This document shows, piece by piece, positions 1 to 64,000 of a DNA stretch of 64,000 nucleotides. The notes below the pieces were generated by a model. The model searched no databases and was not told the DNA's origin. It saw nothing but the letters and a program-made list of their open reading frames with translations. The translations under genes and the position numbers were made by a program. Location of the stretch: assembly GCA_900318175.1 (NCBI GenBank), contig ONJQ01000010.1, forward strand, positions 32,769 to 96,768. Direction: 5' to 3'. Origin of the DNA: an uncultured Bacteroidales bacterium (GTDB taxonomy: Bacteria > Bacteroidota > Bacteroidia > Bacteroidales > P3). The number at the start of each line of letters is the position of its first letter. Positions within the stretch are counted from its first letter, which is position 1.

Positions 1-2
1 AG

Positions 3-125
3 GTGTACGAATGGTGCAACCGCATGGTCCGCACCACTTACGTGCGCATTTCCGACGAGTATAAGGATTGTCCGGGTTTCCAGGTTGACTGGAATCAGGG
101 CAGTTTGTATGACAACAATAAGTAG
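3..125 (+). CDS. C-terminal fragment of probable PpiC/SurA-type peptidyl-prolyl isomerase (partial)
   Basis: The window opens inside an open frame that runs to a TAG at 123-125; about 40 residues are visible, ending LYDNNK. The segment with WCNRMV, TTYVRI and DEYKDC resembles the C-terminal tail of Bacteroidota periplasmic PpiC/SurA-like folding factors, which often end with a similar 'TYIRI..DY..C' stretch. A SurA-like gene directly before a MoxR ATPase is an arrangement I recall from this phylum, which supports the call. No catalytic parvulin domain can be seen because it lies outside the window, so this is inference from a short tail only. Confidence 0.5.
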   Translation: MYEWCNRMVRTTYVRISDEYKDCPGFQVDWNQGSLYDNNK

Positions 126-227
126 TAACCAACGAAAACGGGGACGGAGCGGCACATCGCTGCTGCTGGTGATTAGCCGCACCGTCGCTGGTAATTAACG
201 GAGAAAAGATACAACATAGGAGTTAGC

Positions 228-1211
228 ATGTCTGACAAGGAGCTTATCGATAATTTTGTAAAGCAGTACCATTCCCTAAAGAGCGAGATGGGCAAGGTGA
301 TAGTGGGACAGGACAAGGCTGTGGACAGTCTTCTCCTGTCTATCTTTACTGGGGGACATTGTCTGCTGGTGGGTGTGCCGGGATTGGCCAAGACGTTGAT
401 GGTGAATACGCTGTCCAAAGCACTGGGATTGTCATTCAGCCGCATCCAGTTTACGCCAGACCTTATGCCCTCGGACATCACGGGGTCGGAGATATTGGAC
501 GAGAACCGCCGCTTCCAGTTTGTGAAGGGGCCTGTGTTTGCCAACATCGTGCTGGCTGACGAGATAAACCGTACACCCCCGAAGACTCAAGCAGCCCTGC
601 TTGAAGCCATGCAGGAGAAATCCGTCACGGTCTCCGGCAAGAGCTATCCCTTGGCTGCGCCGTTCTTTGTCCTTGCCACCCAGAACCCCATTGAGCAGGA
701 GGGTACCTACCCGCTGCCCGAAGCTCAGTTGGACCGCTTCATGCTCAACATCCGCATGGACTACCCCTCTTTCCAGGAGGAGGTGGATATTGTGAAGGGC
801 ACCACCGCCAACAATAATCCCAAGGTCGAGGTCATACTTTCGGCTGAGGATATATTGAGTTATCAAGAGGTCATCCGTCGGCTCCCTGTGCCGGACAATG
901 TGTGCCAGTATGCCGTGCGTCTCTCGTCTGCCACCCGTCCTGCCACAGCCAGCCAGCCGAAGGATAGCCCATCGGCCACACTGGCGTCCAAGTACCTCTC
1001 GTGGGGTGCCGGTCCCCGTGCTTCTCAGTATCTGGTGATGGGTGCCAAAACCCATGCTGCCATGCAGGGCAAGTATTCGCCGGACATAGAGGATGTCCAG
1101 GCCGTGGCCACTGAGGTGCTGCGCCACCGTATAGTCCGCAACTACTATGCCGAGGCGGAGAATATCTCGACCGAGGAGATTATCCAGCAGTTGCTTTCCA
1201 TGAACGAATAG
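228..1211 (+). CDS. MoxR family AAA+ ATPase
   Basis: A 327-residue protein of the MoxR/RavA class of AAA+ ATPases, cytoplasmic chaperone-like motors that help assemble or activate other complexes. The Walker A motif GVPGLAKT is at residues 49-56, and Walker B with the MoxR signature ADEINRTPPKTQAALLEAMQE starts near residue 110. The sensor 1 region reads FFVLATQNPIEQEGTYPLPEAQLDRF, also typical. Length matches the family (about 320-330). The ATG at 228 follows a purine-rich TAGGAG. It lies 100 bp after the putative folding-factor gene and 27 bp before an exported protein of unknown function. The usual partners (DUF58 and VWA proteins) are not next to it, so its client is unknown. Confidence 0.93.
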   Translation: MSDKELIDNFVKQYHSLKSEMGKVIVGQDKAVDSLLLSIFTGGHCLLVGVPGLAKTLMVNTLSKALGLSFSRIQFTPDLMPSDITGSEILDENRRFQFVKGPVFANIVLADEINRTPPKTQAALLEAMQEKSVTVSGKSYPLAAPFFVLATQNPIEQEGTYPLPEAQLDRFMLNIRMDYPSFQEEVDIVKGTTANNNPKVEVILSAEDILSYQEVIRRLPVPDNVCQYAVRLSSATRPATASQPKDSPSATLASKYLSWGAGPRASQYLVMGAKTHAAMQGKYSPDIEDVQAVATEVLRHRIVRNYYAEAENISTEEIIQQLLSMNE

Positions 1212-1238
1212 CCTTTTAGACCGTAATACCCCCTCGCC

Positions 1239-2507
1239 ATGAAACGACTTCTCTTCATCCTGTTCTTGATTGCGGTTGTTGCCGCCAATGCCCAGTCGGG
1301 TCTCCATATCCCAACAGAGAAACCCATCAAGCCACGCGACCTGCCCAAGGCATGGACCAACCCTGAACTGTTCTGCCTGTTGCTGCAGTTCGACGAGGAT
1401 GACAGCGCTTACCGCGAGGAGGATTTGGACTTGCTCGACTCGGCCTACAACCTGGCTTTCAATCGTGAGAACCCGATGATGTATACCATGTCCATCGAAG
1501 CATACGGCAATGCCCGTAATGAGGAGTTGATGCGTGCCCGTGTCGAGTCGGTGTACCGCTATTTCACCATGCGGGGACATGAGATTGTTCCGGTACGCTA
1601 TGCTTACAATCCCATCCATTGCAGCTGCCACGGCGACACGGTTGAACTTTTGCGCTACGAGGTTCCCACCGACAAGCAGGTATACGACTGTGCCGACCTG
1701 CCCTCCAGCCGCAAGGTGCTTAACAAGGACATCTCCTTGGAAGGCACTGTGCTGGTGACCTTCCGCAACAATCCTGTGGAATGTATCGGTGGCGGTGGCG
1801 GATGCTATCTGCCCGCTCAGGATAGCAACATCAGAGCCTACTATACACAGCTGATACTCAAAAAAGGCTCCATATATGCGGTTGACAACACGCGCGACTC
1901 CTGCCCGCCGCCCGTGCAGATTTCCATAGATGAGCATTTGGATTACCAGCAGATTGTGGAGAAGTATTTTCTGGTTCCTCATCGCCGCAACATTATCCTG
2001 CCTGTGGGTTATGTGGTTCTCCATTCCTCCTTCAACCGCTCACCCGAGGAGTGTGCCACACTCACCGATTCCATTTTCATTCGTTTCCCGGTCACAGAGG
2101 AGCAGTTGGAGTCGCACCTGCGCGTCTATGCCAAGAAGTATGGCAGCAAGGGGATGGAATTCAAACCCCTCAGCACCAAAAAGATTAAGGGGGGTCCAGT
2201 GGTTATGATTCAGGCAGCACTCAACCCCACTCAGTTCGATACCATCTATATCGCCAAACGCATCACCGAAGAGGAGGTGTCCAAATATCTCTTCCCCGCC
2301 GACTCGCCCACTGAGCAAGGTGCTGTCACCATCACTATCAAGGGCGAAGAGCGTTTCTTCAAGCCTTTCCGTATGGACCGCACGGGCCAATACGAGTTCA
2401 GAAAACTTTTCCGCAACATGCTCCGCATCATCGATGATGAGGAAGAGACCGTCGACCCCGCGGGCGACAATCTGTTCCGCAATGACGGAGACGAGGAGAT
2501 TGAATAA
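1239..2507 (+). CDS. Exported protein of unknown function
   Basis: A 422-residue protein that I do not recognise. It starts with a clear Sec signal peptide ([19 protein letters not shown], cleavage likely after NAQ), so it is periplasmic or outer-membrane associated; no lipobox and no sorting domain at the C-terminus are visible. Two cysteine-containing patches stand out: IHCSCHG near residue 128 and [14 protein letters not shown] near residue 183, the latter a glycine-rich loop between two cysteines that might form a disulfide. The C-terminal half is rich in charged residues and ends with an acidic tail ([22 protein letters not shown] in part). It sits 27 bp after the MoxR gene and 11 bp before panB, so it is probably co-transcribed with both. 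Confidence 0.7.
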
Positions 2508-2518
2508 AAACTTTCATT

Positions 2519-3337
2519 ATGGCTTATTTACAGACAGATGTAACTAAAGTTACCACTCATGTTCTCCAGCGCATGAAAATGTCGGGAGAAAAAATTGCTA
2601 TGCTTACGGCATACGACTATTCAATGGCTAAACTGCTTGATGCGACAAAGATAGATGTAGTGCTTGTGGGCGATTCCGCAGCCAACGTGATGGAGGGGTA
2701 CGATACCACCCTGCCCATCACTCTTGACGAGATGATTGTCTATGCTTCGTCCGTCAAGCGCGCCATCAAACGTGCTTTGGTGGTTGTTGACATGCCCTTC
2801 GGCACCTATCAGGGCAACTCAAAACAAGCTCTTGCTACGGCCATCCGCATTATGAAAGAGACCGGAGCCGACGCTGTGAAGCTTGAGGGCGGCGAGGAAG
2901 TGCTGGAATCCATCTCCCGTATCCTTACCGCGGGTATCCCTGTGATGGGACATCTCGGGTTGACCCCTCAGAGCATTAACAAATTTGGCACCTATGCCGT
3001 CCGTGCCACGCAAGAAGACGAGGCCAACCGCCTAATCCACGATGCCCATGTGCTTGAAGACGCCGGTTGTTTCAGTGTCGTCCTTGAGAAGATTCCTGCC
3101 AAGCTGGCGCAGCAGGTCACCAATGAGCTGAAGATTCCCACCATTGGCATTGGTGCTGGACATTTCACCGATGGGCAGGTGCTTGTTTTGCAGGACATGC
3201 TGGGCATCACCCAACAGTTTACACCGCGCTATCTGCGTGTCTACGGCAGTTTTGGTGCTGATATCAGCAACGCTGTCCGCCAGTATATTTCCGATGTCAA
3301 AAGTCAGGACTTCCCCAACGAGAAAGAACAATACTAA
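2519..3337 (+). CDS. panB: 3-methyl-2-oxobutanoate hydroxymethyltransferase PanB
   Basis: A 272-residue cytoplasmic enzyme that transfers a hydroxymethyl group from 5,10-methylene-tetrahydrofolate to 2-oxoisovalerate, giving ketopantoate, the first committed step of pantothenate and coenzyme A synthesis. Family motifs: [36 protein letters not shown] in part (metal and substrate binding), [35 protein letters not shown] and [21 protein letters not shown]. Length fits the family (about 265-275). No other pan gene lies nearby. The start ATG is 11 bp after the stop of the preceding exported-protein gene, and a strong bidirectional hairpin terminator follows. Confidence 0.96.
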
Positions 3338-3401
3338 CCCACTGTTGTTCCCCGTTGGCAGCTACAAGCTAACCAGGGACATCGTGAAGCCGAAATAAAA
3401 A

Positions 3402-3444
3402 AGAAAGTCCTTGTCGCCAGTGGGTGTCAAGGACTTTCTCTTTT
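3402..3444. terminator. Bidirectional intrinsic terminator between panB and the DUF1846 gene
   Basis: A perfect 12-bp inverted repeat (left arm 3402-3413, AGAAAGTCCTTG; right arm 3428-3439, CAAGGACTTTCT) encloses a 14-base loop. The right arm is followed by CTTTT and the left arm is preceded by an A-rich run, so both RNAs would end in a hairpin plus U tract. It lies between two convergent genes, as expected for a shared terminator. Confidence 0.85.
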
Positions 3445-3464
3445 GGGAACGACAGCCCCGGGGG

Positions 3465-4931
3465 CTATTTCTTCTTCTGCAGGGGGTCGGTAGTGAGTCC
3501 GATGCCCAGCTTTTTGAATATTTTGCGGTCCACCTCGCTCAGCATCACAGTGGCATGCACTTGGCAGCCGTCCAGTTGTGGAAGCGTGGCCAATGCGCGG
3601 CGGCAATTCTCGTCCGTCAGGCTCAGCATGGAGAGTGCCACCAGCACCTCGTCAGTATGCAGTCTGGGGTTGTGCCCATGCAGCAGACGCACCTTGGTGT
3701 ACTGTATGGGTTCAATAATCTCTTGGGCTATCAGTTTCACGCCGTGGTCAATGCCAGCCAGATGCTTCGTTGCGTTAAGCAGCAACGCTGCGCTGGGGCC
3801 GAGCAGGGCACTGCTGTGAGCTGTGATGATGGTGCCGTCCGCCAGCTCTATGGCCGAGGCTTCGGCGTTCTCTAATTGCTTGCGCTCCTGTGCGGCCACG
3901 GTGGTGCGTCGGTCCGCTGTTGTCAACTTCAGTTGCTTCATCAGCAGGGCAATCTTGTTCACCTCGGTGTCGGCAGTCTTGCCCGATGCGAAATTGCACA
4001 GCGCGTCGTAGTAACGGCGGATAATCTCGTCCTTGGAGGCCTTGCAGCACACCTCATCGTCGCAGATGCAGAACCCCGCCATATTCACTCCCATGTCTGT
4101 GGGTGATTTGTATGGGTTTTGGCCATATATGCCCTCAAAGATGGCGTTCAGCACGGGGAATATCTCGATGTCGCGATTGTAGTTCACGGTCGTTTTTCCG
4201 TACGCCTCCAGGTGGAAGGGGTCAATCATGTTCACGTCGTTCAAGTCCGCTGTGGCGGCCTCGTAGGCCACGTTGACAGGGTGTTTCAGCGGTATGCTCC
4301 AGATGGGGAACGTTTCAAACTTGGCATATCCGGCCTTCACGCCTCGCTGGTTCTCCTGGTAGAGTTGGCTCAGGCATACGGCCATCTTGCCGCTTCCGGG
4401 GCCGGGAGCCGTCACCACCACCAAGGGGCGTGTGGTCTCCACATACTCGTTGCGGCCAAAGCCTTCGGCGGAGCATATCAGGTCCACATTGGTGGGATAT
4501 CCCTCGATGATGTAGTGGTAGTACACCTTAATCCCCAACCGCTCCAGCCGCTCTCTGAAAGCCATGGCGCTGGCCTGCCCGTTGTACTGGGTGATGACCA
4601 CGCTGCTGACCATCAGGCCGCGGTTCATGAATTCGTCCCTCAGTCGCAGCACATCCACATCGTAGGTGATGCCCAAATCGCCGCGCACCTTGTTCTTCTC
4701 GATGTCGCGGGCACTGATAGCAATAACAATCTCGGCATCGTCCCGCAGCTGCATCAACATCTTCAGCTTGCTGTCGGGTTCAAAACCGGGGAGGACACGA
4801 CTGGCGTGGTAGTCGTCAAAAAGTTTACCGCCAAATTCTAAGTAAAGCTTGTTTCCGAACTTGGAAATCCTTTCCTTGATGTGTTCGGACTGAATTTTGA
4901 GATACTTCTCGTTGTCAAAACCGTGTTTCAT
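3465..4931 (-). CDS. DUF1846 (UPF0371) family protein
   Basis: A 488-residue cytoplasmic protein of the DUF1846 family, found in many anaerobes; structures exist but the biochemical role is not settled as far as I know. Recognisable stretches are GFDNEKYLKIQSEHI at the N-terminus, KLYLEFGGKLFDDYHASRVLPGF, AEIVIAISARDIEKNK and VTAPGPGSGKMAVCLSQLY, a phosphate-binding-loop-like motif suggesting a nucleotide or nucleotide-sugar ligand. A longer open frame reaches 5048, but the upstream part has no family similarity and contains promoter-like sequences, so the ATG at 4931 is chosen. It stands alone between panB (convergent) and the M1 peptidase gene. Confidence 0.9.
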   Translation of the reverse strand: MKHGFDNEKYLKIQSEHIKERISKFGNKLYLEFGGKLFDDYHASRVLPGFEPDSKLKMLMQLRDDAEIVIAISARDIEKNKVRGDLGITYDVDVLRLRDEFMNRGLMVSSVVITQYNGQASAMAFRERLERLGIKVYYHYIIEGYPTNVDLICSAEGFGRNEYVETTRPLVVVTAPGPGSGKMAVCLSQLYQENQRGVKAGYAKFETFPIWSIPLKHPVNVAYEAATADLNDVNMIDPFHLEAYGKTTVNYNRDIEIFPVLNAIFEGIYGQNPYKSPTDMGVNMAGFCICDDEVCCKASKDEIIRRYYDALCNFASGKTADTEVNKIALLMKQLKLTTADRRTTVAAQERKQLENAEASAIELADGTIITAHSSALLGPSAALLLNATKHLAGIDHGVKLIAQEIIEPIQYTKVRLLHGHNPRLHTDEVLVALSMLSLTDENCRRALATLPQLDGCQVHATVMLSEVDRKIFKKLGIGLTTDPLQKKK

Positions 4932-4951
4932 TGTTCCGTGTTTCTGGGTTA

Positions 4952-4974
4952 CAAAAATACGGATTGCAAAATTA
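4952..4974 (-). promoter_or_regulatory. Candidate promoter -7 elements for the DUF1846 gene
   Basis: On the minus strand two matches to the Bacteroidota -7 consensus TAnnTTTG occur: TATTTTTG at 4952-4959 and TAATTTTG at 4967-4974. Either would start transcription roughly 10-35 bases before the chosen ATG at 4931. No clear -33 TTTG at the usual 19-bp spacing was found. Confidence 0.5.
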
Positions 4975-4984
4975 CGCATTTTCC

Positions 4985-5040
4985 CCGACATGGTGGATTT
5001 TTTTTGTCGTTTTTTTTCAACAATCCTTCCACCATGTCGG
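4985..5040. repeat. Perfect 13-bp inverted repeat with 30-base loop
   Basis: CCGACATGGTGGA at 4985-4997 and its exact reverse complement at 5028-5040 flank a 30-base loop made largely of two T runs (A runs on the minus strand). It sits between the end of the M1 peptidase gene and the start of the DUF1846 gene, both on the minus strand. A stem this long is unlikely by chance. It could act as a terminator or mRNA-stabilising hairpin for the peptidase transcript, although no U tract follows the stem on that strand. Confidence 0.6.
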
Positions 5041-5052
5041 TAATGCATTGGT

Positions 5053-7386
5053 TTATTGTACGATTAATTTCTTTGTGGTAGACCCTTTGGGATTGCTCAG
5101 GGTCACGAAATAGATGCCGGCGGGCCACTCCTTGGTAGGCAGTATGACGCTGCTTCCCGTCGGGCACATCTCTGCCACTCTCTTGCCAGTGGCGTTCATC
5201 ACCGTGATGCGGCATTGGGATGGTGTGGCCTCCTGCGGGTTGAATGCAATCACCGCATGGTCCGAGGCCGGATTAGGCGACACCGAGAGGCGTGGATTGC
5301 GCACTGCGGCCTCTTGCTCCCTGTCTTCAATGTCCAGCAGTGCCGTGTCGACCACAGCCAGAATGTACTCACCTCTCAGCGGGGTACCCTCAATCTGCAT
5401 GTATTTGCATTGGACACCGGTGATGGTGTTCGTGTATTGCTGAACGGTTGCCGACTTGCGCATCTTCCAGGGTTCGCTGGCATCTTTCCTGTAGAACAGC
5501 CTTATGGAATCGGTGGTCGATGCATCCAGATAGAACTCATTGTCGTAAATGGGGGCGCGATTGCCAAACATGAATCCGACCTTGGCCTTAAAGTTGTTGT
5601 CGTAGTCGCCGTTCACCGTCCAGCGGCGGTAGTCCCAACGTTTTATGCCGGGCATCAGCTCCTCGTCCGCCGTTCCGAAGGCAAGGGAGGTATGCATATT
5701 CACCCTATTGCCAATGATTGTCGGTTCCACTATCATTTGGATTTCGTAACTGGGCAATTTCATTGTGCCTCTGAGGGTAAACGTTTCAGAGAAATTGGCA
5801 CTTGCCGTCTTGTAGTAATAGTCCACGGTAGCAAAGGCAGGGGTGAAGGGAAGGCGGAACTCCGCATCGGCGTAGCGCCCGTTGCTAACCACGTTGCAAG
5901 TCATGGTGTCGCCGCTTTCCGAGAAGAAAGTCACCGGCACGCGGGCCTGTCGGCAATAGTCCGGTGCATGCCACAAGCGTTGGTTCAGCCACACGTGCGT
6001 GATGCCGTCGAGGGTCTGTAGCGAGTCCACCGTATAGCTTGAGAATCCTGGTCCAAAGATGTGGAAGTTGTAGAAATCTGTCAGGTCCACGCCGCTGTAT
6101 GCGCTCATCGAATCCCGCAACTGGTAGCTGTCCATGCAGGTGTAGGCGTTGCGTTGCAGCAGGGTCTGTATCATGCTGAAGAAGACCGAGTCGCCCAGCA
6201 GATGTCTTAATCCATGGAACACCTGCGCCCCTTTGTAATAGGTGGTTGTTTGGAACGAGTACTGCTGGGGCATCCCGCATAGGGGATGGTAGCCGCCTTC
6301 TCTGCGAGGAGACTCGACCATTGCCACCCGTTTGTAATCTCTTATTTGATAATTGTTTTCATTTCTATTCGTCCCTGCCAACTGGTCGGCAAATGTAGCT
6401 CCGCCCTCGTTAAACCACATGTCTTGCAGATGGGCGCAGGTTACCAAGTTTCCAAACCATTGGTGGGCAAACTCGTGGTCAATCAAGTAACTGATGTTGT
6501 AACTGTCATAGTCAAAGCAGATGTTGTTTACATGCTCCATACCAGCCCTGGGGCCTCCCTCGCTGAAGCCGATGGTCTCCCACATATAAGGGCCGAAATA
6601 CTGTTCGAACAGTTTCAGAGTCTGGCTCATGATGTTGAAATCAGCGGCCATTTCAGAGCTATTCCTTGTCACAGAGGCCACCTGCATGGGGTAATTATTG
6701 TACAGTCCCTCCACCTCAGTGTTGTACAACGTGTAGTGTGCGGCGTTGCAGCCGGCCTGGTAGGTCGAAATGGGGTGGCTCAAGGCATAGTGGAAGGTCT
6801 GGCTGTTGTCGGCATTGGTATCCACACCGGTTTTCAAACCGCTGCACACGGCTGTCCACCCACTTGGCACAGTGATGTGGAAATCGAAGGTTGCGCGGTC
6901 ATACACGCTGTCGTTGCTCGGGAACCAACTCCTGCCCATACTGAAGGGTCTTGTCATGCGGTCTTCGCCAAGGTTGTAGAACATGTCGTCCTCGCACCAG
7001 AAGCCGCCGTCGGAACCCACGTAGCCATTCGAGCCATAGTGCACCTTCAGCCGCACCGTGTCGCCCGCTGCCGCATTGCCCACGCCCACTCGCACAGCCT
7101 CTTGGTTGTAGCTGTATGCCGTGTTTGCCACGCGGCTGCCGTTCACCTCGACCGAGTCAATCGTGGCTTCCATCAACCCCAGTTGCACCATGCTTGTGGG
7201 TTGCAGTATGCGCATGGTCACCTCGCACCATCCCTGAATGTGGGCCTGCTGGTGGTGACCCAAGTCAAGGTTGATGTTGTAATGCAGCACATCTATAGTG
7301 TCGCGTTCTGTGAAATGGTTCTGTCCCTGTGTGGCAATACCTAATGCTGTTGCCAGAACCAATAGAATATAATAGCGTTTTTTCAT
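5053..7386 (-). CDS. M1 family metallopeptidase with T9SS sorting domain
   Basis: A 777-residue secreted zinc aminopeptidase-like protein. The signal peptide is KRYYILLVLATALGIATQGQ. The M1 zinc site is complete: HEFAH at residues 304-308 with the third ligand E327 (HExxH-x18-E), in the context HEFAHQWFGNLV...WFNEGGATFADQ. The substrate-recognition motif reads AGMEH instead of GAMEN, a variant I recall from Bacteroidota members. The C-terminal about 75 residues (SVSPNPASDHAVIAF ... VMNATGKRVAEM ... WPAGIYFVTLSN ... KKLIVQ) form a type A T9SS sorting domain, so the enzyme should be exported by the PorU/PorV pathway encoded at 10.5-15.1 kb and attached to the cell surface or released. It probably trims peptides for nutrition. 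Confidence 0.92.
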   Translation of the reverse strand: MKKRYYILLVLATALGIATQGQNHFTERDTIDVLHYNINLDLGHHQQAHIQGWCEVTMRILQPTSMVQLGLMEATIDSVEVNGSRVANTAYSYNQEAVRVGVGNAAAGDTVRLKVHYGSNGYVGSDGGFWCEDDMFYNLGEDRMTRPFSMGRSWFPSNDSVYDRATFDFHITVPSGWTAVCSGLKTGVDTNADNSQTFHYALSHPISTYQAGCNAAHYTLYNTEVEGLYNNYPMQVASVTRNSSEMAADFNIMSQTLKLFEQYFGPYMWETIGFSEGGPRAGMEHVNNICFDYDSYNISYLIDHEFAHQWFGNLVTCAHLQDMWFNEGGATFADQLAGTNRNENNYQIRDYKRVAMVESPRREGGYHPLCGMPQQYSFQTTTYYKGAQVFHGLRHLLGDSVFFSMIQTLLQRNAYTCMDSYQLRDSMSAYSGVDLTDFYNFHIFGPGFSSYTVDSLQTLDGITHVWLNQRLWHAPDYCRQARVPVTFFSESGDTMTCNVVSNGRYADAEFRLPFTPAFATVDYYYKTASANFSETFTLRGTMKLPSYEIQMIVEPTIIGNRVNMHTSLAFGTADEELMPGIKRWDYRRWTVNGDYDNNFKAKVGFMFGNRAPIYDNEFYLDASTTDSIRLFYRKDASEPWKMRKSATVQQYTNTITGVQCKYMQIEGTPLRGEYILAVVDTALLDIEDREQEAAVRNPRLSVSPNPASDHAVIAFNPQEATPSQCRITVMNATGKRVAEMCPTGSSVILPTKEWPAGIYFVTLSNPKGSTTKKLIVQ

Positions 7387-7556
7387 TTCGAATAGAATAA
7401 GTTTGTTGTTGACTGCTTGTTCTTCTGTAATAATAAGTTGGTTTGCAGGGGTGCATCAAGCAATGGCGTTGGGCAATCCTCGGCGATTCATCGCAGTGAT
7501 GCTCTACCTTCGCTGCCGCGTATTGGTAGGGATTGCTGCATGTCCCGTCGGCCCCT

Positions 7557-7581
7557 AAGCGCAACGGCTGCCGTTGCGCTT
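7557..7581. terminator. Strong hairpin between floA and the M1 peptidase gene
   Basis: AAGCGCAACGG (7557-7567) and CCGTTGCGCTT (7571-7581) form a perfect 11-bp stem with a 3-base loop. It lies 70 bp downstream of the floA stop on the minus strand and is probably a transcription terminator or processing site, although no long U tract follows. The 264-bp gap between the two genes (7387-7650) holds no other convincing feature. Confidence 0.5.
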
Positions 7582-7650
7582 GCGCGCATCCAGCAGCCGT
7601 TACAATCACTAACAGAGTTGTCGTCAGGCGTCCCATGTCAGTGCCGAGTG

Positions 7651-8649
7651 CTATTTCTCCATTCCGGGTTTGGTGGGATTGGGTTTTGTACCTGCCGGTT
7701 TGGCAATGCTCTCGCGCATATCCGTGTCGGCCTGTATGTTCTTCATGCGGTAGTAGTCCATAATGCCCAAGTTGCCGCTGCGGAAAGCGTCCGCCATGGC
7801 TTTGGGCACCTCGGCTTCGGCCTCGATGACCTTGGCGCGGGCCTCTTGTGCCTTGGCTTTCATCTCCTGCTCCGAAGCCACTGCCATGGCTCTGCGCTCC
7901 TCGGCCTTGGCCTGTGCGATGTTCTTGTCGGCGTTGGCCTGGTCCATTTGCAGCTGTGCACCGATGTTCTTGCCCACGTCGATGTCGGCAATATCGATGG
8001 AGAGGATTTCGAATGCCGTGCCGCTGTCCAAACCTTTGGTCAGCACCAGTTTCGAGATGCTGTCGGGGTTCTCCAGCACCTGCTTGTGGCTCATTGCCGA
8101 GCCGATGGACGACACGATGCCTTCACCCACACGGGCCAGAATGGTCTCCTCGCTGGCACCGCCAACCAACTGCTTGATGTTGGTACGCACGGTGACGCGC
8201 GCCTTGGCAATCAGCTGAATGCCATCCTTGGCAACGGCTGCCACCGGCGGCGTGTCAATAACTTTGGGGTTTACCGATGTCTGCACGGCTTTCAGCACGT
8301 CGCGTCCGGCAAGGTCGATAGCCGTGGCGGTGCGGAAATCCAGATTCATGTTGGCTTTGCTGGCCGAAATGAGGGCCTGCACAACGTTGGTCACGTTGCC
8401 GCCGGCCAGATAGTGGGCTTCCAACTCGTTCTGCGACAACTTCAGGCCAGCCTTGGTGGCGTTGATCATGTTGTTCACAATCACGCTGGGCGGAACCTTG
8501 CGGAAGCGCATGAACATAAGTTGAATCAACGAAGTGTGGACTCCTGACACCAGAGCCTGGAACCACAGTCCCACAGGGACCAGATAAAGGAAAATAATCA
8601 GTAGGATAAAAATCACTACACAGAGTACGATTATTCCGGCTAAATTCAT
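7651..8649 (-). CDS. floA: Flotillin-like protein FloA
   Basis: A 332-residue membrane-anchored scaffold protein of the FloA (UPF0365, YqfA) family, which organises functional membrane microdomains. An N-terminal hydrophobic hairpin ([32 protein letters not shown]) anchors it, followed by the conserved [25 protein letters not shown], the SPFH-like core (residues about 80-220; [30 protein letters not shown]-like [15 protein letters not shown]) and an alanine/glutamate-rich coiled coil ([46 protein letters not shown], given in part). Length matches the family (about 320-335). It is 56 bp downstream of nfeD, the usual partner, and the two are surely one operon. Confidence 0.96.
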
Positions 8650-8705
8650 GATATAATGTTTTTTGAGTTAATAATTCTTGTCTTTTCCGGCAGGACGTGG
8701 CGGGA

Positions 8706-9185
8706 CTAATCGAAGCGTTTGTCCTCCATTTCGCGCACGTCGATGCGGTAGCCCTCAATGGCCACCACCTCGATGGGGCGGTCCTGGTCAATGAATTTGT
8801 TGATGGCGTGAACCTCTACCAGTTTCCCATCTATCAAGGCCTTGCCTGTCGGGGCCAGTCGCGCCACGGTGGTGCCGCGGGTGCCCACGGTTATGGCGGG
8901 GTCCTCAATTTGGTTCACCGTGCTGTCCGACTCCTCGTCTAAACTGAAACGCTTCCAAGTCTTGGTCTTCATGAAGATGGCCAACAGGATCACACAGATG
9001 GCCACACAGCTGCACAGCACAATGGTGCCGCCCTTGGTGCCCAACCAAAGGTAGCTCTGCCACACGCCGAAAGCGGTGAGCAGGAACCCTATCACACCGG
9101 CAAAGCCTCCCGGGATGGCAACAATTTCGAGGGTCAGCAACAGCAGCCCCACAACGAGCACGATGATGATTAACGTAGGTGTCAT
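8706..9185 (-). CDS. nfeD: NfeD family membrane protein
   Basis: A 159-residue short-form NfeD protein. It has about three membrane segments (LIIIVLVVGLLLLTLEI; GFAGVIGFLLTAFGVW; IVLCSCVAICVILLAIFM) followed by a soluble OB-fold domain (residues about 95-155), where TVGTRGTTVARLAPTGKALIDG is the typical NfeD C-terminal signature. The protease domain of long NfeD proteins is absent. NfeD1b-type proteins work with FloA-type flotillins in membrane microdomains; floA follows directly, supporting both calls. Confidence 0.93.
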   Translation of the reverse strand: MTPTLIIIVLVVGLLLLTLEIVAIPGGFAGVIGFLLTAFGVWQSYLWLGTKGGTIVLCSCVAICVILLAIFMKTKTWKRFSLDEESDSTVNQIEDPAITVGTRGTTVARLAPTGKALIDGKLVEVHAINKFIDQDRPIEVVAIEGYRIDVREMEDKRFD

Positions 9186-9225
9186 ATCGGTTTGAATTAA
9201 ATTGATATGTGTTTATTTCAAATTG

Positions 9226-9233
9226 CAAAAATA
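9226..9233 (-). promoter_or_regulatory. Promoter -7 element for nfeD-floA
   Basis: TATTTTTG on the minus strand, followed by CAATTTGA, matches the Bacteroidota -7 consensus TAnnTTTG. It lies 41 bp before the nfeD start codon. The -33 element is weak. The rest of the stretch 9234-9710 (about 480 bp) between nfeD and the end of clpS has no gene or structured RNA I can support. Confidence 0.65.
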
Positions 9234-9710
9234 CGAAAAATATTCGACATGGCTCCCCGCTGGTCGTTATTTTTTTTGCATTAATGTTTCAGGCTTGGCT
9301 GTCAGCTGTTGTACCATGCTGTAAACAAGTCTGTTTTCTGTTTGACGGGAAGGGTTGTACGCTCAGTCGTTGGGCTGTTCGGCTGCACCTTTTGCGGTGT
9401 TCCACGATGGTTTGTGGGCAGGCTTGCGTCAGCGATTGCCCTCAAACGTCCCGCAGCACCCGTTGCAAGCCCACAGTTCGTTCGCTCCTTGTAGGTCTGG
9501 CCTTCCCCATTTCGCGAACCATTTGTCCAATGAAAAAGGAACAAATGAGGAACAAATGTTAGAGAACTGAGGAAAAAGGAGCGAAGTTAGGGTTGCGGAA
9601 GAGGTGCCCGCCTTGCAGCGAGCAACGACTTGGGGAAAAAACGGTGACGAACGGTTGTCCAGCTGTGGGGGAACGTGCAGGGGATAGGCAGAGGGGTGAC
9701 GGCGGCGGGG

Positions 9711-9992
9711 CTATTTCACAATCTCGGAGGTGAGCTGCTTGTCCAGCAGGGCAGTATGCATGGGCAGGAGGTAGTCGTAGCTGCCATGTTTTACGGTGCA
9801 CTTGCCGTGGCAGTGGACCAGAATGGCGCACTGCTCGGCCTGGGCATAGGTGATGCGGCAGATGTCAACCAGCGACTTGATGACATAGTCGAAGGTGTGG
9901 ACATCGTCGTTGTGGAGTACCAAGCTGCAGCCGGAGTCTTCGAGGGTGGCGGCTTCGTCGTTGGTCTGGGGTGATATTTGGGGCAGTTCCAT
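9711..9992 (-). CDS. clpS: ATP-dependent Clp protease adaptor ClpS
   Basis: A 93-residue cytoplasmic adaptor that hands N-degron substrates to ClpA/ClpC-ClpP. The core LVLHNDDVHTFDYVIKSLVDI matches the ClpS signature (usually LYNDDVNTFDFVI), with the conserved N-D-D and the later EQCAILVHCHGKCTVKHG covering the binding pocket helix and strand. Length is normal for Bacteroidota ClpS. It is the last gene of a minus-strand run porU-porV-ispF-clpS, starting 12 bp after the ispF stop. Confidence 0.92.
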   Translation of the reverse strand: MELPQISPQTNDEAATLEDSGCSLVLHNDDVHTFDYVIKSLVDICRITYAQAEQCAILVHCHGKCTVKHGSYDYLLPMHTALLDKQLTSEIVK

Positions 9993-10004
9993 GGTGTGGG
10001 GCTA

Positions 10005-10493
10005 TTATTGGTCGGTTGTGTTGAGGGGGAGGATAAGGGCCACGGCGTGGGCGCTGATGCCTTCTTGGCGGCCTTCAAAGCCGAGGTGCTCGGTGGTGGT
10101 GGCCTTGACGGACACTTGGGCGAGGTCTACCCCTAAGAGGTCGGCTATTGTTTGGCGCATCTGGGGTATGTAGGGCGCCACTTTGGGCTTTTGGGCCACG
10201 ACGATGCTATCGATATTGCCTACGCGGTAGCCGTGGTCGTGGAGCAGTTGGTTGCAGTGGCTGAGCAGCAGTTTGCTGTCTATGCCCTTGTAGCGCGGGT
10301 CGGTGTCCGGGAAGTGCTTGCCGATGTCGCCAAGGGCGGCGGCACCAAGGAGGGCGTCGCAGATGGCGTGGAGCAGCACGTCGGCGTCGGAGTGGCCGAG
10401 GAGCCCCAGGGTGTGGGGTATCTCGATTCCGCCGAGCCACAGTTTGCGGTCGGGGACAAGTTGGTGAACGTCGTAGCCTAAACCTATGCGCAT
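10005..10493 (-). CDS. ispF: 2-C-methyl-D-erythritol 2,4-cyclodiphosphate synthase IspF
   Basis: A 162-residue cytoplasmic enzyme of the non-mevalonate isoprenoid pathway that cyclises CDP-methylerythritol phosphate with loss of CMP. The zinc ligands D8, H10 (GLGYDVH) and H42 (SDADVLLHA) are present, as are the conserved [21 protein letters not shown] segment and the C-terminal [23 protein letters not shown] (in part). A longer open frame runs upstream to 10820 but overlaps porV in another frame; the ATG at 10493 gives the family N-terminus [10 protein letters not shown]. It begins 4 bp after the porV stop, so it is translationally close to porV although functionally unrelated. Confidence 0.96.
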
Positions 10494-10497
10494 GGGA

Positions 10498-11706
10498 TTA
10501 TATGGTGGGGGTGTTTTTGGGGGACTTGAGGTTGATGGTGAGGGAGATGCGGATTGTGTTGGAGAGGGGGTTGCTGCTGAAGCTGGTGGTGGGGACGAGA
10601 TAAGAGACGTCGAACTGCAGGATGGTGTAGCGCAGGCCGAAACCAAAGGTGAGGTACTGGCGTCCACCCTTGGTGGCACTCTCGTAGAAGTAACCGGCAC
10701 GAGCGGCAAGGGTCTGTTTGTACCAGTATTCACCGCCCACGGAGAGCTGGATTTCGCGCAGCTCCTCGGACAGGCCGCCGGGGGCATCGAAGAAGGACTG
10801 GACGGCTCCGCGGATGACACCGGTATTGTAATATTCGGTCAAGTTCTTGTAGTAGTCGCTGTAGGTCTCTTCGCCAACGGTGACAGGGGGCGTGGGTACC
10901 AGGAGCTTGTTGGCGTCGAGGAGGATGGAAATCTCGTTGGAGGCGTCGATGTGGTTGGTGTAACGGCCGCCGAGACGCAGGTTGGCGGGCAGGAATTCTT
11001 TCTTTGTGTCGTCTTCGGAGTAGGAGAGTTTGGCACCGAGGTTGCTGATGAAGGCACCGAGGGCAAGGTCTTGGTTGTTGTCGATGGGCGACTGCCAATA
11101 GAGGCCGATGTCGGCGGCAAGGCTCTTGGCGGGCTGTGTGGTGACATAGCCGCTACCGTCGGAGATGGTCTGGCCGTTGGTGAGGTCGGAATGGATGTAG
11201 CGGCCACTGGCACCGAGCGAGAGATTCTCATTGAGTTTCATGGCGTAGGTGACGTCGGCGGCAAACTCGTTGGGGTTCATGGTGCCGCGGCTTTGGCCTT
11301 GGGCGTCGGTTCCCTGGATTTCGCCCAAGGAGAAGTAGGTGAGGGAGAAGGCAACGGTGCTGCGGTTGTTGATGCGCTTGAAGGCACCGAGATAGAGGAG
11401 GTTCATGTCGGAGACCTTGAGGTTGCGGAGCCAGGGAGTGTAGGTGGTGCCTATGCCGAAGTTGCCGTCGATAAAGGCGAACTTGGCGTTGTTCCAGTGT
11501 GCGGAGTAGATGTCGGGGGTGGAGGCTACGCCCACGTCGCCCATGCCAGCCGAAGTGGCATCGGGGGCGATGAGAAGGATGGGCATGCCGGTGGAGATGT
11601 AGTTTTTGGTTTGACCGGTGAGACCGGCAGGGGTTTGGGCAAAGAGGGTGCCGGAAAGGCTCAGGGCCATCAGGCAGGAGATGATGATTAGATAGTGTCT
11701 TTTCAT
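10498..11706 (-). CDS. porV: Type IX secretion outer membrane protein PorV (LptO)
   Basis: A 402-residue outer membrane beta-barrel of the FadL-like superfamily. PorV shuttles T9SS cargo from the translocon to the PorU attachment complex by binding their C-terminal sorting domains. The signal peptide is [22 protein letters not shown], followed by family stretches [64 protein letters not shown] and [16 protein letters not shown]. Length fits PorV (about 390-400). It lies 68 bp downstream of porU, an order conserved in many T9SS-bearing Bacteroidota. Confidence 0.95.
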
Positions 11707-11774
11707 TTGAATCGGGATGATAATAATGCCTTGAAAACGGCGTTGGGCGTTTTTTATTGTATGGAATACATTTT

Positions 11775-14700
11775 TTAGTTATGTACAATTTTGGTTGTCT
11801 GGGTGAGGAGGGTGCCGTCGGCAGAGGTGATGATGGCACGGGCAATGTAGATGCCGCGGGGCAGACGGCTGCCATTGGCGGCGGTGAAGTCCCACCGATA
11901 GCTGAGCACGCAGGAACCAACGGAAGGGGTGACGGTGCGCAGCAGGGTGCCGCGGATGTCGTAAAGCTCGATGGTTGCGGACTGGACGGTGGTGGGCAGG
12001 TTGTGCTCGACACGGATGGTGGTGAAGTCGGAGGCAGGGTTGGGTGTGGCGTCAAAGCGGCCAATCTGGGGTGTGCGGTCGTTGGTGACGTAGAACTGGA
12101 TGGTGGCGGAGGAGGAGAAGTTGAAGATGTTCCAGCATTTGAGGGTGAGGGTGTGGGGTCCTTCGTCCAGTTTGCCCAAGGTGTAGCGCACCTCGCCGTT
12201 GCGGCTGTCGGTGATGGAGGGCTCGAAGAAGTCGTTGAGGATGACGGTGCTGTAGGGGTTGCCGTCAACAACGGCTGTGATGTCGTGGCCCAGACCGCTG
12301 CCCGCGGCATTGATGCCTATGGAGTCGGACAGACGGGCATAGAGCGTGGGAGTCTCGTTGGTGAGGCCGCCGTTGCGGAAGGTGGTGTCGCCGATAAAGA
12401 GTCGTATGTCGGGATGGAGTTCGCTGATAACAAGGTCTTCGTTGAAACCGCCGAACATGATGTTGGAGTACTGGCCGGTGGCATCGGTGGTGAGGGTACG
12501 GGCGTAGTGTGAGAGTTTGGCGTAGTCGTAGCGGTAGGAGACGTCGCGGGGGACGATGAAGGAGTAGGAGAAGGTGCCGGCGGTGACGGCCTCACGACCT
12601 TTGTAGAGGATGTTTTTCTGCTGTTTGAAACTGACCTCGGTGCTGTCGTTGTCGTTGGCAAGGGTGCGGCAGTTGGTTTCGCGGTCGAAGACGACGGGAT
12701 AGATGATGCCGTCGAAGTCGGTGAGGGTGTTGCCTTGCGGGTCGCGGATTTCGCCTTCAACGGTGACGCGTGAGAGAACAAGGGCGGAGTCGGTAACGGC
12801 AGGGTTGACAGGCATTTGGTTGATATGGGTCACCACCACCTCGTTGCGGGGTATGGAGAGGTGGAGCGCGGGGTCGCCAAGGAGGGCTATGCAATGGGCC
12901 ACGTTGGTGGCATTCTTGGCTATGCGGAGGGCGTCGCCAATGGTGTTGGAGGGGTCGAGGGAGTAGGTGCAGACGTCGGAGTTGAAGCGTTGGACGTGGT
13001 GGATGGGACGCGCGGCGGAGACGATGCCGATGCCGGCTGCGTCGGCCATGAGGAAGGCTTCGGCCCCGCAGATGTCGCCCACCAAGTCGTATTTGCCAAA
13101 GGTGCAGGTGCTGGTGACGAAAAAGGCCAGGCGGTCGGTGTTGGTGTACTTGTCGATGTCGGAGAATTCCATGTAGCGCTCGGTGCCGATGTAGTTGCTG
13201 GAGCCGTGGCCGATATAGTTGAGCAACAGGCAGCCGTAGTCCATGCGCTGGCGCAGGGCGTTGTTGACGTCGGGGTAGTAGGAGCCATCGGCGCCGGACT
13301 GCTGGATGTAGGCATCGGCATAGATGCGGTCAAAGTTGTAATGGGGATAGAGGGACTTGATGCGTTGTGCAAGCTTCTCGGAGTCGCTGGTAAAGTTGGT
13401 GTCATAAGGGCTGGAGGGGTCGGCATCGTCGGCAAGGAGGGCGACATAGTTGCGCCAGTCGCCACGGATGTCGTCGCGGGTGAGGTCACTTCGATTCATG
13501 TAGCTCTCAATCTTGTCCACCAGATGGTTGGCTTCATGCACCGTCTTGGCGGGCAGACGCCCGATGCTGACGCTGAGGGTGCCCTCAAAGGGGCCGACGG
13601 CAGTATTGGCCAGATAGCCGTAGATGTCGTCGCTGGGATAGGCACCGCCGTCGGAGTCGAACGAGGAGGGGGACTGGTAGGTGACCACGGTGGTTTGGTG
13701 GGCGCCGAGGATGTCGCGGTTGTCGTGTGTGCCCTTGCCGAAAAGCAACAGGTAGCGGGGTGCGGCATGCTGGGAATCACTGTGGCTGCTCAAGCAGCGG
13801 AGCATCTGGCGGATGGCCACGGGGTCCTGTTTGCCGGATGAGAATTCGTTGAAGACCTGCTCTTGTGTCAACACCATGACGCTCATGCCCTCGTTCTGTC
13901 GGTGCAGGTCGGCCAAGCGGTTGGCCTGCTCCAGATAGTCGCTGTGGGTGACGATGACATAGTCGGCGGAGGGTGAGCCGTGGATGTCCTGATTGGCCAA
14001 CGGCTCTATGCCTGTGGGTGTAAGGGCATCGGCATCGGTGAAGGCAAGGAATGTGCGTGCGCAGTCGGAACTGAAAAGGAACGAGAAGGAGGTGCCGGCA
14101 GGGGAGAGGGTGAGGCCTTGGGGCTGGGAGGGAGCGGTGATGTCCCACACGCGGAGGCCCTGCTGGTAGCCGGAAAAGGTGTAGCGGCAGGTGGTGGGGG
14201 TGCCGAGTTGCTCTTTGTTGCGGAAGGCTTGCTGTCCGCCAGTGTAGGCCAAGGGGAGAGGTGCATTGAGTTCGATGTAGTCGAGGTAGCCGGCAGCAGT
14301 GCTCTCACGGGGTTGGTAGGTGCACTGGAGGGTGATGTTGCTGCTGTTGACGGAGGTGTAGTCCTCTGAGAAGATGAAATAGGCGTTGCTGTTGGGCATG
14401 GAGTAGTGGCGTGTGGCGGAACCCATTGTCACCTCGAAGGAGGCCATGAGGGTGGAGATGCTGGCTAAAGCAAAGCGGGCTTGCAGGGTGCCGTCGGCGG
14501 GAGCGGCAGGGAGCGAGAGATTGTAGGTGCGGGAGGGGAAGCCGGGTGTGAACTTGTCTGCCACCCAGGTCTGGCCGCCACCGTAGACGTTGATGAGGTC
14601 TTCGTGGTAGAGGGCTACGCCAGTGTAGCTGTTGAGGTCGACGGGTTGGCTGGAGGTGATGGCGCTGGTCTGAAGCCGCTGTTCGGGAATGAGGGTGCCA

Positions 14701-15146
14701 TCGGTGGTGAGGAAGTAATAATTAGTGTTCGCGTATGCGTGAACATTGAATTCAAAACGTTGGTCGGAGGAGGAGTAGCGCCAGGTGTTGGGTGCTTCAC
14801 CATAGAAGAGGAGATAGTCGTCGTTGTCAAAAGTGCCATTTCCGTTGAGGTCAACAATCTGAATGGCAGTCGGAACGAGGTCGTCAGGGTGAGATTTGCT
14901 GTTGCTTATGGCGAGCATATCGCCGGGGGCACCGTAGAGGCAGATGTGGTTGCATTCTGCTTGGGCAAGAGCCGGCACTTGCTCGGCTGAGATTCGGTAT
15001 ACTCCGCTGGTCGAAACAGGAATCTTGAACCATTGGCCTGATGCTAACAGCGACCGGGAGGCGTAGCTTTGGGCAGAGAGCCTTGAGGGGACAAACAAGG
15101 CCAGCAGGGCGCAAAGTATGGGTATGAATTTTCTTCCAATCAACAT
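11775..15146 (-). CDS. porU: Type IX secretion sortase PorU
   Basis: A 1123-residue gingipain-like (C25) cysteine peptidase that, with PorV, removes the sorting domain from T9SS cargo and attaches cargo to lipopolysaccharide on the cell surface. The signal peptide is RKFIPILCALLALFVPSRLSAQ. The catalytic pair is visible: H647 in LLNYIGHGSSN and C681 in FFVTSTCTFGKYD, a spacing close to that of the P. gingivalis enzyme. The C-terminus (DATPNPASDFTTIRV ... IELYDIRGTLLRTV ... LPRGIYIARAI) is a retained sorting-domain-like fold. A TTG six codons upstream (15164) is an alternative start; the ATG at 15146 gives a normal signal peptide. It is divergent from porP. Confidence 0.95.
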   Translation of the reverse strand: MLIGRKFIPILCALLALFVPSRLSAQSYASRSLLASGQWFKIPVSTSGVYRISAEQVPALAQAECNHICLYGAPGDMLAISNSKSHPDDLVPTAIQIVDLNGNGTFDNDDYLLFYGEAPNTWRYSSSDQRFEFNVHAYANTNYYFLTTDGTLIPEQRLQTSAITSSQPVDLNSYTGVALYHEDLINVYGGGQTWVADKFTPGFPSRTYNLSLPAAPADGTLQARFALASISTLMASFEVTMGSATRHYSMPNSNAYFIFSEDYTSVNSSNITLQCTYQPRESTAAGYLDYIELNAPLPLAYTGGQQAFRNKEQLGTPTTCRYTFSGYQQGLRVWDITAPSQPQGLTLSPAGTSFSFLFSSDCARTFLAFTDADALTPTGIEPLANQDIHGSPSADYVIVTHSDYLEQANRLADLHRQNEGMSVMVLTQEQVFNEFSSGKQDPVAIRQMLRCLSSHSDSQHAAPRYLLLFGKGTHDNRDILGAHQTTVVTYQSPSSFDSDGGAYPSDDIYGYLANTAVGPFEGTLSVSIGRLPAKTVHEANHLVDKIESYMNRSDLTRDDIRGDWRNYVALLADDADPSSPYDTNFTSDSEKLAQRIKSLYPHYNFDRIYADAYIQQSGADGSYYPDVNNALRQRMDYGCLLLNYIGHGSSNYIGTERYMEFSDIDKYTNTDRLAFFVTSTCTFGKYDLVGDICGAEAFLMADAAGIGIVSAARPIHHVQRFNSDVCTYSLDPSNTIGDALRIAKNATNVAHCIALLGDPALHLSIPRNEVVVTHINQMPVNPAVTDSALVLSRVTVEGEIRDPQGNTLTDFDGIIYPVVFDRETNCRTLANDNDSTEVSFKQQKNILYKGREAVTAGTFSYSFIVPRDVSYRYDYAKLSHYARTLTTDATGQYSNIMFGGFNEDLVISELHPDIRLFIGDTTFRNGGLTNETPTLYARLSDSIGINAAGSGLGHDITAVVDGNPYSTVILNDFFEPSITDSRNGEVRYTLGKLDEGPHTLTLKCWNIFNFSSSATIQFYVTNDRTPQIGRFDATPNPASDFTTIRVEHNLPTTVQSATIELYDIRGTLLRTVTPSVGSCVLSYRWDFTAANGSRLPRGIYIARAIITSADGTLLTQTTKIVHN

Positions 15147-15164
15147 GCTCCCAATAACTGACAA

Positions 15165-15502
15165 TAGTCTTTTTTATTGTGTAGGGAAGGGACTTTTTTT
15201 GCCTATTGCCGAGGCTGCGATGGATGGTCGAAAAAGGTGGCGCAAAGGGGTGTCCGGAGCCTTCAGCCTTTGGGTCAGCGCACTCGTTGTAAACGGTTTG
15301 TTTTAACACTCGAAAGAGGCCCATTTTTCAAAAAAACGGGTCAAAAAGACTTGAAAAAACAACTCACAGAGTGTCTTTGTGGAAAAATAAATTGCATGAA
15401 AATCATGATGTTGTAATTTTTTTTTGGAAGAAACATAATTATTTGACAAAAAAATCGTAATATTGCCAATCAATTTTAGGCTCAATTTATACTAAAATTA
15501 GC
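15165..15502. promoter_or_regulatory. Divergent intergenic region between porU and porP
   Basis: This 338-bp gap must hold the promoters for both T9SS transcripts. On the plus strand TAATATTG at 15458-15465 is a near match to the -7 element, 38 bp before the porP start, in an A/T-rich stretch. No clear TAnnTTTG is seen on the minus strand for porU. No ORF or RNA gene is supported here. Confidence 0.35.
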
Positions 15503-16507
15503 ATGATGAAAAAGACCAATAAAATAATGCTGTTACTGCTGCTCATGGTTCTGGGCATGCAGGGTGTAAAAGCTCAAGATGTGGGCTATTCGCAGTTCTT
15601 TGCCAATCCGCTCTACCTCAATCCGGCATTTGCAGGATCCAAGGTGGCACCCCGTATCTCACTCGTTTATCGTGCCCAGTGGCCGGGACTGGTGTCAGCA
15701 TTCACTTCGTACAGTGCATCGTATGACCAGTATATTCCCGACCTCCATGGTGGTATTGGCGCGATCGTACTCAAAGATGCACAAGGTGACCATGGTATGT
15801 TGGGTACTATCATGGCGGCAGGTATGTATTCATTCCGTTTCCGTCTGCATGAGGATGTGTTTGTCAACATTGCCTTGCAGGCATCGGTGGTGAATGTCCA
15901 CCTGAAGTGGAATCAAGAAATGCGTTGGCCTGATCAGATTGACCCCAACTGCGGCTGGATTAATGGTACATCTGCTACCCCCCCCGATAAGGAAAGCGTT
16001 CTGTTCCCCGACTTTGCCGCGGGTGCCTTGGTTTATGGCCCTGCATGGTATGCCGGTTTTGCTGCTCACCATCTGAGCCAACCCAGTCAGGGTTTCTACA
16101 GCGAGGATCGTATCCCCATCAAGTTCACCGCCAATGCCGGTGGCCTTATCAACCTTGCTGAGGAGCGCCGCCGCCAGTCGCCGCTGGGTCTGGGAGTGCC
16201 TGTTATCTCGCCCAACCTCATTTATCAATATCAGGGCGGTTTCCATTATTTTAACTATGGTCTCTACTTAGATTGGATGCCTTTCTTGGTCGGTGCGTGG
16301 TATCGTCACGGCTTGGAGAACCCTGATGCCTTCATCTTTATGGTCGGTGCCCAGCACGATCACTTTAAGGTGGGATACAGCTACGACGTGACAGTGTCCG
16401 AGTTGTCCAACAGTGTACTGGGTGCCCACGAAATCACTCTCGGCATCCTCCTGCCCGTTCCGGAACAGAAGCACAAGGTCAAGGCTATCCGTTGCCCGTC
16501 CTTCTAA
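15503..16507 (+). CDS. porP: Type IX secretion membrane protein PorP/SprF family
   Basis: A 334-residue outer membrane beta-barrel of the PorP/SprF family, components of the T9SS trans-envelope complex or partners for specific adhesin cargo. After the signal peptide (KIMLLLLLMVLGMQGVKAQ) comes the family signature YSQFFANPLYLNPAFAGS, then GGIGAIVLKDAQGDHG, PDFAAGALVYGPAWYAGFAAHHLSQP and a C-terminal barrel strand pattern ending in LGAHEITLGILLPVPEQK. Length is typical (about 300-340). It lies 65 bp before gldJ and is divergent from porU. Several PorP/SprF paralogues usually exist per genome, so it may be either the core PorP or a cargo-specific SprF. Confidence 0.92.
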   Translation: MMKKTNKIMLLLLLMVLGMQGVKAQDVGYSQFFANPLYLNPAFAGSKVAPRISLVYRAQWPGLVSAFTSYSASYDQYIPDLHGGIGAIVLKDAQGDHGMLGTIMAAGMYSFRFRLHEDVFVNIALQASVVNVHLKWNQEMRWPDQIDPNCGWINGTSATPPDKESVLFPDFAAGALVYGPAWYAGFAAHHLSQPSQGFYSEDRIPIKFTANAGGLINLAEERRRQSPLGLGVPVISPNLIYQYQGGFHYFNYGLYLDWMPFLVGAWYRHGLENPDAFIFMVGAQHDHFKVGYSYDVTVSELSNSVLGAHEITLGILLPVPEQKHKVKAIRCPSF

Positions 16508-16572
16508 TAAAAAATCTTAAAACGAAACAAAACAATCGTCATTTACGTATACAGAGAAAAAACTAACCCACT

Positions 16573-18132
16573 ATGAAGATTATCAAATTGTCATTCCTCA
16601 TGTTGGCCTCTGCATTGCTTATGGTAGCGTGCGGCAGCAAAGAACAGTCCTCCACCACGGGCTGGAATCTGAATGATACTGAATGGGGCGGTTTCGACCG
16701 TTCTTCATATCAGGAGCAAATCACGGGTCCCGGACTGGTGTTCATCGAAGGTGGCTCGTTCCAGATGGGTCGTGTGGCTGATGAGTCCCGCTTCTCATGG
16801 AACAACCTCGTGCACACGGTCACCGTCTCGTCCTTCTACATCGACGAAACCGAGGTGTCCAACATCTCCTACCGTGAATTCGTTTATTGGATGAACCGTG
16901 CTTACGGCGAGGAATATCCCGAACTGGTCAAACAGATTTATCCCGACACCAACGTGTGGCGTCAGCGTCTCTCCTGGGTCGAGAACTTTGTGGAGAACTA
17001 TTTCCAGTGCGCTATGTTCAACGACTATCCAGTTGTCGGTGTGACTTGGGAACAGGCATCTCAGTTCTGCAAATGGCGTACGGACCGCGTCAATGAGAAG
17101 ATTCTTGTCGACGCTGGTATCATTGACCTGGCTCAGTCCGAGCTCACCGGCTCTGAGGCTTTCCAGACCGATGTCTATCTCGCCGGCCTCTATAAGGGTG
17201 AGGGCAAGGGTGTTCCCGACCTCAACCCCGCCAGCGGTGGTGAGAACCGTAACGTCCGTCGTTCCGATGGTATCCTCCTGCCCAACTACCGCCTCCCGAC
17301 CGAGGCTGAATGGGAGTTCGCTGCCCTCGGCATCATCGGCAACACCTTTGACGAGCGTGTTGTTGAGCACAAGACTTATCCTTGGGCTGGACAGAGTGTC
17401 CGTTCCGCCAACAAGAAATATTATGGTCAGTTCCTTGCCAACTTCAAGCGTTCGCGCGGCGATGCCATGGGTGTTGCTGGCAACCTGAACGATGGTTGGG
17501 AGTACACTGCCCCTGTTAAGTGGTACTTCCCCAACGACTACGGTCTGTATCACATGGCTGGCAACGTGGCAGAATGGTGCGGCGATGTCTATCGTAAAGA
17601 TGTCAACCCCATCGGAGCTGACGACCAAAACCCCTTCCGTGGTAATGTCTACCAGTACGTAGCCATGAGCGAGGACGGCGAGGAAGCCGCCATCGACGAG
17701 GCCACTGGCAACCTGATTTACCAGAATGTTCCCGATGATATGAACCGTCGCAATTACCGTCAGGCTGATAACATCAACTACCTTGATGGTGACTGGAACT
17801 CCAGCATCTATGATTTCGAAAGCAAAGAGTCTACCTCTGCTTCCGGCTGGCTGAGAGAGACCGATGAAGAGGATGAGGGCAGCGACGACACCTTCACCCG
17901 TACCGAAGAGGAGCAGACCAACCAGATGTATCACCGCTCCGATAGCCTTGACAAGAACAACATCACCTCCATGATTAACAACCGCGTCCGCGTTGTCAAA
18001 GGTGGTTCTTGGAGAGACCGCGCCTACTGGATGCAGTGCGGCACCCGTCGCTACTACGATCAGGATCGCAGTACCTCTTGGATTGGTTTCCGTTGCGCCA
18101 TGGACCGCATGGGCTCCCGTACCATCCGATAA
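16573..18132 (+). CDS. gldJ: GldJ-type lipoprotein with FGE-sulfatase fold (gliding/T9SS)
   Basis: A 519-residue lipoprotein: signal peptide with lipobox LLMVACG, then a formylglycine-generating-enzyme fold. GldJ and GldK/PorK are paralogues; GWNLNDTEWGGF, GPGLVFIEGGSFQMGRV, WNNLVHTVTVSSFYIDETEVSN and YPVVGVTWEQASQFCKWRTDRVNE are GldJ-like rather than PorK-like. Later motifs: YRLPTEAEWEFAALG, YHMAGNVAEWCGDVY, RVVKGGSWRDRAYW and WIGFRCAM. GldJ is needed for GldK stability and gliding in Flavobacterium, where gldJ also neighbours porU and porV. The usual gldKLMN genes do not follow; a strong terminator does. PorK is the alternative identity. Confidence 0.85.
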   Translation: MKIIKLSFLMLASALLMVACGSKEQSSTTGWNLNDTEWGGFDRSSYQEQITGPGLVFIEGGSFQMGRVADESRFSWNNLVHTVTVSSFYIDETEVSNISYREFVYWMNRAYGEEYPELVKQIYPDTNVWRQRLSWVENFVENYFQCAMFNDYPVVGVTWEQASQFCKWRTDRVNEKILVDAGIIDLAQSELTGSEAFQTDVYLAGLYKGEGKGVPDLNPASGGENRNVRRSDGILLPNYRLPTEAEWEFAALGIIGNTFDERVVEHKTYPWAGQSVRSANKKYYGQFLANFKRSRGDAMGVAGNLNDGWEYTAPVKWYFPNDYGLYHMAGNVAEWCGDVYRKDVNPIGADDQNPFRGNVYQYVAMSEDGEEAAIDEATGNLIYQNVPDDMNRRNYRQADNINYLDGDWNSSIYDFESKESTSASGWLRETDEEDEGSDDTFTRTEEEQTNQMYHRSDSLDKNNITSMINNRVRVVKGGSWRDRAYWMQCGTRRYYDQDRSTSWIGFRCAMDRMGSRTIR

Positions 18133-18164
18133 CTGCAGACTTTTTTGCAAGATATGACTTATCA

Positions 18165-18201
18165 AAAGAGGGAGAGATTTATGTCTCTCCCTCTTTCTTT
18201 A
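18165..18201 (+). terminator. Intrinsic terminator after gldJ
   Basis: AAAGAGGGAGAGA (18165-18177) and TCTCTCCCTCTTT (18184-18196) form a perfect 13-bp stem with a 6-base loop, followed by CTTTAAT. It lies 32 bp past the gldJ stop and would end the porP-gldJ transcript. Confidence 0.9.
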
Positions 18202-18330
18202 ATATCTTACATTGCATTGTACTCCTCATAATGACTGTTTTTGAATGGATGAAGCGTTAATTAATGTTAAATATTGTGAGATTCTCGACCCATGTACGTC
18301 ATATTATTGTAACCTAATTAATTTATTGTT

Positions 18331-19185
18331 ATGAAACATATTGAAATCGCTTTTAGTATCGTATTGATGGCAGTTTTGGCTGTTGGCTGTACCAAAGAGG
18401 ATGTTGTTGCTGTTGGTGAACAGAGTAATTTCTTTACGGGAGTATACAATCCTGAAAACCGTTTAAAGACCATCAGTTGTTCGGAACATGTTGTTGGAGT
18501 AGAGTGTGGTGATTATGAGTTGCTGGATTGTTTGCAAATGAGTTGGTACTGGTCGCAGGAGCATCTTGATTCCATCTTGTTTCACGACGATCGAATCGAT
18601 GCTGTCGGTGTTATGGCTGTTCGCTATTATTACGACTCGCTGGGACGTCTTTCGTGTGTTACGGCCCCTACCGCCAATCACCAGTGTTTGCTTACATATG
18701 ATGGGAATCATTTGGCATCTATTGTCGAGACCCGCGGCGGTTGGACGAGAACATATCGGTTCTCCTATTCTCGTTCTGATTACCCAGAGTCTTTTGAATA
18801 TCATATTCAAGGACAGTATGTCAATCTCACCGATACCTACACCCTCCGTTGGCGCAACGGCAACCTTGTTTCTGCCGTTTGTGGATCAGGCAATGATCGC
18901 TACAATATTGATTCTATCACTTACAACTACGATAACAACCTTAACCCATTTTGTGGACTTCTGCTACCAAAATTCTTCGAAAACTACGGAATAGTCGACG
19001 CTCCGCTGTTCTTATCCAAGAACATTCCCACTGGTATAACCTACTACACGACCTCGGGTTCCGTACAAGACATCTATTATACCCTTGATTTCAGCTTCAC
19101 CGACAACCGACCCTCACAGATTGTCCACCAGTATGAAAACTTCTACTGGTGCAGCTACACGGATACTTACATCCTGCACTATTAG
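18331..19185 (+). CDS. Lipoprotein of unknown function with YD-like repeats
   Basis: A 284-residue lipoprotein: signal peptide MKHIEIAFSIVLMAVLAVGC with lipobox AVGC, followed by TKED. The acidic residues just after the cysteine resemble the lipoprotein export signal that sends Bacteroidota lipoproteins to the outer face of the cell, so surface exposure is possible. The body has several aromatic segments such as YYYDSLGRLSCVT, LLTYDGNHLASIVET and YTLRWRNGNLVSAV, similar to YD/RHS-type repeats seen in many Bacteroidales secreted proteins (DUF4595-like). It is a single gene between the gldJ terminator and the OstA-like gene. I cannot assign a function. Confidence 0.75.
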   Translation: MKHIEIAFSIVLMAVLAVGCTKEDVVAVGEQSNFFTGVYNPENRLKTISCSEHVVGVECGDYELLDCLQMSWYWSQEHLDSILFHDDRIDAVGVMAVRYYYDSLGRLSCVTAPTANHQCLLTYDGNHLASIVETRGGWTRTYRFSYSRSDYPESFEYHIQGQYVNLTDTYTLRWRNGNLVSAVCGSGNDRYNIDSITYNYDNNLNPFCGLLLPKFFENYGIVDAPLFLSKNIPTGITYYTTSGSVQDIYYTLDFSFTDNRPSQIVHQYENFYWCSYTDTYILHY

Positions 19186-19312
19186 CCAACCTAAGCCTGT
19201 TCACGGCTTCATCCGATAAAATCATATAGTTTTTGGGGGAAGCTTACGTAGCGTGAGAACAACTTTTTCCCAACATGGTTAGGAAAAAAGTGGCTGAGTG
19301 GAAAATGTTTCG

Positions 19313-19320
19313 TATCTTTG
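19313..19320 (+). promoter_or_regulatory. Promoter -7 element for the OstA-like gene
   Basis: TATCTTTG followed by CA matches the Bacteroidota -7 element exactly. It lies inside the upstream extension of the open frame (which could start at 19298), and this is the main reason for placing the true start at the ATG at 19343, 22 bp after the element. Confidence 0.75.
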
Positions 19321-19342
19321 CAATTTTGAGAAAGAGCGAGAT

Positions 19343-20881
19343 ATGAGATTAAATGTCTTGAAACGAGTGTTTTTGATGCTGCTGACGATGGCTACTATCC
19401 CGTCGTGGGCGCAGAAACTTATCACATACGAGGCAGGGATGGGCACCCGAGACCCTTCCGACGCCGATGTGTGGATACTCTATCAGCGTGTCCGTGCCGA
19501 GCATGAGGGCATGGTGCTTTATGCCGATTCGGCCTTGCTCAACACGGTTCTCAACGATTTCACGGCCTTTGGTCATATCAAGATTGTAATCTCCGACACG
19601 ACTACTATCTATGGCGACCAGCTGTATTACGACGGTGTGAGCCGTGTCGTGGACATTTGGGACGACACCGTGCGCTTTATCGACGGGAAGACTCTCCTTA
19701 AGTCAGACCATCTGTCGTACGACCGTGTCTCGTCCATAGCTACTTATGACACCTGGGGCATTACCACCAACGAGGATAAACGCTTGGTGAGCCGAAAAGG
19801 GTATTATAATTCGGAGACAAAGATTGTGGATATTTATAATGATGTGGAGCTGAGCGATTCCAATATGCGTTTATTGACCGACACGCTCACCTTCAACACA
19901 AACACCAATGTGGCGCATTTCTGGAGCCCGACGCATATCTACACTGATTCCACAACCATGTACAGCGAGCACGGCACCTACAATACCGACTTGCGCTATG
20001 CCCACTCCATGAAAAGATCCGAGGTCCATAACGGCGAAAAACACATCACCTGCGACACCCTTCATTACTACGAGGAGACGGAGTTCGGACGTGCTATAGG
20101 TAATGTGGAACTCCGCGACACTGTCAATGATGTGATAAGCACCAGTCGTTATGCCGAGACCCGCCAGTCCGACCATACGTCGTTTGTTACAGACAGTGCG
20201 CTGGTCCGTTTTGTGTACCATGATGAAGACAACCCCGATGCCGAGGCCGACACCCTGTATCTTCATGCCGACAGCATTATTGTAGTCAACGACTCTGCCC
20301 GCCATCTGCAGTCCGTCAGTGCCTACCGCCATGTGAAGGTGTTCCGTGGCGATGCACAGGCCATGAGCGATTCGCTCTACTACTCAGCTGCGGACTCCAC
20401 CATGCGCCTTTTCCAGAGTCCCGTGGTTTGGTATGACCACTACCAAGCCTTGGCCGATACCATCATCGTGCTACACGATGACGACGGCGCACGCCAGGCG
20501 TGGCTCAACAGCAACATCTTCTGTATCGAACAGGTGGACCCTGACAAGTTCAACCAAGTGAAAGGACGCAACGCCATCGTCTATTTCCGCAAAGGAGAAC
20601 CGCACTATGCCGATGTCCTCGGCAATGCTGAGATGGTTTACTACCTCACCGAGGACGATAATCATGGCAACAAAAGCCTAATCGGAGTGAATGTGGGCGC
20701 GGGTTCGGACATGCGCATTTATTTTGTCGACCGCGCTCCCGACCGTGTTGTAACCTTAGGCAATCCGGACATGAACACGTACCCATACGACCAGCTGACC
20801 CCAGAGAAGAAACAGTTGGGCAACTTTAAATGGATCGAAGACCGTCGTCCCAAGAAGCCGCTTGACGTCTTCGTGTGGTGA
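19343..20881 (+). CDS. OstA-like (LptA/LptD N-domain) protein
   Basis: A 512-residue exported protein, with signal peptide LNVLKRVFLMLLTMATIPSWAQ. It consists of repeating OstA/LptA-type beta-jellyroll strands, visible as recurring units: ALLNTVLNDFTAFGHIKI, DQLYYDGVSRVVDIWDDTVRF, DHLSYDRVSSIATYDTWG, DTLHYYEETEFGRAIGNVEL and DSLYYSAADSTMRLFQSPV. Such proteins bind lipid A and belong to the lipopolysaccharide transport bridge; in Bacteroidota a long OstA-like protein is common, often near the LptD gene. No other lpt gene is next to it. The annotated start is the ATG downstream of the promoter element. Its stop is followed at 119 bp by grpE. Confidence 0.85.
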   Translation: MRLNVLKRVFLMLLTMATIPSWAQKLITYEAGMGTRDPSDADVWILYQRVRAEHEGMVLYADSALLNTVLNDFTAFGHIKIVISDTTTIYGDQLYYDGVSRVVDIWDDTVRFIDGKTLLKSDHLSYDRVSSIATYDTWGITTNEDKRLVSRKGYYNSETKIVDIYNDVELSDSNMRLLTDTLTFNTNTNVAHFWSPTHIYTDSTTMYSEHGTYNTDLRYAHSMKRSEVHNGEKHITCDTLHYYEETEFGRAIGNVELRDTVNDVISTSRYAETRQSDHTSFVTDSALVRFVYHDEDNPDAEADTLYLHADSIIVVNDSARHLQSVSAYRHVKVFRGDAQAMSDSLYYSAADSTMRLFQSPVVWYDHYQALADTIIVLHDDDGARQAWLNSNIFCIEQVDPDKFNQVKGRNAIVYFRKGEPHYADVLGNAEMVYYLTEDDNHGNKSLIGVNVGAGSDMRIYFVDRAPDRVVTLGNPDMNTYPYDQLTPEKKQLGNFKWIEDRRPKKPLDVFVW

Positions 20882-20932
20882 CAAAATGTCAGCAACCGTC
20901 CATTGGCACTCCTTTTGTTGCCATTAGGTCAG

Positions 20933-20971
20933 TTTTTGGCACATTGTTCCAAAAATGATTAGGTACATTTA
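20933..20971. promoter_or_regulatory. Inverted repeat and weak promoter upstream of grpE-dnaJ
   Basis: TTTTTGG (20933-20939) and CCAAAAA (20949-20955) form a perfect 7-bp inverted repeat with a 9-base spacer, the same spacer as the CIRCE operator but a different sequence. A near-consensus -7 element (TACATTTA, 20964-20971) follows. The arrangement suggests a heat-shock operator overlapping the grpE promoter. Confidence 0.4.
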
Positions 20972-21000
20972 TCCCAAACAAAAAAAATAAAAATATAGAT

Positions 21001-21579
21001 ATGACCCAGGAAGAGAAAGAAATAGAACAAGAAAAGAACAACCAACAAGATACTGAAGCCAAGGCTGCACAGCCCGAAACCGAGCCGGAAAAACAGAAAG
21101 AGCACAAAAAACGCCACGACCGCCACAGCGAACACGACCACAAGGTGCAAGAGATGGGTGAGAAACTGGCCGAGATGAATGACAAATATGTCAGGCTCTA
21201 TTCTGAGTATGAGAACTACCGCAAACGCACCAACACTGAGAAAGCAGACCTGATTGTGAACGGTAGCAAGGATATGATAAAAGCCATCCTCCCAGTGGTG
21301 GACGATATGGAGCGAGCACTCACAGCCATGTCCGACGACGAAGGTGCCAAAGAGGGTGTACAACTCATTTATAATAAGATGATGAACATCCTCTCGCAGA
21401 AGGGGCTGAAGCCCATGGAGTCAAAGGGTGTCAAGTTTGACGAGAACCTTCACGAGGCCGTCACCCAGTTCCCCGCCACCGATGAGAGCCAGAAAGGAAC
21501 CGTGGTCGACGTGGTGGAGAAAGGCTACTTCCTCAACGATAAGGTGCTGCGCTACGCCAAAGTGGTTGTGGCAATTTAA
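21001..21579 (+). CDS. grpE: Nucleotide exchange factor GrpE
   Basis: A 192-residue co-chaperone that releases ADP from DnaK. The N-terminal about 45 residues are a highly charged, lysine- and glutamate-rich disordered tail; then comes a long coiled coil (MGEKLAEMNDKYVRLYSEYENYRKRT) and the beta-domain that contacts DnaK (ESKGVKFDENLHEAVTQFPA, KGYFLNDKVLRYAKVVVA). The NYRKRT and HEAV patterns are strongly conserved. dnaJ follows 110 bp downstream; dnaK is not in this window, which is usual in Bacteroidota. Confidence 0.95.
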   Translation: MTQEEKEIEQEKNNQQDTEAKAAQPETEPEKQKEHKKRHDRHSEHDHKVQEMGEKLAEMNDKYVRLYSEYENYRKRTNTEKADLIVNGSKDMIKAILPVVDDMERALTAMSDDEGAKEGVQLIYNKMMNILSQKGLKPMESKGVKFDENLHEAVTQFPATDESQKGTVVDVVEKGYFLNDKVLRYAKVVVAI

Positions 21580-21689
21580 TAAGAACAAAGAGAAAAGAAA
21601 GGAGACTAAGGCGCGAAGGCTCGCTGCTCCCTGCCCGCACAGTCCATGCAGCCCAGCGGGGCAGAACCTGAAAGCCTGAAGAAACAATT

Positions 21690-22853
21690 ATGGCAAAGAG
21701 AGATTATTATGAAGTGCTTGGGGTCAGTAAGAATGCTACCCCTGAAGAATTGAAGAAAGCCTACCGCAAATTGGCCCTCCAATATCACCCCGACCGCAAT
21801 CCTGGCGACAAGGAGGCCGAGGAGAAGTTCAAGGAGGCTGCCGAGGCATACGATGTGCTCAGCAACCCCGACAAGAAGGCGCGCTATGACCAGTTCGGTC
21901 CTGCTGCGTTTGACGGATCGGAGGGTGGCGGCATGAACATGAACGATATTTTCTCGCAGTTCGGCGACATCTTCAGCGATTTCTTTGGCGGTGGACGTTT
22001 TGGAGGCGGTTTCAGTGGCTTTGGCGGTTTTGGTGGTGGCCAGCAGGGACATCGTCGTGCTGCCGCTCGTGGCACCAATCTCCGCATCAAAGTCAAGCTC
22101 ACCCTTGAGGAGATCGAGAAGGGATGCGAGAAGAAAATCAAAGTGGCTAAATATGTGTCCTGCAAAACTTGCGGTGGCACGGGAGCCCGAAACAATAATT
22201 ACGAGACCTGCCCCCATTGCCATGGCTCGGGAGTGGTCACCGAGGTGCGTCGTACCATCCTTGGCCAGATGCAGACCCAGAGCGTCTGCCCCCATTGCGG
22301 TGGAGAGGGTCGCATCATCAAAGACAAATGTCATGACTGCAACGGCGAGGGCATAGTACGCGCCGAGGAGGTCATCACTATCAATATCCCCGCCGGCGTC
22401 TACGACGGCATGCAGCTCTCCATGAGCGGCAAGGGCAATGCGGCACCCCACGGCGGTGTGCCCGGCGACCTCATCATCCTTGTTGAGGAGATTCCGCACG
22501 ACACTTTTGAGCGTCAGGAAACCAACCTCTACTATAACGCCTTCATCACTTTTGCCCAGGCCGCAATGGGTGCCACGATAGAGATTCCCACCCTTTCGGG
22601 TCGCGTGAAGGTGAAGATTGAAGCCGGCACGCCTTCCGGCAAAGTGCTCCGCCTGAAGGGCAAGGGATTGCCCGAGGTGAACGGCTATGGTCGTGGTGAC
22701 CTTTTTGTCAGCGTCAATGTGTGGATTCCGAAAAACCTCTCGCGCGAGGAGAAGGAGACCCTCACACGTCTTGACAAGTCGCCCAACTTCCAGCCCGCAC
22801 CCTCCAAGGCCGAACGGGGCTTCTTCGATAAAATGAAGGACCTTTTCAATTGA
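21690..22853 (+). CDS. dnaJ: Chaperone protein DnaJ
   Basis: A 387-residue Hsp40 co-chaperone that stimulates DnaK. The J-domain (residues 1-70) holds the HPD motif in [18 protein letters not shown]; a Gly/Phe-rich linker follows ([19 protein letters not shown]). The zinc region has four CxxCxGxG repeats: [24 protein letters not shown] and CHDCNGEG. Substrate-binding C-terminal domains include [20 protein letters not shown] and [24 protein letters not shown]. Length is typical. It is co-transcribed with grpE and followed by a hairpin. Confidence 0.97.
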
Positions 22854-22863
22854 TTCTATTCCT

Positions 22864-22896
22864 CAATGGTTCCGTCGCCCTGTGATGGAACCATTG
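22864..22896 (+). terminator. Hairpin after dnaJ
   Basis: CAATGGTTCC (22864-22873) and GGAACCATTG (22887-22896) pair perfectly and the stem can extend by three inner pairs (one G-U). It lies 10 bp after the dnaJ stop and is probably the grpE-dnaJ terminator, although the following sequence has only a short T run. Confidence 0.6.
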
Positions 22897-22924
22897 CATC
22901 CTTTATACAGTTATCCAACAGCCC

Positions 22925-24208
22925 ATGCAACGCATGAATGAATCCTTTCTCCAATATGTCTGGCAGCACAGGCTGTTAGAGGGAGATTTGTTCACTGCCG
23001 ACGGGCTACCGTTGCGCATAGAGCACCCTGGCATGCTTAACACCCATGCGGGTCCGGACTTCAGCAATGCACGCGTTTGGATAGGGGAGACCCTCTGGGT
23101 CGGCAATGTCGAAGTGCACGTCAAGGCCTCCGACTGGAACCGCCATCATCATAGTCTGGACCGCGCCTACGACAACGTTGTGCTACATGTGGTTCATCTC
23201 AACGATGCCCCCATAGTGCTGCAGAATGGACATGCGCTCCCTACACTTGCTTTGTCCGACCATATCCCTCAAGCTCTGTGGGACAACTACGAATCCCTAA
23301 TCTCGCCTCCGGAACCCATTCCCGTTCCCTGCGCCAACCACCTGTCGGCCATTTCGCCCAACTATATCGCCGCTTCCCTTGAGCGGCTCCTGCTCGAACG
23401 ACTTGAGGATAAATGTTCCCAGGTGCGCCGCCTCCTTGAGCAAAGCCGCGGCGATTGGGAGCAATGCTGCTATCTGATGCTGGCTCACTACTTTGGAGGC
23501 AAAGCCAATGCTTTTCCTTTTGAGCTGCTTGCCCAGTCAACTCCACAGACCCTCCTTGCCCGTTGGCGGGACCAACCCCAGCGCGTCGAGGCTCTTCTCA
23601 TGGGTCAGGCGGGTTTTCTGGAAGGCTATTTTGAAGATGACTACCCCCGTCAACTCCAGTCCGACTACGGAGCCCTTCGAGCTGCTGCAGGGCTTACCCC
23701 TATCTCTGCCCATCTGTGGCGTTTCGCCAGACTGAGGCCATACAGTTTCCCCACCTTGCGCATCAGCCAGTTTGCACAGCTTGTCTGCCGTTCCCACAGC
23801 CTTTTCAGCCGACTGCTCGAAACCGAGCGCGCCGCCGATCTCCAACAGCTCTTCAACCTCACAGCTTCCTCCTATTGGGACAACCATTACCGTTTTGATT
23901 CCCCTTCGCTGGGGCAGCCCAAACGGGTGGGTGCCCAGCTTATTGACCTCCTCATCATCAACGCCGTAGTGCCGCTTCTTTTCGAGTACGGCAACCAGCA
24001 TGCACAGCAAACCTACAAGGACCGTGCCGTCGACCTCCTCCAGCAACTCCCCTCCGAGGCCAACAGCCAGCTGCGGCTATGGCAGTCTGTGGGCATAAGC
24101 CCAAACAGCGCCGCCCAAAGCCAGGCCTTGCTTCAGCTGCACCAACACTATTGCCAACAGCACAATTGTCTCAACTGCCAGATAGGCTATAAAATCATTA
24201 CACAGTGA
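22925..24208 (+). CDS. DUF2851 family protein
   Basis: A 427-residue cytoplasmic protein of the DUF2851 family, widespread and almost restricted to Bacteroidota; its function is unknown. Signature stretches are FLQYVWQHRLLEGDLFTADG, LPLRIEHPGMLNTHAGPDFSNARV, LWVGNVEVHVKASDWNRHHH, NVVLHVVHLNDAP and, in the middle, LMLAHYFGGKANAFPFELLAQ. The C-terminus ends with a small cysteine pair, NCLNCQIGYK. The N-terminal third has acidic and histidine residues in a nuclease-like pattern (GPDFSNAR ... GNVEVHVKASDW), hinting at a PD-(D/E)XK-type fold, which is my inference. Its stop overlaps the murF-alr start (GTGA), so the two are translationally coupled. Confidence 0.88.
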   Translation: MQRMNESFLQYVWQHRLLEGDLFTADGLPLRIEHPGMLNTHAGPDFSNARVWIGETLWVGNVEVHVKASDWNRHHHSLDRAYDNVVLHVVHLNDAPIVLQNGHALPTLALSDHIPQALWDNYESLISPPEPIPVPCANHLSAISPNYIAASLERLLLERLEDKCSQVRRLLEQSRGDWEQCCYLMLAHYFGGKANAFPFELLAQSTPQTLLARWRDQPQRVEALLMGQAGFLEGYFEDDYPRQLQSDYGALRAAAGLTPISAHLWRFARLRPYSFPTLRISQFAQLVCRSHSLFSRLLETERAADLQQLFNLTASSYWDNHYRFDSPSLGQPKRVGAQLIDLLIINAVVPLLFEYGNQHAQQTYKDRAVDLLQQLPSEANSQLRLWQSVGISPNSAAQSQALLQLHQHYCQQHNCLNCQIGYKIITQ

Positions 24209-26700
24209 AACCTGCCGAAATAACCTCCATCCTAAAAGGTGCCACAGCCCTTGTGGCCGACCCCGACAGCGACATCCAGCACCTCCTCACGGACAGCCGC
24301 CGTTCTGCCGATTTTGCACACAGTCTCTTCTTTGCCATCCCCACCAAGCGCAACACGGGTTGCCGCTATGTCTATAACCTCTATGCCAGCGGAGTCCGCA
24401 ATTTCGTCGTTCCGCAGGAGGTCGAAGAGACCTTCCAGCAGCAATTCTCCCGCTGCGAGGGTGCCAACTTCTGGCAAGTCAAGAACGTCGTCATGGCCCT
24501 CCAGCAACTTGCCGCCTATCGCCGCTCTCTCTACGACATTCCCGTGGTGGGCATCACGGGCTCCAACGGCAAGACCATTGTCAAGGACTGGATTATCCAG
24601 CTTGTAGCTGACGACTGTAAAACCGTCTCCAGCCCCCGCAGCTACAATTCGCAGATAGGCGTGCCTCTCTCCGTCTGGCAGATGGACGACGGCGACGAGC
24701 TTGCCGTCTTCGAGGCCGGCATTTCCGAAGCTGGCGAGATGGAGAACCTCCGCCGCGTCATCAATCCCACCATCGGCATCTTCACCAACATCGGTCAGGC
24801 CCACGATGAGAACTTCCTCACCCGCCAACAGAAAATAGCCGAGAAGCTTCAGCTCTTCACCCACTGCGACGTCCTCATATACTGCTCCGACCACAAGGAA
24901 ATCCATTCGGCCATCTCGCAGCTCGAAAGCTTCCGCTCACTGCGACGCTACACGTGGGGCCATTCCGATACTGACATCCTACAGATTGTCGACATTCAGG
25001 TCCGCGATGCTGACACCCAAATTTCCCTTCTCCGTTCCGGTGAGCCCTTCTCGCTGGCCATTCCCTTTACCGACCGTGCCTCAGTCGAAAACGCGCTCCA
25101 TTGTGTGGCCCTGCTCTGCTACCTTGGCTATGACCCTGACACCATTGCTCGTCGTTGTCTGCGTCTCACGCCCGTGGCCATGCGGCTGGAGATGAACGAA
25201 GCTCTCAACAACTCTCTCCTTGTCAACGACTCTTATAGCCTCGACCTCGACTCCCTTGCAATCGCGCTCGACTATGTCCAGCACGACCGCCAGCATCGCA
25301 GCCGGGCTCTCATCATGAGCGACATACTGCAGGCCGGACTGCCGGAACCCGATCTCTACGCTCAGGTGGCACAGTTGGTCAAAGCCCATGGCATCGCCCG
25401 TTTCATCGGCATCGGGGACGCCTTGGGGCGTAATCGCAACCTCTTTGCCGGACTCGACACCTATTTCTTTGAAACCACGGAAGCGTGTATCCGCCAGTTT
25501 GATTTCGACCTCTTCGACCACGAAACCATCCTCCTCAAGGGGGCTCGCCGCTTCCATTTCGAGGACATAGCACGCATGCTGCAACGCAAGTCCCACCAAA
25601 CTGTCATGGAGGTCAACCTCGACAACCTCATCTCCAACCTCAACTACTACCGCTCCCTCATCCGTCCCACCACACGCCTCATGGCCATGGTCAAGGCTGC
25701 AAGTTACGGTGCTGGCAAAGTGGAAGTCGCCAATGCCCTTCAGTTCAATCATGTCGACTATCTCACCGTGGCCTACAGCGACGAGGGTGTTGACCTTCGC
25801 CGCAACGGCATCACTCTCCCCATCATGGTCATGAACCCCGAGGAAGAGAGTTTCGACGACATTATACGCTACCAACTTGAGCCTGACATCTATAGTTTCC
25901 GCATCTTCAAACTCTTCTCCGAAGCCGTCAGCCTGATGGGGTCTGCAACCCCCTATCCCGTACATGTCGAGCTGGACACAGGGATGCACCGACTCGGATT
26001 CTCGGGCACCGACCTTGACCAGATTGCCCGCAGCTTCAACCATCCCGGCTGCCCGCTGCGGGTGCAGTCCATCTTCTCTCATCTGGCCTGTGCCGACGAC
26101 CCCGCACAGGACGCCTTCACCCATGCGCAGATTGACCGCTTCACGCAGTGGAGCGCAGCCCTACGGTCCAAGTTGGGTACAACGGGCATCCTTTGCCACA
26201 TTCTCAACTCCTCCGGCATCGAGCGTTTCCCCGAGGCACAGATGGACATGGTGCGTCTTGGCATAGGCCTCTACGGCATCTCGCCTCAGCCCTCCGTCTC
26301 GTGCCATCTCCGCCCTGTCAGCACCCTCAAGACAAGGATTTCTCAAATCAAGTCCATCCCCGCGGGCGACAGTGTGGGCTACAACTGCCGTTGGATAGCC
26401 TCGCGCCCCTCGCGCATCGCCATCATCGCCATAGGCTATGCCGACGGCCTCAACCGCCATTTAGGCTATGGCAACGGGCGTGTACTTATAGGGGGCTGCC
26501 AAGTGCCCATCATCGGCTCTGTGTGCATGGACATGTGCTTCCTTGATGTCACCGACGTCCCCTGCCGCGAAGGCGATGAAGTCACCCTCTTCGGTCCCGC
26601 CGACCTCCTTCAGCAGCAAGCTGCCAGTGCCGGTACCATCCCCTACGAGCTTCTAACCTCTGTCTCGCCCCGCGTAAGGCGCACCTATATACAGGAGTAG
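24205..26700 (+). CDS. Bifunctional MurF-like ligase / alanine racemase
   Basis: An 831-residue cytoplasmic fusion common in Bacteroidota. Residues 1-about 465 resemble MurF, which adds D-Ala-D-Ala to UDP-MurNAc-tripeptide: the ATP loop VVGITGSNGKTIVKDW is near residue 115 and EAGISEAGEM, TNIGQAHDENF follow. Residues about 470-831 are a PLP alanine racemase making D-Ala: the PLP lysine is K497 in MAMVKAASYGAGKVE, with HVELDTGMHRLGF, FSHLACADD, VGYNCRW (second catalytic Tyr) and GSVCMDMCFLDVTD. The start is a GTG overlapping the DUF2851 stop. Both halves serve peptidoglycan precursor synthesis; in these fusions a separate canonical MurF often also exists. Confidence 0.93.
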   Translation: MKPAEITSILKGATALVADPDSDIQHLLTDSRRSADFAHSLFFAIPTKRNTGCRYVYNLYASGVRNFVVPQEVEETFQQQFSRCEGANFWQVKNVVMALQQLAAYRRSLYDIPVVGITGSNGKTIVKDWIIQLVADDCKTVSSPRSYNSQIGVPLSVWQMDDGDELAVFEAGISEAGEMENLRRVINPTIGIFTNIGQAHDENFLTRQQKIAEKLQLFTHCDVLIYCSDHKEIHSAISQLESFRSLRRYTWGHSDTDILQIVDIQVRDADTQISLLRSGEPFSLAIPFTDRASVENALHCVALLCYLGYDPDTIARRCLRLTPVAMRLEMNEALNNSLLVNDSYSLDLDSLAIALDYVQHDRQHRSRALIMSDILQAGLPEPDLYAQVAQLVKAHGIARFIGIGDALGRNRNLFAGLDTYFFETTEACIRQFDFDLFDHETILLKGARRFHFEDIARMLQRKSHQTVMEVNLDNLISNLNYYRSLIRPTTRLMAMVKAASYGAGKVEVANALQFNHVDYLTVAYSDEGVDLRRNGITLPIMVMNPEEESFDDIIRYQLEPDIYSFRIFKLFSEAVSLMGSATPYPVHVELDTGMHRLGFSGTDLDQIARSFNHPGCPLRVQSIFSHLACADDPAQDAFTHAQIDRFTQWSAALRSKLGTTGILCHILNSSGIERFPEAQMDMVRLGIGLYGISPQPSVSCHLRPVSTLKTRISQIKSIPAGDSVGYNCRWIASRPSRIAIIAIGYADGLNRHLGYGNGRVLIGGCQVPIIGSVCMDMCFLDVTDVPCREGDEVTLFGPADLLQQQAASAGTIPYELLTSVSPRVRRTYIQE

Positions 26701-26800
26701 CTCTCCAATTCCGACTGACATTCCCCTGCTGCCCCCTTTTGGATGGCTGTTCCCCCCTGAGGTGTAGAACAAACGCTGGAATAAAACATAATGCTTGTGT

Positions 26801-26822
26801 CAGGGGTGCGAAAGCCCCCCTG
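26801..26822 (+). other. GNRA-capped hairpin in the gap after murF-alr
   Basis: CAGGGGTGC, GAAA, GCCCCCCTG forms a nine-pair stem (one T-C mismatch) closed by a GAAA tetraloop. It lies 100 bp after the murF-alr stop. It could be part of a terminator, though the nearest T run (26866-26872) is 44 bp further on, or the core of a small structured RNA. No other gene is supported between 26701 and 27023. Confidence 0.4.
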
Positions 26823-26869
26823 CAACAGCTGTGTGTCGAGTCAATTGGGGCAATTGCGGCAGGGCTTTT

Positions 26870-26900
26870 TTTGCAATGTCAGATTTTTTGTGTATTTTTG
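26870..26900 (+). promoter_or_regulatory. Promoter for the 27.0-kb lipoprotein gene
   Basis: TTTG at 26870-26873 and TATTTTTG at 26893-26900 are separated by 19 bp, a textbook Bacteroidota -33/-7 pair. Transcription should begin near 26907, giving a leader of about 115 bases. A second TATTTTTG just before the gene (about 26998-27005) may be an alternative. Confidence 0.75.
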
Positions 26901-27023
26901 CAGTCTCTTGCAAGGTATGGCGGGGAGCTGGCGTTTGTGTTAGTAGGTTGATTGACACAAAGCTTGGACCTAAAGCCGTGCGAGATGCGAATGCGAGTAT
27001 TTTTGAAAAAAATAATATTTGTT

Positions 27024-27599
27024 ATGACAAAACATTTATCAGTCCTATGCATTGCCGCCGCGTTGCTCCTTAGCACCGTGGTATCCAGTTGCACCACCCA
27101 GCGCCAAGTCGTGTCGCTGAACGGCTACGAACGCACCGTGGCGCTCATGGCTCAGCAGATGGCCGCCGAAGGCTACATGCAGACCGGCGCCGAGTCCACA
27201 TCCACCAACCAAATCAGCGTTGACAAGACAGTGACCTACTTCAACCGCTATGGCCGTGAGACAGGCTATTCGCAGAAGATGAAAAACAACCTCTACTACC
27301 ACAATGTCTACACCTTTGCCGACAGCCTTGGCAACCAGGCCACCGTGACCACCCTCTACAAGCCCGAGACCATTGGCAACACCGTCTGCCTCGAAGAGTA
27401 CGCTTTGGAAGGCTGCAAGACCTCCCTTCCGCAGGACTATGCACGCATCTGTTCCGGCGGCGGCCCCGTCTCCCGCAACCTCTCCCAGCTCTATACCGAC
27501 ACCACCGTCGAGGATTTGGACTACCTCAAATCTTCCTTAATTCTTGCGGGCGGCGCAGCCGTGCTGGGAGTGCTCCTCTTGGTCTTGTTGGGCGAGTAA
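27024..27599 (+). CDS. Small lipoprotein of unknown function
   Basis: A 191-residue lipoprotein starting MTKHLSVLCIAAALLLSTVVSSC with lipobox VSSC. Upstream in-frame starts exist (a TTG at 26952 and ATGs near 26987), but the ATG at 27024 places the signal peptide correctly. The middle part is polar with conserved-looking aromatic segments (TVTYFNRYGRETGYSQKMKNN), and the last 20 residues are a hydrophobic glycine/leucine stretch (SLILAGGAAVLGVLLLVLLG) that would form a C-terminal membrane helix, unusual for a lipoprotein. It is flanked by its own promoter and the hemerythrin gene. Function unknown. Confidence 0.7.
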   Translation: MTKHLSVLCIAAALLLSTVVSSCTTQRQVVSLNGYERTVALMAQQMAAEGYMQTGAESTSTNQISVDKTVTYFNRYGRETGYSQKMKNNLYYHNVYTFADSLGNQATVTTLYKPETIGNTVCLEEYALEGCKTSLPQDYARICSGGGPVSRNLSQLYTDTTVEDLDYLKSSLILAGGAAVLGVLLLVLLGE

Positions 27600-27720
27600 A
27601 CGTTGCTTTCCCCCCATGCCCGAGGGTACTGCCTCATTTTCGTACCTCGTATAGGGACCATACTCCATGGCATTTAGGTAATAGTTCAAAAAATCAAATC
27701 AATCGTTGCACCCTTGCACC

Positions 27721-28422
27721 ATGAAACACAAGTATTTTGTCGGACGGATGAAGATGGCGGACGTAGTGGCCGCAAACCACACCCTCATACTGGCTATGCC
27801 GCGCTTCGGCATCGCTTTGGGATTCGGCGAACGCAGCGTGCAGGAAATCTGTGCGCAATACTCCCTGCCCGTAGACTTTGTGCTGATGGTCTTCAACGTC
27901 TACACCTTTGACGATTACCTGCCCGACGAGGAAGAGCTAAAGCGGACCGACTTCAGCCCGCTGGTGCCTTACCTCGAAGCCAGCCACCGCTACTACCTCA
28001 ACGAGCGGCTTCCCCACATCCAGCGGCACCTGATGCATGTGGCCGGGAGTGCCGGCGAACGTTACGGCTCCATATTGAAAAGCTTCTTTGAAGACTACCG
28101 CAAAGAGGTGGTGGAGCATTTCGAGAGTGAGGAGTGCGACGTCTTCCCCTACCTGCAAGGGCTTTTGAACGGCTGTGCGGCGGCAAAACCCGTGTCCGAC
28201 CATTTTGCCGACAACCACACCGATTTGGTCGACAAACTCAGCGACCTGACACAGATACTCTACAAGTATATCCCCTGCGAGGGCTTTGCCGAGGAGCTCA
28301 ACGAACTCGTTTTCTCCATCCTGCAGCTCAGTGCCGACTTGGAGAAGCACGCCGTCATCGAAGAGAAAATCCTGCTGCCCTACATCTACCAGCTGGAAAG
28401 GAGGCGAGCCGATGAAACCTAA
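27721..28422 (+). CDS. Hemerythrin-like domain protein (ScdA/YtfE-like)
   Basis: A 233-residue cytoplasmic protein. The N-terminal about 65 residues resemble the helical ScdA/YtfE N-domain (FGERSVQEICAQYSLPVDFVL) but lack its cysteine pair. The rest is a four-helix hemerythrin-like domain with likely di-iron ligands H89, H133 and E137 (HFESEECDVFP), H161 or H166, H210 and E214 (HAVIEEKILLP). Relatives (RIC proteins) sense or relieve nitric oxide, oxygen or peroxide damage to iron centres. The ATG at 27721 is chosen over an upstream TTG. The next gene, a LuxR-type regulator, overlaps its end by 11 bp, so the pair likely acts as a sensor-regulator unit. Confidence 0.88.
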   Translation: MKHKYFVGRMKMADVVAANHTLILAMPRFGIALGFGERSVQEICAQYSLPVDFVLMVFNVYTFDDYLPDEEELKRTDFSPLVPYLEASHRYYLNERLPHIQRHLMHVAGSAGERYGSILKSFFEDYRKEVVEHFESEECDVFPYLQGLLNGCAAAKPVSDHFADNHTDLVDKLSDLTQILYKYIPCEGFAEELNELVFSILQLSADLEKHAVIEEKILLPYIYQLERRRADET

Positions 28423-28990
28423 GCTCCAAGTGCTCGTGGCCGAGCCCAGCGACATCATACGCGAAGGGCTGCGCGTTCTGCTTGACGACGATGAGTTCGT
28501 CCTTCAGGCTCCGTTGCGCGAACTGCCTATGGATTTTGCCCAGAGGATAGCCCGCTCCCAGCCTGACATCCTCATATTGAATCCCACCCTGCTGAACACC
28601 CCGCCACGGATGCAGCTCGTCTCCATACAACAGGCGCGCACAAGCATGGCCGTGGTGGCATTGGTCTACCAATACGTCGACCCGTCTCTCCTGTCCCAGT
28701 TCAAGACAGTCTTGGACATACGGGAACGGGGCAGCCGCGTGGCCCAGTTGCTGCGCCAATGCTGCGCCCCCGAGGCCGAGGATGAAGAGGGGTACGAACT
28801 CAGCGAGCGGGAGACCGAGGTGCTCGTGCTCCTGGCCCGGGGGTGCAGCAGCAAAGAGATTGCCGACAAACTGAACATCAGCGTCCACACCGTGAACACC
28901 CACCGTAAAAACATCACCCGCAAGACGGGCATCAAGAGCGTGGCCGGCCTCGCGGTGTACGCCCTGCTCCACAACCTGGTGGCGGGATAA
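28412..28990 (+). CDS. LuxR-type regulator with degenerate receiver domain
   Basis: A 192-residue transcription regulator. Residues 5-115 have the fold pattern of a response-regulator receiver, but the phosphorylated Asp is replaced by N57 (PDILILNP), and the acidic pair at the end of strand 1 is Glu-Pro (LVAEPSD). It therefore probably cannot be phosphorylated. Residues 129-190 are a canonical LuxR/GerE helix-turn-helix (LSERETEVLVLLARGCSSKEIADKLNISVHTVNTHRKN in part). The start has a good Shine-Dalgarno (GGAGG) inside the preceding gene, and the two overlap by 11 bp. An input from the hemerythrin-like partner rather than a kinase is likely; this is inference. Confidence 0.9.
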   Translation: MKPKLQVLVAEPSDIIREGLRVLLDDDEFVLQAPLRELPMDFAQRIARSQPDILILNPTLLNTPPRMQLVSIQQARTSMAVVALVYQYVDPSLLSQFKTVLDIRERGSRVAQLLRQCCAPEAEDEEGYELSERETEVLVLLARGCSSKEIADKLNISVHTVNTHRKNITRKTGIKSVAGLAVYALLHNLVAG

Positions 28991-29011
28991 GCCAATTGAA
29001 AAATAAATAGA

Positions 29012-30214
29012 TTGAATAACAACACAGTGAACGGGCAGCACACAGAACGGCTATGGAATGCCAACTACACCAAGGTGTGGGTGGCAAACTTCATGATATT
29101 CTTTTCATTCATGCTGCTGACCCCCCTGCTGCCTATCTACCTCAGCGAACAATTCGGTGCCGACAAGGACACCATCGGTCTGGTCCTGTTCGGCTACGCC
29201 GTCATGGCGCTCGTTGCAAGGCTCTTTTCGGGCTACGTGGTGGACAGTTTCCCCCGCAAGATGGTGCTCCTCATCAGCTTTACCGTCTTCACGCTCTTCT
29301 TTGTCGGCTACGTGGCTGCGGGCACGCTGATGCTCTTTGCCGCCGTGCGGACGGTCCACGGCATGCCCTTCGGCTTCACCACCGTGGCCAACAGCACCGT
29401 GGCTATCGACGTGTTGCCCTCCTCACGCCGCACGGAGGGCATAGGCCTCTATGGGTTGAGCAACAATCTGGCCTCCGCCATATCGCCCACCGTCGCCATC
29501 TGGATCTACACCACCACACACAATTTTGACATCATTTTCTGGCTGGCCATGGGCGTGGCTGCCGTGGGGCTGCTCATTGACGCCACCGTGACCACCCGTC
29601 CCCGCGCCGCGGTGAAAGGGAAGCAGCCCGTCTCCCTCGACCGTTTCTTCCTGATGAAGGGGTTGGGCGAAGCCCTGACCATGGTCTGCTTCGCCTTCAG
29701 CTACGGCGTTATGAGCACATACGTGGCTATCTACGGCAAGGAGCGGTTGGGCATTGAGGGCGGCTCCGGCACCTTCTTCCTGCTGCTCTCCCTCGGCCTT
29801 ATCCTGTCGCGGCTGCAGGGCAACAAAGCCCTGCGGCAGGGCCGCATCACCCATAACGCCTCCTTGGGCGTGTGCGTTTCGCTGGTGGGCTACCTGCTGT
29901 TTGCAGCCCTGCCCAACGCCTTCGGCTACTATGCCGCCGCACTCGTCATCGGCCTCGGCAACGGCCACATGTATCCCGCCTACCAGAACATGTTTGTCGA
30001 CCTTGCGCCCCACACGCAGCGCGGCACGGCCAACAGCTCCATTCTCGTGGCCTGGGACGTGGGCGTGGGCCTCGGCATCGTGGCCGGAGGAGTGCTGAGC
30101 CAGCATTGGGGCTACGGAGCCGCCTTCTGGACCGCATGGGTGGTCAACGCTGTGGGCTTTGCCGGCTACTGGCTCTATGTGAAAAGCCACTTCACCCGTC
30201 AGCGATTGAGATAG
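29012..30214 (+). CDS. MFS transporter
   Basis: A 400-residue inner membrane protein with about 12 hydrophobic segments, of the major facilitator superfamily. Helix 1 is VWVANFMIFFSFMLLTPLLPIYL, and the MFS loop 2-3 signature appears as GYAVMALVARLFSGYVVDSFPRKMVLL in part. It looks like a drug or metabolite efflux type (the 'MFS_1' pattern), with a large cytoplasmic loop near residues 185-205. The start is a TTG at 29012; the next in-frame ATG lies inside helix 1. It is 21 bp after the LuxR-type gene, so it is likely in the same transcript. Substrate unknown. Confidence 0.88.
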   Translation: MNNNTVNGQHTERLWNANYTKVWVANFMIFFSFMLLTPLLPIYLSEQFGADKDTIGLVLFGYAVMALVARLFSGYVVDSFPRKMVLLISFTVFTLFFVGYVAAGTLMLFAAVRTVHGMPFGFTTVANSTVAIDVLPSSRRTEGIGLYGLSNNLASAISPTVAIWIYTTTHNFDIIFWLAMGVAAVGLLIDATVTTRPRAAVKGKQPVSLDRFFLMKGLGEALTMVCFAFSYGVMSTYVAIYGKERLGIEGGSGTFFLLLSLGLILSRLQGNKALRQGRITHNASLGVCVSLVGYLLFAALPNAFGYYAAALVIGLGNGHMYPAYQNMFVDLAPHTQRGTANSSILVAWDVGVGLGIVAGGVLSQHWGYGAAFWTAWVVNAVGFAGYWLYVKSHFTRQRLR

Positions 30215-30541
30215 AAAAAACAAAAACGGAACAACATTTTGCAACCATGAGAACAGAAAACGGTAGTGTCAACGTCGTGGGCAGTCGCCCCCCGCAACAA
30301 TCCAGCCTTGCGGCGGGGTGTGGACATCAAGCCCGTGCACCCCATCTGTGGCTGTTGTCTGCACGTTTTGTTGGGGTCGGCAAAAAGTTGCCCTCCCCAG
30401 GTTCAAGACACACGGCAGCCCCGGCAAGTGGGGACACCCTCTGCGGGGCAAGCACCCCCAGACCGTTATGGGGCGTTTTGACCCTGAAGAAACACAGCAA
30501 ATAGAACGTTATTTTTAAACCATTAAAACAATAAAACGGAA
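30215..30541. other. 327-bp gap without a supported gene
   Basis: Between the MFS and polyferredoxin genes I find no convincing ORF, RNA or promoter. A GC-rich inverted repeat (CCCCGCA ... TGCGGCGGGG around 30290-30318) is present. An 85-codon open frame from 30247 lacks any protein-like features and is not called. Confidence 0.4.
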
Positions 30542-31999
30542 ATGTTACGCAGAATAAGAATCGGCTTGGCCATTGTGTTTTTTGTGGCCGTCACGCTGCT
30601 TTTTCTTGATTTTACAGGAGTGATGCATCTGTATCTCGGCTGGCTGGCCAAGGTGCAGTTGTTGCCCGCAGTGCTGTCGCTGAATGTGGCGGTGGTGCTG
30701 TTCTTTGTTGTGGTGACACTGTTAGTGGGCAGAACCTACTGCTCTGTAGTGTGCCCCTTTGGAGTGATGCAGGATGTCTTCATTTGGTTGGGAGGACGAT
30801 GGAAAAAGAATCGTTTCCACTTCACAAAGGGCTGGCCCTGGCTGCGAGTGGCCATGCTGGCGGTGTTTGTGCTGCTGATGGCGCTTGGACTGAACGGGAT
30901 TACCATCCTGATAGCTCCCTACAGTGCCTATGGTCGTATAGCAACCAACCTATTCCAACCTGTTTATATGTGGATTAACAACCTCTTTGCCTATTTTGCT
31001 GAGCGAGCAGACAGCTATGCTTTCTACAGCGTGGATGTGTGGGTGAAAAGTGGAGTCACGTTGGCAGTGGCCGCTGTTACGTTTGTGCTGGTGGGATTTG
31101 TTTCTTTCCGTTGGGGAAGAGTGTGGTGCAACACGGTATGTCCCGTAGGAACGGTGCTGGGATTCCTGTCCCGCTTTGCCCTGCTTAAACCGCGTATTGA
31201 CACCGGCAAGTGCAACGGTTGCGGCAAGTGTGCCCGCAACTGTAAGGCTCAGTGCATCAATCCTGTTGACCATACCATTGACGGGTCTCGCTGTGTAGCC
31301 TGTATGGATTGCATAGAGAATTGCCACCAAAAGGCCATCGAGTTCCGCAGAGGGAAAGCCACGGTGAAGGATGAGACCGTTGACCCCTCGCGCCGCAAGT
31401 TTGTGGCCACCACGGCAGCTGTGGGTGCCGCTATGGCTCTACAAGCCCAAGAGAAGAAAGTGGACGGAGGTCTTGCCGCCCTCATTGATAAGAAACTGCC
31501 CGAGAGAGCTGTCCCGCTGAAGCCTTTCGGGGCAAAGAGCTTGAAGAACTTTTCGAGCCGTTGCACGGGATGCCAGCTGTGCGTGAGCGAATGTCCTCAG
31601 CATGTTTTGCGTCCCTCGCAGAAGTTTACCACCCTGTTGCAGCCTGAGATGGCTTTTGACAAAGGCTATTGTCCTCCAGATTGCACCCGCTGCAGCGAGG
31701 TTTGCCCCACAGGTGCCATACAGAAAATTGACACCGTCACAAAGAGTGCCATCAGTATTGGTCACGCTGTCACAGTTCCGGAGAACTGCTTGCAGGCTCA
31801 GGGTGTGGAGTGCAACGCATGTTCGCGCCATTGCCCAGCAGCAGCCATCAGCATTGTGAGCGATGCTTCGACAGGTCACAGCCGAGTGGCCGTAAACGAG
31901 TCGCGTTGTTTAGGCTGCGGTGCATGTGAGTATTATTGCCCTGTACGCCCGTTCAGCGCCATCTATGTGGAAGGCCGCGAGGTACACACTGATATCTAA
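30542..31999 (+). CDS. NapH/NapG-like membrane polyferredoxin with internal twin-arginine motif
   Basis: A 485-residue FeS protein with two parts. The N-terminal part (1-270) is NapH-like: four or more membrane helices, two CxxxCP motifs (C67/C71 and C196/C200) and two ferredoxin clusters (C224-C234, C251-C261). Then DPSRRKFVATTAAVGAAMAL (281-300) looks like an internal Tat signal with R284-R285. The C-terminal part (305-485) is NapG-like, with four more cysteine groups (starting C341, C377, C416, C456). It would pass electrons from the quinone pool or cytoplasm to a periplasmic acceptor. There is no nitrate reductase nearby; the likely partner is the Tat-exported aldo/keto reductase at 34.4 kb. 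Confidence 0.88.
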   Translation: MLRRIRIGLAIVFFVAVTLLFLDFTGVMHLYLGWLAKVQLLPAVLSLNVAVVLFFVVVTLLVGRTYCSVVCPFGVMQDVFIWLGGRWKKNRFHFTKGWPWLRVAMLAVFVLLMALGLNGITILIAPYSAYGRIATNLFQPVYMWINNLFAYFAERADSYAFYSVDVWVKSGVTLAVAAVTFVLVGFVSFRWGRVWCNTVCPVGTVLGFLSRFALLKPRIDTGKCNGCGKCARNCKAQCINPVDHTIDGSRCVACMDCIENCHQKAIEFRRGKATVKDETVDPSRRKFVATTAAVGAAMALQAQEKKVDGGLAALIDKKLPERAVPLKPFGAKSLKNFSSRCTGCQLCVSECPQHVLRPSQKFTTLLQPEMAFDKGYCPPDCTRCSEVCPTGAIQKIDTVTKSAISIGHAVTVPENCLQAQGVECNACSRHCPAAAISIVSDASTGHSRVAVNESRCLGCGACEYYCPVRPFSAIYVEGREVHTDI

Positions 32000-32048
32000 G
32001 AAATTAACAACAGTAATAATCTAATCAATATCAACATCAAACAAAACT

Positions 32049-33011
32049 ATGAGTAAGATTCTTGATACGCTTAGCGTAGTGAAAACGTACAAGTTCTGGA
32101 AAGAGCTTGTCATCATGACTCTCGGCATGTTTGTAACCGCTGCCGCTGTATACTATTTCTTGGTGCCGAGCAAACTGATTATCGGTACCATCTCAGGCCT
32201 TTCGATTGTGCTGGATAACATCTTCCAGGCTGCTGGCATCAACATCGGCCTGTCGGTCATCATTATGGCCATCAACGCTATTCTGCTGATTCTGGCATGG
32301 GTGCTGATTGGACATGAGTTTGGTGCCAAGACCGTCTACACAGCCATGATCCTTGGCCCGCTGACGGACGTGTGGGATGCCATCCTGCCGTGGCAGAAGA
32401 TTGCCAATGAGAACTTGGTGACGGGTACCCCCTCGGTGATGGGCGACCCTTGGCTTGATCTTTGCTGCTTTGTCCTGCTGCTGAGTGCCTCGCAAGCCCT
32501 GATGTTCAGCATCAACGCTTCTACCGGCGGACTGGACATTCTGGCCAAGATTGTGAACAAGTATCTCCACTTCGACATCGGTACCTCGGTCAGCATCGCC
32601 GGTGCCGTAATCTGCTGCACAGCTTTCTTCATCAATCCGTTCCGTATGGTTGTCATCGGTCTTATCGGCACTTGGATCAACGGTCTTGTGGTCGACTATT
32701 TCACAGCTTCGCTCAATAACCGCAAACGTGTCTGCATTGTGTCGAAGGACTACGACCGTATCCGCCGTTACATCATCGACGACCTTCATCGTGGTTGCAC
32801 ACTCTATGAGGTGATTGGTGGCTACTCCAACGAGCGGAGCATTGAGCTGGAGGTGCTGCTGACCAAGGATGAGTTCAGCAACCTGATGGCTTTCTTGCGC
32901 GACAACGAAATCAACGCGTTCACCACCGCCGGCAACGTGAGCGAGGTGTATGGTCTCTGGACCAAGCACAGCAAGAAGAAACAGATTAAAGAACACGCAG
33001 ACAATAGATAA
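32049..33011 (+). CDS. YitT family membrane protein
   Basis: A 320-residue inner membrane protein of the YitT (DUF161) family. It has about five or six hydrophobic segments; typical stretches are VTAAAVYYFLVPSKLIIGTISGLSIVL near the N-terminus and INASTGGLDILAKIVNKYLHFDIGTSV. The soluble C-terminal DUF2179 domain (residues about 225-290; NRKRVCIVSKDYDRIRRYIIDDLHRGCTLYEV in part, ending TAGNVSEVYGLW) binds a small ligand in structural relatives. Biological role unknown. It sits 49 bp after the polyferredoxin gene and 32 bp before a CPBP protease gene. Confidence 0.92.
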   Translation: MSKILDTLSVVKTYKFWKELVIMTLGMFVTAAAVYYFLVPSKLIIGTISGLSIVLDNIFQAAGINIGLSVIIMAINAILLILAWVLIGHEFGAKTVYTAMILGPLTDVWDAILPWQKIANENLVTGTPSVMGDPWLDLCCFVLLLSASQALMFSINASTGGLDILAKIVNKYLHFDIGTSVSIAGAVICCTAFFINPFRMVVIGLIGTWINGLVVDYFTASLNNRKRVCIVSKDYDRIRRYIIDDLHRGCTLYEVIGGYSNERSIELEVLLTKDEFSNLMAFLRDNEINAFTTAGNVSEVYGLWTKHSKKKQIKEHADNR

Positions 33012-33043
33012 TATCTTATCACCCATTAATTATTTTTGCCACT

Positions 33044-34351
33044 ATGAAAACCCCCAAACGCTACGACAAGAGATTCCTTCCCATGCTGTGGATAGGATTG
33101 ATTCTTTGGATTGGTTCTATGGCCGTGATGTATTTTCTTGAGTCGACCGGCAAGTCACCCTCGGGACAGGAAAATCTCATGCAGATGTCCAAAGGGATGT
33201 TTCATACCATTCCAGTATTCACATTGCTGCTGCTCTGTTTCTTCCAACCTATATTGGAAGAGCTGAGTTTCCGCCTGTGGGGCGTTGGCAAGAAGTGGAG
33301 CACCATTGTGTGCCTTGTGCTGATGTCCGTCTTCGTAATGAGTGAACTGAAGCTCTTTGGGCTCATCTTCATAGTGGCATTCATCCTTGTATGGGTGTTT
33401 GTCCGAAACCGTGTGGCACAGGTCTGGATCAATACCATTATCACCTCTTTGGCCTTCTCGCTGAGCCACATCTCCGGTTTTGGCGACTTCTCGTTGGGAA
33501 TGGTCTTGGGCTTGGTCGATATTTTTGGTATGGCATTGGTGCTTTGCTGGCTCACTATCAATATCAATTTCTGGTTGGCTCCCTTGTTGCACGTGCTCAA
33601 CAATAGTGTGAGCATACTGGTGCCCATGTTGTTTGTCTCCGATCCTATCACCTCATCCCATTCCATAACGATTGGTCCTCAAGAAGTCTGCAGCTATCAA
33701 ACCACAGTCGAACCCTTCCGCTATTTCGCCGATAATAAGGAGCTGATGTCTCAAGATGGGCCATGTGGTCTTTTCCCGCCCGATACCACTGGCTTCGTCC
33801 TTGTGGGCGAACCCGCGCAAATAGCTTGCAGGCTTGCCGCCAGGGCCGACAGCACTATGCTAAACAACGTCGAATGGAAATACAACTACGATTGGCAGTC
33901 CAAGAATGCAGGTCTGGAAGAGCGTGTTGTCTTCCGTGTAAGCGACTATTCTAATCCCGACGGCAATTACGATTTCAACAATTTATTCTACAACGGGTTG
34001 CTCGACGACTATATCCGCGATGTGTCCCGCCTCATTGGAGACACCATCGTGGCCGATACCACCGAAATCATGATCCAAGAGGTTTGGGTGGTATACGACG
34101 ACGGGCGAGAGGAACTATTCACTTCCGATAGTCCTTCCAGTTTATGGTCCGAGGTGATGGAGGGTAAAGTGTTGTTCAGCAAACCTGTCGAAGAGAACGA
34201 TTCCACAGTCACTATCCACTACTACGCTTACGATGACATCCACTCCTCACCGCTGCTCGATATGCGTTCCACTCTCCTCAATATGTCATCCCACGACTAC
34301 CGTATTGAATACCGCGATTCGCACAAGGAAACATTTATCATTTTCAAGTAA
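33044..34351 (+). CDS. CPBP-family intramembrane metalloprotease with extra C-terminal domain
   Basis: A 435-residue protein. The first about 190 residues form a CPBP (CAAX protease and bacteriocin-processing) membrane domain with the motifs EELSFR (about 72-77), FSLSHISGFGD and LLHVLNNSV, giving the glutamates, arginine and histidines of the active site. The remaining about 240 residues are soluble, polar and acidic, unlike most CPBP proteins (usually 200-300 residues total); this part is probably periplasmic and I do not recognise it. The gene is between yitT and the Tat-lipoprotein oxidoreductase, likely in one transcript. Substrate unknown. Confidence 0.82.
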   Translation: MKTPKRYDKRFLPMLWIGLILWIGSMAVMYFLESTGKSPSGQENLMQMSKGMFHTIPVFTLLLLCFFQPILEELSFRLWGVGKKWSTIVCLVLMSVFVMSELKLFGLIFIVAFILVWVFVRNRVAQVWINTIITSLAFSLSHISGFGDFSLGMVLGLVDIFGMALVLCWLTININFWLAPLLHVLNNSVSILVPMLFVSDPITSSHSITIGPQEVCSYQTTVEPFRYFADNKELMSQDGPCGLFPPDTTGFVLVGEPAQIACRLAARADSTMLNNVEWKYNYDWQSKNAGLEERVVFRVSDYSNPDGNYDFNNLFYNGLLDDYIRDVSRLIGDTIVADTTEIMIQEVWVVYDDGREELFTSDSPSSLWSEVMEGKVLFSKPVEENDSTVTIHYYAYDDIHSSPLLDMRSTLLNMSSHDYRIEYRDSHKETFIIFK

Positions 34352-34395
34352 CACAATGAAACAAGCGGCTTAACGCCCTCAAATAATTTAGTAAT

Positions 34396-35823
34396 ATGGA
34401 TCGTAGAGATTTTCTTAAAAGCATGGGAGCCGGGGCATTGGTCACGGCAGCAATGGCTGCGGGTTGCGACTCGCCTAACAAAACCAAAGCCGAAGGGTTT
34501 GCTTCGGGCGAGGTGCCAACCGACAAGATGACCTACCGCACGGGTACCCATGGCGAGAAGGTGTCGCTGTTAGGCTATGGTTGTATGCGCCTGCCTTCGA
34601 CAGAGGACGGTAAAGACGGCAACCAAACTGAAGGCGATCTGGATCAAGACCGAATCAACGAGCTTACCGACTATGCCATAGCTCACGGACTGAACCTGTT
34701 CGACACCGCCCCCCGCTATTGCAAAGCCAGGTCCGAGATTGCTATGGGCAAAGCGTTGAGCCGCCACCGCCGCGAAGAATATCTCGTCAGCACCAAGCTC
34801 TCCAATCAGAACCCCGACCTTTGGAACCGCCAAGGGAGTATAGAGATGTTCGAGCAGTCCTTGGAACGTCTGCAGGTGGACTACCTCGATTTCTACATGC
34901 TCCATTGTGTGGGACTCCCGGGGCGTGACCTCGACGGTAATGCCGTCTCGCCTCACGAGGCCTTCATGCGCCGTTTTATCGACAACGGGATGCTCGACTG
35001 GCTTATTGAGCAAAGGACCAAGGGCCGCATTCGCAACCTCGGGTTCTCCTACCACGGCGATGTGAAGGTCTTTGACGAGGCTTTGGCCATGCACGACAAA
35101 GTGCACTGGGACCACGTCCTGATCCAGCACAACTACATCAACTGGCAGCATGCCGCTTCGCTGGCTCCCGACGGGGAGGGCGACGCCAATTCCGAATACC
35201 TCTACGGCCAGTTGGCGGAACGTGACATACCTGTGTTTGTGATGGAGCCCCTGCTGGGTGGCCAGTTGGCCAATCTGCCCCAGTTCGCCGTCGAGGAGCT
35301 GAAGAGCCGCGCTCCGGAAAAGAGCCTCGCCTCGTGGGCTTTCCGCTTTGCAGGCACTCTGCCCCGCATCCTCACAGTGCTCAGCGGCATGACCTACATG
35401 GAGCACCTGCAGGACAACATCCGCACAATGGCACCCCTTCAGCCCCTTAGCGACGAGGAGCAAGGGCTGCTGCACTCCATCGCCGACCGCTACGTCGAGT
35501 TTCCCTTGGTGCCCTGCACGGGCTGCCAGTACTGCATGCCGTGCCCCTACGGCATCGACATCCCCGGCAACTTTGCCCACTACAACAAGATGGTCAACGA
35601 GGGCAACCTGCTGGACCGCCCTGACGACGATGCCACCACCGACCAGCGTCGCGCCTACCGCAAGGCCCGTCGCGCCTACCTGGTCAGCTACAGCCGCGCG
35701 GTGGAACAGTTCCGTCAGGCCGACCACTGCATTGGCTGCGGACGCTGTCTGCATGAGTGCCCGCAAAGCATCAACATCCCCGAGAAACTCGCCGCCATTG
35801 AGCATGTGCTCCGTGAGGGCTGA
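34396..35823 (+). CDS. Tat-exported lipoprotein aldo/keto reductase with ferredoxin domain
   Basis: A 475-residue oxidoreductase. The N-terminus MDRRDFLKSMGAGALVTAAM followed by AAGC is both a twin-arginine signal (RRDFLK) and a lipobox (C24), so the folded protein is exported by Tat and lipid-anchored. Residues about 45-350 are an aldo/keto reductase barrel with likely catalytic residues in NLFDTAPRYCKARSEIAMGKAL (in part; Asp, Tyr), VSTKLSNQ (Lys) and LDFYMLHCVG (His). The C-terminal part holds two FeS motifs, CTGCQYCMPCPYGIDIP and CIGCGRCLHECPQSINIP. tatA follows 91 bp downstream, strengthening the Tat reading. Substrate unknown; the polyferredoxin upstream may supply electrons. Confidence 0.92.
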   Translation: MDRRDFLKSMGAGALVTAAMAAGCDSPNKTKAEGFASGEVPTDKMTYRTGTHGEKVSLLGYGCMRLPSTEDGKDGNQTEGDLDQDRINELTDYAIAHGLNLFDTAPRYCKARSEIAMGKALSRHRREEYLVSTKLSNQNPDLWNRQGSIEMFEQSLERLQVDYLDFYMLHCVGLPGRDLDGNAVSPHEAFMRRFIDNGMLDWLIEQRTKGRIRNLGFSYHGDVKVFDEALAMHDKVHWDHVLIQHNYINWQHAASLAPDGEGDANSEYLYGQLAERDIPVFVMEPLLGGQLANLPQFAVEELKSRAPEKSLASWAFRFAGTLPRILTVLSGMTYMEHLQDNIRTMAPLQPLSDEEQGLLHSIADRYVEFPLVPCTGCQYCMPCPYGIDIPGNFAHYNKMVNEGNLLDRPDDDATTDQRRAYRKARRAYLVSYSRAVEQFRQADHCIGCGRCLHECPQSINIPEKLAAIEHVLREG

Positions 35824-35914
35824 TGCCCCCGCGGGGGGAGTCTTGGAATCCCGTATTGAAACAAACACCGTCCGGCACAGCGCCGCACAATAACTTAATA
35901 TAGATACAAACAGT

Positions 35915-36109
35915 ATGAGCATTCTATTTATCGGAACAACGGAGATTATTGTTATCGTTCTTGTCGTCCTGCTGCTTTTCGGCGGCAAGAAAATCCCCGA
36001 ACTTATGCACGGCTTGGGCAAGGGGGTGAAGAGCTTCAAAGAGGGCATGAATGGCAGCGAGGAGCCCCGCCAACAGCAGGAGGACAAAGGGGCTGAGTCT
36101 GGGAAGTGA
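35915..36109 (+). CDS. tatA: Twin-arginine translocase subunit TatA
   Basis: A 64-residue Tat pore-forming subunit: one N-terminal membrane helix ([16 protein letters not shown]), the conserved hinge GGKKIPEL, and an amphipathic helix ([14 protein letters not shown]) followed by a short charged tail. Length and pattern are typical of TatA/TatE. tatC follows after 62 bp, and the Tat-signal oxidoreductase gene precedes it, so the locus groups translocase and substrate. No separate tatB is visible, so TatA probably serves both roles. Confidence 0.94.
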
Positions 36110-36171
36110 GCGTCTCACCACGCCACCATACCGTGGATTGTTGACCCCTGACCTCAAAAACCGCATTGTAT

Positions 36172-36939
36172 ATGGACTTTTGGGACCATATGGAGGCCTT
36201 GCGCAGTTGTCTGCTCAAGGCCGTGGTGGCCGCCGCGGTGGCCGCTGTGGCTGCTTTCTGCTTCAAGGGGCCGCTTTTTGCCGTGGTGCTGGCTCCCAGC
36301 ACGGACGCTTTTGTCACTTACAGGCTCTTGGCAAGGGTGACGGGCTTCAAAACGGAGTTCCACGTGGCGCTGTTCAACCCTGAGCTGGCTCAGCAGTTTG
36401 TCGTCCATATGCGCGTGGCCCTATGGGCGGGGGTGCTTGCGGTTTCGCCTTACGTGGTCTACCTCCTGTTCCGTTTCGTCTCGCCGGGGCTGTACCGCCA
36501 TGAGCGGCGGAGCGCCGTGAGGGCCGTGACGGGCGGCAGCGTGATGTTCCTGGCCGGGGTGGCGCTGAACTATTTTCTGATTTTCCCGCTCGCGTTCCGT
36601 TTTCTGGGCACCTACCAGGTGGACCCCAGTGTGAAGAACCAAATCTCGCTCACGTCGTATGTCGACATGCTGCTGCTGCTGTGTTTGCTGATGGGGGTGG
36701 TGTTTGAACTGCCGGTTGTGGCGTGGCTGTTGGCACGGGTGGGGCTGCTGCGGTCGCAGCCGATGCGGAGCCGTAGGCGGCAGGCCGTGGTGGCGGTGCT
36801 GGTTGCCGCCGCGGTGATCACGCCCACGGGCGACGCAATGACTCTTGCGCTGGTGGCGCTGCCGGTCTATGCGTTGTATGAGGCGAGCATTGGCGTGGTC
36901 CGCCGCGAGGAGCGGCGGCAGCAGCGCGGTGCGGCATGA
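36172..36939 (+). CDS. tatC: Twin-arginine translocase subunit TatC
   Basis: A 255-residue, six-helix membrane protein that recognises twin-arginine signals. The N-terminal cytoplasmic stretch MDFWDHMEALRSCLLKA matches the signal-binding FxxHLxELR motif, and family features continue with FRFVSPGLYRHERR, GVALNYFLIFPLAFRFL and the C-terminal VAAAVITPTGDAMTLALVALPVYALYE (in part). A TTG two codons upstream (36166) is possible, but the ATG at 36172 gives the usual N-terminus. It is translated after tatA from what is probably the same mRNA. Confidence 0.95.
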   Translation: MDFWDHMEALRSCLLKAVVAAAVAAVAAFCFKGPLFAVVLAPSTDAFVTYRLLARVTGFKTEFHVALFNPELAQQFVVHMRVALWAGVLAVSPYVVYLLFRFVSPGLYRHERRSAVRAVTGGSVMFLAGVALNYFLIFPLAFRFLGTYQVDPSVKNQISLTSYVDMLLLLCLLMGVVFELPVVAWLLARVGLLRSQPMRSRRRQAVVAVLVAAAVITPTGDAMTLALVALPVYALYEASIGVVRREERRQQRGAA

Positions 36940-36979
36940 ATGGTTATGTTTTTTCAAAAAAAAAATAGCAGGTGTTGAT

Positions 36980-39700
36980 ATGAAGCGTTTCACTTTTTTA
37001 CTGTTGGTCTCGCTGCTTGGCTGCACGACGCTGCAGGGGCAGCGGGCGGCGGCAAGGCTGGCCCAACGGGTGCTGGGCAGCGGGGCCGAAAAATTCGAGT
37101 TCAGGCACCAGCCCGGCACGACGGACTTTTTCACCCTCAGAACGGTCGGCCAAAGGGTCTACATTGCGGGCAATAATGACAATTCGATGGCCGTGGGGCT
37201 GAACTATTACCTGAAGGAGTATCTGAACGTGCATGTGTCGTGGTACCGGTTGGAGCCTGTGCGTCTGCCCAAGAGGCTTGCGCCGGTGGCGCAGCCGGTG
37301 ACGCGGTTCTGCCAGGTGCCGCTGCGTTTCTTCCTCAACTACTGCACCTATGGCTATACAATGGCGTGGTGGCAGTGGGAGCAGTGGGAGCACTTCATTG
37401 ACTGGATGGCCTTGAACGGCATCAATATGCCCCTTGCCCTTACGGGGCAGGAGGCAGTGTGGCAGCAGGTGTGGCGCGAGATGGGAATGACCGACGATGA
37501 GATACGCGCCTATTTCAGCTCGCCAGCCCATCTGCCGTGGCACCGCATGGCCAACCTCGACGGTTTCGGCGGCCCGTTGCCGCAGGGGTGGATTGACGGG
37601 CAGCGGGCCCTGCAGCGCAAAATCGTGGCCCGCGAACGGGAACTGGACATGACGCCGGTGCTCCCGGCTTTTGCGGGCCACGTGCCGCGGCAGATCGCGG
37701 AGTGGAACGCGGTGGCCGACATCAGGCGGCTGAACGGATGGTGCGGTTTCGAGCCCACCTATTTCCTCAGCCCCACCGACAGCCTTTTTGCCGTCATCCA
37801 GAAGTCCTATCTCTCCAAGCAGACCAAGCTTTACGGCTCGAACCACGTCTATGCCATAGACCCCTTCAACGAGATGGACCCGCCATCGTGGGATACGGAC
37901 TACCTGGCCTCCGTTGCGAAGGGAATCTTCAACTCCCTGCTCCAAACCGACCCCGATGCGTGGTGGCTCCAGATGTCGTGGGTTTTCTACTACAAGCGGA
38001 ACCAGTGGACCCCTGAGCGGCTGAAGGCCTACCTCACCGCTGTGCCGCAGGGACGGATGGTGCTGTTGGACTATTTCTGTGAGAAGACCGAGGTGTGGCG
38101 ACAGACCGACGCTTTCTACGGTCAACCCTTCATCTGGTGCTATTTGGGCAACTTTGGGGGGAACACAATGCTGGTGGGCGACTTGAAGGGGCTCCACGCC
38201 CGTCTCGACAGCCTGAGACTTGCCCACAAGCCCAACCTCCTGGGCATAGGCTCGACGCTCGAAGGTTTCGACCCTTCGCCTCAGACTTTTGAGTTCCTTT
38301 TCGAGCACCCCTGGCATTTGACCCGTTCTGAAAATACCGTGGCGGAATTCACCCGCCGGTGGTCTTGCCTCCGCCAGGGCGAGCCCTCCACAAGCGCGCA
38401 CGACGCCTGGCGTTTGCTGATTGATTCCGTCTACCGCGACTGGTCCTACTACGGCATGGGTACGCAGATGGTTGCGCGCCCCTCACTGTCCGGCCACGGC
38501 ACCTACTACACCAAGCCCTATTACTCCTACGACAACTCCACGCTGCTCCGTGCCGTTCGCCTACTGATGGAGGCTCCCTCGAAAAGTCCGTCTTACCGCT
38601 ACGATGTGGCCAACTTTTTGAGCCAATGGTTAGGCAACCACTTTATGGAGGTGCGTGACGCCTACACCGACGCCTACCGTCAGGGCGACACCGCCCTCAT
38701 GCACCGCTATGCAAGCGTGGCCCTCGGCATGATGGACGATGCCGACGAGCTTCTCTCTACCATAGAGCCTTTTGATTATTATCATTGGGTGGAGCAGGCG
38801 CGCAGCTGGGGCAATAGCCCGAGCGAGAAGGACTATTACGAGACCTCGGCCCGCACGCTGCTCACCGTTTGGGGAGGCCCCGTGCTGAACGACTATGCCA
38901 ACCGTATGTGGGGAGGCCTGTTGCGCGACTATTACCGTGCGCGGTGGAGCCGCTTTTTCCGCGCTGTCGACTCTTCTTTCACTGCCCGTGTGCCGTTTGA
39001 TCAGCATAGGTTTGACAGCACCCTCTCGCACTTTGAGCAGCAGTGGGCCCGCACCGGCACTCCCGCCACTCAGCGGCAGCGGCAGGGTGTCACCCTCGAA
39101 GTGGCAGGGCGCATTCTGGACCGCGAGGCTTCGGGCTATTACGCCGTCCCCAATCGCGCAAGGCAGGTGTTGTCGGACTATCTGCGCCGATTCCCCGAGG
39201 CGCAACTGCAGGATGTCTACAAACTCTGTTTTCAGGACATCTACGGCCCCGGCCACATCATCAAGGACTCTGCCTCGTGTGTCCAATACATCATCCGCGA
39301 GATGGAGCAGGTCGACACCGCCGACACTCGCTATCCGGACTACGAATATGCCGGAGTAGAAGGCAACTATGTGCGAGTCAACATCAAGGTGTTGAAGCAG
39401 GGGAGGTTCGATTTGGGCCGCTTTGTCCAGCTCCTCATGCTCAGTGCCCGTCAGGAAAAGCCCATGCCCATTTATGATTGGCGTGGGCAGTGGCAGCGGT
39501 TGCAGACCATGCTTGGCACCTTGCAGCCACGTCCGCACAATTTTGAGGCCGACGCCTCCCTGCTGCAGCAGATGTTCGACCGCGGTGAGTATGTGTTCCA
39601 TCATAGCACACGGTTCAACCAAGCCTACGGGCCGCACTATCGCCTCATTCGCCGCGACCTTTTCGAGCAAGAATTGCTCCCTGTCCTCCAAATGAGGTAG
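36980..39700 (+). CDS. GH89 alpha-N-acetylglucosaminidase
   Basis: A 906-residue exported glycosidase of family GH89 (relative of human NAGLU) that removes terminal alpha-linked N-acetylglucosamine, for example from mucin glycans or heparan-type chains. Signal peptide KRFTFLLLVSLLGCTTLQGQ contains a lipobox-like LLGC. Family motifs: YGYTMAWWQWEQWEHFIDWM, ALNGINMPLALTGQEAVWQ, GFGGPLPQGWIDGQ, and the catalytic carboxylates E298 in DPFNEMDPPSW and E428 in STLEGFDPSPQTFEFLFEHP. A further open frame upstream overlaps tatC and is rejected; the ATG at 36980 follows a purine-rich spacer. It suggests a host-glycan diet. It is a stand-alone gene. Confidence 0.94.
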   Translation: MKRFTFLLLVSLLGCTTLQGQRAAARLAQRVLGSGAEKFEFRHQPGTTDFFTLRTVGQRVYIAGNNDNSMAVGLNYYLKEYLNVHVSWYRLEPVRLPKRLAPVAQPVTRFCQVPLRFFLNYCTYGYTMAWWQWEQWEHFIDWMALNGINMPLALTGQEAVWQQVWREMGMTDDEIRAYFSSPAHLPWHRMANLDGFGGPLPQGWIDGQRALQRKIVARERELDMTPVLPAFAGHVPRQIAEWNAVADIRRLNGWCGFEPTYFLSPTDSLFAVIQKSYLSKQTKLYGSNHVYAIDPFNEMDPPSWDTDYLASVAKGIFNSLLQTDPDAWWLQMSWVFYYKRNQWTPERLKAYLTAVPQGRMVLLDYFCEKTEVWRQTDAFYGQPFIWCYLGNFGGNTMLVGDLKGLHARLDSLRLAHKPNLLGIGSTLEGFDPSPQTFEFLFEHPWHLTRSENTVAEFTRRWSCLRQGEPSTSAHDAWRLLIDSVYRDWSYYGMGTQMVARPSLSGHGTYYTKPYYSYDNSTLLRAVRLLMEAPSKSPSYRYDVANFLSQWLGNHFMEVRDAYTDAYRQGDTALMHRYASVALGMMDDADELLSTIEPFDYYHWVEQARSWGNSPSEKDYYETSARTLLTVWGGPVLNDYANRMWGGLLRDYYRARWSRFFRAVDSSFTARVPFDQHRFDSTLSHFEQQWARTGTPATQRQRQGVTLEVAGRILDREASGYYAVPNRARQVLSDYLRRFPEAQLQDVYKLCFQDIYGPGHIIKDSASCVQYIIREMEQVDTADTRYPDYEYAGVEGNYVRVNIKVLKQGRFDLGRFVQLLMLSARQEKPMPIYDWRGQWQRLQTMLGTLQPRPHNFEADASLLQQMFDRGEYVFHHSTRFNQAYGPHYRLIRRDLFEQELLPVLQMR

Positions 39701-39911
39701 TCGCCCTCTTGGCTCTGCCTCATCCCTTCAGTGCTCACGCAGTCCCCTTCAAGAATGCACGTCGACATGCTATGAAGGCGGAAGTATGTCCCTCCCCAGC
39801 TGCCCAAACGGTCAGTATGGAATAGTACATCAAGTAGCGTGTGTGGACGCTCCGTAGCGGGGTGGAGCATCTGCCCCGGCCTATTGTTTATGCAAGCGGA
39901 GGCGGGCGTGA

Positions 39912-39934
39912 CTTTTCAACACGCTGTTGAAAAG
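39912..39934. repeat. 9-bp inverted repeat upstream of upp promoter
   Basis: CTTTTCAAC (39912-39920) and GTTGAAAAG (39926-39934) are perfectly complementary around a 5-base loop. It lies 210 bp after the GH89 gene and 17 bp before the upp -33 element, so it could be the GH89 terminator or an operator at the upp promoter. The remainder of 39701-39911 holds nothing I can support. Confidence 0.45.
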
Positions 39935-39950
39935 AAAAGATGTTAAAAAT

Positions 39951-39981
39951 TTTGTAAATTGAGGGATTAGACGTATCTTTG
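39951..39981 (+). promoter_or_regulatory. Promoter for upp-uraA
   Basis: TTTG (39951-39954) and TATCTTTG (39974-39981) at the ideal 19-bp spacing form a strong Bacteroidota promoter. Transcription would begin near 39988, about 57 bases before the upp start codon. Confidence 0.85.
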
Positions 39982-40044
39982 CAGTGCACTTTTCAAAGGG
40001 CTGAAATCTTTATTTATTCTAATAGTAATCTAATAAACAGTATT

Positions 40045-40668
40045 ATGGCACTACATATTATCAACCATCCCATGATTCAGCATAAGCTGACAATCATGCG
40101 TAAGAAAGAGACCGGCACTCGCGAATTCCGCGAGCTGCTGAAGGAAATCGGTATGTTGATGGGTTATGAGATTACCCGCGACTTTCCGTTGAAGAATGTG
40201 GAGATAGAGACGCCCATGCAGCCCATGGTGGCACACGAGCTGGCGGGCAAGAAGGTGGTTGTGGTGCCCATTCTGCGTGCCGGGCTCGGCATGGTGGAGG
40301 GGTTGCTCACCCTCATCCCTGCTGCCAAGGTGGGCCATATTGGCATGTACCGTGACGAAAAGACACACGAGCCCGTGTTCTACTACTACAAGATGCCTGA
40401 GGGGAAGGACCGCATGGTGATTCTGACCGACCCCATGCTGGCCACCGGCGGCAGTGCATGCGACGCTATCAAGCGTCTGAAGACCGACGGCTATTCGAAC
40501 ATCCGCATGATGTGCCTCGTCTCCGCTCCCGAGGGCGTGAAGCGCGTGCAGATGGAGCATCCTGAGGTGGACATTTACACCGCCTCGCTCGACGACGGGC
40601 TGAACAAGGACTGCTACATCATGCCGGGTCTTGGCGATGCTGGCGACCGCATTTTCGGCACCAAGTAA
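40045..40668 (+). CDS. upp: Uracil phosphoribosyltransferase
   Basis: A 207-residue cytoplasmic salvage enzyme that makes UMP from uracil and PRPP. Key motifs: [15 protein letters not shown] at the N-terminus, [32 protein letters not shown] (in part), [13 protein letters not shown], the PRPP loop [14 protein letters not shown] and the uracil-binding C-terminus [17 protein letters not shown]. The open frame extends upstream through the promoter; the ATG at 40045 gives the right N-terminus. It is followed at 43 bp by the uracil permease, forming an uptake-salvage operon. Confidence 0.97.
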
Positions 40669-40711
40669 ACTCTCAGTAAGTTGGACTCTAATCCCATTAA
40701 ATATTATCGTT

Positions 40712-42070
40712 ATGACAAAAATTAATACCAATGAGGCTGTCTATGATGCAAGGCAGCTGGGCAGAGGCAGGATGCTCGTTTTGGGTTTCCAGCACATGTT
40801 TGCAATGTTTGGTGCCACTATTCTGGTGCCTACTATTACGGGGTTGTCGGTGTCGGCAACCCTTTTGTTTGCCGGTTTGGGAACGCTGTTGTTCCACTGG
40901 TTCACCAAGATGAAGGTGCCGGCTTTCCTCGGCTCCAGTTTCGCCTTTCTGGGCGGCTATGCCACGGTCGTGGCCATGGGCACCGAGATGGGCATGACCC
41001 AAGCCCAGGCCTTGCCCTACGCCTGTGTGGGCGTTGTGGCCGCCGGACTGCTCTATTTTGTGCTTGCCGCCGCCTTTAAACTGTTTGGCGTGAAGCGTGT
41101 CATGAAGCTCTTCCCGCCTGTGGTGACGGGTCCCATCATCATCTCCATTGGCCTCATCCTGGCTGGCACCGCTGTCAGCAGCATCCTCACCAATTGGTGG
41201 GTTGCCTTGGTGGCCATCCTCGTTGTCATAGTCTGCAACATCTGGGGCAAGGGGATGATAAAGATTATTCCCATCCTGCTGGGCGTGCTGGCCTCCTACG
41301 TGGTGGCTGCCATCTTCGGACAGCTGGAACCTGAAAAGGTGCAGTCGCTCCACGATGCTGCGTGGATAGGCTTACCGTTCTATTGGGAAGACACAGGCAT
41401 ACATGCTTTGGGTTCGGGCAATTGGAGTTTCCTCATCACCGCCATTGTGGCCATCATGCCCATAGCTCTTGCCACGATGATTGAACACATCGGCGACATG
41501 TGTGCCATCAGTTCCACCTGCAACCGCAACTATTTGGAAGACCCCGGTTTGCACCGCACCCTGATGGGCGATGGTGCTGCCACCATACTGGCCTCACTCT
41601 TTGGCGCTCCCGCCAACACCACCTACGGCGAGAACACCGGTGTGTTGAACCTCACCCGCGTTTTCGACCCCCGTGTAATCCGCATTGCTGCTGTCATAGC
41701 CATCGTCTTCAGTTTCTCGCCCAAGTTTGCAGCCCTCATCTATGCCATGCCCACTGCCACTATCGGCGGTGTGTCGCTCATCCTTTATGGCATGATTTCC
41801 TCTGTGGGTGTCCGCAGCCTTGTTGAGAACCGCGTCGACCTCACCGACAGCCGCAACCTCATCATCACGGCTCTCACCATCACCCTTGCCGTGGGCATCA
41901 GCTACGGCTGCGAGGGCGGTGCCCTCCATTTCGGCAGCATCGGCATCTCAGGTCTTGCCGTGGCCGCCATTGTGGGCATTCTTGCCGCCGTTATTCTGCC
42001 CAACAGGGAAGGGGAGACGGAAAATGCCGAGATTGACATGATGGAGGAAATTGAGCAGACAACCAAATGA
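40712..42070 (+). CDS. uraA: Uracil-xanthine (NCS2) permease
   Basis: A 452-residue inner membrane proton symporter with about 14 hydrophobic segments. N-terminal VLGFQHMFAMFGATILVPTITGLSVS is the NCS2 signature, with FVLGSSFAF-like AFLGSSFAFLGGYATVV, VTGPIIISIGLILAG, and the substrate-site stretch MIEHIGDMCAISSTC plus FGAPANTTYGENTGVL. The partner gene upp makes uracil the likely substrate. The first ATG upstream (40631) lies inside upp, so the ATG at 40712 is chosen. A strong terminator follows. Confidence 0.95.
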   Translation: MTKINTNEAVYDARQLGRGRMLVLGFQHMFAMFGATILVPTITGLSVSATLLFAGLGTLLFHWFTKMKVPAFLGSSFAFLGGYATVVAMGTEMGMTQAQALPYACVGVVAAGLLYFVLAAAFKLFGVKRVMKLFPPVVTGPIIISIGLILAGTAVSSILTNWWVALVAILVVIVCNIWGKGMIKIIPILLGVLASYVVAAIFGQLEPEKVQSLHDAAWIGLPFYWEDTGIHALGSGNWSFLITAIVAIMPIALATMIEHIGDMCAISSTCNRNYLEDPGLHRTLMGDGAATILASLFGAPANTTYGENTGVLNLTRVFDPRVIRIAAVIAIVFSFSPKFAALIYAMPTATIGGVSLILYGMISSVGVRSLVENRVDLTDSRNLIITALTITLAVGISYGCEGGALHFGSIGISGLAVAAIVGILAAVILPNREGETENAEIDMMEEIEQTTK

Positions 42071-42073
42071 AAT

Positions 42074-42118
42074 GAAAAGTGAAATGGATGTGCGCATCTA
42101 TTTCACTTTTCCATTTTT
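42074..42118 (+). terminator. Intrinsic terminator after uraA
   Basis: GAAAAGTGAAAT (42074-42085) and ATTTCACTTTTC (42100-42111) form a perfect 12-bp stem, followed by CATTTTT. It starts 4 bp after the uraA stop. Confidence 0.85.
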
Positions 42119-42140
42119 CGAATCATAATAACACATCTTC

Positions 42141-43244
42141 ATGAAAAAAGTTATTGTCATTCTTCTCTTGCTGTTGCCTATTTTGGCAACGGCCCAGCGC
42201 CCTAAACACAGCCTCAATGCTCCAGTTTCGGTGCTTCCGCGCAATGTCATCTTCGTTGTTGGCGACGGCATGGGCACCGCACAGGTCTACACCTCCATCG
42301 TTGCCCGGCGCACTGCCCCCAGCGCCTTTTTGCGCTTCCCCTATACGGGCTTTTCGCGCACCTATTCCTACAATCGCTACACCACTGACTCCGGGGCTGG
42401 CGGCACAGCCCTCATGACGGGTCACAAGGTGGAAAACCGCCACATTGCCAAAGGCCCCGATGGCACCGACTACAACTCCTTCCTCATCAACGCGAAGCGC
42501 TTTTTCGGCAAGGCCGCGGGATTCGTGGTCACCAGCAGCGTTCTCGATGCCACACCGGCTTCCACCTATGCCCATGTCACCGACCGCAAGCTTTTCGACA
42601 GTATCAGCCTCCAAATGGCTCAGTGCCCCTTTGAGGTGATGATTGGCGGCGACCTGAATCATTTCCTCCCCGCTAACCGCAAGGATGGTCTCTCCCCGAT
42701 TGACACCCTCCGTGCACGTGGCTACGACATGGTTTACAACATCATGGACATGACCCAGAGCCGCAGCCCCAAAATCTGCGGTCTCCTCACTCCGGACAAT
42801 CCTCCCAAAGCCATGGACCGCGGTCGCATGCTCACCCTCTCTGCCCTCAAAGCCATTGAGACCCTCAATCGTTGCGACAATGGTTTTGTGCTGATGATCG
42901 AGGGCTCGCAAATCGACTGGGCGTGCCACGATAACGACAGCCTCTATCTGGCAGCCGAGATGGCCGACTTTGAAGACATGCTCAATGCCGTGCTCGATTT
43001 TGCCGAACGCGACGGGCAGACCCTCGTCGTGGTCACTGCCGACCATGAAACAGGCGGTCTCACTCTCAACAATGGCAGCATTGAGGAGGGCACCAGCCGC
43101 CCCACGTGGTCCACTGGCGGACACACGGGTGTCATGGTCCCCGTCTTCTCTTACGGCCCTTCTGCCAACCTTTTCAGTGGTGTCATGCAGAATACTGATT
43201 TCTACAACAAACTTATGCTCCTTATGGGCAGCAGATTGAACTAA
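42141..43244 (+). CDS. Alkaline phosphatase
   Basis: A 367-residue secreted metallo-phosphatase of the PhoA superfamily. After the signal peptide (KKVIVILLLLLPILATAQ) come the first metal site VIFVVGDGMGTAQV, the nucleophile S84 in YTTDSGAGGTALMTG (classical DSA is here DSG), the metal-binding DGFVLMIEGSQIDWACHDND (approximate) and the C-terminal VVVTADHETGGLTL with STGGHTGVMVPVFSYGP. It is shorter than E. coli PhoA (about 450) but within the range of Bacteroidota homologues. It would release inorganic phosphate from phosphoesters in the periplasm. No pho regulator is adjacent. Confidence 0.94.
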   Translation: MKKVIVILLLLLPILATAQRPKHSLNAPVSVLPRNVIFVVGDGMGTAQVYTSIVARRTAPSAFLRFPYTGFSRTYSYNRYTTDSGAGGTALMTGHKVENRHIAKGPDGTDYNSFLINAKRFFGKAAGFVVTSSVLDATPASTYAHVTDRKLFDSISLQMAQCPFEVMIGGDLNHFLPANRKDGLSPIDTLRARGYDMVYNIMDMTQSRSPKICGLLTPDNPPKAMDRGRMLTLSALKAIETLNRCDNGFVLMIEGSQIDWACHDNDSLYLAAEMADFEDMLNAVLDFAERDGQTLVVVTADHETGGLTLNNGSIEEGTSRPTWSTGGHTGVMVPVFSYGPSANLFSGVMQNTDFYNKLMLLMGSRLN

Positions 43245-43250
43245 GTACTT

Positions 43251-43367
43251 GAATTCGTGAATGTGTGAACGTGGTGATTATTTCCTGAATGTGTCAATGT
43301 GTGAATGTGTAAATCGATTTTTGTATTAGCATATTCGCACATTGGCGCTTTTTTGAATTATCACATT
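43251..43367 (+). repeat. Interspersed GTGAATGTGT repeat, copy A
   Basis: The gap after the alkaline phosphatase gene contains repeated short units such as GAATTCGTGAATGTGTGAAC and TGAATGTGTCAATGTGTGAA, then AAATCGATTTTTG and a partial complement (ATTCGCACATTGGCG). Similar sequences occur at 45281, 46527, 47284 and 55619, always between genes. It looks like a lineage-specific interspersed repeat. Confidence 0.6.
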
Positions 43368-43378
43368 ATAAATGCTCT

Positions 43379-44722
43379 ATGATTAAATTCTGTGTACGAT
43401 TAGTGCAGCGCTGGCTGCCCGAACCTTTCATCTTTGCTATCATCCTCACTCTTGTGGCCGCTGTGCTGGCCATGCCTATCTGCCATCAAACGCCCCTTGA
43501 GGTTGTCGACCACTGGGGTGGCGGTGTGTGGAATCTTCTTGCTTTTGCCATGCAGATGTCGCTGGTGCTTGTCTGTGGCTCCACGCTGGCTGCGGCTCCC
43601 GTCGTCAAGCGGGGCATCAGTCTTTTGGCCGCTATCCCCAAGACGCCTGTTGCCGCCATTGCACTGGTCACCGCCATCTCCGCTCTTGCCTGCTGGCTCA
43701 ACTGGGGTTTCGGCCTCATCGTCGGTGTCATCTTTGCCAAGGAGATAGCCCGCAAAATGCCTACCATTGACTATCGGCTGCTTATCGCTTCGGCCTATAG
43801 CGGCTTTGTGGTGTGGCATGCTGGCCTTTCGGGCTCCATCCCCCTGACCATGGCCACTCCCGGCGAGGCTCTCACCAAGGCCACCAATGGGGTGCTCACC
43901 GCCCCTGTCCCCATCTCGCAGACCATCCTCGACCCTCACAACATCGTCATTGTGCTGGTGGTCATGCTGGCCATCGTAGTGACCAACTCCCTGATGTATC
44001 CCAAGAAAGACATTGTCTCCGTTGATCCCGCTCTCCTTGAGGAAGAGGCTCCCGCACCCAAACCACAGCCTGGCTCCCTTACTCCTGCCCAGCGCATGGA
44101 GCATTCGCGCCTTCTTTCGTGGATTGTGGCAGCCCTTGGTTTCACCTATCTCATCTATCATCTTGGCTGGGGAGGCGGCTCTTTCGACCTTGGCAGTGTC
44201 ATCATGCTCTTCCTTTTCTTGGGCGTGCTGCTCCACGGCACCCCCTTGGCCTATGTCCATGCTTTTACCACAGCCGCCAAGGGCGCTGCGGGCATCATCC
44301 TCCAGTTCCCCTTCTACGCGGGCATCATGGGCATCATCACCGGCGTGGGTGCCAGCGGCATCTCCTTTGGCACCGTGCTGGCCAACGCCTGCATCTCTGT
44401 CTCCAACGCCACCACCTATCCGCTCCTCACCTTCCTCTGCGCTGCAGTGCTCAACATGTTCGTCCCCTCGGGCGGTGGCCACTGGGCCATCCAAGCCCCC
44501 ATCATGTTCGCTGCTGGTGCCGACCTGGGTGTGGACCCCGGCCTGACGGGTACCGCCATAGCCTGGGGCGACGCTTGGACCAACCTCATACAGCCCTTCT
44601 GGGCCATCCCCGCATTGGCCATTGCCAAGCTCGACGCCAAAGACATCATGGGCTTCTGCCTCATTGACCTCGTGGTGACAGGCATTGTCATCTGTAGCGG
44701 CCTCCTGATATGGGCCATGTAG
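43379..44722 (+). CDS. Short-chain fatty acid transporter AtoE family
   Basis: A 447-residue inner membrane permease with about 12 helices, similar to AtoE, which moves butyrate and other short-chain fatty acids. Family features: CVRLVQRWLPEPFIFAIILTL at the N-terminus, DHWGGGVWNLLAFAMQMSLVLVCG (in part), LNWGFGLIVGVIFAKEIAR, YSGFVVWHAGLSGSIPLTMATPG and FVPSGGGHWAIQAPIM. Length matches the family (about 440-450). In an anaerobic fermenter it may export or take up fermentation acids. It is a single gene preceded by repeat copy A. Confidence 0.93.
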   Translation: MIKFCVRLVQRWLPEPFIFAIILTLVAAVLAMPICHQTPLEVVDHWGGGVWNLLAFAMQMSLVLVCGSTLAAAPVVKRGISLLAAIPKTPVAAIALVTAISALACWLNWGFGLIVGVIFAKEIARKMPTIDYRLLIASAYSGFVVWHAGLSGSIPLTMATPGEALTKATNGVLTAPVPISQTILDPHNIVIVLVVMLAIVVTNSLMYPKKDIVSVDPALLEEEAPAPKPQPGSLTPAQRMEHSRLLSWIVAALGFTYLIYHLGWGGGSFDLGSVIMLFLFLGVLLHGTPLAYVHAFTTAAKGAAGIILQFPFYAGIMGIITGVGASGISFGTVLANACISVSNATTYPLLTFLCAAVLNMFVPSGGGHWAIQAPIMFAAGADLGVDPGLTGTAIAWGDAWTNLIQPFWAIPALAIAKLDAKDIMGFCLIDLVVTGIVICSGLLIWAM

Positions 44723-44790
44723 GCTTAGGCCTATTCCTGTGTGCAAATGCTCTAATTGATTACATATAAGCAGGTTCAATTGATTTGACT

Positions 44791-45264
44791 ATGGAGGCAC
44801 CTATCGCGGCAGTCAATAGTATGCAGGGACTTTACAACATGGCCCTTGCCCTTGCCACCCGTGCGCATGAGGGGCAGGTGGACCATGCCGGGGCTCCCTA
44901 TATCCTGCACCCCATTCGTGTGGCGGAGCGGTGCCGCACCATGGAGGCCAAGATTGTGGCCCTGCTCCATGACACCATCGAGGACACCGACCTCACTCCC
45001 GCCTTTCTGCTCCAACAAGGTTTCCCTACCTCCCTTGTCGAGGCCGTTATCTCTGTCACTCGCCGTGAGGGCGAGGACTATGAGGAGTATGTCCGTCGCG
45101 CAGCTGCCAACCATATTGGGCGCGAGGTGAAAATCGCCGACCTCGAAGACAACATGGACCTGCGGCGGCTGCCGGAACTGACCGAAAGGGATGTGGCTCG
45201 CACACGTAAATACCTCCATGCGTGGCACTATCTGCAAGACCCAATTTCTTTGCCGGATCGTTGA
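44791..45264 (+). CDS. HD-domain hydrolase, RSH/MESH1-like
   Basis: A 157-residue protein that is a stand-alone RelA/SpoT-type hydrolase (HD) domain. The signature reads ATRAHEGQVDHAGAPYILHPIRVA (in part), ALLHDTIEDTDLT with the catalytic His-Asp pair and EDT motif, and VKIADLEDNMDLRRL, where family members usually have KLADRLHNM. Small proteins of this kind remove the 3' diphosphate of (p)ppGpp or NADPH 2' phosphate (MESH1), so it may be a small alarmone hydrolase; the changed C-terminal motif leaves the substrate open. The ATG at 44791 is preferred to a TTG two codons upstream. Confidence 0.88.
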   Translation: MEAPIAAVNSMQGLYNMALALATRAHEGQVDHAGAPYILHPIRVAERCRTMEAKIVALLHDTIEDTDLTPAFLLQQGFPTSLVEAVISVTRREGEDYEEYVRRAAANHIGREVKIADLEDNMDLRRLPELTERDVARTRKYLHAWHYLQDPISLPDR

Positions 45265-45280
45265 AGTGTTAATTATTTTG

Positions 45281-45360
45281 AATGATGGAATGCGTAAATG
45301 TGTGAGTACGTGAATCGATAGTTGAATTGAAGTATTAACGAATTGGCGTGTTGTGTTAAT
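45281..45360 (+). repeat. Interspersed GTGAATGTGT repeat, copy B (diverged)
   Basis: Contains GGAATGCGTAAATGTGTGAG, TACGTGAATCGATAGTTGAA and TATTAACGAATTGGCGTG. It follows the HD hydrolase stop and precedes the apt promoter. It is clearly of the same kind as copies A, C and E but more diverged. Confidence 0.5.
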
Positions 45361-45397
45361 TTTGTTTTTCATTTCTCTTTTTTCGATTTAATTTTTG

Positions 45398-45405
45398 TAT
45401 CTTTG
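45398..45405 (+). promoter_or_regulatory. Promoter -7 element for apt
   Basis: TATCTTTG followed by CAAATTG, 31 bp before the apt start, is an exact Bacteroidota -7 element in an A/T-rich context. Confidence 0.75.
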
Positions 45406-45436
45406 CAAATTGTTTATCTGTATTTCATTGTAAACT

Positions 45437-46012
45437 ATGAACTATCTTGACATTATCAACCATTATCCCGACTTCCCCAAGGAAGGCGTCGATTTCATTG
45501 ACATTCTGCCCTTCCTCCACAATAAGGAAGCCTTTTCCCAACTGGTTGCCGACATCAACGCACATACTCATTGCCCCAATGTTGCCACTGTCGAGGCTCG
45601 TGGATTCCTTTTCGCCTCGCCGCTGCTCACACATTCTTCGTTAGTGCAAAACGTTATTCCTATCCGCAAGAAGGGCAAACTGCCCTACGGCGAAGGCGAC
45701 CTGCACGATGTCCAAATCCAGAAGGAATATGGCAGCGACCACGTCTTCTACCGCCTCAGCGACATTGCTGCCGGTGTTCCCGAGGGCGACACCTTCAACA
45801 TCACCTTCTTTGACGATGTGCTGGCCACCGGCGGCACCGCCATCGGCATTGCCCAGGCATTGAACCGCGAGGTGATAAACGTGAATGGCAAGGACTACAA
45901 AGTCAAGGTCAAAGAGTTCCTCTTCCTTGTCGAGTTTCCCGACCTCTACGACCACAATGTCCTCAACGCCATCGCGCCTGTCCACTCCTTTGTTCAAATC
46001 AACGGCGACTAA
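45437..46012 (+). CDS. apt: Adenine phosphoribosyltransferase-like protein
   Basis: A 191-residue cytoplasmic type I phosphoribosyltransferase. The N-terminus YPDFPKEGVDFIDILPFLHN matches Apt (family: PDFPKxGIxFxDI.P.L), followed by VATVEARGFLFASPL, VIPIRKKGKLPYGEG and the PRPP loop ITFFDDVLATGGTAIG. Apt converts adenine and PRPP into AMP. It is slightly longer than E. coli Apt (183) because of an insert near residue 150. It has its own promoter and is followed by a small lipoprotein gene. Confidence 0.92.
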   Translation: MNYLDIINHYPDFPKEGVDFIDILPFLHNKEAFSQLVADINAHTHCPNVATVEARGFLFASPLLTHSSLVQNVIPIRKKGKLPYGEGDLHDVQIQKEYGSDHVFYRLSDIAAGVPEGDTFNITFFDDVLATGGTAIGIAQALNREVINVNGKDYKVKVKEFLFLVEFPDLYDHNVLNAIAPVHSFVQINGD

Positions 46013-46065
46013 AATCCGTTTCGACCTTTTTTTAATAGTATCGATAATAATCAATCCCAAAACCC

Positions 46066-46470
46066 ATGAAGAGAACATTATTCATTTTGGTGGCTGCCCT
46101 GTGCCTCTTTTTCACCTCCTGCTATAAGGAGTCGCACTACTCCGTAGAATATCATGACCAGTCAACTTCCCTTGCCAACATTACTCTCTTTGAGTACGAC
46201 TATAACTACGACTTGGTCAAGACACAAGAGATCAAATATGCCGAGCCAGGCAAGATTTACGACCTTACCTCCTCCGACTTGGCTCACTATGTAGTGGTGG
46301 GTGTCGAAGGCACCGTCAACGGACGCATCATTGAGTGGTATTCAGCCAATACCTTCCAGCTCGATTCCAGCAAACCCATCCACATCGACGTGAGTTTTGT
46401 CGGCATGTCCACCTCCGAGGAAAACCCCGTCAACCCGTCCGACCATGTCCACCGCTACTTCCATAAGTGA
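46066..46470 (+). CDS. Small lipoprotein of unknown function
   Basis: A 134-residue lipoprotein: signal peptide MKRTLFILVAALCLFFTSC with lipobox FTSC, then YKES. The mature part is short and polar with beta-type alternation (TLFEYDYNYDLVKTQEIKYA; YVVVGVEGTVNGRIIEWYSA) and ends with a His-rich tail, HVHRYFHK. I do not recognise a family. It is 53 bp after apt and may be co-transcribed. Confidence 0.7.
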   Translation: MKRTLFILVAALCLFFTSCYKESHYSVEYHDQSTSLANITLFEYDYNYDLVKTQEIKYAEPGKIYDLTSSDLAHYVVVGVEGTVNGRIIEWYSANTFQLDSSKPIHIDVSFVGMSTSEENPVNPSDHVHRYFHK

Positions 46471-46526
46471 AGTGTGGCATGACAATTGGCTTGAAGGGGT
46501 AGGAGTGTAGGTGTGCTAATTAATCT

Positions 46527-46590
46527 GTGAATTCGTGAATGTGTGGATGTGTAAGTCAATCAACGGATTGACACATTCTCACATTCACGT
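46527..46590. repeat. Interspersed GTGAATGTGT repeat, copy C (palindromic)
   Basis: The clearest copy: GTGAATGTGTGGATGTGT ... CAATC on the left (46535-) and GATTG ACACATTCTCACATTCAC on the right (ending 46588) are imperfect reverse complements around AACG. This would fold into a long hairpin of about 23 bp. It lies between convergent genes (small lipoprotein and DUF456), where it may serve as a terminator. Confidence 0.65.
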
Positions 46591-46674
46591 TTTTTTGTAT
46601 TCTGTTTTTACGCACCTTCTTTTTACGTGCGGTCTTCCTTCGCTCCATGCTGTTTTGCCCTTTGTCCCTTTTTA

Positions 46675-46729
46675 GTCATTTATTCGTCTCCAGGAGGAAC
46701 AAATGAGGAAGAACAATTAGATAAATGAC
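46675..46729. repeat. Inverted repeat downstream of the DUF456 gene
   Basis: GTCATTTAT (46675-46683) and ATAAATGAC (46721-46729) are perfectly complementary with a 37-base spacer that contains AGGAACAAATGAGGAA. A very similar word occurs at about 9539-9558. It is in the 300-bp gap 46471-46773 together with repeat copy C; no gene is seen there. Confidence 0.4.
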
Positions 46730-46773
46730 CTACAAGGAGTGGAGGAAGGGCGTGGGAGGTCCTTTGTGACAGG

Positions 46774-47268
46774 TTACACGATAATGTCGCGGATAAGGAT
46801 GATGGCAAGGATGATGGAATAGACGAATTTGAGACCGGTCCCGGTGAGGAAGCCTACAAAGGCGCCCCATGCGGCGCGGAGGGCGTCGTGCGAGGCCTTG
46901 CCACTTATCAGTTCGCCGACAAGCGCCCCGATAAAAGGCCACAGAATCACGCCCAGCAGTCCTTGCGGACCGAAGGGGAGCCCCACAATGGAGATGACCA
47001 GCCCGATGTTGCAGCCCCAGATACCTGCTTTGCTACCACCGAATTTCTTGGTGCTTAGCGAAGGCACTACGTAGTCCAACACCGTGATGACGGCGGCAAT
47101 GCCGGCGGTGATGAAGAGGAATGTCGCCGAAAAATTGTCAACGGAAGTAAAACTGAGCACTAAGAGGGCAGCCCAGCTGAGGGGAGGCCCCGGCAGTCCT
47201 GGCACTACGGAGCCCGCTATGCCCACAAGGGCAAGGATGATGGCAAGGATGATGAGAAATGTTTCCAT
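46774..47268 (-). CDS. DUF456 family membrane protein
   Basis: A 164-residue inner membrane protein of the DUF456 family, with about four or five helices. Conserved stretches are VGIAGSVVPGLPGPPLSWAALL near the N-terminus, LDYVVPSLSTKKFGGSKAGIWG in the middle, and LPFGPQGLLGVILWPFIGALVGEL. The PGLPG motif and the KFGGSKAG loop are the family hallmarks. Function unknown. It is the first gene on the minus strand left of a GNAT-HD gene, 57 bp away, with repeat copy D between them. Confidence 0.92.
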   Translation of the reverse strand: METFLIILAIILALVGIAGSVVPGLPGPPLSWAALLVLSFTSVDNFSATFLFITAGIAAVITVLDYVVPSLSTKKFGGSKAGIWGCNIGLVISIVGLPFGPQGLLGVILWPFIGALVGELISGKASHDALRAAWGAFVGFLTGTGLKFVYSIILAIILIRDIIV

Positions 47269-47283
47269 GGGAGATTGGATGCG

Positions 47284-47310
47284 TTAATTAGTGAATGTGT
47301 CAATATTTGA
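47284..47310 (+). repeat. Interspersed GTGAATGTGT repeat, copy D (partial)
   Basis: TTAATTAGTGAATGTGTCAA plus ATATTTG is a short partial copy between the GNAT-HD and DUF456 genes. Confidence 0.45.
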
Positions 47311-47325
47311 GTCGGTTTTCAGCTT

Positions 47326-48459
47326 TCATTTTTGAACGAGAGAGTTGAAAAGGGCGCGCAGTCGGTCGGTGTCGGCTATCAGCTGGCGCAGCTTTTCGAG
47401 CTGGCGTGCGTTGCGCGAGCACGGGATGTAGAGCTTTAAGTATCCGCCCTCGGCATACTTCTCATGCAAGTGCTGAAGGGTGCGCTGCCATTGTGCTTCG
47501 CGGTCCAAGCCGGGGTAGTGGGAGAGGCCGTACTGGATGGTGCGGCGTACAATGGTGACGGGTTCGATGTCGCGGTCGGCTTCTGCCACAATCTGGCCGT
47601 AGAGGCTTCGGGGCATGGCTGAGGACGAGGCGCGGTGGTCCTCAGCGGCCTGTGCCATGGTCTCTATCTCGTCCGGGGTGAACCATTGAGTTAGTTGCTT
47701 GTCCCCGCGGATGATGCGACCGGAGACAAGGTGGTGATGCTCACGCCCCTCCACGACTCCCGTGTCGTGGTAGGCGGCAATGGTATAGACCATGTCGGGG
47801 TTGAGGTTAGCCGTCCCCTGCTTTTCCAGCATGTTCCGCAGTTCCATGCTTTGCGCCATGACGGTCTGGATGTGGTCCGGCCGGTGTGCTGCATCGAAGT
47901 GGTTGTAGCGCGGCAGTATCTCAGCCTCGACATAGTTGAGCAGCGATGGGGTGACCATGGGGTAGGTCATCTTTTGGAAAGCTTCGCGCGGGGAGCCGTC
48001 GCGCATATACACCACCCCGCAACGGGTGTAGCCGCGCCCTGCGATGATGTGCAGCATGATGGGATTGTCGCGGTGTGTGTCCACCCGGACGGAGGCGCAA
48101 CGCTCTTCGGCAAACGAGAAAGCACTGCGGGCAATGCCCTGCACCCCTGGCGCGCAGGCCAGCCGGTGCAGGGTGCCGTAAGGGGTTGTATCGTCAATCC
48201 ACTGGCCGTCCTCAATATAAGCGTAGGTCGGTTCGGGATCCAGCAGCAGGGCGAAATAGCCCACAATCTGGCCCCCTTGCAGGATGACGTGGCCTATGCC
48301 GCGAGCCATGTCGCTGCCAATCAAGTCAGGACCGGGGTATCCCACCCACTGCGAAGCATTGCCGACGGCACGCATGATGCTGCGTGAATGGTCAATAAGC
48401 TGCATGATGTGCTCCAAATCGGGCCGGTCGGCAGGGCGGATGGAGTAGGCGGTGGCCAT
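47326..48459 (-). CDS. GNAT acetyltransferase / HD hydrolase fusion
   Basis: A 377-residue cytoplasmic protein with two domains. Residues 1-about 170 have a GNAT acetyltransferase pattern: YSIRPADRPDLEHIMQLIDH at the start, GHVILQGGQIVGYFALLLD for the central strands, LHRLACAPGVQGIARSAFSFAEERC for the acetyl-CoA loop and helix, and VDTHRDNPIMLHIIAGRGYTRCGVVYMRDGSP. Residues about 180-330 are an HD-type domain: RYNHFDAAHRPDHIQTVMAQS, IAAYHDTGVVEGREHHHLVSG and IVAEADRDIE. The C-terminus is helical. The combination is uncommon to my knowledge; the HD part could hydrolyse a nucleotide while the GNAT part acetylates a protein or small molecule. Substrates unknown. Confidence 0.8.
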   Translation of the reverse strand: MATAYSIRPADRPDLEHIMQLIDHSRSIMRAVGNASQWVGYPGPDLIGSDMARGIGHVILQGGQIVGYFALLLDPEPTYAYIEDGQWIDDTTPYGTLHRLACAPGVQGIARSAFSFAEERCASVRVDTHRDNPIMLHIIAGRGYTRCGVVYMRDGSPREAFQKMTYPMVTPSLLNYVEAEILPRYNHFDAAHRPDHIQTVMAQSMELRNMLEKQGTANLNPDMVYTIAAYHDTGVVEGREHHHLVSGRIIRGDKQLTQWFTPDEIETMAQAAEDHRASSSAMPRSLYGQIVAEADRDIEPVTIVRRTIQYGLSHYPGLDREAQWQRTLQHLHEKYAEGGYLKLYIPCSRNARQLEKLRQLIADTDRLRALFNSLVQK

Positions 48460-48509
48460 GTTGAGAATTAAATTCTAATAATAATTAGTAATTGGTAACT
48501 ATTAGTTGA

Positions 48510-49154
48510 TTAAAGGATAGCTTCGATGGCTTCGACGATAGCGGTGTTGGGAGCTGTGGGCTCAAAGCGGCAGACCACGTTGCCCTCGCGGTCAATGAGG
48601 AACTTGGTGAAATTCCATTTAATGTCAGGGTTTTCGGCATAGAGGCTGTCCTGAGCCTTGAAGGCTGCGTGGAGGTAGGCTCCGCGCGGGTCGGTGGTGT
48701 CAAAGCCGCCAAAGGGGGCCTTGCTCTTCAGCCATGTGTAGAGGGGGATGGCCTGCTCGCCATTCACGTCGATTTTGGCCATCTGCGGGAATGTGGTGCC
48801 ATAAGTGCCGGTGCAGAAAGCGTGAATCTCCTCGATGGTGCCGGGAGCCTGTTCGCCAAACTGGTTGCAGGGGAAATCAAGAATTTCCAGACCACGGTCG
48901 TGGTAGGTGGCATAGAGAGCCTGCAATTCGGCATACTGCGGAGTGAAACCGCATTGTGTGGCGGTGTTCACCACCAGCAGCACTTTGCCCTGATAGTCGG
49001 CGAGCGACACCGTGTCGCCCGTGCCGTTCACGATGTTGAACTGATAGATGTTGTCGGTGTTGGTTGTCTCGGCAACCTCGGCTTTTTTCTGGTTGCAGCC
49101 GCACAGCATCATGGTTGCTGCAATGCAAAAGGCAAGAATCTTAAATTGTTTCAT
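48510..49154 (-). CDS. Glutathione peroxidase-type lipoprotein
   Basis: A 214-residue thiol peroxidase of the glutathione peroxidase family, exported as a lipoprotein (MKQFKILAFCIAATMMLCGC, lipobox LCGC). The catalytic Cys is in LLVVNTATQCGFTPQYAELQ, with the conserved Gln in LDFPCNQFGEQAPG and Trp in IKWNFTKFLIDREGNV. Because a cysteine replaces selenocysteine and Bacteroidota rarely use glutathione, it is probably thioredoxin-dependent and removes peroxides in the periplasm. It has its own promoter and faces the GNAT-HD gene 50 bp downstream. Confidence 0.95.
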   Translation of the reverse strand: MKQFKILAFCIAATMMLCGCNQKKAEVAETTNTDNIYQFNIVNGTGDTVSLADYQGKVLLVVNTATQCGFTPQYAELQALYATYHDRGLEILDFPCNQFGEQAPGTIEEIHAFCTGTYGTTFPQMAKIDVNGEQAIPLYTWLKSKAPFGGFDTTDPRGAYLHAAFKAQDSLYAENPDIKWNFTKFLIDREGNVVCRFEPTAPNTAIVEAIEAIL

Positions 49155-49216
49155 TGTTGTGTACTTTGTTGATAATTATTTTGTTGTATGCAATCTTTTG
49201 GGTCTAATAATAATTG

Positions 49217-49224
49217 CAAATATA
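49217..49224 (-). promoter_or_regulatory. Promoter -7 element for the glutathione peroxidase gene
   Basis: TATATTTG followed by CAATTATTA on the minus strand is an exact TAnnTTTG match, 62 bp before the start codon. Confidence 0.6.
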
Positions 49225-49300
49225 CAAAATAATCTTCAACTTTGGATGTCTGTTCTCAAAACAGTGTTACAAATCCGAAAGGTCCCTGCCGAGATGTTTG

Positions 49301-50911
49301 TCAGTAGAATATCTTCTCAGCGGGATAGTTGCCCACTTGCACCAGCAGGATACTATGCGATGCGGGTAGTATGTCGGTCAGCCGCAGGGTAGCAGTGGCG
49401 ACGGGGCTGCAATGGTACAGCTCCTTTCCGCTGATGTCGAAAATGCGGACGGGTAGGGGGGTGTCGGCATAGATGCAGAGCATCCCGTCCCTGCACACAA
49501 GGCTGTAGTTTCGTTCTCCCTCCGTCGTTTCGTCGATGCCGACGGGGAAGTCCTCAACAAAGTTGTGGAAGTAGCTCCATCGTTCGGTGTACGATGCAAG
49601 GCTCCCGCGACGTATATGTACCGCTATATCGGGGTCTATGCCGTCGAAGGAACCCCACGACACCTGCGGAGCTATCTCGTCAGCCGAAATGATTGTGGAC
49701 ACCCCTGTGCATCCGGCAAAAGCCTCTTCGCCAATACTGATAACCTTCTTCGGCAGGACGATGCGGTGCAGTCCCGCGATGCCATAAAAAGCGTAGGGGG
49801 CTATGCGATAAGTGTTGCTGGGGATGACCGTGCTTCTGCATCCGCTGACAATCTGTCCGTTGTTTTTATCGTAGATGGCATTGCAGCTGCTGCGGCTGTC
49901 ATACTTGGTGTTGGCGGAATCAACAGTGATTGTGTCAAGGCTGGTACATCCTGCGAATGGGTTATGCCCTATGTATAATACCGATGCGGGGATGTGTATC
50001 GATGTCAATCCGCTACAGTCTTGGAAAGCAAAATCGCATATCTCCGAGATGGAGTTGGGCAGTGTTAATTGACGAAGACCGTCAAAGCCGACAAAAGCTT
50101 TCTGGTCAATACGCCGCACATCGTCGGGTATCACTGTGGCAGCGCAGCCGGCGACCAGCCATTTGTTGGCAGTATAGATGACGGCGTTGCAGTCCCCACG
50201 GCTGTCAAATACCGCATTGTCCGGGTCTACTGTCAGCGAGGTGAGCCCCCGGCAGTGCGCCAGACACATATATCCTACACTGCGTACTTTGGCGGGAATA
50301 TGGAAAGACCGTAAAGCGGTGCAACCGTCAAAAGCGTAGTTCCCGATAACCTCTAAACTGTCCGGCAGGACAATTGCTGCAAGCTCCTCTATGCCCTGGA
50401 AAGCACGTGATGCAATGGAGGTGACAGTGGGCGGGATTGTGGAACGCCGGCAGCCGCAAACCAGTTTGTTCTCCCGTGTGTCGATGTAAGCGTTGCAACC
50501 CTGCGGCGTGGCGTAGGCACTGTTGCCCGATAGCACAGCCATGCTGTCAAGCTCCGTGCAGTACGAGAAAGCCCCATACCCTATGTGTGTCACCGTTGCG
50601 GGAATGGTAATGCCCGTAAGGCTCCGACAATGGGCAAAAGCATAGTCTTCGACCACCGTAACTGGCACCGTGTGCAGCACCGAGTCGTATGGCCAGTCGG
50701 CATCGGGCTCGAAAAAGTATTCCCAGTACGAGGCACTATCGGGCAGGACAACATGCCCTGTTATGGCCGAATCCTGCTGGGTGACAAAAGCATTATATTC
50801 CCCGCAAGAAATCCTGATACGATGGCCCGAAGGCGAAACCACCCAGTCGTTTTGACCAACAGCCGTTGTGGCAGCGGCCATAAAGAATAATAAATATACA
50901 ATCCTTTTCAT
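49301..50911 (-). CDS. BspA-type leucine-rich-repeat surface protein
   Basis: A 536-residue secreted protein. After the signal peptide (KRIVYLLFFMAAATTAVGQ) come about ten BspA/TpLRR-type repeats of roughly 23 residues, for example VVEDYAFAHCRSLTGITIPATVTHIGYGAF (in part), SIASRAFQGIEELAAIVLPDSL and ICDFAFQDCSGLTSIHIPASV. The last 80 residues (YSLVCRDGMLCIYADTPLPVRIFDISGKELY ... VQVGNYPAEKIFY, in part) resemble a T9SS sorting domain. Such proteins bind host or partner-cell proteins. It is the last gene of the sigma-factor operon, 28 bp after the beta-barrel gene. Confidence 0.87.
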   Translation of the reverse strand: MKRIVYLLFFMAAATTAVGQNDWVVSPSGHRIRISCGEYNAFVTQQDSAITGHVVLPDSASYWEYFFEPDADWPYDSVLHTVPVTVVEDYAFAHCRSLTGITIPATVTHIGYGAFSYCTELDSMAVLSGNSAYATPQGCNAYIDTRENKLVCGCRRSTIPPTVTSIASRAFQGIEELAAIVLPDSLEVIGNYAFDGCTALRSFHIPAKVRSVGYMCLAHCRGLTSLTVDPDNAVFDSRGDCNAVIYTANKWLVAGCAATVIPDDVRRIDQKAFVGFDGLRQLTLPNSISEICDFAFQDCSGLTSIHIPASVLYIGHNPFAGCTSLDTITVDSANTKYDSRSSCNAIYDKNNGQIVSGCRSTVIPSNTYRIAPYAFYGIAGLHRIVLPKKVISIGEEAFAGCTGVSTIISADEIAPQVSWGSFDGIDPDIAVHIRRGSLASYTERWSYFHNFVEDFPVGIDETTEGERNYSLVCRDGMLCIYADTPLPVRIFDISGKELYHCSPVATATLRLTDILPASHSILLVQVGNYPAEKIFY

Positions 50912-50939
50912 GATAATATTTATGTTTAGATGGGTTCTT

Positions 50940-52001
50940 TTATTCTCTTGAAAGTCTCGACAGGTCGGTGGAAAAACCGATGTGCACAGGATATAGGTTG
51001 ATGTGCTGCCCGTTACCGGTATCCATGTGGCTGAACATGGGCAGCAGGCTGCTCTCTATGTAAAAGCCCAGAATTCCCCAGTTGAGCGACAGTCGCAGGT
51101 CGCAGGTGAAGAAATAGTTCTTCCAAGTGGCCGTGCTTGTTTCTGTTGTGGTATTGATGCCGTTTTCGTAACTCTTATACGTCTGCTCCGTAAGGGAGGG
51201 CATTGACAGCCCCGGCAACAGCTCCACTTGGCAGAACAGACCCGTGTGCGAAGGTTTGGCAAAGAGGTTGAACTGGATGGGAAACACCATGTTCGTGTTG
51301 TTCACTTGGCTCTGCCAGCCTCCGCGGTTGGCTACATCGCGCTGTCGGAACCCCTGCATGCAGTTGGTGGACTGGTAGTAGACGTAGGGTGCGTTGAAAT
51401 AATAATGGTCGAACCGAAACCCGATGCCGACGCCGAGGCTCCAATGCTCGTGCATCACAAAAGCGTAGCCCAGTTCATATCCCGCCAAGTGGAACTTCCA
51501 TTTCAGACTATACGCACCACCGCCTACGGCAGGGTCAATACCCCCGTACCCTTTCAGCACACCGTCGCCCCAGTTCGACCACCCTGCCATCAGTTTGTAG
51601 AACAGCCGGTCGTCAAGCTTGTCGTAACGGTAATGTACCACGGGTTCCGTGTCGACATTGATGGCGTTTGCATCCACACTCCCATTCTCTACATACTCCA
51701 TGGCCACCTGCTTGTTGCTGGAACCGACTGTGATGCCATAGCTCTTGGCTGCAGGAAGCACGGTGAGTGTCCTCCCGGTGTAAAAGAAAAGGTTGTCGGG
51801 ATGTTGTTCCGGACTGCCGGCATAGACGGCCACCCGCACACAGTCCACCGTGTCAGTCACTATGGCCACATGGCAACCCGCCGTTATCCTTACGCTGTCT
51901 ATCCGTTGCACCTCCTGGTTCAGGATGCGCATAGGCACCTGCTGAGCCGTCGCTGTGCCCGCGACCAGCAGGCATATCGTTGTCAAAAGAATGCTCTTCA
52001 T
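50940..52001 (-). CDS. Predicted outer membrane beta-barrel protein, unknown function
   Basis: A 353-residue protein with signal peptide MKSILLTTICLLVAGTATAQ. Residues about 25-110 are a small polar domain (VQRIDSVRITAGCHVAIVTDTV, RVAVYAGSPEQHPDNLFFYTG); residues about 130-353 show the alternating aromatic pattern of an eight- to ten-stranded barrel, for example AYSLKWKFHLAGYELGYAFVM, SLGVGIGFRFDHYYFNAPYV and GLFCQVELLPGLSMP, ending in the strand INLYPVHIGFSTDLSRLSRE. It lies between the FGE-like lipoprotein and BspA-like genes in the sigma-factor operon, so it may be part of a surface signalling or secretion unit. No family is recognised. Confidence 0.72.
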   Translation of the reverse strand: MKSILLTTICLLVAGTATAQQVPMRILNQEVQRIDSVRITAGCHVAIVTDTVDCVRVAVYAGSPEQHPDNLFFYTGRTLTVLPAAKSYGITVGSSNKQVAMEYVENGSVDANAINVDTEPVVHYRYDKLDDRLFYKLMAGWSNWGDGVLKGYGGIDPAVGGGAYSLKWKFHLAGYELGYAFVMHEHWSLGVGIGFRFDHYYFNAPYVYYQSTNCMQGFRQRDVANRGGWQSQVNNTNMVFPIQFNLFAKPSHTGLFCQVELLPGLSMPSLTEQTYKSYENGINTTTETSTATWKNYFFTCDLRLSLNWGILGFYIESSLLPMFSHMDTGNGQHINLYPVHIGFSTDLSRLSRE

Positions 52002-52030
52002 GTTTGTTTTCTGTTTAAGATTATTGCTGT

Positions 52031-52894
52031 TTAGTCGTTTGTCGCTACGAGTACCAACCGCAGTCCGACGTAGGTCAGTGGGTAATCGGCAGAGGCGTAG
52101 CCGCGATAATACACTCGGCAGTCTTGGTCGTTGGAATGGTAATGCCCCCCGCGCACAACCATCAGGTCGTTTTCCCAGTGTGGCGGTCCTTGCGGGTCGG
52201 TCTGCGCCTCAGCTGGATATGGAGCGTAGATGTCGCTGCACAGTTCCGCCACATTCCCGCTCATGTCATACAGCCCGAGTCTGTTCGCTTTCAATTGACC
52301 CACAGCATGCAGATGCCCGCCGCTGTTGTAGTAGTTCCAGGCCACCTCGTTCGAGTAGTATGCACCGCTGAAACGGTCGCTCATCGAGCCGTTACGTCCA
52401 CCGCGTGCCGCATACTCCCATTCCGACTCGGTCGGCAGCCGCAGCCGCAACCTCGAAAGGTGTTCGATGCGGGTCAGAAACGTGTCCACCTCGTCGCGCC
52501 GCATGCCCTCCATGGGCAAACTGGCGGTCTCGATGGTATAATGGCCGTCCATGCCGGTGCCGTCGCCCATGATGTCATACCACTGCTTGCGGCTTATCTC
52601 GTAGCGTCCCAGCCTAAAACCGCTGATGGTGACCTGATGCACCGGCGTCTGTTCTGTCCATGTGGTAGAATCAAATCCCGGCATTGCAGGGAAAGTGAAC
52701 TGCACCCCCATGTAAAAAGTGCCACCCTCCACCTCCACAAGGTCTTCGGCCATTTGGCGAATCGACTCCCGTTGTGCCGCTGTTGCTTCGGGTGCCCAAA
52801 CAATGCCCAATTCACGCAAAGTCGGCTCGGGAGCTTCCTTTGCGCACCCTGCCACAACCAGACAGACAGTAACTATGTTGAATATTTTCCTCAT
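52031..52894 (-). CDS. FGE-sulfatase-fold lipoprotein
   Basis: A 287-residue lipoprotein (signal peptide MRKIFNIVTVCLVVAGC, lipobox VAGC) with a formylglycine-generating-enzyme (SUMF1) fold. Visible motifs: LVEVEGGTFYMGVQF, PVHQVTISGFRLGRYEISRKQW, RLRLPTESEWEYAARGG, GLYDMSGNVAELCSDIY, VVRGGHYHSNDQDCRVYYRG and VGLRLVLVA. The enzyme's catalytic cysteine pair is not obvious, so it may be a structural or binding version, as in GldJ and GldK. The position directly after the anti-sigma factor gene suggests a periplasmic partner in signalling or in handling the downstream surface proteins. Confidence 0.88.
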   Translation of the reverse strand: MRKIFNIVTVCLVVAGCAKEAPEPTLRELGIVWAPEATAAQRESIRQMAEDLVEVEGGTFYMGVQFTFPAMPGFDSTTWTEQTPVHQVTISGFRLGRYEISRKQWYDIMGDGTGMDGHYTIETASLPMEGMRRDEVDTFLTRIEHLSRLRLRLPTESEWEYAARGGRNGSMSDRFSGAYYSNEVAWNYYNSGGHLHAVGQLKANRLGLYDMSGNVAELCSDIYAPYPAEAQTDPQGPPHWENDLMVVRGGHYHSNDQDCRVYYRGYASADYPLTYVGLRLVLVATND

Positions 52895-52965
52895 ATTGTT
52901 TAATCCTTAATGGGTTGAATAAAATATCATTCTCGATTCTCAGTTTTCAATTCTCAATCCCCTCA

Positions 52966-53646
52966 TCAGAGCATTCCTATTTTCTGTCCTGTGGCAATAA
53001 GGCGGCAGGCCAGATTGTGGCATGTCTCTTTGTGCTCGGGGCTTGCAACAAGGTCTTGCCTGTTCTCGACACGGCAGCCATACACCACCAGCCTGTCGCT
53101 CTCGCACAGTTGCGGCTGTGCTGACGTTGCGGGTTCCAGATGCTCAACGGGCACGGCTTCTGTAGGCAGGGACGCTGGCTTTGTGGCCAAAGGTTCGTTT
53201 ATGGCATGCCGTTTCATCTGCGCTATGGGGTGTGCAACGACACGGGGTTGGACGGATGGACTATCGCTCTCGGTTGGTTCAATGGCGGTTGCCGGTTTGG
53301 CAGAGGCAATATATCCCGTCGGAGTTGATACGGTTCCGCTTCCCGTCTGCGACGGACTCCGCAACAACACGGCAGTAGCAAACAACACGGCAATACAGGC
53401 TGCAGCACCCCATCGCCACCAGACAACGGCGCGGGCGGGATGTCGTTTCAACGCATCTTTGTATTGGTATTGGACATCGGGAGGCGTTACTATCGGCTCG
53501 TCGCTGTAATACAGCCTGTATTCCTGCTCGATGTCGTGATGTTCGCGGAGAAACGCCTCCACCTCCCTCCGCTGCCCTTCGTCCAACAGTCCCTCGTGGT
53601 ATTGCAGCAGCATGGCCTCGTAATTATCAGTGGTAATCATCTTCAT
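52966..53646 (-). CDS. Anti-sigma factor-like membrane protein
   Basis: A 226-residue protein with a cytoplasmic N-terminal domain of the Bacteroidota anti-sigma type (ITTDNYEAMLLQYHEGLLDEGQRREVEAFLREHHDIEQEY, in part), one membrane helix near residues 78-95 (WGAAACIAVLFATAVLL) and a Pro/Thr/Ser-rich periplasmic region ending in CESDRLVVYGCRVENRQ and a cysteine-containing tail. No zinc HxxxCxxC motif is present. It starts 30 bp after the ECF sigma gene, which fixes its role: it should hold the sigma factor inactive at the membrane until a surface signal arrives. Confidence 0.85.
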   Translation of the reverse strand: MKMITTDNYEAMLLQYHEGLLDEGQRREVEAFLREHHDIEQEYRLYYSDEPIVTPPDVQYQYKDALKRHPARAVVWWRWGAAACIAVLFATAVLLRSPSQTGSGTVSTPTGYIASAKPATAIEPTESDSPSVQPRVVAHPIAQMKRHAINEPLATKPASLPTEAVPVEHLEPATSAQPQLCESDRLVVYGCRVENRQDLVASPEHKETCHNLACRLIATGQKIGML

Positions 53647-53676
53647 TATCTATATAATATATAAAGAATTTTGTTT

Positions 53677-54150
53677 CTATCTGTTCTCAGTCAAATATTT
53701 CCGAGCCTTCACCCTTGCCCGGTACAGGTAGGTTGCAACCTGTTGCTCGCTCAGTCCCGTCATCTCGGCCATCTCTTTGTAGCTGTATCCCTCCAAGTCG
53801 TGCATCAGCAACAGCATCCTCTGTGTGTCGGGCAATGTGGTCAGCATCTTCTCTATGCTGTCGTGCAACTCATAGTCTTTATGGGGATTGTAGCTCTCGC
53901 CGGGAATCATCTCCTCTTTGGTTAGTTTTTTTCGTTGCCGGTATCTGTTCACCAATCGCCGGTACAGCACTCGCATCAAATAGCCTTTTGCACCGTCTGC
54001 CCCCACTTCCCAGCGGTGTTCCCATAGGGTGACAAAACTGTCCTGCACGGCATCGTTGCTCTCGTCCTCATCGCCCGTGTAGCGCAGGGCGAAGCGGAAC
54101 AGGTCGTCGCTGTATTTGTCTACTATGAGGTTGTACTCCTTTATATCCAT
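53677..54150 (-). CDS. ECF-type RNA polymerase sigma factor
   Basis: A 157-residue sigma-70 factor of the extracytoplasmic-function group. Region 2 is YNLIVDKYSDDLFRFALRYTGDEDESNDAVQDSFVTLWEH (in part), and region 4 is LTTLPDTQRMLLLMHDLEGYSYKEMAEMTGLSEQQVATYLYRARVKARKYL (in part), with the helix-turn-helix at the end. It is the first gene of an operon with its anti-sigma factor and three envelope proteins. The promoter at 54241-54248 looks like the housekeeping type. Confidence 0.95.
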   Translation of the reverse strand: MDIKEYNLIVDKYSDDLFRFALRYTGDEDESNDAVQDSFVTLWEHRWEVGADGAKGYLMRVLYRRLVNRYRQRKKLTKEEMIPGESYNPHKDYELHDSIEKMLTTLPDTQRMLLLMHDLEGYSYKEMAEMTGLSEQQVATYLYRARVKARKYLTENR

Positions 54151-54240
54151 CGGCCGTTTGTTTCTCCGTCCTCCTGTTTAACCAATAGACGCACAAGTGC
54201 GCCCGTTTATTACACTTCCGGAAAAATATTTTTCATGCTG

Positions 54241-54248
54241 CAAAGATA
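54241..54248 (-). promoter_or_regulatory. Promoter -7 element for the ECF sigma operon
   Basis: TATCTTTG followed by CAGC on the minus strand, 91 bp before the sigma-factor start. A GTTG at 54271-54274 (minus strand, 22-bp spacing) may be the -33 element and overlaps the inverted repeat described next, so binding there could block this promoter. Confidence 0.7.
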
Positions 54249-54262
54249 CTATGATATTTAAG

Positions 54263-54334
54263 CGATATTTCAACGTTATTTCTACGATATTCTATCGTTG
54301 AAATATCGTTGATGTATCGTTGAAGTATCGTTGA
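54263..54334. promoter_or_regulatory. Iterated 11-bp repeats and inverted repeat upstream of hydF
   Basis: Four exact copies of TATCGTTGA start at 54293, 54304, 54315 and 54326, an exact 11-bp period, so one face of the helix is presented four times. In addition CGATATTTCAACG (54263-54275) is the perfect reverse complement of CGTTGAAATATCG (54296-54308), with a 20-base spacer. The array ends 1 bp before the hydF start codon and lies between the divergent ECF-sigma and hydF genes. It is most likely a cooperative operator; a fold in the 5' mRNA is the alternative. Confidence 0.7.
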
Positions 54335-54335
54335 T

Positions 54336-55637
54336 ATGATGGAAGAAGATATTTTTTCTGCGGGACGGAGGGAGGGGCGGAAAAAGTCGCGGAGGGCAAT
54401 AATTGCGACACAGTTGCGTTATTGGGGCATGAAAGGAAACGAATTGAAACCCCATATTGGCATTTTCGGCCGTCGTAACTACGGTAAAAGCTCGCTGGTG
54501 AATTTCCTCACCGGGCAGCAGATAGCTATTGTGTCAGATTTGGCCGGCACCACTACCGACCCCGTGAAGAAAACCATGGAGATTGGCGGCGTTGGGCCTG
54601 TGGTGTGGATCGACACCGCCGGCATCGACGACGAGGGCACCGTGGGCCGCATGCGCATTGACAAGAGTCTTGAGATGCTGGCCCAGGCCGACCTTGCATT
54701 GATTCTCTTTACGGACAACCGCTTCGAGGCGGAGGAGGTGATGCTGGTGGACACCTGCCGCAAGCGCGGCATCCCATACGTGCTCATCTACTCGCAGGCC
54801 GACCGCCTGAAGCCCGACCCCGCCTTGCTGGAGCGGATTGAGGCCGACTATGATACAAAGATATTCGTGCTGACAGTGAAGGACACCGCGCTGCGCGAGC
54901 CGCTGACGGCACGCATCCGCGAGGCTCTGCCGGAGTCGGCTTACGTTCACCGCTCCCTGTTGGGCGATGTGGTGGGCGAGGGCGACACGGTGGTGATGGT
55001 GACGCCCATTGACAGCTCTGCCCCTGAAGGCAGGATGATTCTGCCACAGGTGCAGGTGTTGCGCGATTTGCTGGACAACCACGCCCGTGCTGTGGTGTGC
55101 CGTGAGACGGAACTGGCTTCGGCACTCGCAGGGCTGAAGGAGCCTCCCCGACTGGTGGTGACGGACAGCCAGGTGTACGGCATGGTCTCCAAGCTGGTTC
55201 CGGACGAGGTCTTCCTCACCTCGTTCAGTGTGGTGCTGGCGCGTGCCAAGGGACTTTTCGAGCAGTATGTAAAGGGCACCCCAGCCATCGACAGTCTGAA
55301 GGATGGCGACAGGGTGCTGATGCTGGAGAGCTGCACGCACAACGTCACCTGCGAGGATATCGGACGGGTGAAACTGCCCAAGCTGTTGGCCAAATACACA
55401 GGCAAGCAGCTGCACTGCGAGGCTGTGGCAGGCCTTTCGGCTCTGCCCCACGACTTGGCTGACTATGCGCTGGTGATACAGTGCGGCGGATGTGTGGTGA
55501 CGGCCAAACAACTGGCCTCGCGCCTGGCTCCGGCCATCGAGGCAGGGGTGCCAGTAAGCAATTACGGTCTGGCAATTGCTTATATGAACGGTATTTTTGA
55601 ACGCTCGATGCGAATTTTTGAATGTGTTAATGTGTGA
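54336..55637 (+). CDS. hydF: [FeFe]-hydrogenase maturation GTPase HydF
   Basis: A 433-residue scaffold that carries the di-iron precursor of the H-cluster to the hydrogenase. The N-terminal GTPase domain has the P-loop GRRNYGKSS (residues 45-53), DLAGTTTDPVKK (switch I), DTAGIDD and an SQADR-type G4 motif. The FeS site reads C333-T-H335 ... Q382-C383-G-G-C386; most HydF proteins have His just before the last CxxC, here Gln. hydE, hydG and the hydrogenase itself are not in this window. The last codons (ECVNV) and the stop lie in an interspersed repeat (copy E). The start overlaps the repeat array. Confidence 0.94.
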   Translation: MMEEDIFSAGRREGRKKSRRAIIATQLRYWGMKGNELKPHIGIFGRRNYGKSSLVNFLTGQQIAIVSDLAGTTTDPVKKTMEIGGVGPVVWIDTAGIDDEGTVGRMRIDKSLEMLAQADLALILFTDNRFEAEEVMLVDTCRKRGIPYVLIYSQADRLKPDPALLERIEADYDTKIFVLTVKDTALREPLTARIREALPESAYVHRSLLGDVVGEGDTVVMVTPIDSSAPEGRMILPQVQVLRDLLDNHARAVVCRETELASALAGLKEPPRLVVTDSQVYGMVSKLVPDEVFLTSFSVVLARAKGLFEQYVKGTPAIDSLKDGDRVLMLESCTHNVTCEDIGRVKLPKLLAKYTGKQLHCEAVAGLSALPHDLADYALVIQCGGCVVTAKQLASRLAPAIEAGVPVSNYGLAIAYMNGIFERSMRIFECVNV

Positions 55638-55692
55638 ACGTGTTAATGTGTTAGTCGATTAACGAATTAACGAAATAACGTATTTACGAATT
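55619..55692 (+). repeat. Interspersed GTGAATGTGT repeat, copy E (overlaps the hydF 3' end)
   Basis: TGAATGTGTTAATGTGTGAA, CGTGTTAATGTGTTAGTCGA and TTAACGAATTAACGAAATAA follow one another from the hydF C-terminal codons to just before folA. The left part provides the hydF stop codon. Confidence 0.6.
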
Positions 55693-55696
55693 AATA

Positions 55697-56248
55697 ATGA
55701 TTGACATTAGACCTAAATACAACCTTTCAATCATAGTGGCCGCAGCGCAGAACATGGCCATCGGCAAGGACAATGACCTGCTTTGGCACATCAGCGACGA
55801 CCTTAAACGTTTCAAGTCACTCACTTCGGGCCATACCGTTGTGATGGGGCGGCGCACTTTCGACTCCCTGCCCAAGAAACCGCTGCCCAAACGCCGCAAC
55901 ATTGTCCTGACGCACGATGAGGCTTTCAGTTTCGAAGTCCCGCAGGGTGCAACGGGCACTGTGGAGGTGGCACATTCGGTGTCGCAGGTCCTCGGCAAAG
56001 TAGAGGGCGAGGAGGAGACTTTCATTATGGGAGGTGCCACGGTCTACAGGGCCTTCCTGCCGTGGGTAAAGAGGTTGTATGTGACGTGGGTTTACGGCGA
56101 GTTTGAGGCCGATGTCTACTTCCCCGTCATTGACCCTTCGCTCTTCCGCCAAGTGAGCATCACTCCCCGCATGAGGGATCCTGAGAGTGGTCTGGAATAT
56201 GCCTACGCGGAGTATGTCCGCCTTGTAAGTCCCACAGGGAACTATTAA
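55697..56248 (+). CDS. folA: Dihydrofolate reductase
   Basis: A 183-residue cytoplasmic enzyme that reduces dihydrofolate with NADPH. Motifs: NLSIIVAAAQNMAIGKDNDLLWHISDDLKRFKSLT (in part; the LW-D substrate region), VVMGRRTFDSLP, RRNIVLTHD, ETFIMGGATVYRAFLP and LYVTWVYGEFEADVYFP. Length is slightly above the usual 160 because of a short N-terminal extension. thyA, its common neighbour, is absent. It follows hydF 59 bp downstream and is convergent with the esterase-LysM gene. Confidence 0.96.
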   Translation: MIDIRPKYNLSIIVAAAQNMAIGKDNDLLWHISDDLKRFKSLTSGHTVVMGRRTFDSLPKKPLPKRRNIVLTHDEAFSFEVPQGATGTVEVAHSVSQVLGKVEGEEETFIMGGATVYRAFLPWVKRLYVTWVYGEFEADVYFPVIDPSLFRQVSITPRMRDPESGLEYAYAEYVRLVSPTGNY

Positions 56249-56303
56249 TACAGAAACAACAAGGGTTGAACAGTAGAAGCTTTTTCAATCCTCAAAGCCT
56301 AAT

Positions 56304-57308
56304 CTATTTCACGCGGAGGCGTTTGCCCACACGCAGCGTGGTGGTGCGGCTGATGTTGTTCAGCTTGCACAGTGTTGAGATGGAGGTGTGGTAGCGTTTG
56401 GCCAGTGCTCCCAAAGTGTCGCCGCGTCGTATGGTGTGGTATTCTGAGTCTTCCGCAGGGGGTGTCTCCTCGGTTTCGGCCATTTGGTTGCGGTCCTTCT
56501 TGCCGCCATTGCCGCCACGGACTACCAGATTGTTAGCCCGGCGGTCGATGTCCTTATAGGCGCGGTGCAACCTGTCCACGGTGATGTCGAAGTCCTGGTT
56601 CACAGGTCGGTCTGGGGTGTCAAGTCTGTGTTGGAAGAGCCAATCGTAGGTCTCCGTGATGTAGAAAGCCCTTGCCAGCCCTCCGTGGTCCACTCCGGGC
56701 AGCTTGGTGAAGCGCAGCCGGGGGCTGTCGCCGCACTTAGCCATGGCTGAGACCACTTTCTGCGACTGGCTTACACCCACGGCGCGGTCAGCCGTGCCGT
56801 GGATGATCCAAAGGGGCAACTCGTTCAACCCGCAGTAGGATTTGGGATTGCCGCCTCCGCAAAGGGCCATGGCGGCAGCTATGCGGTTTGGATACACAGC
56901 CGAATAGTCAATCGTCCCATATCCTCCCAAGCTCATCCCGATGACGTAGAACCGATTGGTGTCGGCAGCGTAATGGTCAAACACCCAGTCGACGACGTTG
57001 TTTATTCGCTTCGGGCTCCATGCACCGCCGGGGTTCTGCGGGGCGATAATCAGGGCGTCAATCTGACGGCCCATGGCCAAGGCGTGCAGGGGACCGTAGC
57101 GACGCACGCGATCCAGATTGTGTCCGCACAGGCTGGCTCCGTGCAAAAAAAGAATCACGGGTGTCTCCGACTGCAACGAGTCATAACCTTTCGGGGTGCA
57201 GACCCAAAAGTTGTACCCGTTGTCCACCGTGTTTCGATAGGGGGTAAGTGTTTGGCAAACAGTGGTAAGAGATGATAATAAAAATATTAATAATACGATT
57301 CTCTTCAT
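56304..57308 (-). CDS. Secreted esterase-like hydrolase with C-terminal LysM domain
   Basis: A 334-residue secreted protein (signal KRIVLLIFLLSSLTTVCQ). Residues about 25-235 are an alpha/beta hydrolase similar to feruloyl or PHB-depolymerase-type esterases: VILFLHGASLCGHN, the nucleophile elbow YVIGMSLGGYGT, LWIIHGTADRAV (Asp region) and LPGVDHGGLARAF (His). After a charged linker, residues about 290-334 form a LysM domain (YHTIRRGDTLGALAKRYHTS, LCKLNNISRTTTLRVGKRLRV) that binds peptidoglycan or chitin-like glycans. The enzyme is thus probably held at the cell wall while it cleaves ester groups. Substrate unknown. It has its own promoter. Confidence 0.9.
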   Translation of the reverse strand: MKRIVLLIFLLSSLTTVCQTLTPYRNTVDNGYNFWVCTPKGYDSLQSETPVILFLHGASLCGHNLDRVRRYGPLHALAMGRQIDALIIAPQNPGGAWSPKRINNVVDWVFDHYAADTNRFYVIGMSLGGYGTIDYSAVYPNRIAAAMALCGGGNPKSYCGLNELPLWIIHGTADRAVGVSQSQKVVSAMAKCGDSPRLRFTKLPGVDHGGLARAFYITETYDWLFQHRLDTPDRPVNQDFDITVDRLHRAYKDIDRRANNLVVRGGNGGKKDRNQMAETEETPPAEDSEYHTIRRGDTLGALAKRYHTSISTLCKLNNISRTTTLRVGKRLRVK

Positions 57309-57334
57309 GTTCAGTAGAGTTTTGAATTAAATTG

Positions 57335-57342
57335 CAAAGATA
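57335..57342 (-). promoter_or_regulatory. Promoter -7 element for the esterase-LysM gene
   Basis: TATCTTTG followed by CAATTTAA on the minus strand, 26 bp before the start codon. Confidence 0.7.
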
Positions 57343-57440
57343 CGAAATTATAATTGATTATTGAAAAATCGAATTCGGAAACGGCCCCGCCAGTCCATTC
57401 CACCTTCCACTTTTCAATTTCCATTTTAAAAAAAAAGTTG

Positions 57441-57448
57441 TATTTTTG
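57441..57448 (+). promoter_or_regulatory. Promoter -7 element almost touching the TIGR04076 start codon
   Basis: TATTTTTG at 57441-57448 is followed by CACC and the ATG at 57453. With the usual distance from the -7 element to the first transcribed base, the mRNA would begin at or within a few bases of the ATG, so the message may be leaderless. Confidence 0.6.
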
Positions 57449-57452
57449 CACC

Positions 57453-57752
57453 ATGAAATCAGTCAAGATTACAGCCATCCGCAAGGCGGATTACAAAGAC
57501 TTACAGGCTCTCTACGAGAACCCTATCGAGCACACCTGCGATGTGCTTGAAGGCCAGTCGTGGGTCAGCCACGATGGGAAGCAACCCGAAGGCCTCTGTC
57601 CAGAGGCGTGGAAGACCATGCGTGAGTTTGTCGAAGCCCTTGCTCGGGGCGAGGGCAACTTCTTCGACGGCTGGATGAAAAATCCTCACAGCGCCATGAT
57701 TAGTTGCAACGACGGCTTTCGCCCAGTCTCCTTCCTGTTGGAGACCATTTGA
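57453..57752 (+). CDS. TIGR04076 family protein
   Basis: A 99-residue cytoplasmic protein of the TIGR04076 family, common in anaerobes and of unknown function. Conserved stretches: VKITAIRKADYKDLQALYEN, IEHTCDVLEGQSWVS, PEGLCPEAWKTMREFVEALA, GNFFDGWMKNPHSAMISCNDG and FRPVSFLLE. Three conserved Cys (HTC, GLC, ISC) suggest a metal or redox role. The open frame extends upstream to 57354, but the promoter element and family N-terminus both favour 57453. Confidence 0.9.
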   Translation: MKSVKITAIRKADYKDLQALYENPIEHTCDVLEGQSWVSHDGKQPEGLCPEAWKTMREFVEALARGEGNFFDGWMKNPHSAMISCNDGFRPVSFLLETI

Positions 57753-57806
57753 AAGCGAAATTAATAAAGTTGTTTCACCACGACGAATAAACAAACACCA
57801 TTAAGC

Positions 57807-58265
57807 ATGAAACAGACACTCCTTTTCATCCTCCTTGCCCTTGTGGGCATTGCACCGACCATGGGTCAGAATGCCCTCAACGCCAAGGCGGACAACATTG
57901 TGGGCACTTACACCGGCACGAAGAACGACGACCGTTTCAAGGCCCGCATCACCCGTCAGGCTGACGGCACCTACAAAGCCCAGGTTTTCTGGGTGGAGAA
58001 CGACCGCGACGAGGACGGCAACAAGATTCTGGACCGCAAAAACCCCGACAAGAATCTACGCAACACCCCTTGCGACCGCATAGTCCTCTTCTCAGGTCTT
58101 CAATACAACGAGGAGGACCAATGCTGGGACGGCACCAAAATCTACGACCCTCACCGTGGCATCCGCGCCAAGATGAAGGCTTGGTTCACCAAGGATGGCC
58201 GTCTGTGTATCAAAGGCACCCTCTTCGGCATCAGCGAGAGCGTCTACTGGCAGCGGCTTCCTTAG
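57807..58265 (+). CDS. DUF2147 domain secreted protein
   Basis: A 152-residue exported protein (signal KQTLLFILLALVGIAPTMGQ) of the DUF2147 family, small lipocalin-like beta-barrel proteins of unknown function. Family stretches: ADNIVGTYTGTKNDDRFKARITRQADGTYKAQVFWVEN (in part), DGNKILDRKNPDKNLRNTP, DRIVLFSGLQYNEEDQCWDG and GTKIYDPHRGIRAKMKAWFT with the ending LFGISESVYWQRLP. The 'G.IYDP..G' block is the most diagnostic. It lies 54 bp after TIGR04076 and could be co-transcribed. Confidence 0.92.
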   Translation: MKQTLLFILLALVGIAPTMGQNALNAKADNIVGTYTGTKNDDRFKARITRQADGTYKAQVFWVENDRDEDGNKILDRKNPDKNLRNTPCDRIVLFSGLQYNEEDQCWDGTKIYDPHRGIRAKMKAWFTKDGRLCIKGTLFGISESVYWQRLP

Positions 58266-58362
58266 CCTTAACCGCCAGTTGCTTTTGCCGCTCACGGCAG
58301 CTCCTCACGCCCCCTTTCCATGCAATAGGGCGATTAATTGTCGCTAATTGAAAAAAATGTTG

Positions 58363-58370
58363 TATCTTTG
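58363..58370 (+). promoter_or_regulatory. Promoter -7 element for the outer membrane receptor gene
   Basis: TATCTTTG followed by CACTG at 58363-58370, 79 bp before the start codon at 58450. It lies inside the upstream extension of the open frame, which is another reason to start at 58450. An ATTG at 58337-58340 may be the -33 element (22-bp spacing). Confidence 0.75.
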
Positions 58371-58449
58371 CACTGTCCAACAACCCCAGGCAGCGGGATG
58401 TTGTGTGGGGTTGTGGCAAGGATATAATGTTGTAATAAAACACCTTGAC

Positions 58450-60981
58450 ATGAAACGCATGGTCCTTCTGCTGCTCTTCGTCAGCATCACTGCCACACTC
58501 GGTGCGCAGTCCCTTTCACTTTCCGGCACGGTTACCGACCTTTCCAACGGCAAACCCTTGCCATTTGCTACAGTTGCACTCCTTTCGACGGACAGCGTAG
58601 TCGTCGCCGGTGCGGTCACCGACGAGGCCGGTGCCTTCCGCCTCACACCTCCAGCCCGCGGTCGCTACCTGCTCTCCGTCTCGTTCATTGGCTATCAGAC
58701 CTCCTTTCAGTCACTCGACATTGACCGTCAGCAGACCCTCCTGCCCACTATCTCCCTCAGCCCCGATGCCACCATGCTCCAGGCTGTGCAGGTGGTGGAG
58801 CGTGCGCCCATTGTGGAACAGCAGATGGACAAGCTGGTGCTCAACCTCTCCAAGACCGCTTTCGCCCAAGGCTGCAATGCCCTCGACCTCCTCCGCAAAG
58901 CACCGGGAGTCAGCATTGACAAGGATGGCAACGTGCTCCTCAACGGGCAGCCCGTGGCCGTGTGGATTGATGGACGGCCTTCGCACCTCGACGGCAAGAG
59001 CCTCGAAACCTTGCTGCGCGGCACAGATGGTTCGTCTATCGACCGCATCGAGGTCATCGCCAACCCCTCAGCCAAATACGATGCCGAGGGCCAAGGCGGT
59101 ATCGTCGACATCCGCACCAAGCATCATTTCGCTCAGGGGCTCAACGGCTCAGTCTCGCTCGATGCCGCGGGAATGGCCTTCAACCGCAAGCAGGAATGGC
59201 GTCAGCAGCGCAACCAGTTCTTCCTGAACCAAGGCATCAGTGCCAACGTCAACCTTCGCACCGAGAAGACCAATACCTTTGTCCAAATCGCCGAGCAGTC
59301 GCAACAAATGGGTGTCGACCTTGTCAACAAAGCCCAATACAACCTTGGAGGCCTCACCCTGAACCAATACAGCGGCTCCCTTTGCAATATCAACACGCAG
59401 GCCTATACCCTCAAGTTGGGCAGCGACTGGTTCATAGACAGTGCCAACACCCTCGGTGCCATTTTCACCATGCCCTTCAACAGTGTCCGCCAGTGGGACG
59501 ACTCCAGCTACTCCTACCAGACCGCCGGGGGAAACGTCCTGCAGCGCATCCTTTCCGCTCCTATCACCGAATACTCACTCTCCCAATACATCGGCAACCT
59601 CAATTACACCCACATCTTCGACCGTTCCCGCTCGGCCGAGATCACTGCCAACCTCGACTATTTCCACAATATCACCAACTCCAACAACCAGCAGGACAAT
59701 CGCTTCCTCCCACTCATGCCCATCACTACCCTGCGTAGCATCACGCCCGATTCGACCCACTTCCTCAACCTCTACAGCGACAACACGATTGATATCTATA
59801 GCGCCAAGGCCGACTATCAAAGTCTGGTTTTCAGCTCCTTTATGCTCGAAACAGGTGCCAAATACGCCCTCTCACATACCGACAACAATCTGACCCAAAT
59901 ACAGGGCATCAACTATGCCGGCAACGACTCCATATACGGCACCACCATCCGCAACCCCTTCGACTATACCGAGCACATCGGCGCCCTCTATGCCACCCTT
60001 GCCCATCAGTTTTCTCCCTCGTGGTCCGCAAAAGCCGGATTGCGCGGTGAATACACCTACGCCTACAACTCCACCCGCACGGTGGGGCAGAACTACTTCG
60101 ACCTATTCCCCACACTTTTTGTGGGCTACAACACGCCGGACTACAGCAAACGTCTGGGCCTCACCTATTCACGTCGCATCACTCGACCCAACTACAACCA
60201 GCTCAACCCCTTCCAGAACTATGTCGACGCTCACACCTCCAACATGGGCAACCCCGACTTAAAACCCAGCTACAGCGACAATGTCTCCTTCACTGCTGGC
60301 TTTGGCCGCTACCTCACGTTGATGGCCAACTACATCTACACCAAGGACCAGCTTACCGTCATTCCCACCCTCGACCCCGCCACCGGCAACCAGGTGATGC
60401 ACTACGACAATTTCGGCACCACCACGCTCCTCGGCGGTGGTTTGGCTTTCACGGAGTTTCCCATCGGCAAACTGCTTACCTTCTCGCTCAATGCCCATGC
60501 CTACGACTACCGCAGTTTGGACCCCAATTCCACCAGTCGCGTCGTTGGCCAGCCCTCGGCGCCCACCGTCTACGACAAGCACTCCCTTCTTGCCCAAGCC
60601 TATGCCGTACTCACCCTCAACCTGCCGGGCAACTGGAAGATTCAGCTGGATGGCTACTATTCCACACCCATCGTGGTGGGTTACCTCCACACCAGCTCTA
60701 ATGAACTGGTCAACTTGGGGGTCAAGAAGACCGCCTTCGAGGGTCGTATGCTCCTATCCCTGCAATTCAACGATATTTTCCGCACCATGAGCAACAGCTT
60801 CGACGTGCATTACGCCAACGGGGTTACCTCGTCATACGAGCAGAACTACCTGATGCAGAAGGTAAGCCTCGGCCTGCAATGGAACTTCGGCACCGCTCAA
60901 AAGCCCTTGCGTCAACGCAATGTGGGCACACTGGACGAGCTGGAGCGTACGTCCAACACTACCGGACAGATCAGTCAATAA
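58450..60981 (+). CDS. TonB-dependent receptor-like outer membrane beta-barrel protein
   Basis: An 843-residue outer membrane protein. Signal peptide KRMVLLLLFVSITATLGAQ; residues about 22-110 are a carboxypeptidase-regulatory-like beta-sandwich (LSGTVTDLSNGKPLPFATVALL ... LLSVSFIGYQTSFQSL); residues about 115-230 are a plug domain (LVLNLSKTAFAQGCNALDLLRKAPGVSIDKDGNVLLNGQPVAVWIDGRP, in part; DRIEVIANPSAKYDAEGQGGIVDI in part), and the rest is a large barrel of the OMP_b-brl_3 type with many aromatic strands. No TonB box or SusD partner is evident, so it may import a small ligand or act as a surface channel. It is a single gene. Confidence 0.9.
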   Translation: MKRMVLLLLFVSITATLGAQSLSLSGTVTDLSNGKPLPFATVALLSTDSVVVAGAVTDEAGAFRLTPPARGRYLLSVSFIGYQTSFQSLDIDRQQTLLPTISLSPDATMLQAVQVVERAPIVEQQMDKLVLNLSKTAFAQGCNALDLLRKAPGVSIDKDGNVLLNGQPVAVWIDGRPSHLDGKSLETLLRGTDGSSIDRIEVIANPSAKYDAEGQGGIVDIRTKHHFAQGLNGSVSLDAAGMAFNRKQEWRQQRNQFFLNQGISANVNLRTEKTNTFVQIAEQSQQMGVDLVNKAQYNLGGLTLNQYSGSLCNINTQAYTLKLGSDWFIDSANTLGAIFTMPFNSVRQWDDSSYSYQTAGGNVLQRILSAPITEYSLSQYIGNLNYTHIFDRSRSAEITANLDYFHNITNSNNQQDNRFLPLMPITTLRSITPDSTHFLNLYSDNTIDIYSAKADYQSLVFSSFMLETGAKYALSHTDNNLTQIQGINYAGNDSIYGTTIRNPFDYTEHIGALYATLAHQFSPSWSAKAGLRGEYTYAYNSTRTVGQNYFDLFPTLFVGYNTPDYSKRLGLTYSRRITRPNYNQLNPFQNYVDAHTSNMGNPDLKPSYSDNVSFTAGFGRYLTLMANYIYTKDQLTVIPTLDPATGNQVMHYDNFGTTTLLGGGLAFTEFPIGKLLTFSLNAHAYDYRSLDPNSTSRVVGQPSAPTVYDKHSLLAQAYAVLTLNLPGNWKIQLDGYYSTPIVVGYLHTSSNELVNLGVKKTAFEGRMLLSLQFNDIFRTMSNSFDVHYANGVTSSYEQNYLMQKVSLGLQWNFGTAQKPLRQRNVGTLDELERTSNTTGQISQ

Positions 60982-60983
60982 GG

Positions 60984-61021
60984 CTTGGCGTGGGGCAAGC
61001 TTCGCTCCTTTTCCCGCCAAG
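60984..61021 (+). terminator. Possible terminator after the receptor gene
   Basis: CTTGGCG (60984-60990) and CGCCAAG (61015-61021) pair perfectly and the inner GGG/CCC can extend the stem with one bulge; ACTTTTG follows. It starts 3 bp after the receptor stop. Confidence 0.5.
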
Positions 61022-61040
61022 ACTTTTGCTCTCAAAAATA

Positions 61041-61071
61041 GTTGCCATGTGAAGAAATAATAGTATCTTTG
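61041..61071 (+). promoter_or_regulatory. Strong promoter upstream of a 33-codon ORF
   Basis: GTTG (61041-61044) and TATCTTTG (61064-61071) with 19-bp spacing is a near-ideal Bacteroidota promoter; transcription would begin near 61078, only a few bases before the ATG at 61082 and about 190 bases before the DUF4348-like gene. Confidence 0.75.
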
Positions 61072-61081
61072 CACTTAATAA

Positions 61082-61183
61082 ATGTTTGACGAAATGACAG
61101 ACCATAGCAAGAACGACAAGACTAACAGGGATTTGATTGAGCAGAACGCCAAAGGTGTCACTTTTGGCGATTGGAGGTTTTAA
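61082..61183 (+). CDS. Small ORF of 33 codons, possible microprotein or leader peptide
   Basis: An ATG directly downstream of a strong promoter opens a 33-residue reading frame beginning MFDEMTDHSKNDKTNRDLIE, polar and charged, ending GVTFGDWRF and a TAA. The segment coding for the C-terminal part contains an inverted repeat (CGCCAAA 61147-61153, TTTGGCG 61163-61169). It precedes the DUF4348-like gene by 86 bp. It may encode a small protein or a leader peptide whose translation affects the downstream genes, or simply be leader RNA of that transcript. Confidence 0.4.
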   Translation: MFDEMTDHSKNDKTNRDLIEQNAKGVTFGDWRF

Positions 61184-61269
61184 CAGGATTATTGATGGCA
61201 TTTATTTATTGAGGTGAGTATTGGTCACATCAAACAGATATCGTTTTTTCAAACCAGAATTGAATAAGT

Positions 61270-61662
61270 ATGAGAAAGATTAATCGGGTTTTGCTGCTTT
61301 TTGTGGCGATGGTACTGTCGGCAGGCGTTTGCCGTGGGCAGGAGCAGACGGAGGATTTTGCGGCTTTTGCCAACCGATTTCTGTCGGACTGTGAGTTTCA
61401 GAAATCGCGCGTTATGTTTCCGCTGCAGTCGCGGCAACTCGACGAGGATACGTTCCGCGTTGTTGTGGTTGAAGAAGAGGATTGGCAGTGTGTGCCGGTT
61501 TCGTCCTTTTCAATCAAGATTGGTGAGTGTGCGGAGGCGGTGGAACCAGGGGTGCGCTGCATCGTTTTTACCGTTGAGGATACGGGGATACTGGTGGAGT
61601 ACCGTTTCGGAAAGATTGAGGAGAGGTGGTTCCTTGTCGGGGTGGTGGATTACAGTATGTGA
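61270..61662 (+). CDS. DUF4348-like exported protein
   Basis: A 130-residue exported protein: signal peptide RKINRVLLLFVAMVLSAGVCRGQ, then DFAAFANRFLSDCEFQKSRVMFPLQSRQL, which matches the DUF4348 pattern I recall from Bacteroidales (F..F...F..D..FQ..R..FPL). The rest (SSFSIKIGECAEAVEPGVRC, RFGKIEERWFLVGVVDYSM) is consistent with a small NTF2-like fold, which is inference. Function unknown. It follows the 33-codon ORF and precedes the rhodanese gene by 81 bp. Confidence 0.7.
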   Translation: MRKINRVLLLFVAMVLSAGVCRGQEQTEDFAAFANRFLSDCEFQKSRVMFPLQSRQLDEDTFRVVVVEEEDWQCVPVSSFSIKIGECAEAVEPGVRCIVFTVEDTGILVEYRFGKIEERWFLVGVVDYSM

Positions 61663-61743
61663 CGCGAGGAAGACGGTGACAGGTGGTTGATTAGGACCGC
61701 GTACGTTGAAGAATAAAAGATAAAAAGTAAAAATATAGTGTTT

Positions 61744-62178
61744 ATGAAGAAGTTGATTCTTTTGTTTGCATCAATGTTGCCTTTGTTTTTTCCCGCCCAT
61801 GCACAGCAGACGGAACAGGGCGGCTGCAAGAAGAGTTGTTGCCGTCAGGCCAAGCAGGCGGCTTTCGAGACCCTCGCGGTGGAGGCATTCGCCCAGCGAG
61901 TGATGTGCAAGAGCGTGGTGTTGGTGGATGTCCGCACCCCCAAGGAGTATGCCGAAGGACATCTGGAGGGAGCCCGGAACGTGACGTGGGGCGACGACTT
62001 TGAGAAGCAATGGAAGGCGGCGGACATCAAGAAACGGTTCACTGTGGCCGTCTATTGCCGTGGCGGTCGACGCAGTAAGGCTGCCGCCGAAGCTCTGGCA
62101 AAGATGGGCTACAAGGTGATAAACCTCGACGGGGGCATCATGGCCTGGCGCAAAGCTGGCAAGCCAGTGGTGAAATAG
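61744..62178 (+). CDS. Exported rhodanese-like sulfurtransferase
   Basis: A 144-residue periplasmic rhodanese domain protein. Signal peptide MKKLILLFASMLPLFFPAHAQ, then a cysteine cluster GGCKKSCCRQA, then the single rhodanese fold: VVLVDVRTPKEYAEGHLEGARNV, and the active-site loop AVYCRGGRRSKAAAEAL with the catalytic Cys, ending YKVINLDGGIMAWRKAGKPV. The extra CKKSCC cluster is unusual and could bind metal. The ATG at 61744 is preferred to a GTG two codons upstream. Likely role: sulfur transfer or thiol detoxification in the envelope. Confidence 0.92.
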   Translation: MKKLILLFASMLPLFFPAHAQQTEQGGCKKSCCRQAKQAAFETLAVEAFAQRVMCKSVVLVDVRTPKEYAEGHLEGARNVTWGDDFEKQWKAADIKKRFTVAVYCRGGRRSKAAAEALAKMGYKVINLDGGIMAWRKAGKPVVK

Positions 62179-62208
62179 TGTTTTTCAACAGATATAATAT
62201 TCAAAGAA

Positions 62209-63420
62209 ATGAAACAAATAGTGTTCTTTGCACTGATGAGTGCAATGGTTGCTGGTGTTGCCGCTCAGTCGTCACAGCCAGCGCAGCGTGTGTCCGAAAC
62301 GTTGAACCACCATAATTGCCAAATGGAACAGGTCTCAGCCAAGCAGAATTACCGCTACAGGTTGAAGTCTTTCTACCGACAGGATGGGCTTCAGTTTACA
62401 AACTATTCCTACAACGGCAATCAGCAGTTGGTGGCAGTGAAGGATAGCCTGGTGGGCGAGTATACAGTGATTGACTCCCTGACCTACACGGTGCAAGGAC
62501 AGATTGACAAGATTTCGGGTTGGCAGTTGATGAACGGCCAATGGCAGAATGTCTATTTTATACAGTATGGCTATAACGAGCAGGGCCATATGACTTCACG
62601 GGCAAACTACAACAATTTCAACGGTGAATGGGTACTGGGCGGTGTGTATGAATATACATACAATGAAAACGGGCAAAAGGTGCTGTCGGAGTTGACTATG
62701 AACGGAATTGTGTTTCAGAAGGTGGAGTACAAATACGACACCATCGATGGCTATTTGTCATACGAACTCTGGTACAACTACAATAATGACAGCCTGGAGC
62801 CTTCTGACATGATGGTTTATACTTATACTAATGGCAACATTACGTTACAGGTAGATGCCGTTTGGGGCAGTGGGGGGCAATGGGTGACCACTGGCTATCA
62901 TAACTACCAATATAATCATGACGGTGACTGCATGATGCATCAACATGTTGATCGAAATTTTTCCGAGCTGGAAAGAAATGCTTATGTTTTTTATGATATG
63001 GAAACCCCACTCACTGAAGTGCTGATGCCTTGGCACCCCGAAATGACGCGCCCGATTACCTACAACAATGCCCATGCCTACGATTTGGAGGAGTGGCACT
63101 CGTTAGGCACCGACCAGCAGATTCACCATATCACAGATTTTATATATGAATACGAAGAGATGGTTGGAATCGGTGGTACCGCCGACATCCTTCGGCTGAC
63201 TGTTAGCCCCAACCCGGCTCAAGATTATATTATGATAGAGGGTATGGATGGGGAGAAGTGCCACCTGCAGGTGGTTGATGTGATGGGAAGGGTGGTATTG
63301 ACTCTTGACAACCTTTCCGCAGGGCAGCGGGTAGACATCCGTGCACTGCCGGCTGGCCACTATGTGCTCAGAGTGGATTCTAAGAAGGGTTTCACTACCC
63401 TCAAAATGGTTGTTGAGTAA
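62209..63420 (+). CDS. T9SS-sorted secreted protein with YD-like repeats
   Basis: A 403-residue secreted protein (signal KQIVFFALMSAMVAGVAAQ). The body (residues about 40-310) has repeating aromatic segments of YD/RHS-like type, for example YSYNGNQQLVAVKDSLVGEY, YGYNEQGHMTSRANYNNFNG and YTYNENGQKVLSEL. The last 80 residues are a type A T9SS sorting domain: LTVSPNPAQDYIMIEG, LQVVDVMGRVVLTLDNLSAG, and LPAGHYVLRVDSKKGFTTLKMVV. It would be exported by the PorU/PorV machinery. Binding partner unknown. It is 30 bp after the rhodanese gene. Confidence 0.9.
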   Translation: MKQIVFFALMSAMVAGVAAQSSQPAQRVSETLNHHNCQMEQVSAKQNYRYRLKSFYRQDGLQFTNYSYNGNQQLVAVKDSLVGEYTVIDSLTYTVQGQIDKISGWQLMNGQWQNVYFIQYGYNEQGHMTSRANYNNFNGEWVLGGVYEYTYNENGQKVLSELTMNGIVFQKVEYKYDTIDGYLSYELWYNYNNDSLEPSDMMVYTYTNGNITLQVDAVWGSGGQWVTTGYHNYQYNHDGDCMMHQHVDRNFSELERNAYVFYDMETPLTEVLMPWHPEMTRPITYNNAHAYDLEEWHSLGTDQQIHHITDFIYEYEEMVGIGGTADILRLTVSPNPAQDYIMIEGMDGEKCHLQVVDVMGRVVLTLDNLSAGQRVDIRALPAGHYVLRVDSKKGFTTLKMVVE

Positions 63421-63440
63421 CATTGATGAAAACTTTTTCT

Positions 63441-63470
63441 GGAGCCCATTGTTCAATGGGCTCCTTTTTA
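63441..63470 (+). terminator. Intrinsic terminator before the rRNA operon
   Basis: GGAGCCCATT (63441-63450), loop GTTC, AATGGGCTCC (63455-63464), then TTTTTA: a perfect 10-bp stem and U tract, 20 bp after the stop of the T9SS-sorted gene. Confidence 0.93.
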
Positions 63471-63729
63471 TTCTACTGCATATCATTATATTATAATATC
63501 TGATGCAAGAGTATCCTTGTGTCATTTGTGTGCATAATATATTGAAAAAGAATAATATACAGCGTTATCAACATAATTTGGGCGGTGTTTATGCGAAAAT
63601 CTTGTTATTTTTGAGTCGGAAAACGATTTTTGCAGCCTATATTTGGGTATTGGCAAAAAAAAATTGATTTTTTTTATGATTGAAAAACATCGTTTTATAC
63701 CAAAAATGCAAATTTTTTCTCAAATTTTT

Positions 63730-63760
63730 TTTGGTAGTTTGAAAAAACGTCGTATCTTTG
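63730..63760 (+). promoter_or_regulatory. rRNA operon promoter
   Basis: TTTG (63730-63733) and TATCTTTG (63753-63760) at 19-bp spacing, preceded by a long A/T-rich stretch (63600-63730) that may act as an UP element. Transcription would begin near 63767, giving a leader of about 158 bases before the 16S gene. The gap 63471-63729 contains no other feature. Confidence 0.85.
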
Positions 63761-63924
63761 CACTCGCTTTCAAGGAAACAAGCACTGTTGATAAAACAAG
63801 AGACAAGAAAGCAAAGAGAACTTTGAATTATTTTGGAACATGAGATAGCGTGTGTCGGAGGCATCCGGGGTAGCCCGGGTGCGGAGACACGAAGACGAGT
63901 CAAAGGTAGAAGCAAGCAATTCTT

Positions 63925-64000
63925 ACAATGAAGAGTTTGATCCTGGCTCAGGATGAACGCTAGCGGCAGGCCTAACACATGCAAGTCGAGGGGCAGCGGG
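63925..64000 (+). rRNA. 16S ribosomal RNA (5' end, partial)
   Basis: The window ends inside the 16S gene. The universal AAGAGTTTGATCCTGGCTCA is at 63931-63950, followed by GGATGAACGCTAGCGGCAGG and ACATGCAAGTCGAGGGGCAG, a beginning typical of Bacteroidales. Position 1 was placed at 63925 by aligning with the E. coli 5' end. About 76 bases are visible. Confidence 0.96.

Follow-up and report, generated by a model that had tools for sequence, protein, structure and literature searches.

Do nine neighbouring genes on one strand of a Bacteroidales genome form a single Tat-dependent redox system, and which of them belong together? The genes lie in the window, the 64,000-nucleotide stretch of DNA that was analysed here, and an earlier note on this DNA had suggested that all nine could make up a self-contained periplasmic electron-transfer system. 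Our analysis of this gut-type Bacteroidales genome points to a smaller core: two exported iron-sulfur proteins that are conserved as a pair and encoded next to the Tat machinery. The pair probably mediates electron exchange of the membrane with an extracytoplasmic compound.

Gene content and neighbourhood of the locus

The nine genes were all found on the + strand at 27721..36939, and each of the proposed assignments is backed by a Pfam match. They encode a hemerythrin (HHE) protein that partners a LuxR-type regulator (27721..28422; PF01814, 36.7 bits, cut-off 25.3), the LuxR-type DNA-binding regulator itself (28412..28990; PF00196, 63.3 bits), an MFS transporter with an uncertain TTG start (29012..30214; PF07690, MFS_1), a NapH-NapG fusion polyferredoxin (PFD; 30542..31999; Fer4-type matches), a YitT-family membrane protein (32049..33011; PF02588 and PF10035, YitT and DUF2179), a CPBP (Rce1-like) membrane protein (33044..34351; PF02517, 26.5 bits, cut-off 22.4), an aldo/keto reductase with a Tat lipoprotein signal and a ferredoxin domain (AKR; 34396..35823; PF00248, Aldo_ket_red, and Fer4_9), TatA (35915..36109; PF02416, TatA_B_E) and TatC (36166..36939, start probably the ATG at 36172; PF00902, 200 bits). 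The TatA and TatC domains score above curated cut-offs in both Pfam and NCBIfam (TIGR01411 and TIGR00945).

In order to see which neighbours are conserved, we counted genes around PFD in 58 loci with full flanks. YitT is near PFD in 35 of these, MFS in 9 and CPBP in 7, while tatC is absent from the neighbourhood in 20. The hemerythrin/LuxR regulator, YitT and tatA-tatC recur in part of Bacteroidales, where the order regulator-PFD-YitT-AKR-tatA-tatC is kept. The MFS and CPBP genes lie outside the conserved core and are local to near relatives of the window; thus, the nine genes cannot be regarded as one functional unit, and the unit idea survives for the core, where PFD and AKR are linked and the order is partly kept. 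A gene-neighbourhood search had been set beforehand as a check, and it found PFD and AKR linked across Bacteroidales and a few other phyla.

The gap at 30215-30541 had been named as the place where a transcript break would be decisive. We dropped it as such because its length varies in relatives, from about 15 to 737 bp between MFS and PFD across 16 related loci. A sequence scan of the gap found no + strand terminator-like site, and its sequence matched only itself when the window and related loci were compared. One motif that fits the Bacteroides-type promoter consensus is present at 26870 and is uninformative. The NAGLU gene that follows tatC was considered as a conserved partner and ruled out: of the 48 loci with a match, 35 matched only its C-terminal domain, with tblastn spans limited to about residues 726-951 of the gene product. 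This domain of ~180 residues (39152..39694, + strand, as delimited by tblastn spans in relatives) is encoded apart from NAGLU in relatives, in most cases downstream of tatC, and no Pfam family beyond NAGLU scored above cut-off in the window protein or in the proteins of three relatives.

Linkage and distribution of PFD and AKR

Judged by gene linkage and co-occurrence, the conserved core of the locus is the PFD-AKR pair. A survey of 198 genomes of the order showed PFD in all 35 that carry this AKR. Of the 40 AKR copies, 37 have a same-strand PFD no more than 5 kb away, and 34 of these are separated from it by 23-118 bp. Within the window's genus (59 genomes), 53 genomes have both genes, 4 have neither and 2 are discordant, namely G021, whose AKR is close to the start of a contig, and G034, a genome that is 68% complete. 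Twelve of the 57 AKR copies in the genus are not near a PFD, some being contig-end or fragment cases, and PFD and AKR are apart in one clade of the genus. Related genomes and loci enter all of these counts, which are therefore not made up of independent samples. AKR was found at E 1e-50 in one of 296 genomes of the phylum, the window's own, as against PFD-like proteins in 28 (the window's counted), and PFD is thus wider in distribution than the pair.

The gene order is PFD-AKR in Bacteroidota, Acidobacteriota and locus L093, and AKR-PFD in loci L064, L121 and L128 and in the Kiritimatiellae/Verrucomicrobia loci. The PFD and AKR trees concur in placing Holophagales beside Dysgonomonas/Massilibacteroides. 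In addition, DUF1893 forms part of the AKR chain in L076 and L108 and of the PFD chain in L126, and in L102 it is encoded on its own behind AKR. The paralogues in genomes G379, G447 and G448 each retain their own partner. It could be argued that redox genes and tatAC merely stay together by inheritance and do no joint work, which would suit the split pair in one genus clade and the distance of tatC in 20/58 loci. However, the two genes are linked across phyla and in either order, DUF1893 is fused to one protein in some loci and to the other elsewhere, and paralogues keep to their own partners, all of which makes such coincidental synteny very improbable. The split pair and the distant tatC, together with the occurrence of PFD without AKR in 55/198 genomes, also weigh against a two-protein module.

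Sequence features of the polyferredoxin

The PFD chain combines a NapH-like stretch (residues 171-269; NapH/MauN, 69.6 of 213.05 bits) with a NapG-like stretch (residues 277-477; 73.2 of 269 bits), both below the NCBIfam cut-off, and the motifs of both parts are conserved in alignments. Two CX3C pairs and six cysteine quartets are present in every row aligned there (101 rows in all). Four hydrophobic segments, seen as hydropathy peaks before residue 283, precede the twin arginine, and the segment right after it is weakly hydrophobic, its highest 19-residue mean being 0.7 vs. 2.29-2.89 in the other four.

The internal motif itself, SRRKF (residues 283-287; 31388..31402, + strand), is present as the earlier note had reported. 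The pattern RRx[FLIMVY] occupies this site in 90 of the 101 rows, the window's among them; the other 11 show KR, RQ or other variants, or in one case a truncated row. RQ stands in place of RR in, for example, the cultured Dysgonomonas hofstadii DSM 104969 (locus L071). The rows of the PFD and AKR alignments include near-duplicates, and from its recurrence in them the internal RR is judged to be more than chance.

Sequence features of the aldo/keto reductase

The AKR opens with RRDFLK (core RRDF at 34402..34413, + strand), and its lipobox MAAGC ends in C24, the cysteine predicted to be lipid-anchored (34465..34467, + strand). It thus has the N-terminal RRxFLK, hydrophobic stretch and lipobox of a Tat substrate, in agreement with the motifs first pointed out for it, while TIGR01409 matches it at an E-value of only 9. 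RRx[FLIM] occurs within the first 40 residues in 85 of 87 AKR sequences from the loci, a recurrence that we likewise judge to be more than chance, and the lipobox cysteine is C in 80 of 83 aligned rows. In the Kiritimatiellae/Verrucomicrobia AKRs the RR is kept, but the residues that follow do not form a hydrophobic stretch (best 15-residue mean -0.46 to 0.57, vs. 1.16-1.85 in four other AKRs). Given these and the 11/101 PFD rows that lack the RR pattern, Tat export is not certain everywhere.

The barrel matches PF00248 with 102.9 bits. D103, Y108, K134 and H170, which we take to be the Asp-Tyr-Lys-His tetrad of the aldo/keto reductase superfamily, are intact in 39/39 sequences. Near the C-terminus, cysteines 374, 377, 380, 383, 445, 448, 451 and 455 are conserved throughout the 84-85 rows with at most one exception each, and these eight are predicted to form two ferredoxin-type [4Fe-4S] sites. 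L-galactose dehydrogenases make up 5 of the top six PDB relatives in profile comparison; N341 does not vary, and the GM loop can be aligned to L-galactose dehydrogenase. M283-E284-P285 and H220 are invariant in 39 sequences, and E284 stands where the aligned L-galactose dehydrogenase carries Ser, a difference that may disturb nucleotide binding and that counts against the two-protein module. So does chemistry: the classical AKR reaction is a hydride transfer while Fe-S clusters transfer single electrons, and no flavin domain is found among the Pfam matches of PFD or AKR to bridge this mismatch.

Tat translocase and its putative clients

The tatC of the window is the only TatC match in its genome, and TatC is present in 295 of 296 sampled genomes of the phylum. 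To our knowledge, little is known about Tat exports in this phylum. In the window's genome, the top two matches of the Pfam TAT_signal model are PFD (E 6.4e-4, at the internal motif) and AKR (E 0.0105, under the Pfam cut-off), and genus-wide 85 of 99 Tat-signal matches are PFD or AKR. The translocase stands beside its two best-scoring clients, which offers a concrete, testable physiological role for Tat in gut anaerobes. A DNA pattern for RRxFLK was also tried as a way of finding clients and rejected. Among its 11 matches in the genome, only that of AKR is an RR near a gene start; since the pattern admits Ser codons and the reversed control gave 19 matches, a match to it cannot by itself count as evidence.

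Exchange of AKR for DUF362 in sister loci

In 31 of the 32 examined loci that have PFD without AKR, a Tat-signal DUF362 gene lies directly upstream, and the exception is truncated by a contig end. On this gene context, the sister PFD clade swaps AKR for DUF362 as its partner. DUF362 is a domain of unknown function in Pfam, and we know of no established function for either DUF362 or DUF1893. The partner rule, by which AKR or DUF362 stands beside the same polyferredoxin type, would give DUF362 a functional context as an exported redox partner.

Literature searches yielded no description of the PFD-AKR pair, and none of DUF1893. DUF362 was looked for in one paper, PMC5449189, where 'aldo', 'DUF362' and 'operon' are absent from the main text. 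Within the scope of these searches, the view that no system of this composition is known holds for the pair; it does not hold for the PFD class (PMC5449189) or the hemerythrin/LuxR arrangement (CdhR, PMC10434189), which the available text of these two sources already describes. With somewhat less than even confidence, we propose that the locus represents an undescribed modular periplasmic system in which a dual Sec-Tat polyferredoxin takes AKR or DUF362 as interchangeable Tat-exported partners. AKR would then be the first member of its superfamily with a connection to the quinone pool, perhaps without a need for free NAD(P)H, and Tat in these bacteria would carry almost no cargo other than the pair.

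The hemerythrin/LuxR pair

The ATG of the regulator (28412) falls within the end of the hemerythrin gene. Each of the hemerythrin residues H89, H99, H133, E137, E138, H166, H210 and E214 is kept in 63 of 64 aligned sequences, and the protein's score against the RIC/YtfE model TIGR03652 (50.6 bits) is below the cut-off of 204.7. A helix-turn-helix motif shares an ORF with HHE in 29 of 63 locus ORFs, as confirmed by Pfam for L079. According to the available text of PMC10434189, HHE and LuxR pairs of the CdhR type (PG1236-37 and BT_0519-20) go up in P. gingivalis and B. thetaiotaomicron when iron is limiting, and a fused form exists in P. intermedia. By analogy, the suggested switching of the system by the iron-binding hemerythrin protein is plausible.

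Proposed mechanism and alternatives

Taken together, these features suggest that PFD and AKR form a two-protein periplasmic electron-transfer module built for the Tat route, a reading to which we assign a probability of about 0.6. The four helices of PFD would be inserted into the membrane by Sec, and its C-terminal four-cluster domain would be delivered outside by Tat via the internal RR. AKR would be exported by Tat prefolded, with its clusters in place and probably with a bound nicotinamide nucleotide. PFD would trade electrons with the quinone pool, as NapGH does, and electrons would pass between PFD and the two clusters of the AKR lipoprotein, whose barrel would oxidise or reduce a small molecule. 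In this arrangement, tatA-tatC would lie next to the genes of the two proteins that they mainly serve, and expression would probably be coupled to the iron or redox state through the hemerythrin/LuxR pair. If this holds, the coupling of an aldo/keto reductase to quinones would put a large enzyme superfamily to a new use.

As for direction, we find it slightly more probable that a sugar or alcohol is oxidised and menaquinone takes up the electrons than that a carbonyl is reduced; standard potentials favour the oxidation if menaquinone is the partner. Aldo/keto reductases are commonly reductases, and, in line with the reduction proposed in the earlier note, electrons could instead run from menaquinol through PFD to an AKR that reduces a reactive carbonyl, a quinone or another acceptor in a respiratory or detoxifying role. 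Since menaquinol is, by its potential, an unfavourable reductant for ordinary aldehydes or ketones, this scheme fits only unusually oxidising acceptors, and the predominance of L-galactose dehydrogenases among the structural relatives also speaks against it. We consider it rather unlikely, even with the resemblance of PFD to NapG/NapH, a quinol dehydrogenase complex (PMC5449189, available text), in its favour.

Less likely still is a repair or maturation system analogous to MsrPQ, in which AKR, or DUF362 in the sister loci, would mend or modify an envelope molecule or protein with electrons supplied via PFD and would have no role in growth on a substrate. The exchange of AKR and DUF362 as Tat partners and the DUF1893 fusions would be unusual for a simple catabolic enzyme, and the hemerythrin/LuxR pair of the same arrangement is up under iron limitation in the two species mentioned above. 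However, such a system has no known repair substrate, and neither DUF362 nor DUF1893 brings an established function to it.

Comparison with known systems

The window PFD shares with the dual Sec-Tat polyferredoxin of MLMS-1, in the available text of Tooke et al. (2017; PMC5449189), the fusion of NapH and NapG, an even number of helices (four, in the window by hydropathy) ahead of the internal RR, and a weakly hydrophobic segment after it that leads into a four-cluster domain. Within that family, the window PFD differs in that its subfamily goes with a Tat AKR. The NapG/NapH quinol dehydrogenase has the same make-up of domains and the same cluster motifs, whereas PFD is a single chain that falls short of the NapG, NapH and NapF NCBIfam cut-offs, and no NapA is found among the genes called in the window cluster.

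The hemerythrin/LuxR pair is likened to the CdhR type (PMC10434189, available text) by gene arrangement, an HHE gene followed by a LuxR-type gene, and the fused form occurs among relatives of the window too (L079); it differs in standing upstream of a PFD-AKR module. Compared with the nearest solved aldo/keto reductases (the 1ynp oxidoreductase and L-galactose dehydrogenases), AKR has the same barrel and catalytic tetrad, and adds the Tat lipoprotein signal, the C-terminal two-cluster ferredoxin domain and the invariant M283-E284-P285 and H220. Finally, Zymomonas GFOR has another fold than AKR and is not known to have an Fe-S domain or a quinone partner. It is a Tat-exported NADP-containing oxidoreductase (as cited in PMC7317946), and in this respect sets a precedent for the Tat export of a nucleotide-loaded oxidoreductase.

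Gene cluster and neighbourhood conservation

The nine + strand genes that the earlier note had placed at 27721-36939 are present as described, each assignment being supported by Pfam. The twin-arginine (RR) motifs were likewise confirmed, namely: RRDFLK plus a lipobox at the start of the lipoprotein aldo/keto reductase (AKR; 34396..35823, + strand), and SRRKF within the polyferredoxin (PFD; 30542..31999, + strand). An NCBIfam profile search finds NapG-like and NapH-like stretches in PFD, both under the NCBIfam cut-offs. Along the protein, four hydrophobic segments precede the RR motif, which is followed by a segment of weak hydrophobicity and then by a four-cluster domain. AKR has a C-terminal ferredoxin domain in which eight cysteines are conserved. 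The regulator gene starts within the hemerythrin gene. A protein encoded upstream of the latter (26952-27599) appears lipoprotein-like by eye and has no Pfam or NCBIfam match.

We compared neighbourhoods in two sets: 20 stretches from genomes of the genus, and 80 named loci, which are the best 80 of 91 matches to the PFD query. In 73 of the named loci, AKR is a same-strand neighbour of PFD at a distance of up to 7.5 kb; those without it are L059, L060, L067, L068, L083, L119 and L129, L083 and L129 being short. The 58 loci with full flanks contain AKR (53), a hemerythrin protein (40), tatA (38), tatC (38), YitT (35), MFS (9) and CPBP (7), and the locus counts are non-independent, with many close relatives, some in both sets, and all PFD-selected. 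L059 and L060, stretches without AKR, carry hemerythrin-LuxR genes downstream, not upstream, of PFD. In a Megasphaera record (L128, 9983-11482), PFD is split over two adjacent frames; its neighbours are AKR and a gene that encodes an iron-only hydrogenase domain.

Co-occurrence of PFD and AKR

An order-wide test that was not neighbourhood-selected covered 198 genomes (E 1e-60 for AKR, 1e-40 for PFD). AKR is found in 35 genomes and PFD in 90, and all 35 AKR genomes hold PFD (Fisher p 1.2e-14, relatedness ignored). Moreover, 37 of 40 AKR copies lie on the same strand within 5 kb of PFD, 34 of the 37 with a gap of 23-118 bp. At this threshold AKR is absent from the other 163 order genomes; in the phylum sample, at E 1e-50, it is absent from the 295 genomes other than the window's own.

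Among 59 genomes of the genus, 53 have both genes and 4 neither; G034, which is 68% complete, has PFD only, and G021, whose AKR is close to a contig start, has AKR only. PFD is near 45 of the 57 AKR copies in the genus; the remaining 12 include one clade in which the two genes are apart, plus contig-end and fragment cases. One TAA stop lies inside the AKR match in draft genomes G006:C7 and G037:C25. Ten further AKR stretches (L151-L160) were also compared: AKR is beside tatA-tatC, in a stretch without PFD, in L151, L154 and L160, and beside tatA in L159, while none of the other six (L152, L153, L155-L158) has a visible tat gene.

The PFD and AKR trees are alike in placing Acidobacteriota (Holophagales) beside Dysgonomonas/Massilibacteroides. 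This shared placement is compatible with joint transfer of both genes, and bin contamination might also produce it.

An alternative partner of PFD

PFDs without an adjoining AKR were collected as 32 order-level loci (12 + 20, for the most part the highest-scoring ones), representing 29 of the 55 genomes that have PFD and lack AKR, plus three AKR-holding ones (G379, G447, G448). In 31 of the 32, the same-strand gene directly upstream of PFD encodes an RR-signal protein, DUF362 or a close match; the remaining locus is cut off by a contig end at the start of PFD. The DUF362 assignment was made by Pfam on 4 proteins. The proteins of the initial twelve loci group into a single BLAST cluster, RR being present in 12/12, and the other 19, also with RR, were assigned by their 61-89% identity to that cluster. 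In a PFD tree (n=43: 31 with AKR, 12 with DUF362; quick search, SH-aLRT support only), one partner change suffices, at branch support 100. G379, G447 and G448 have both PFD kinds, each beside its own partner, and tblastn of the DUF362 proteins against the compared AKR-type loci and the window gave no match in those stretches.

Taken together, PFD and AKR are, as judged from these sequence comparisons, a conserved and putatively Tat-linked two-protein redox module, and the choice of partner follows a clear rule.

Tat signals and linked domains

In the window's genome (92% complete), PFD is the best match to the Pfam model TAT_signal (E 6.4e-4) and AKR the second (E 0.0105); apart from these two, just two frames, of 82 and 42 residues, match at E 10 (E 0.44 and 1.03). 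TIGR01409 also puts PFD at the top (E 0.0015), with a 54-residue frame next (E 0.33) and AKR in third place (E 9). The 59 genus genomes yield 99 TAT_signal matches at E 0.1, i.e. 41 PFD, 44 AKR and 14 others; of the eight among these 14 that were inspected, six are one Tat FMN reductase family and two look spurious. TAT_signal misses some PFDs and AKRs, and 7 of the 59 genomes are without any match; further Tat clients are thus possible. The FMN reductase family is NADPH-dependent (PF03358, by Pfam on L144; L143-L148 in G038, G022, G017, G021, G043 and G027, respectively), and may be a further Tat client and flavin carrier.

AKRs of Kiritimatiellae/Verrucomicrobia keep RR and have no hydrophobic stretch. 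The AKRs of L123, L125, L126, L127 and L130 have RR without a hydrophobic signal stretch; they may no longer be exported, or may leave by hitchhiking. The RR pattern is absent in 11 of 101 PFD rows: KR replaces it in five loci of the window's genus and L050, and RQ in cultured Dysgonomonas and Massilibacteroides, the rest being L094 (RR in another context), L123 (TRKGF) and L128 (truncated row).

According to Pfam, DUF1893 (TM1506; structure PDB 1vk9) has AKR as its fusion partner in L076 and L108, and PFD in L126; in L102 it is a separate gene behind AKR. C-terminal extensions resemble it by eye on AKR in L093 and on PFD in L127, L129 and L130. In the window and near relatives, a domain of ~180 residues is fused behind NAGLU (39152-39694); it is encoded without NAGLU in 35 other loci, mostly downstream of tatC (e.g. 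L079, 14945-15532), and no Pfam family scores over cut-off.

Possible reaction of AKR

The AKR tetrad is kept in 39/39 sequences, and a profile search gives the oxidoreductase 1ynp on top, followed by five L-galactose dehydrogenases. GFOR is reportedly a precedent for Tat export of a nucleotide-loaded oxidoreductase. The potential of menaquinone is ~-74 mV and that of aldehyde/alcohol ~-200 mV, with aldose/lactone lower; because of these potentials, oxidation by AKR with electrons passing to menaquinone is weakly favoured. Conversion between hydride and single electrons in AKR would require either a bound flavin or a barrel with a changed cofactor. E284 is invariant in AKR, Ser occupying this position in the aligned L-galactose dehydrogenase, with which a changed-cofactor barrel would be compatible.

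Comparison with known systems

The literature searched for an AKR-polyferredoxin system yielded no account of the PFD-AKR pairing; already known are the class of polyferredoxin to which PFD belongs and the way the regulator genes are arranged. The PFD layout is that of the dual Sec-Tat polyferredoxins, which passages of PMC5449189 describe as a NapH and NapG fusion, NapGH being termed a quinol dehydrogenase complex. For the regulator, sections of PMC10434189 report a hemerythrin gene with a LuxR-type gene after it in P. gingivalis (the arrangement called CdhR) and at BT_0519-520, both pairs being raised under iron limitation, and a fused form in P. intermedia. Among our loci, a LuxR-type motif is in the same ORF in 29 of 63 hemerythrin ORFs (Pfam-confirmed for L079). 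The window's pair has the same hemerythrin-to-LuxR-type order, and by this gene arrangement it is like CdhR.
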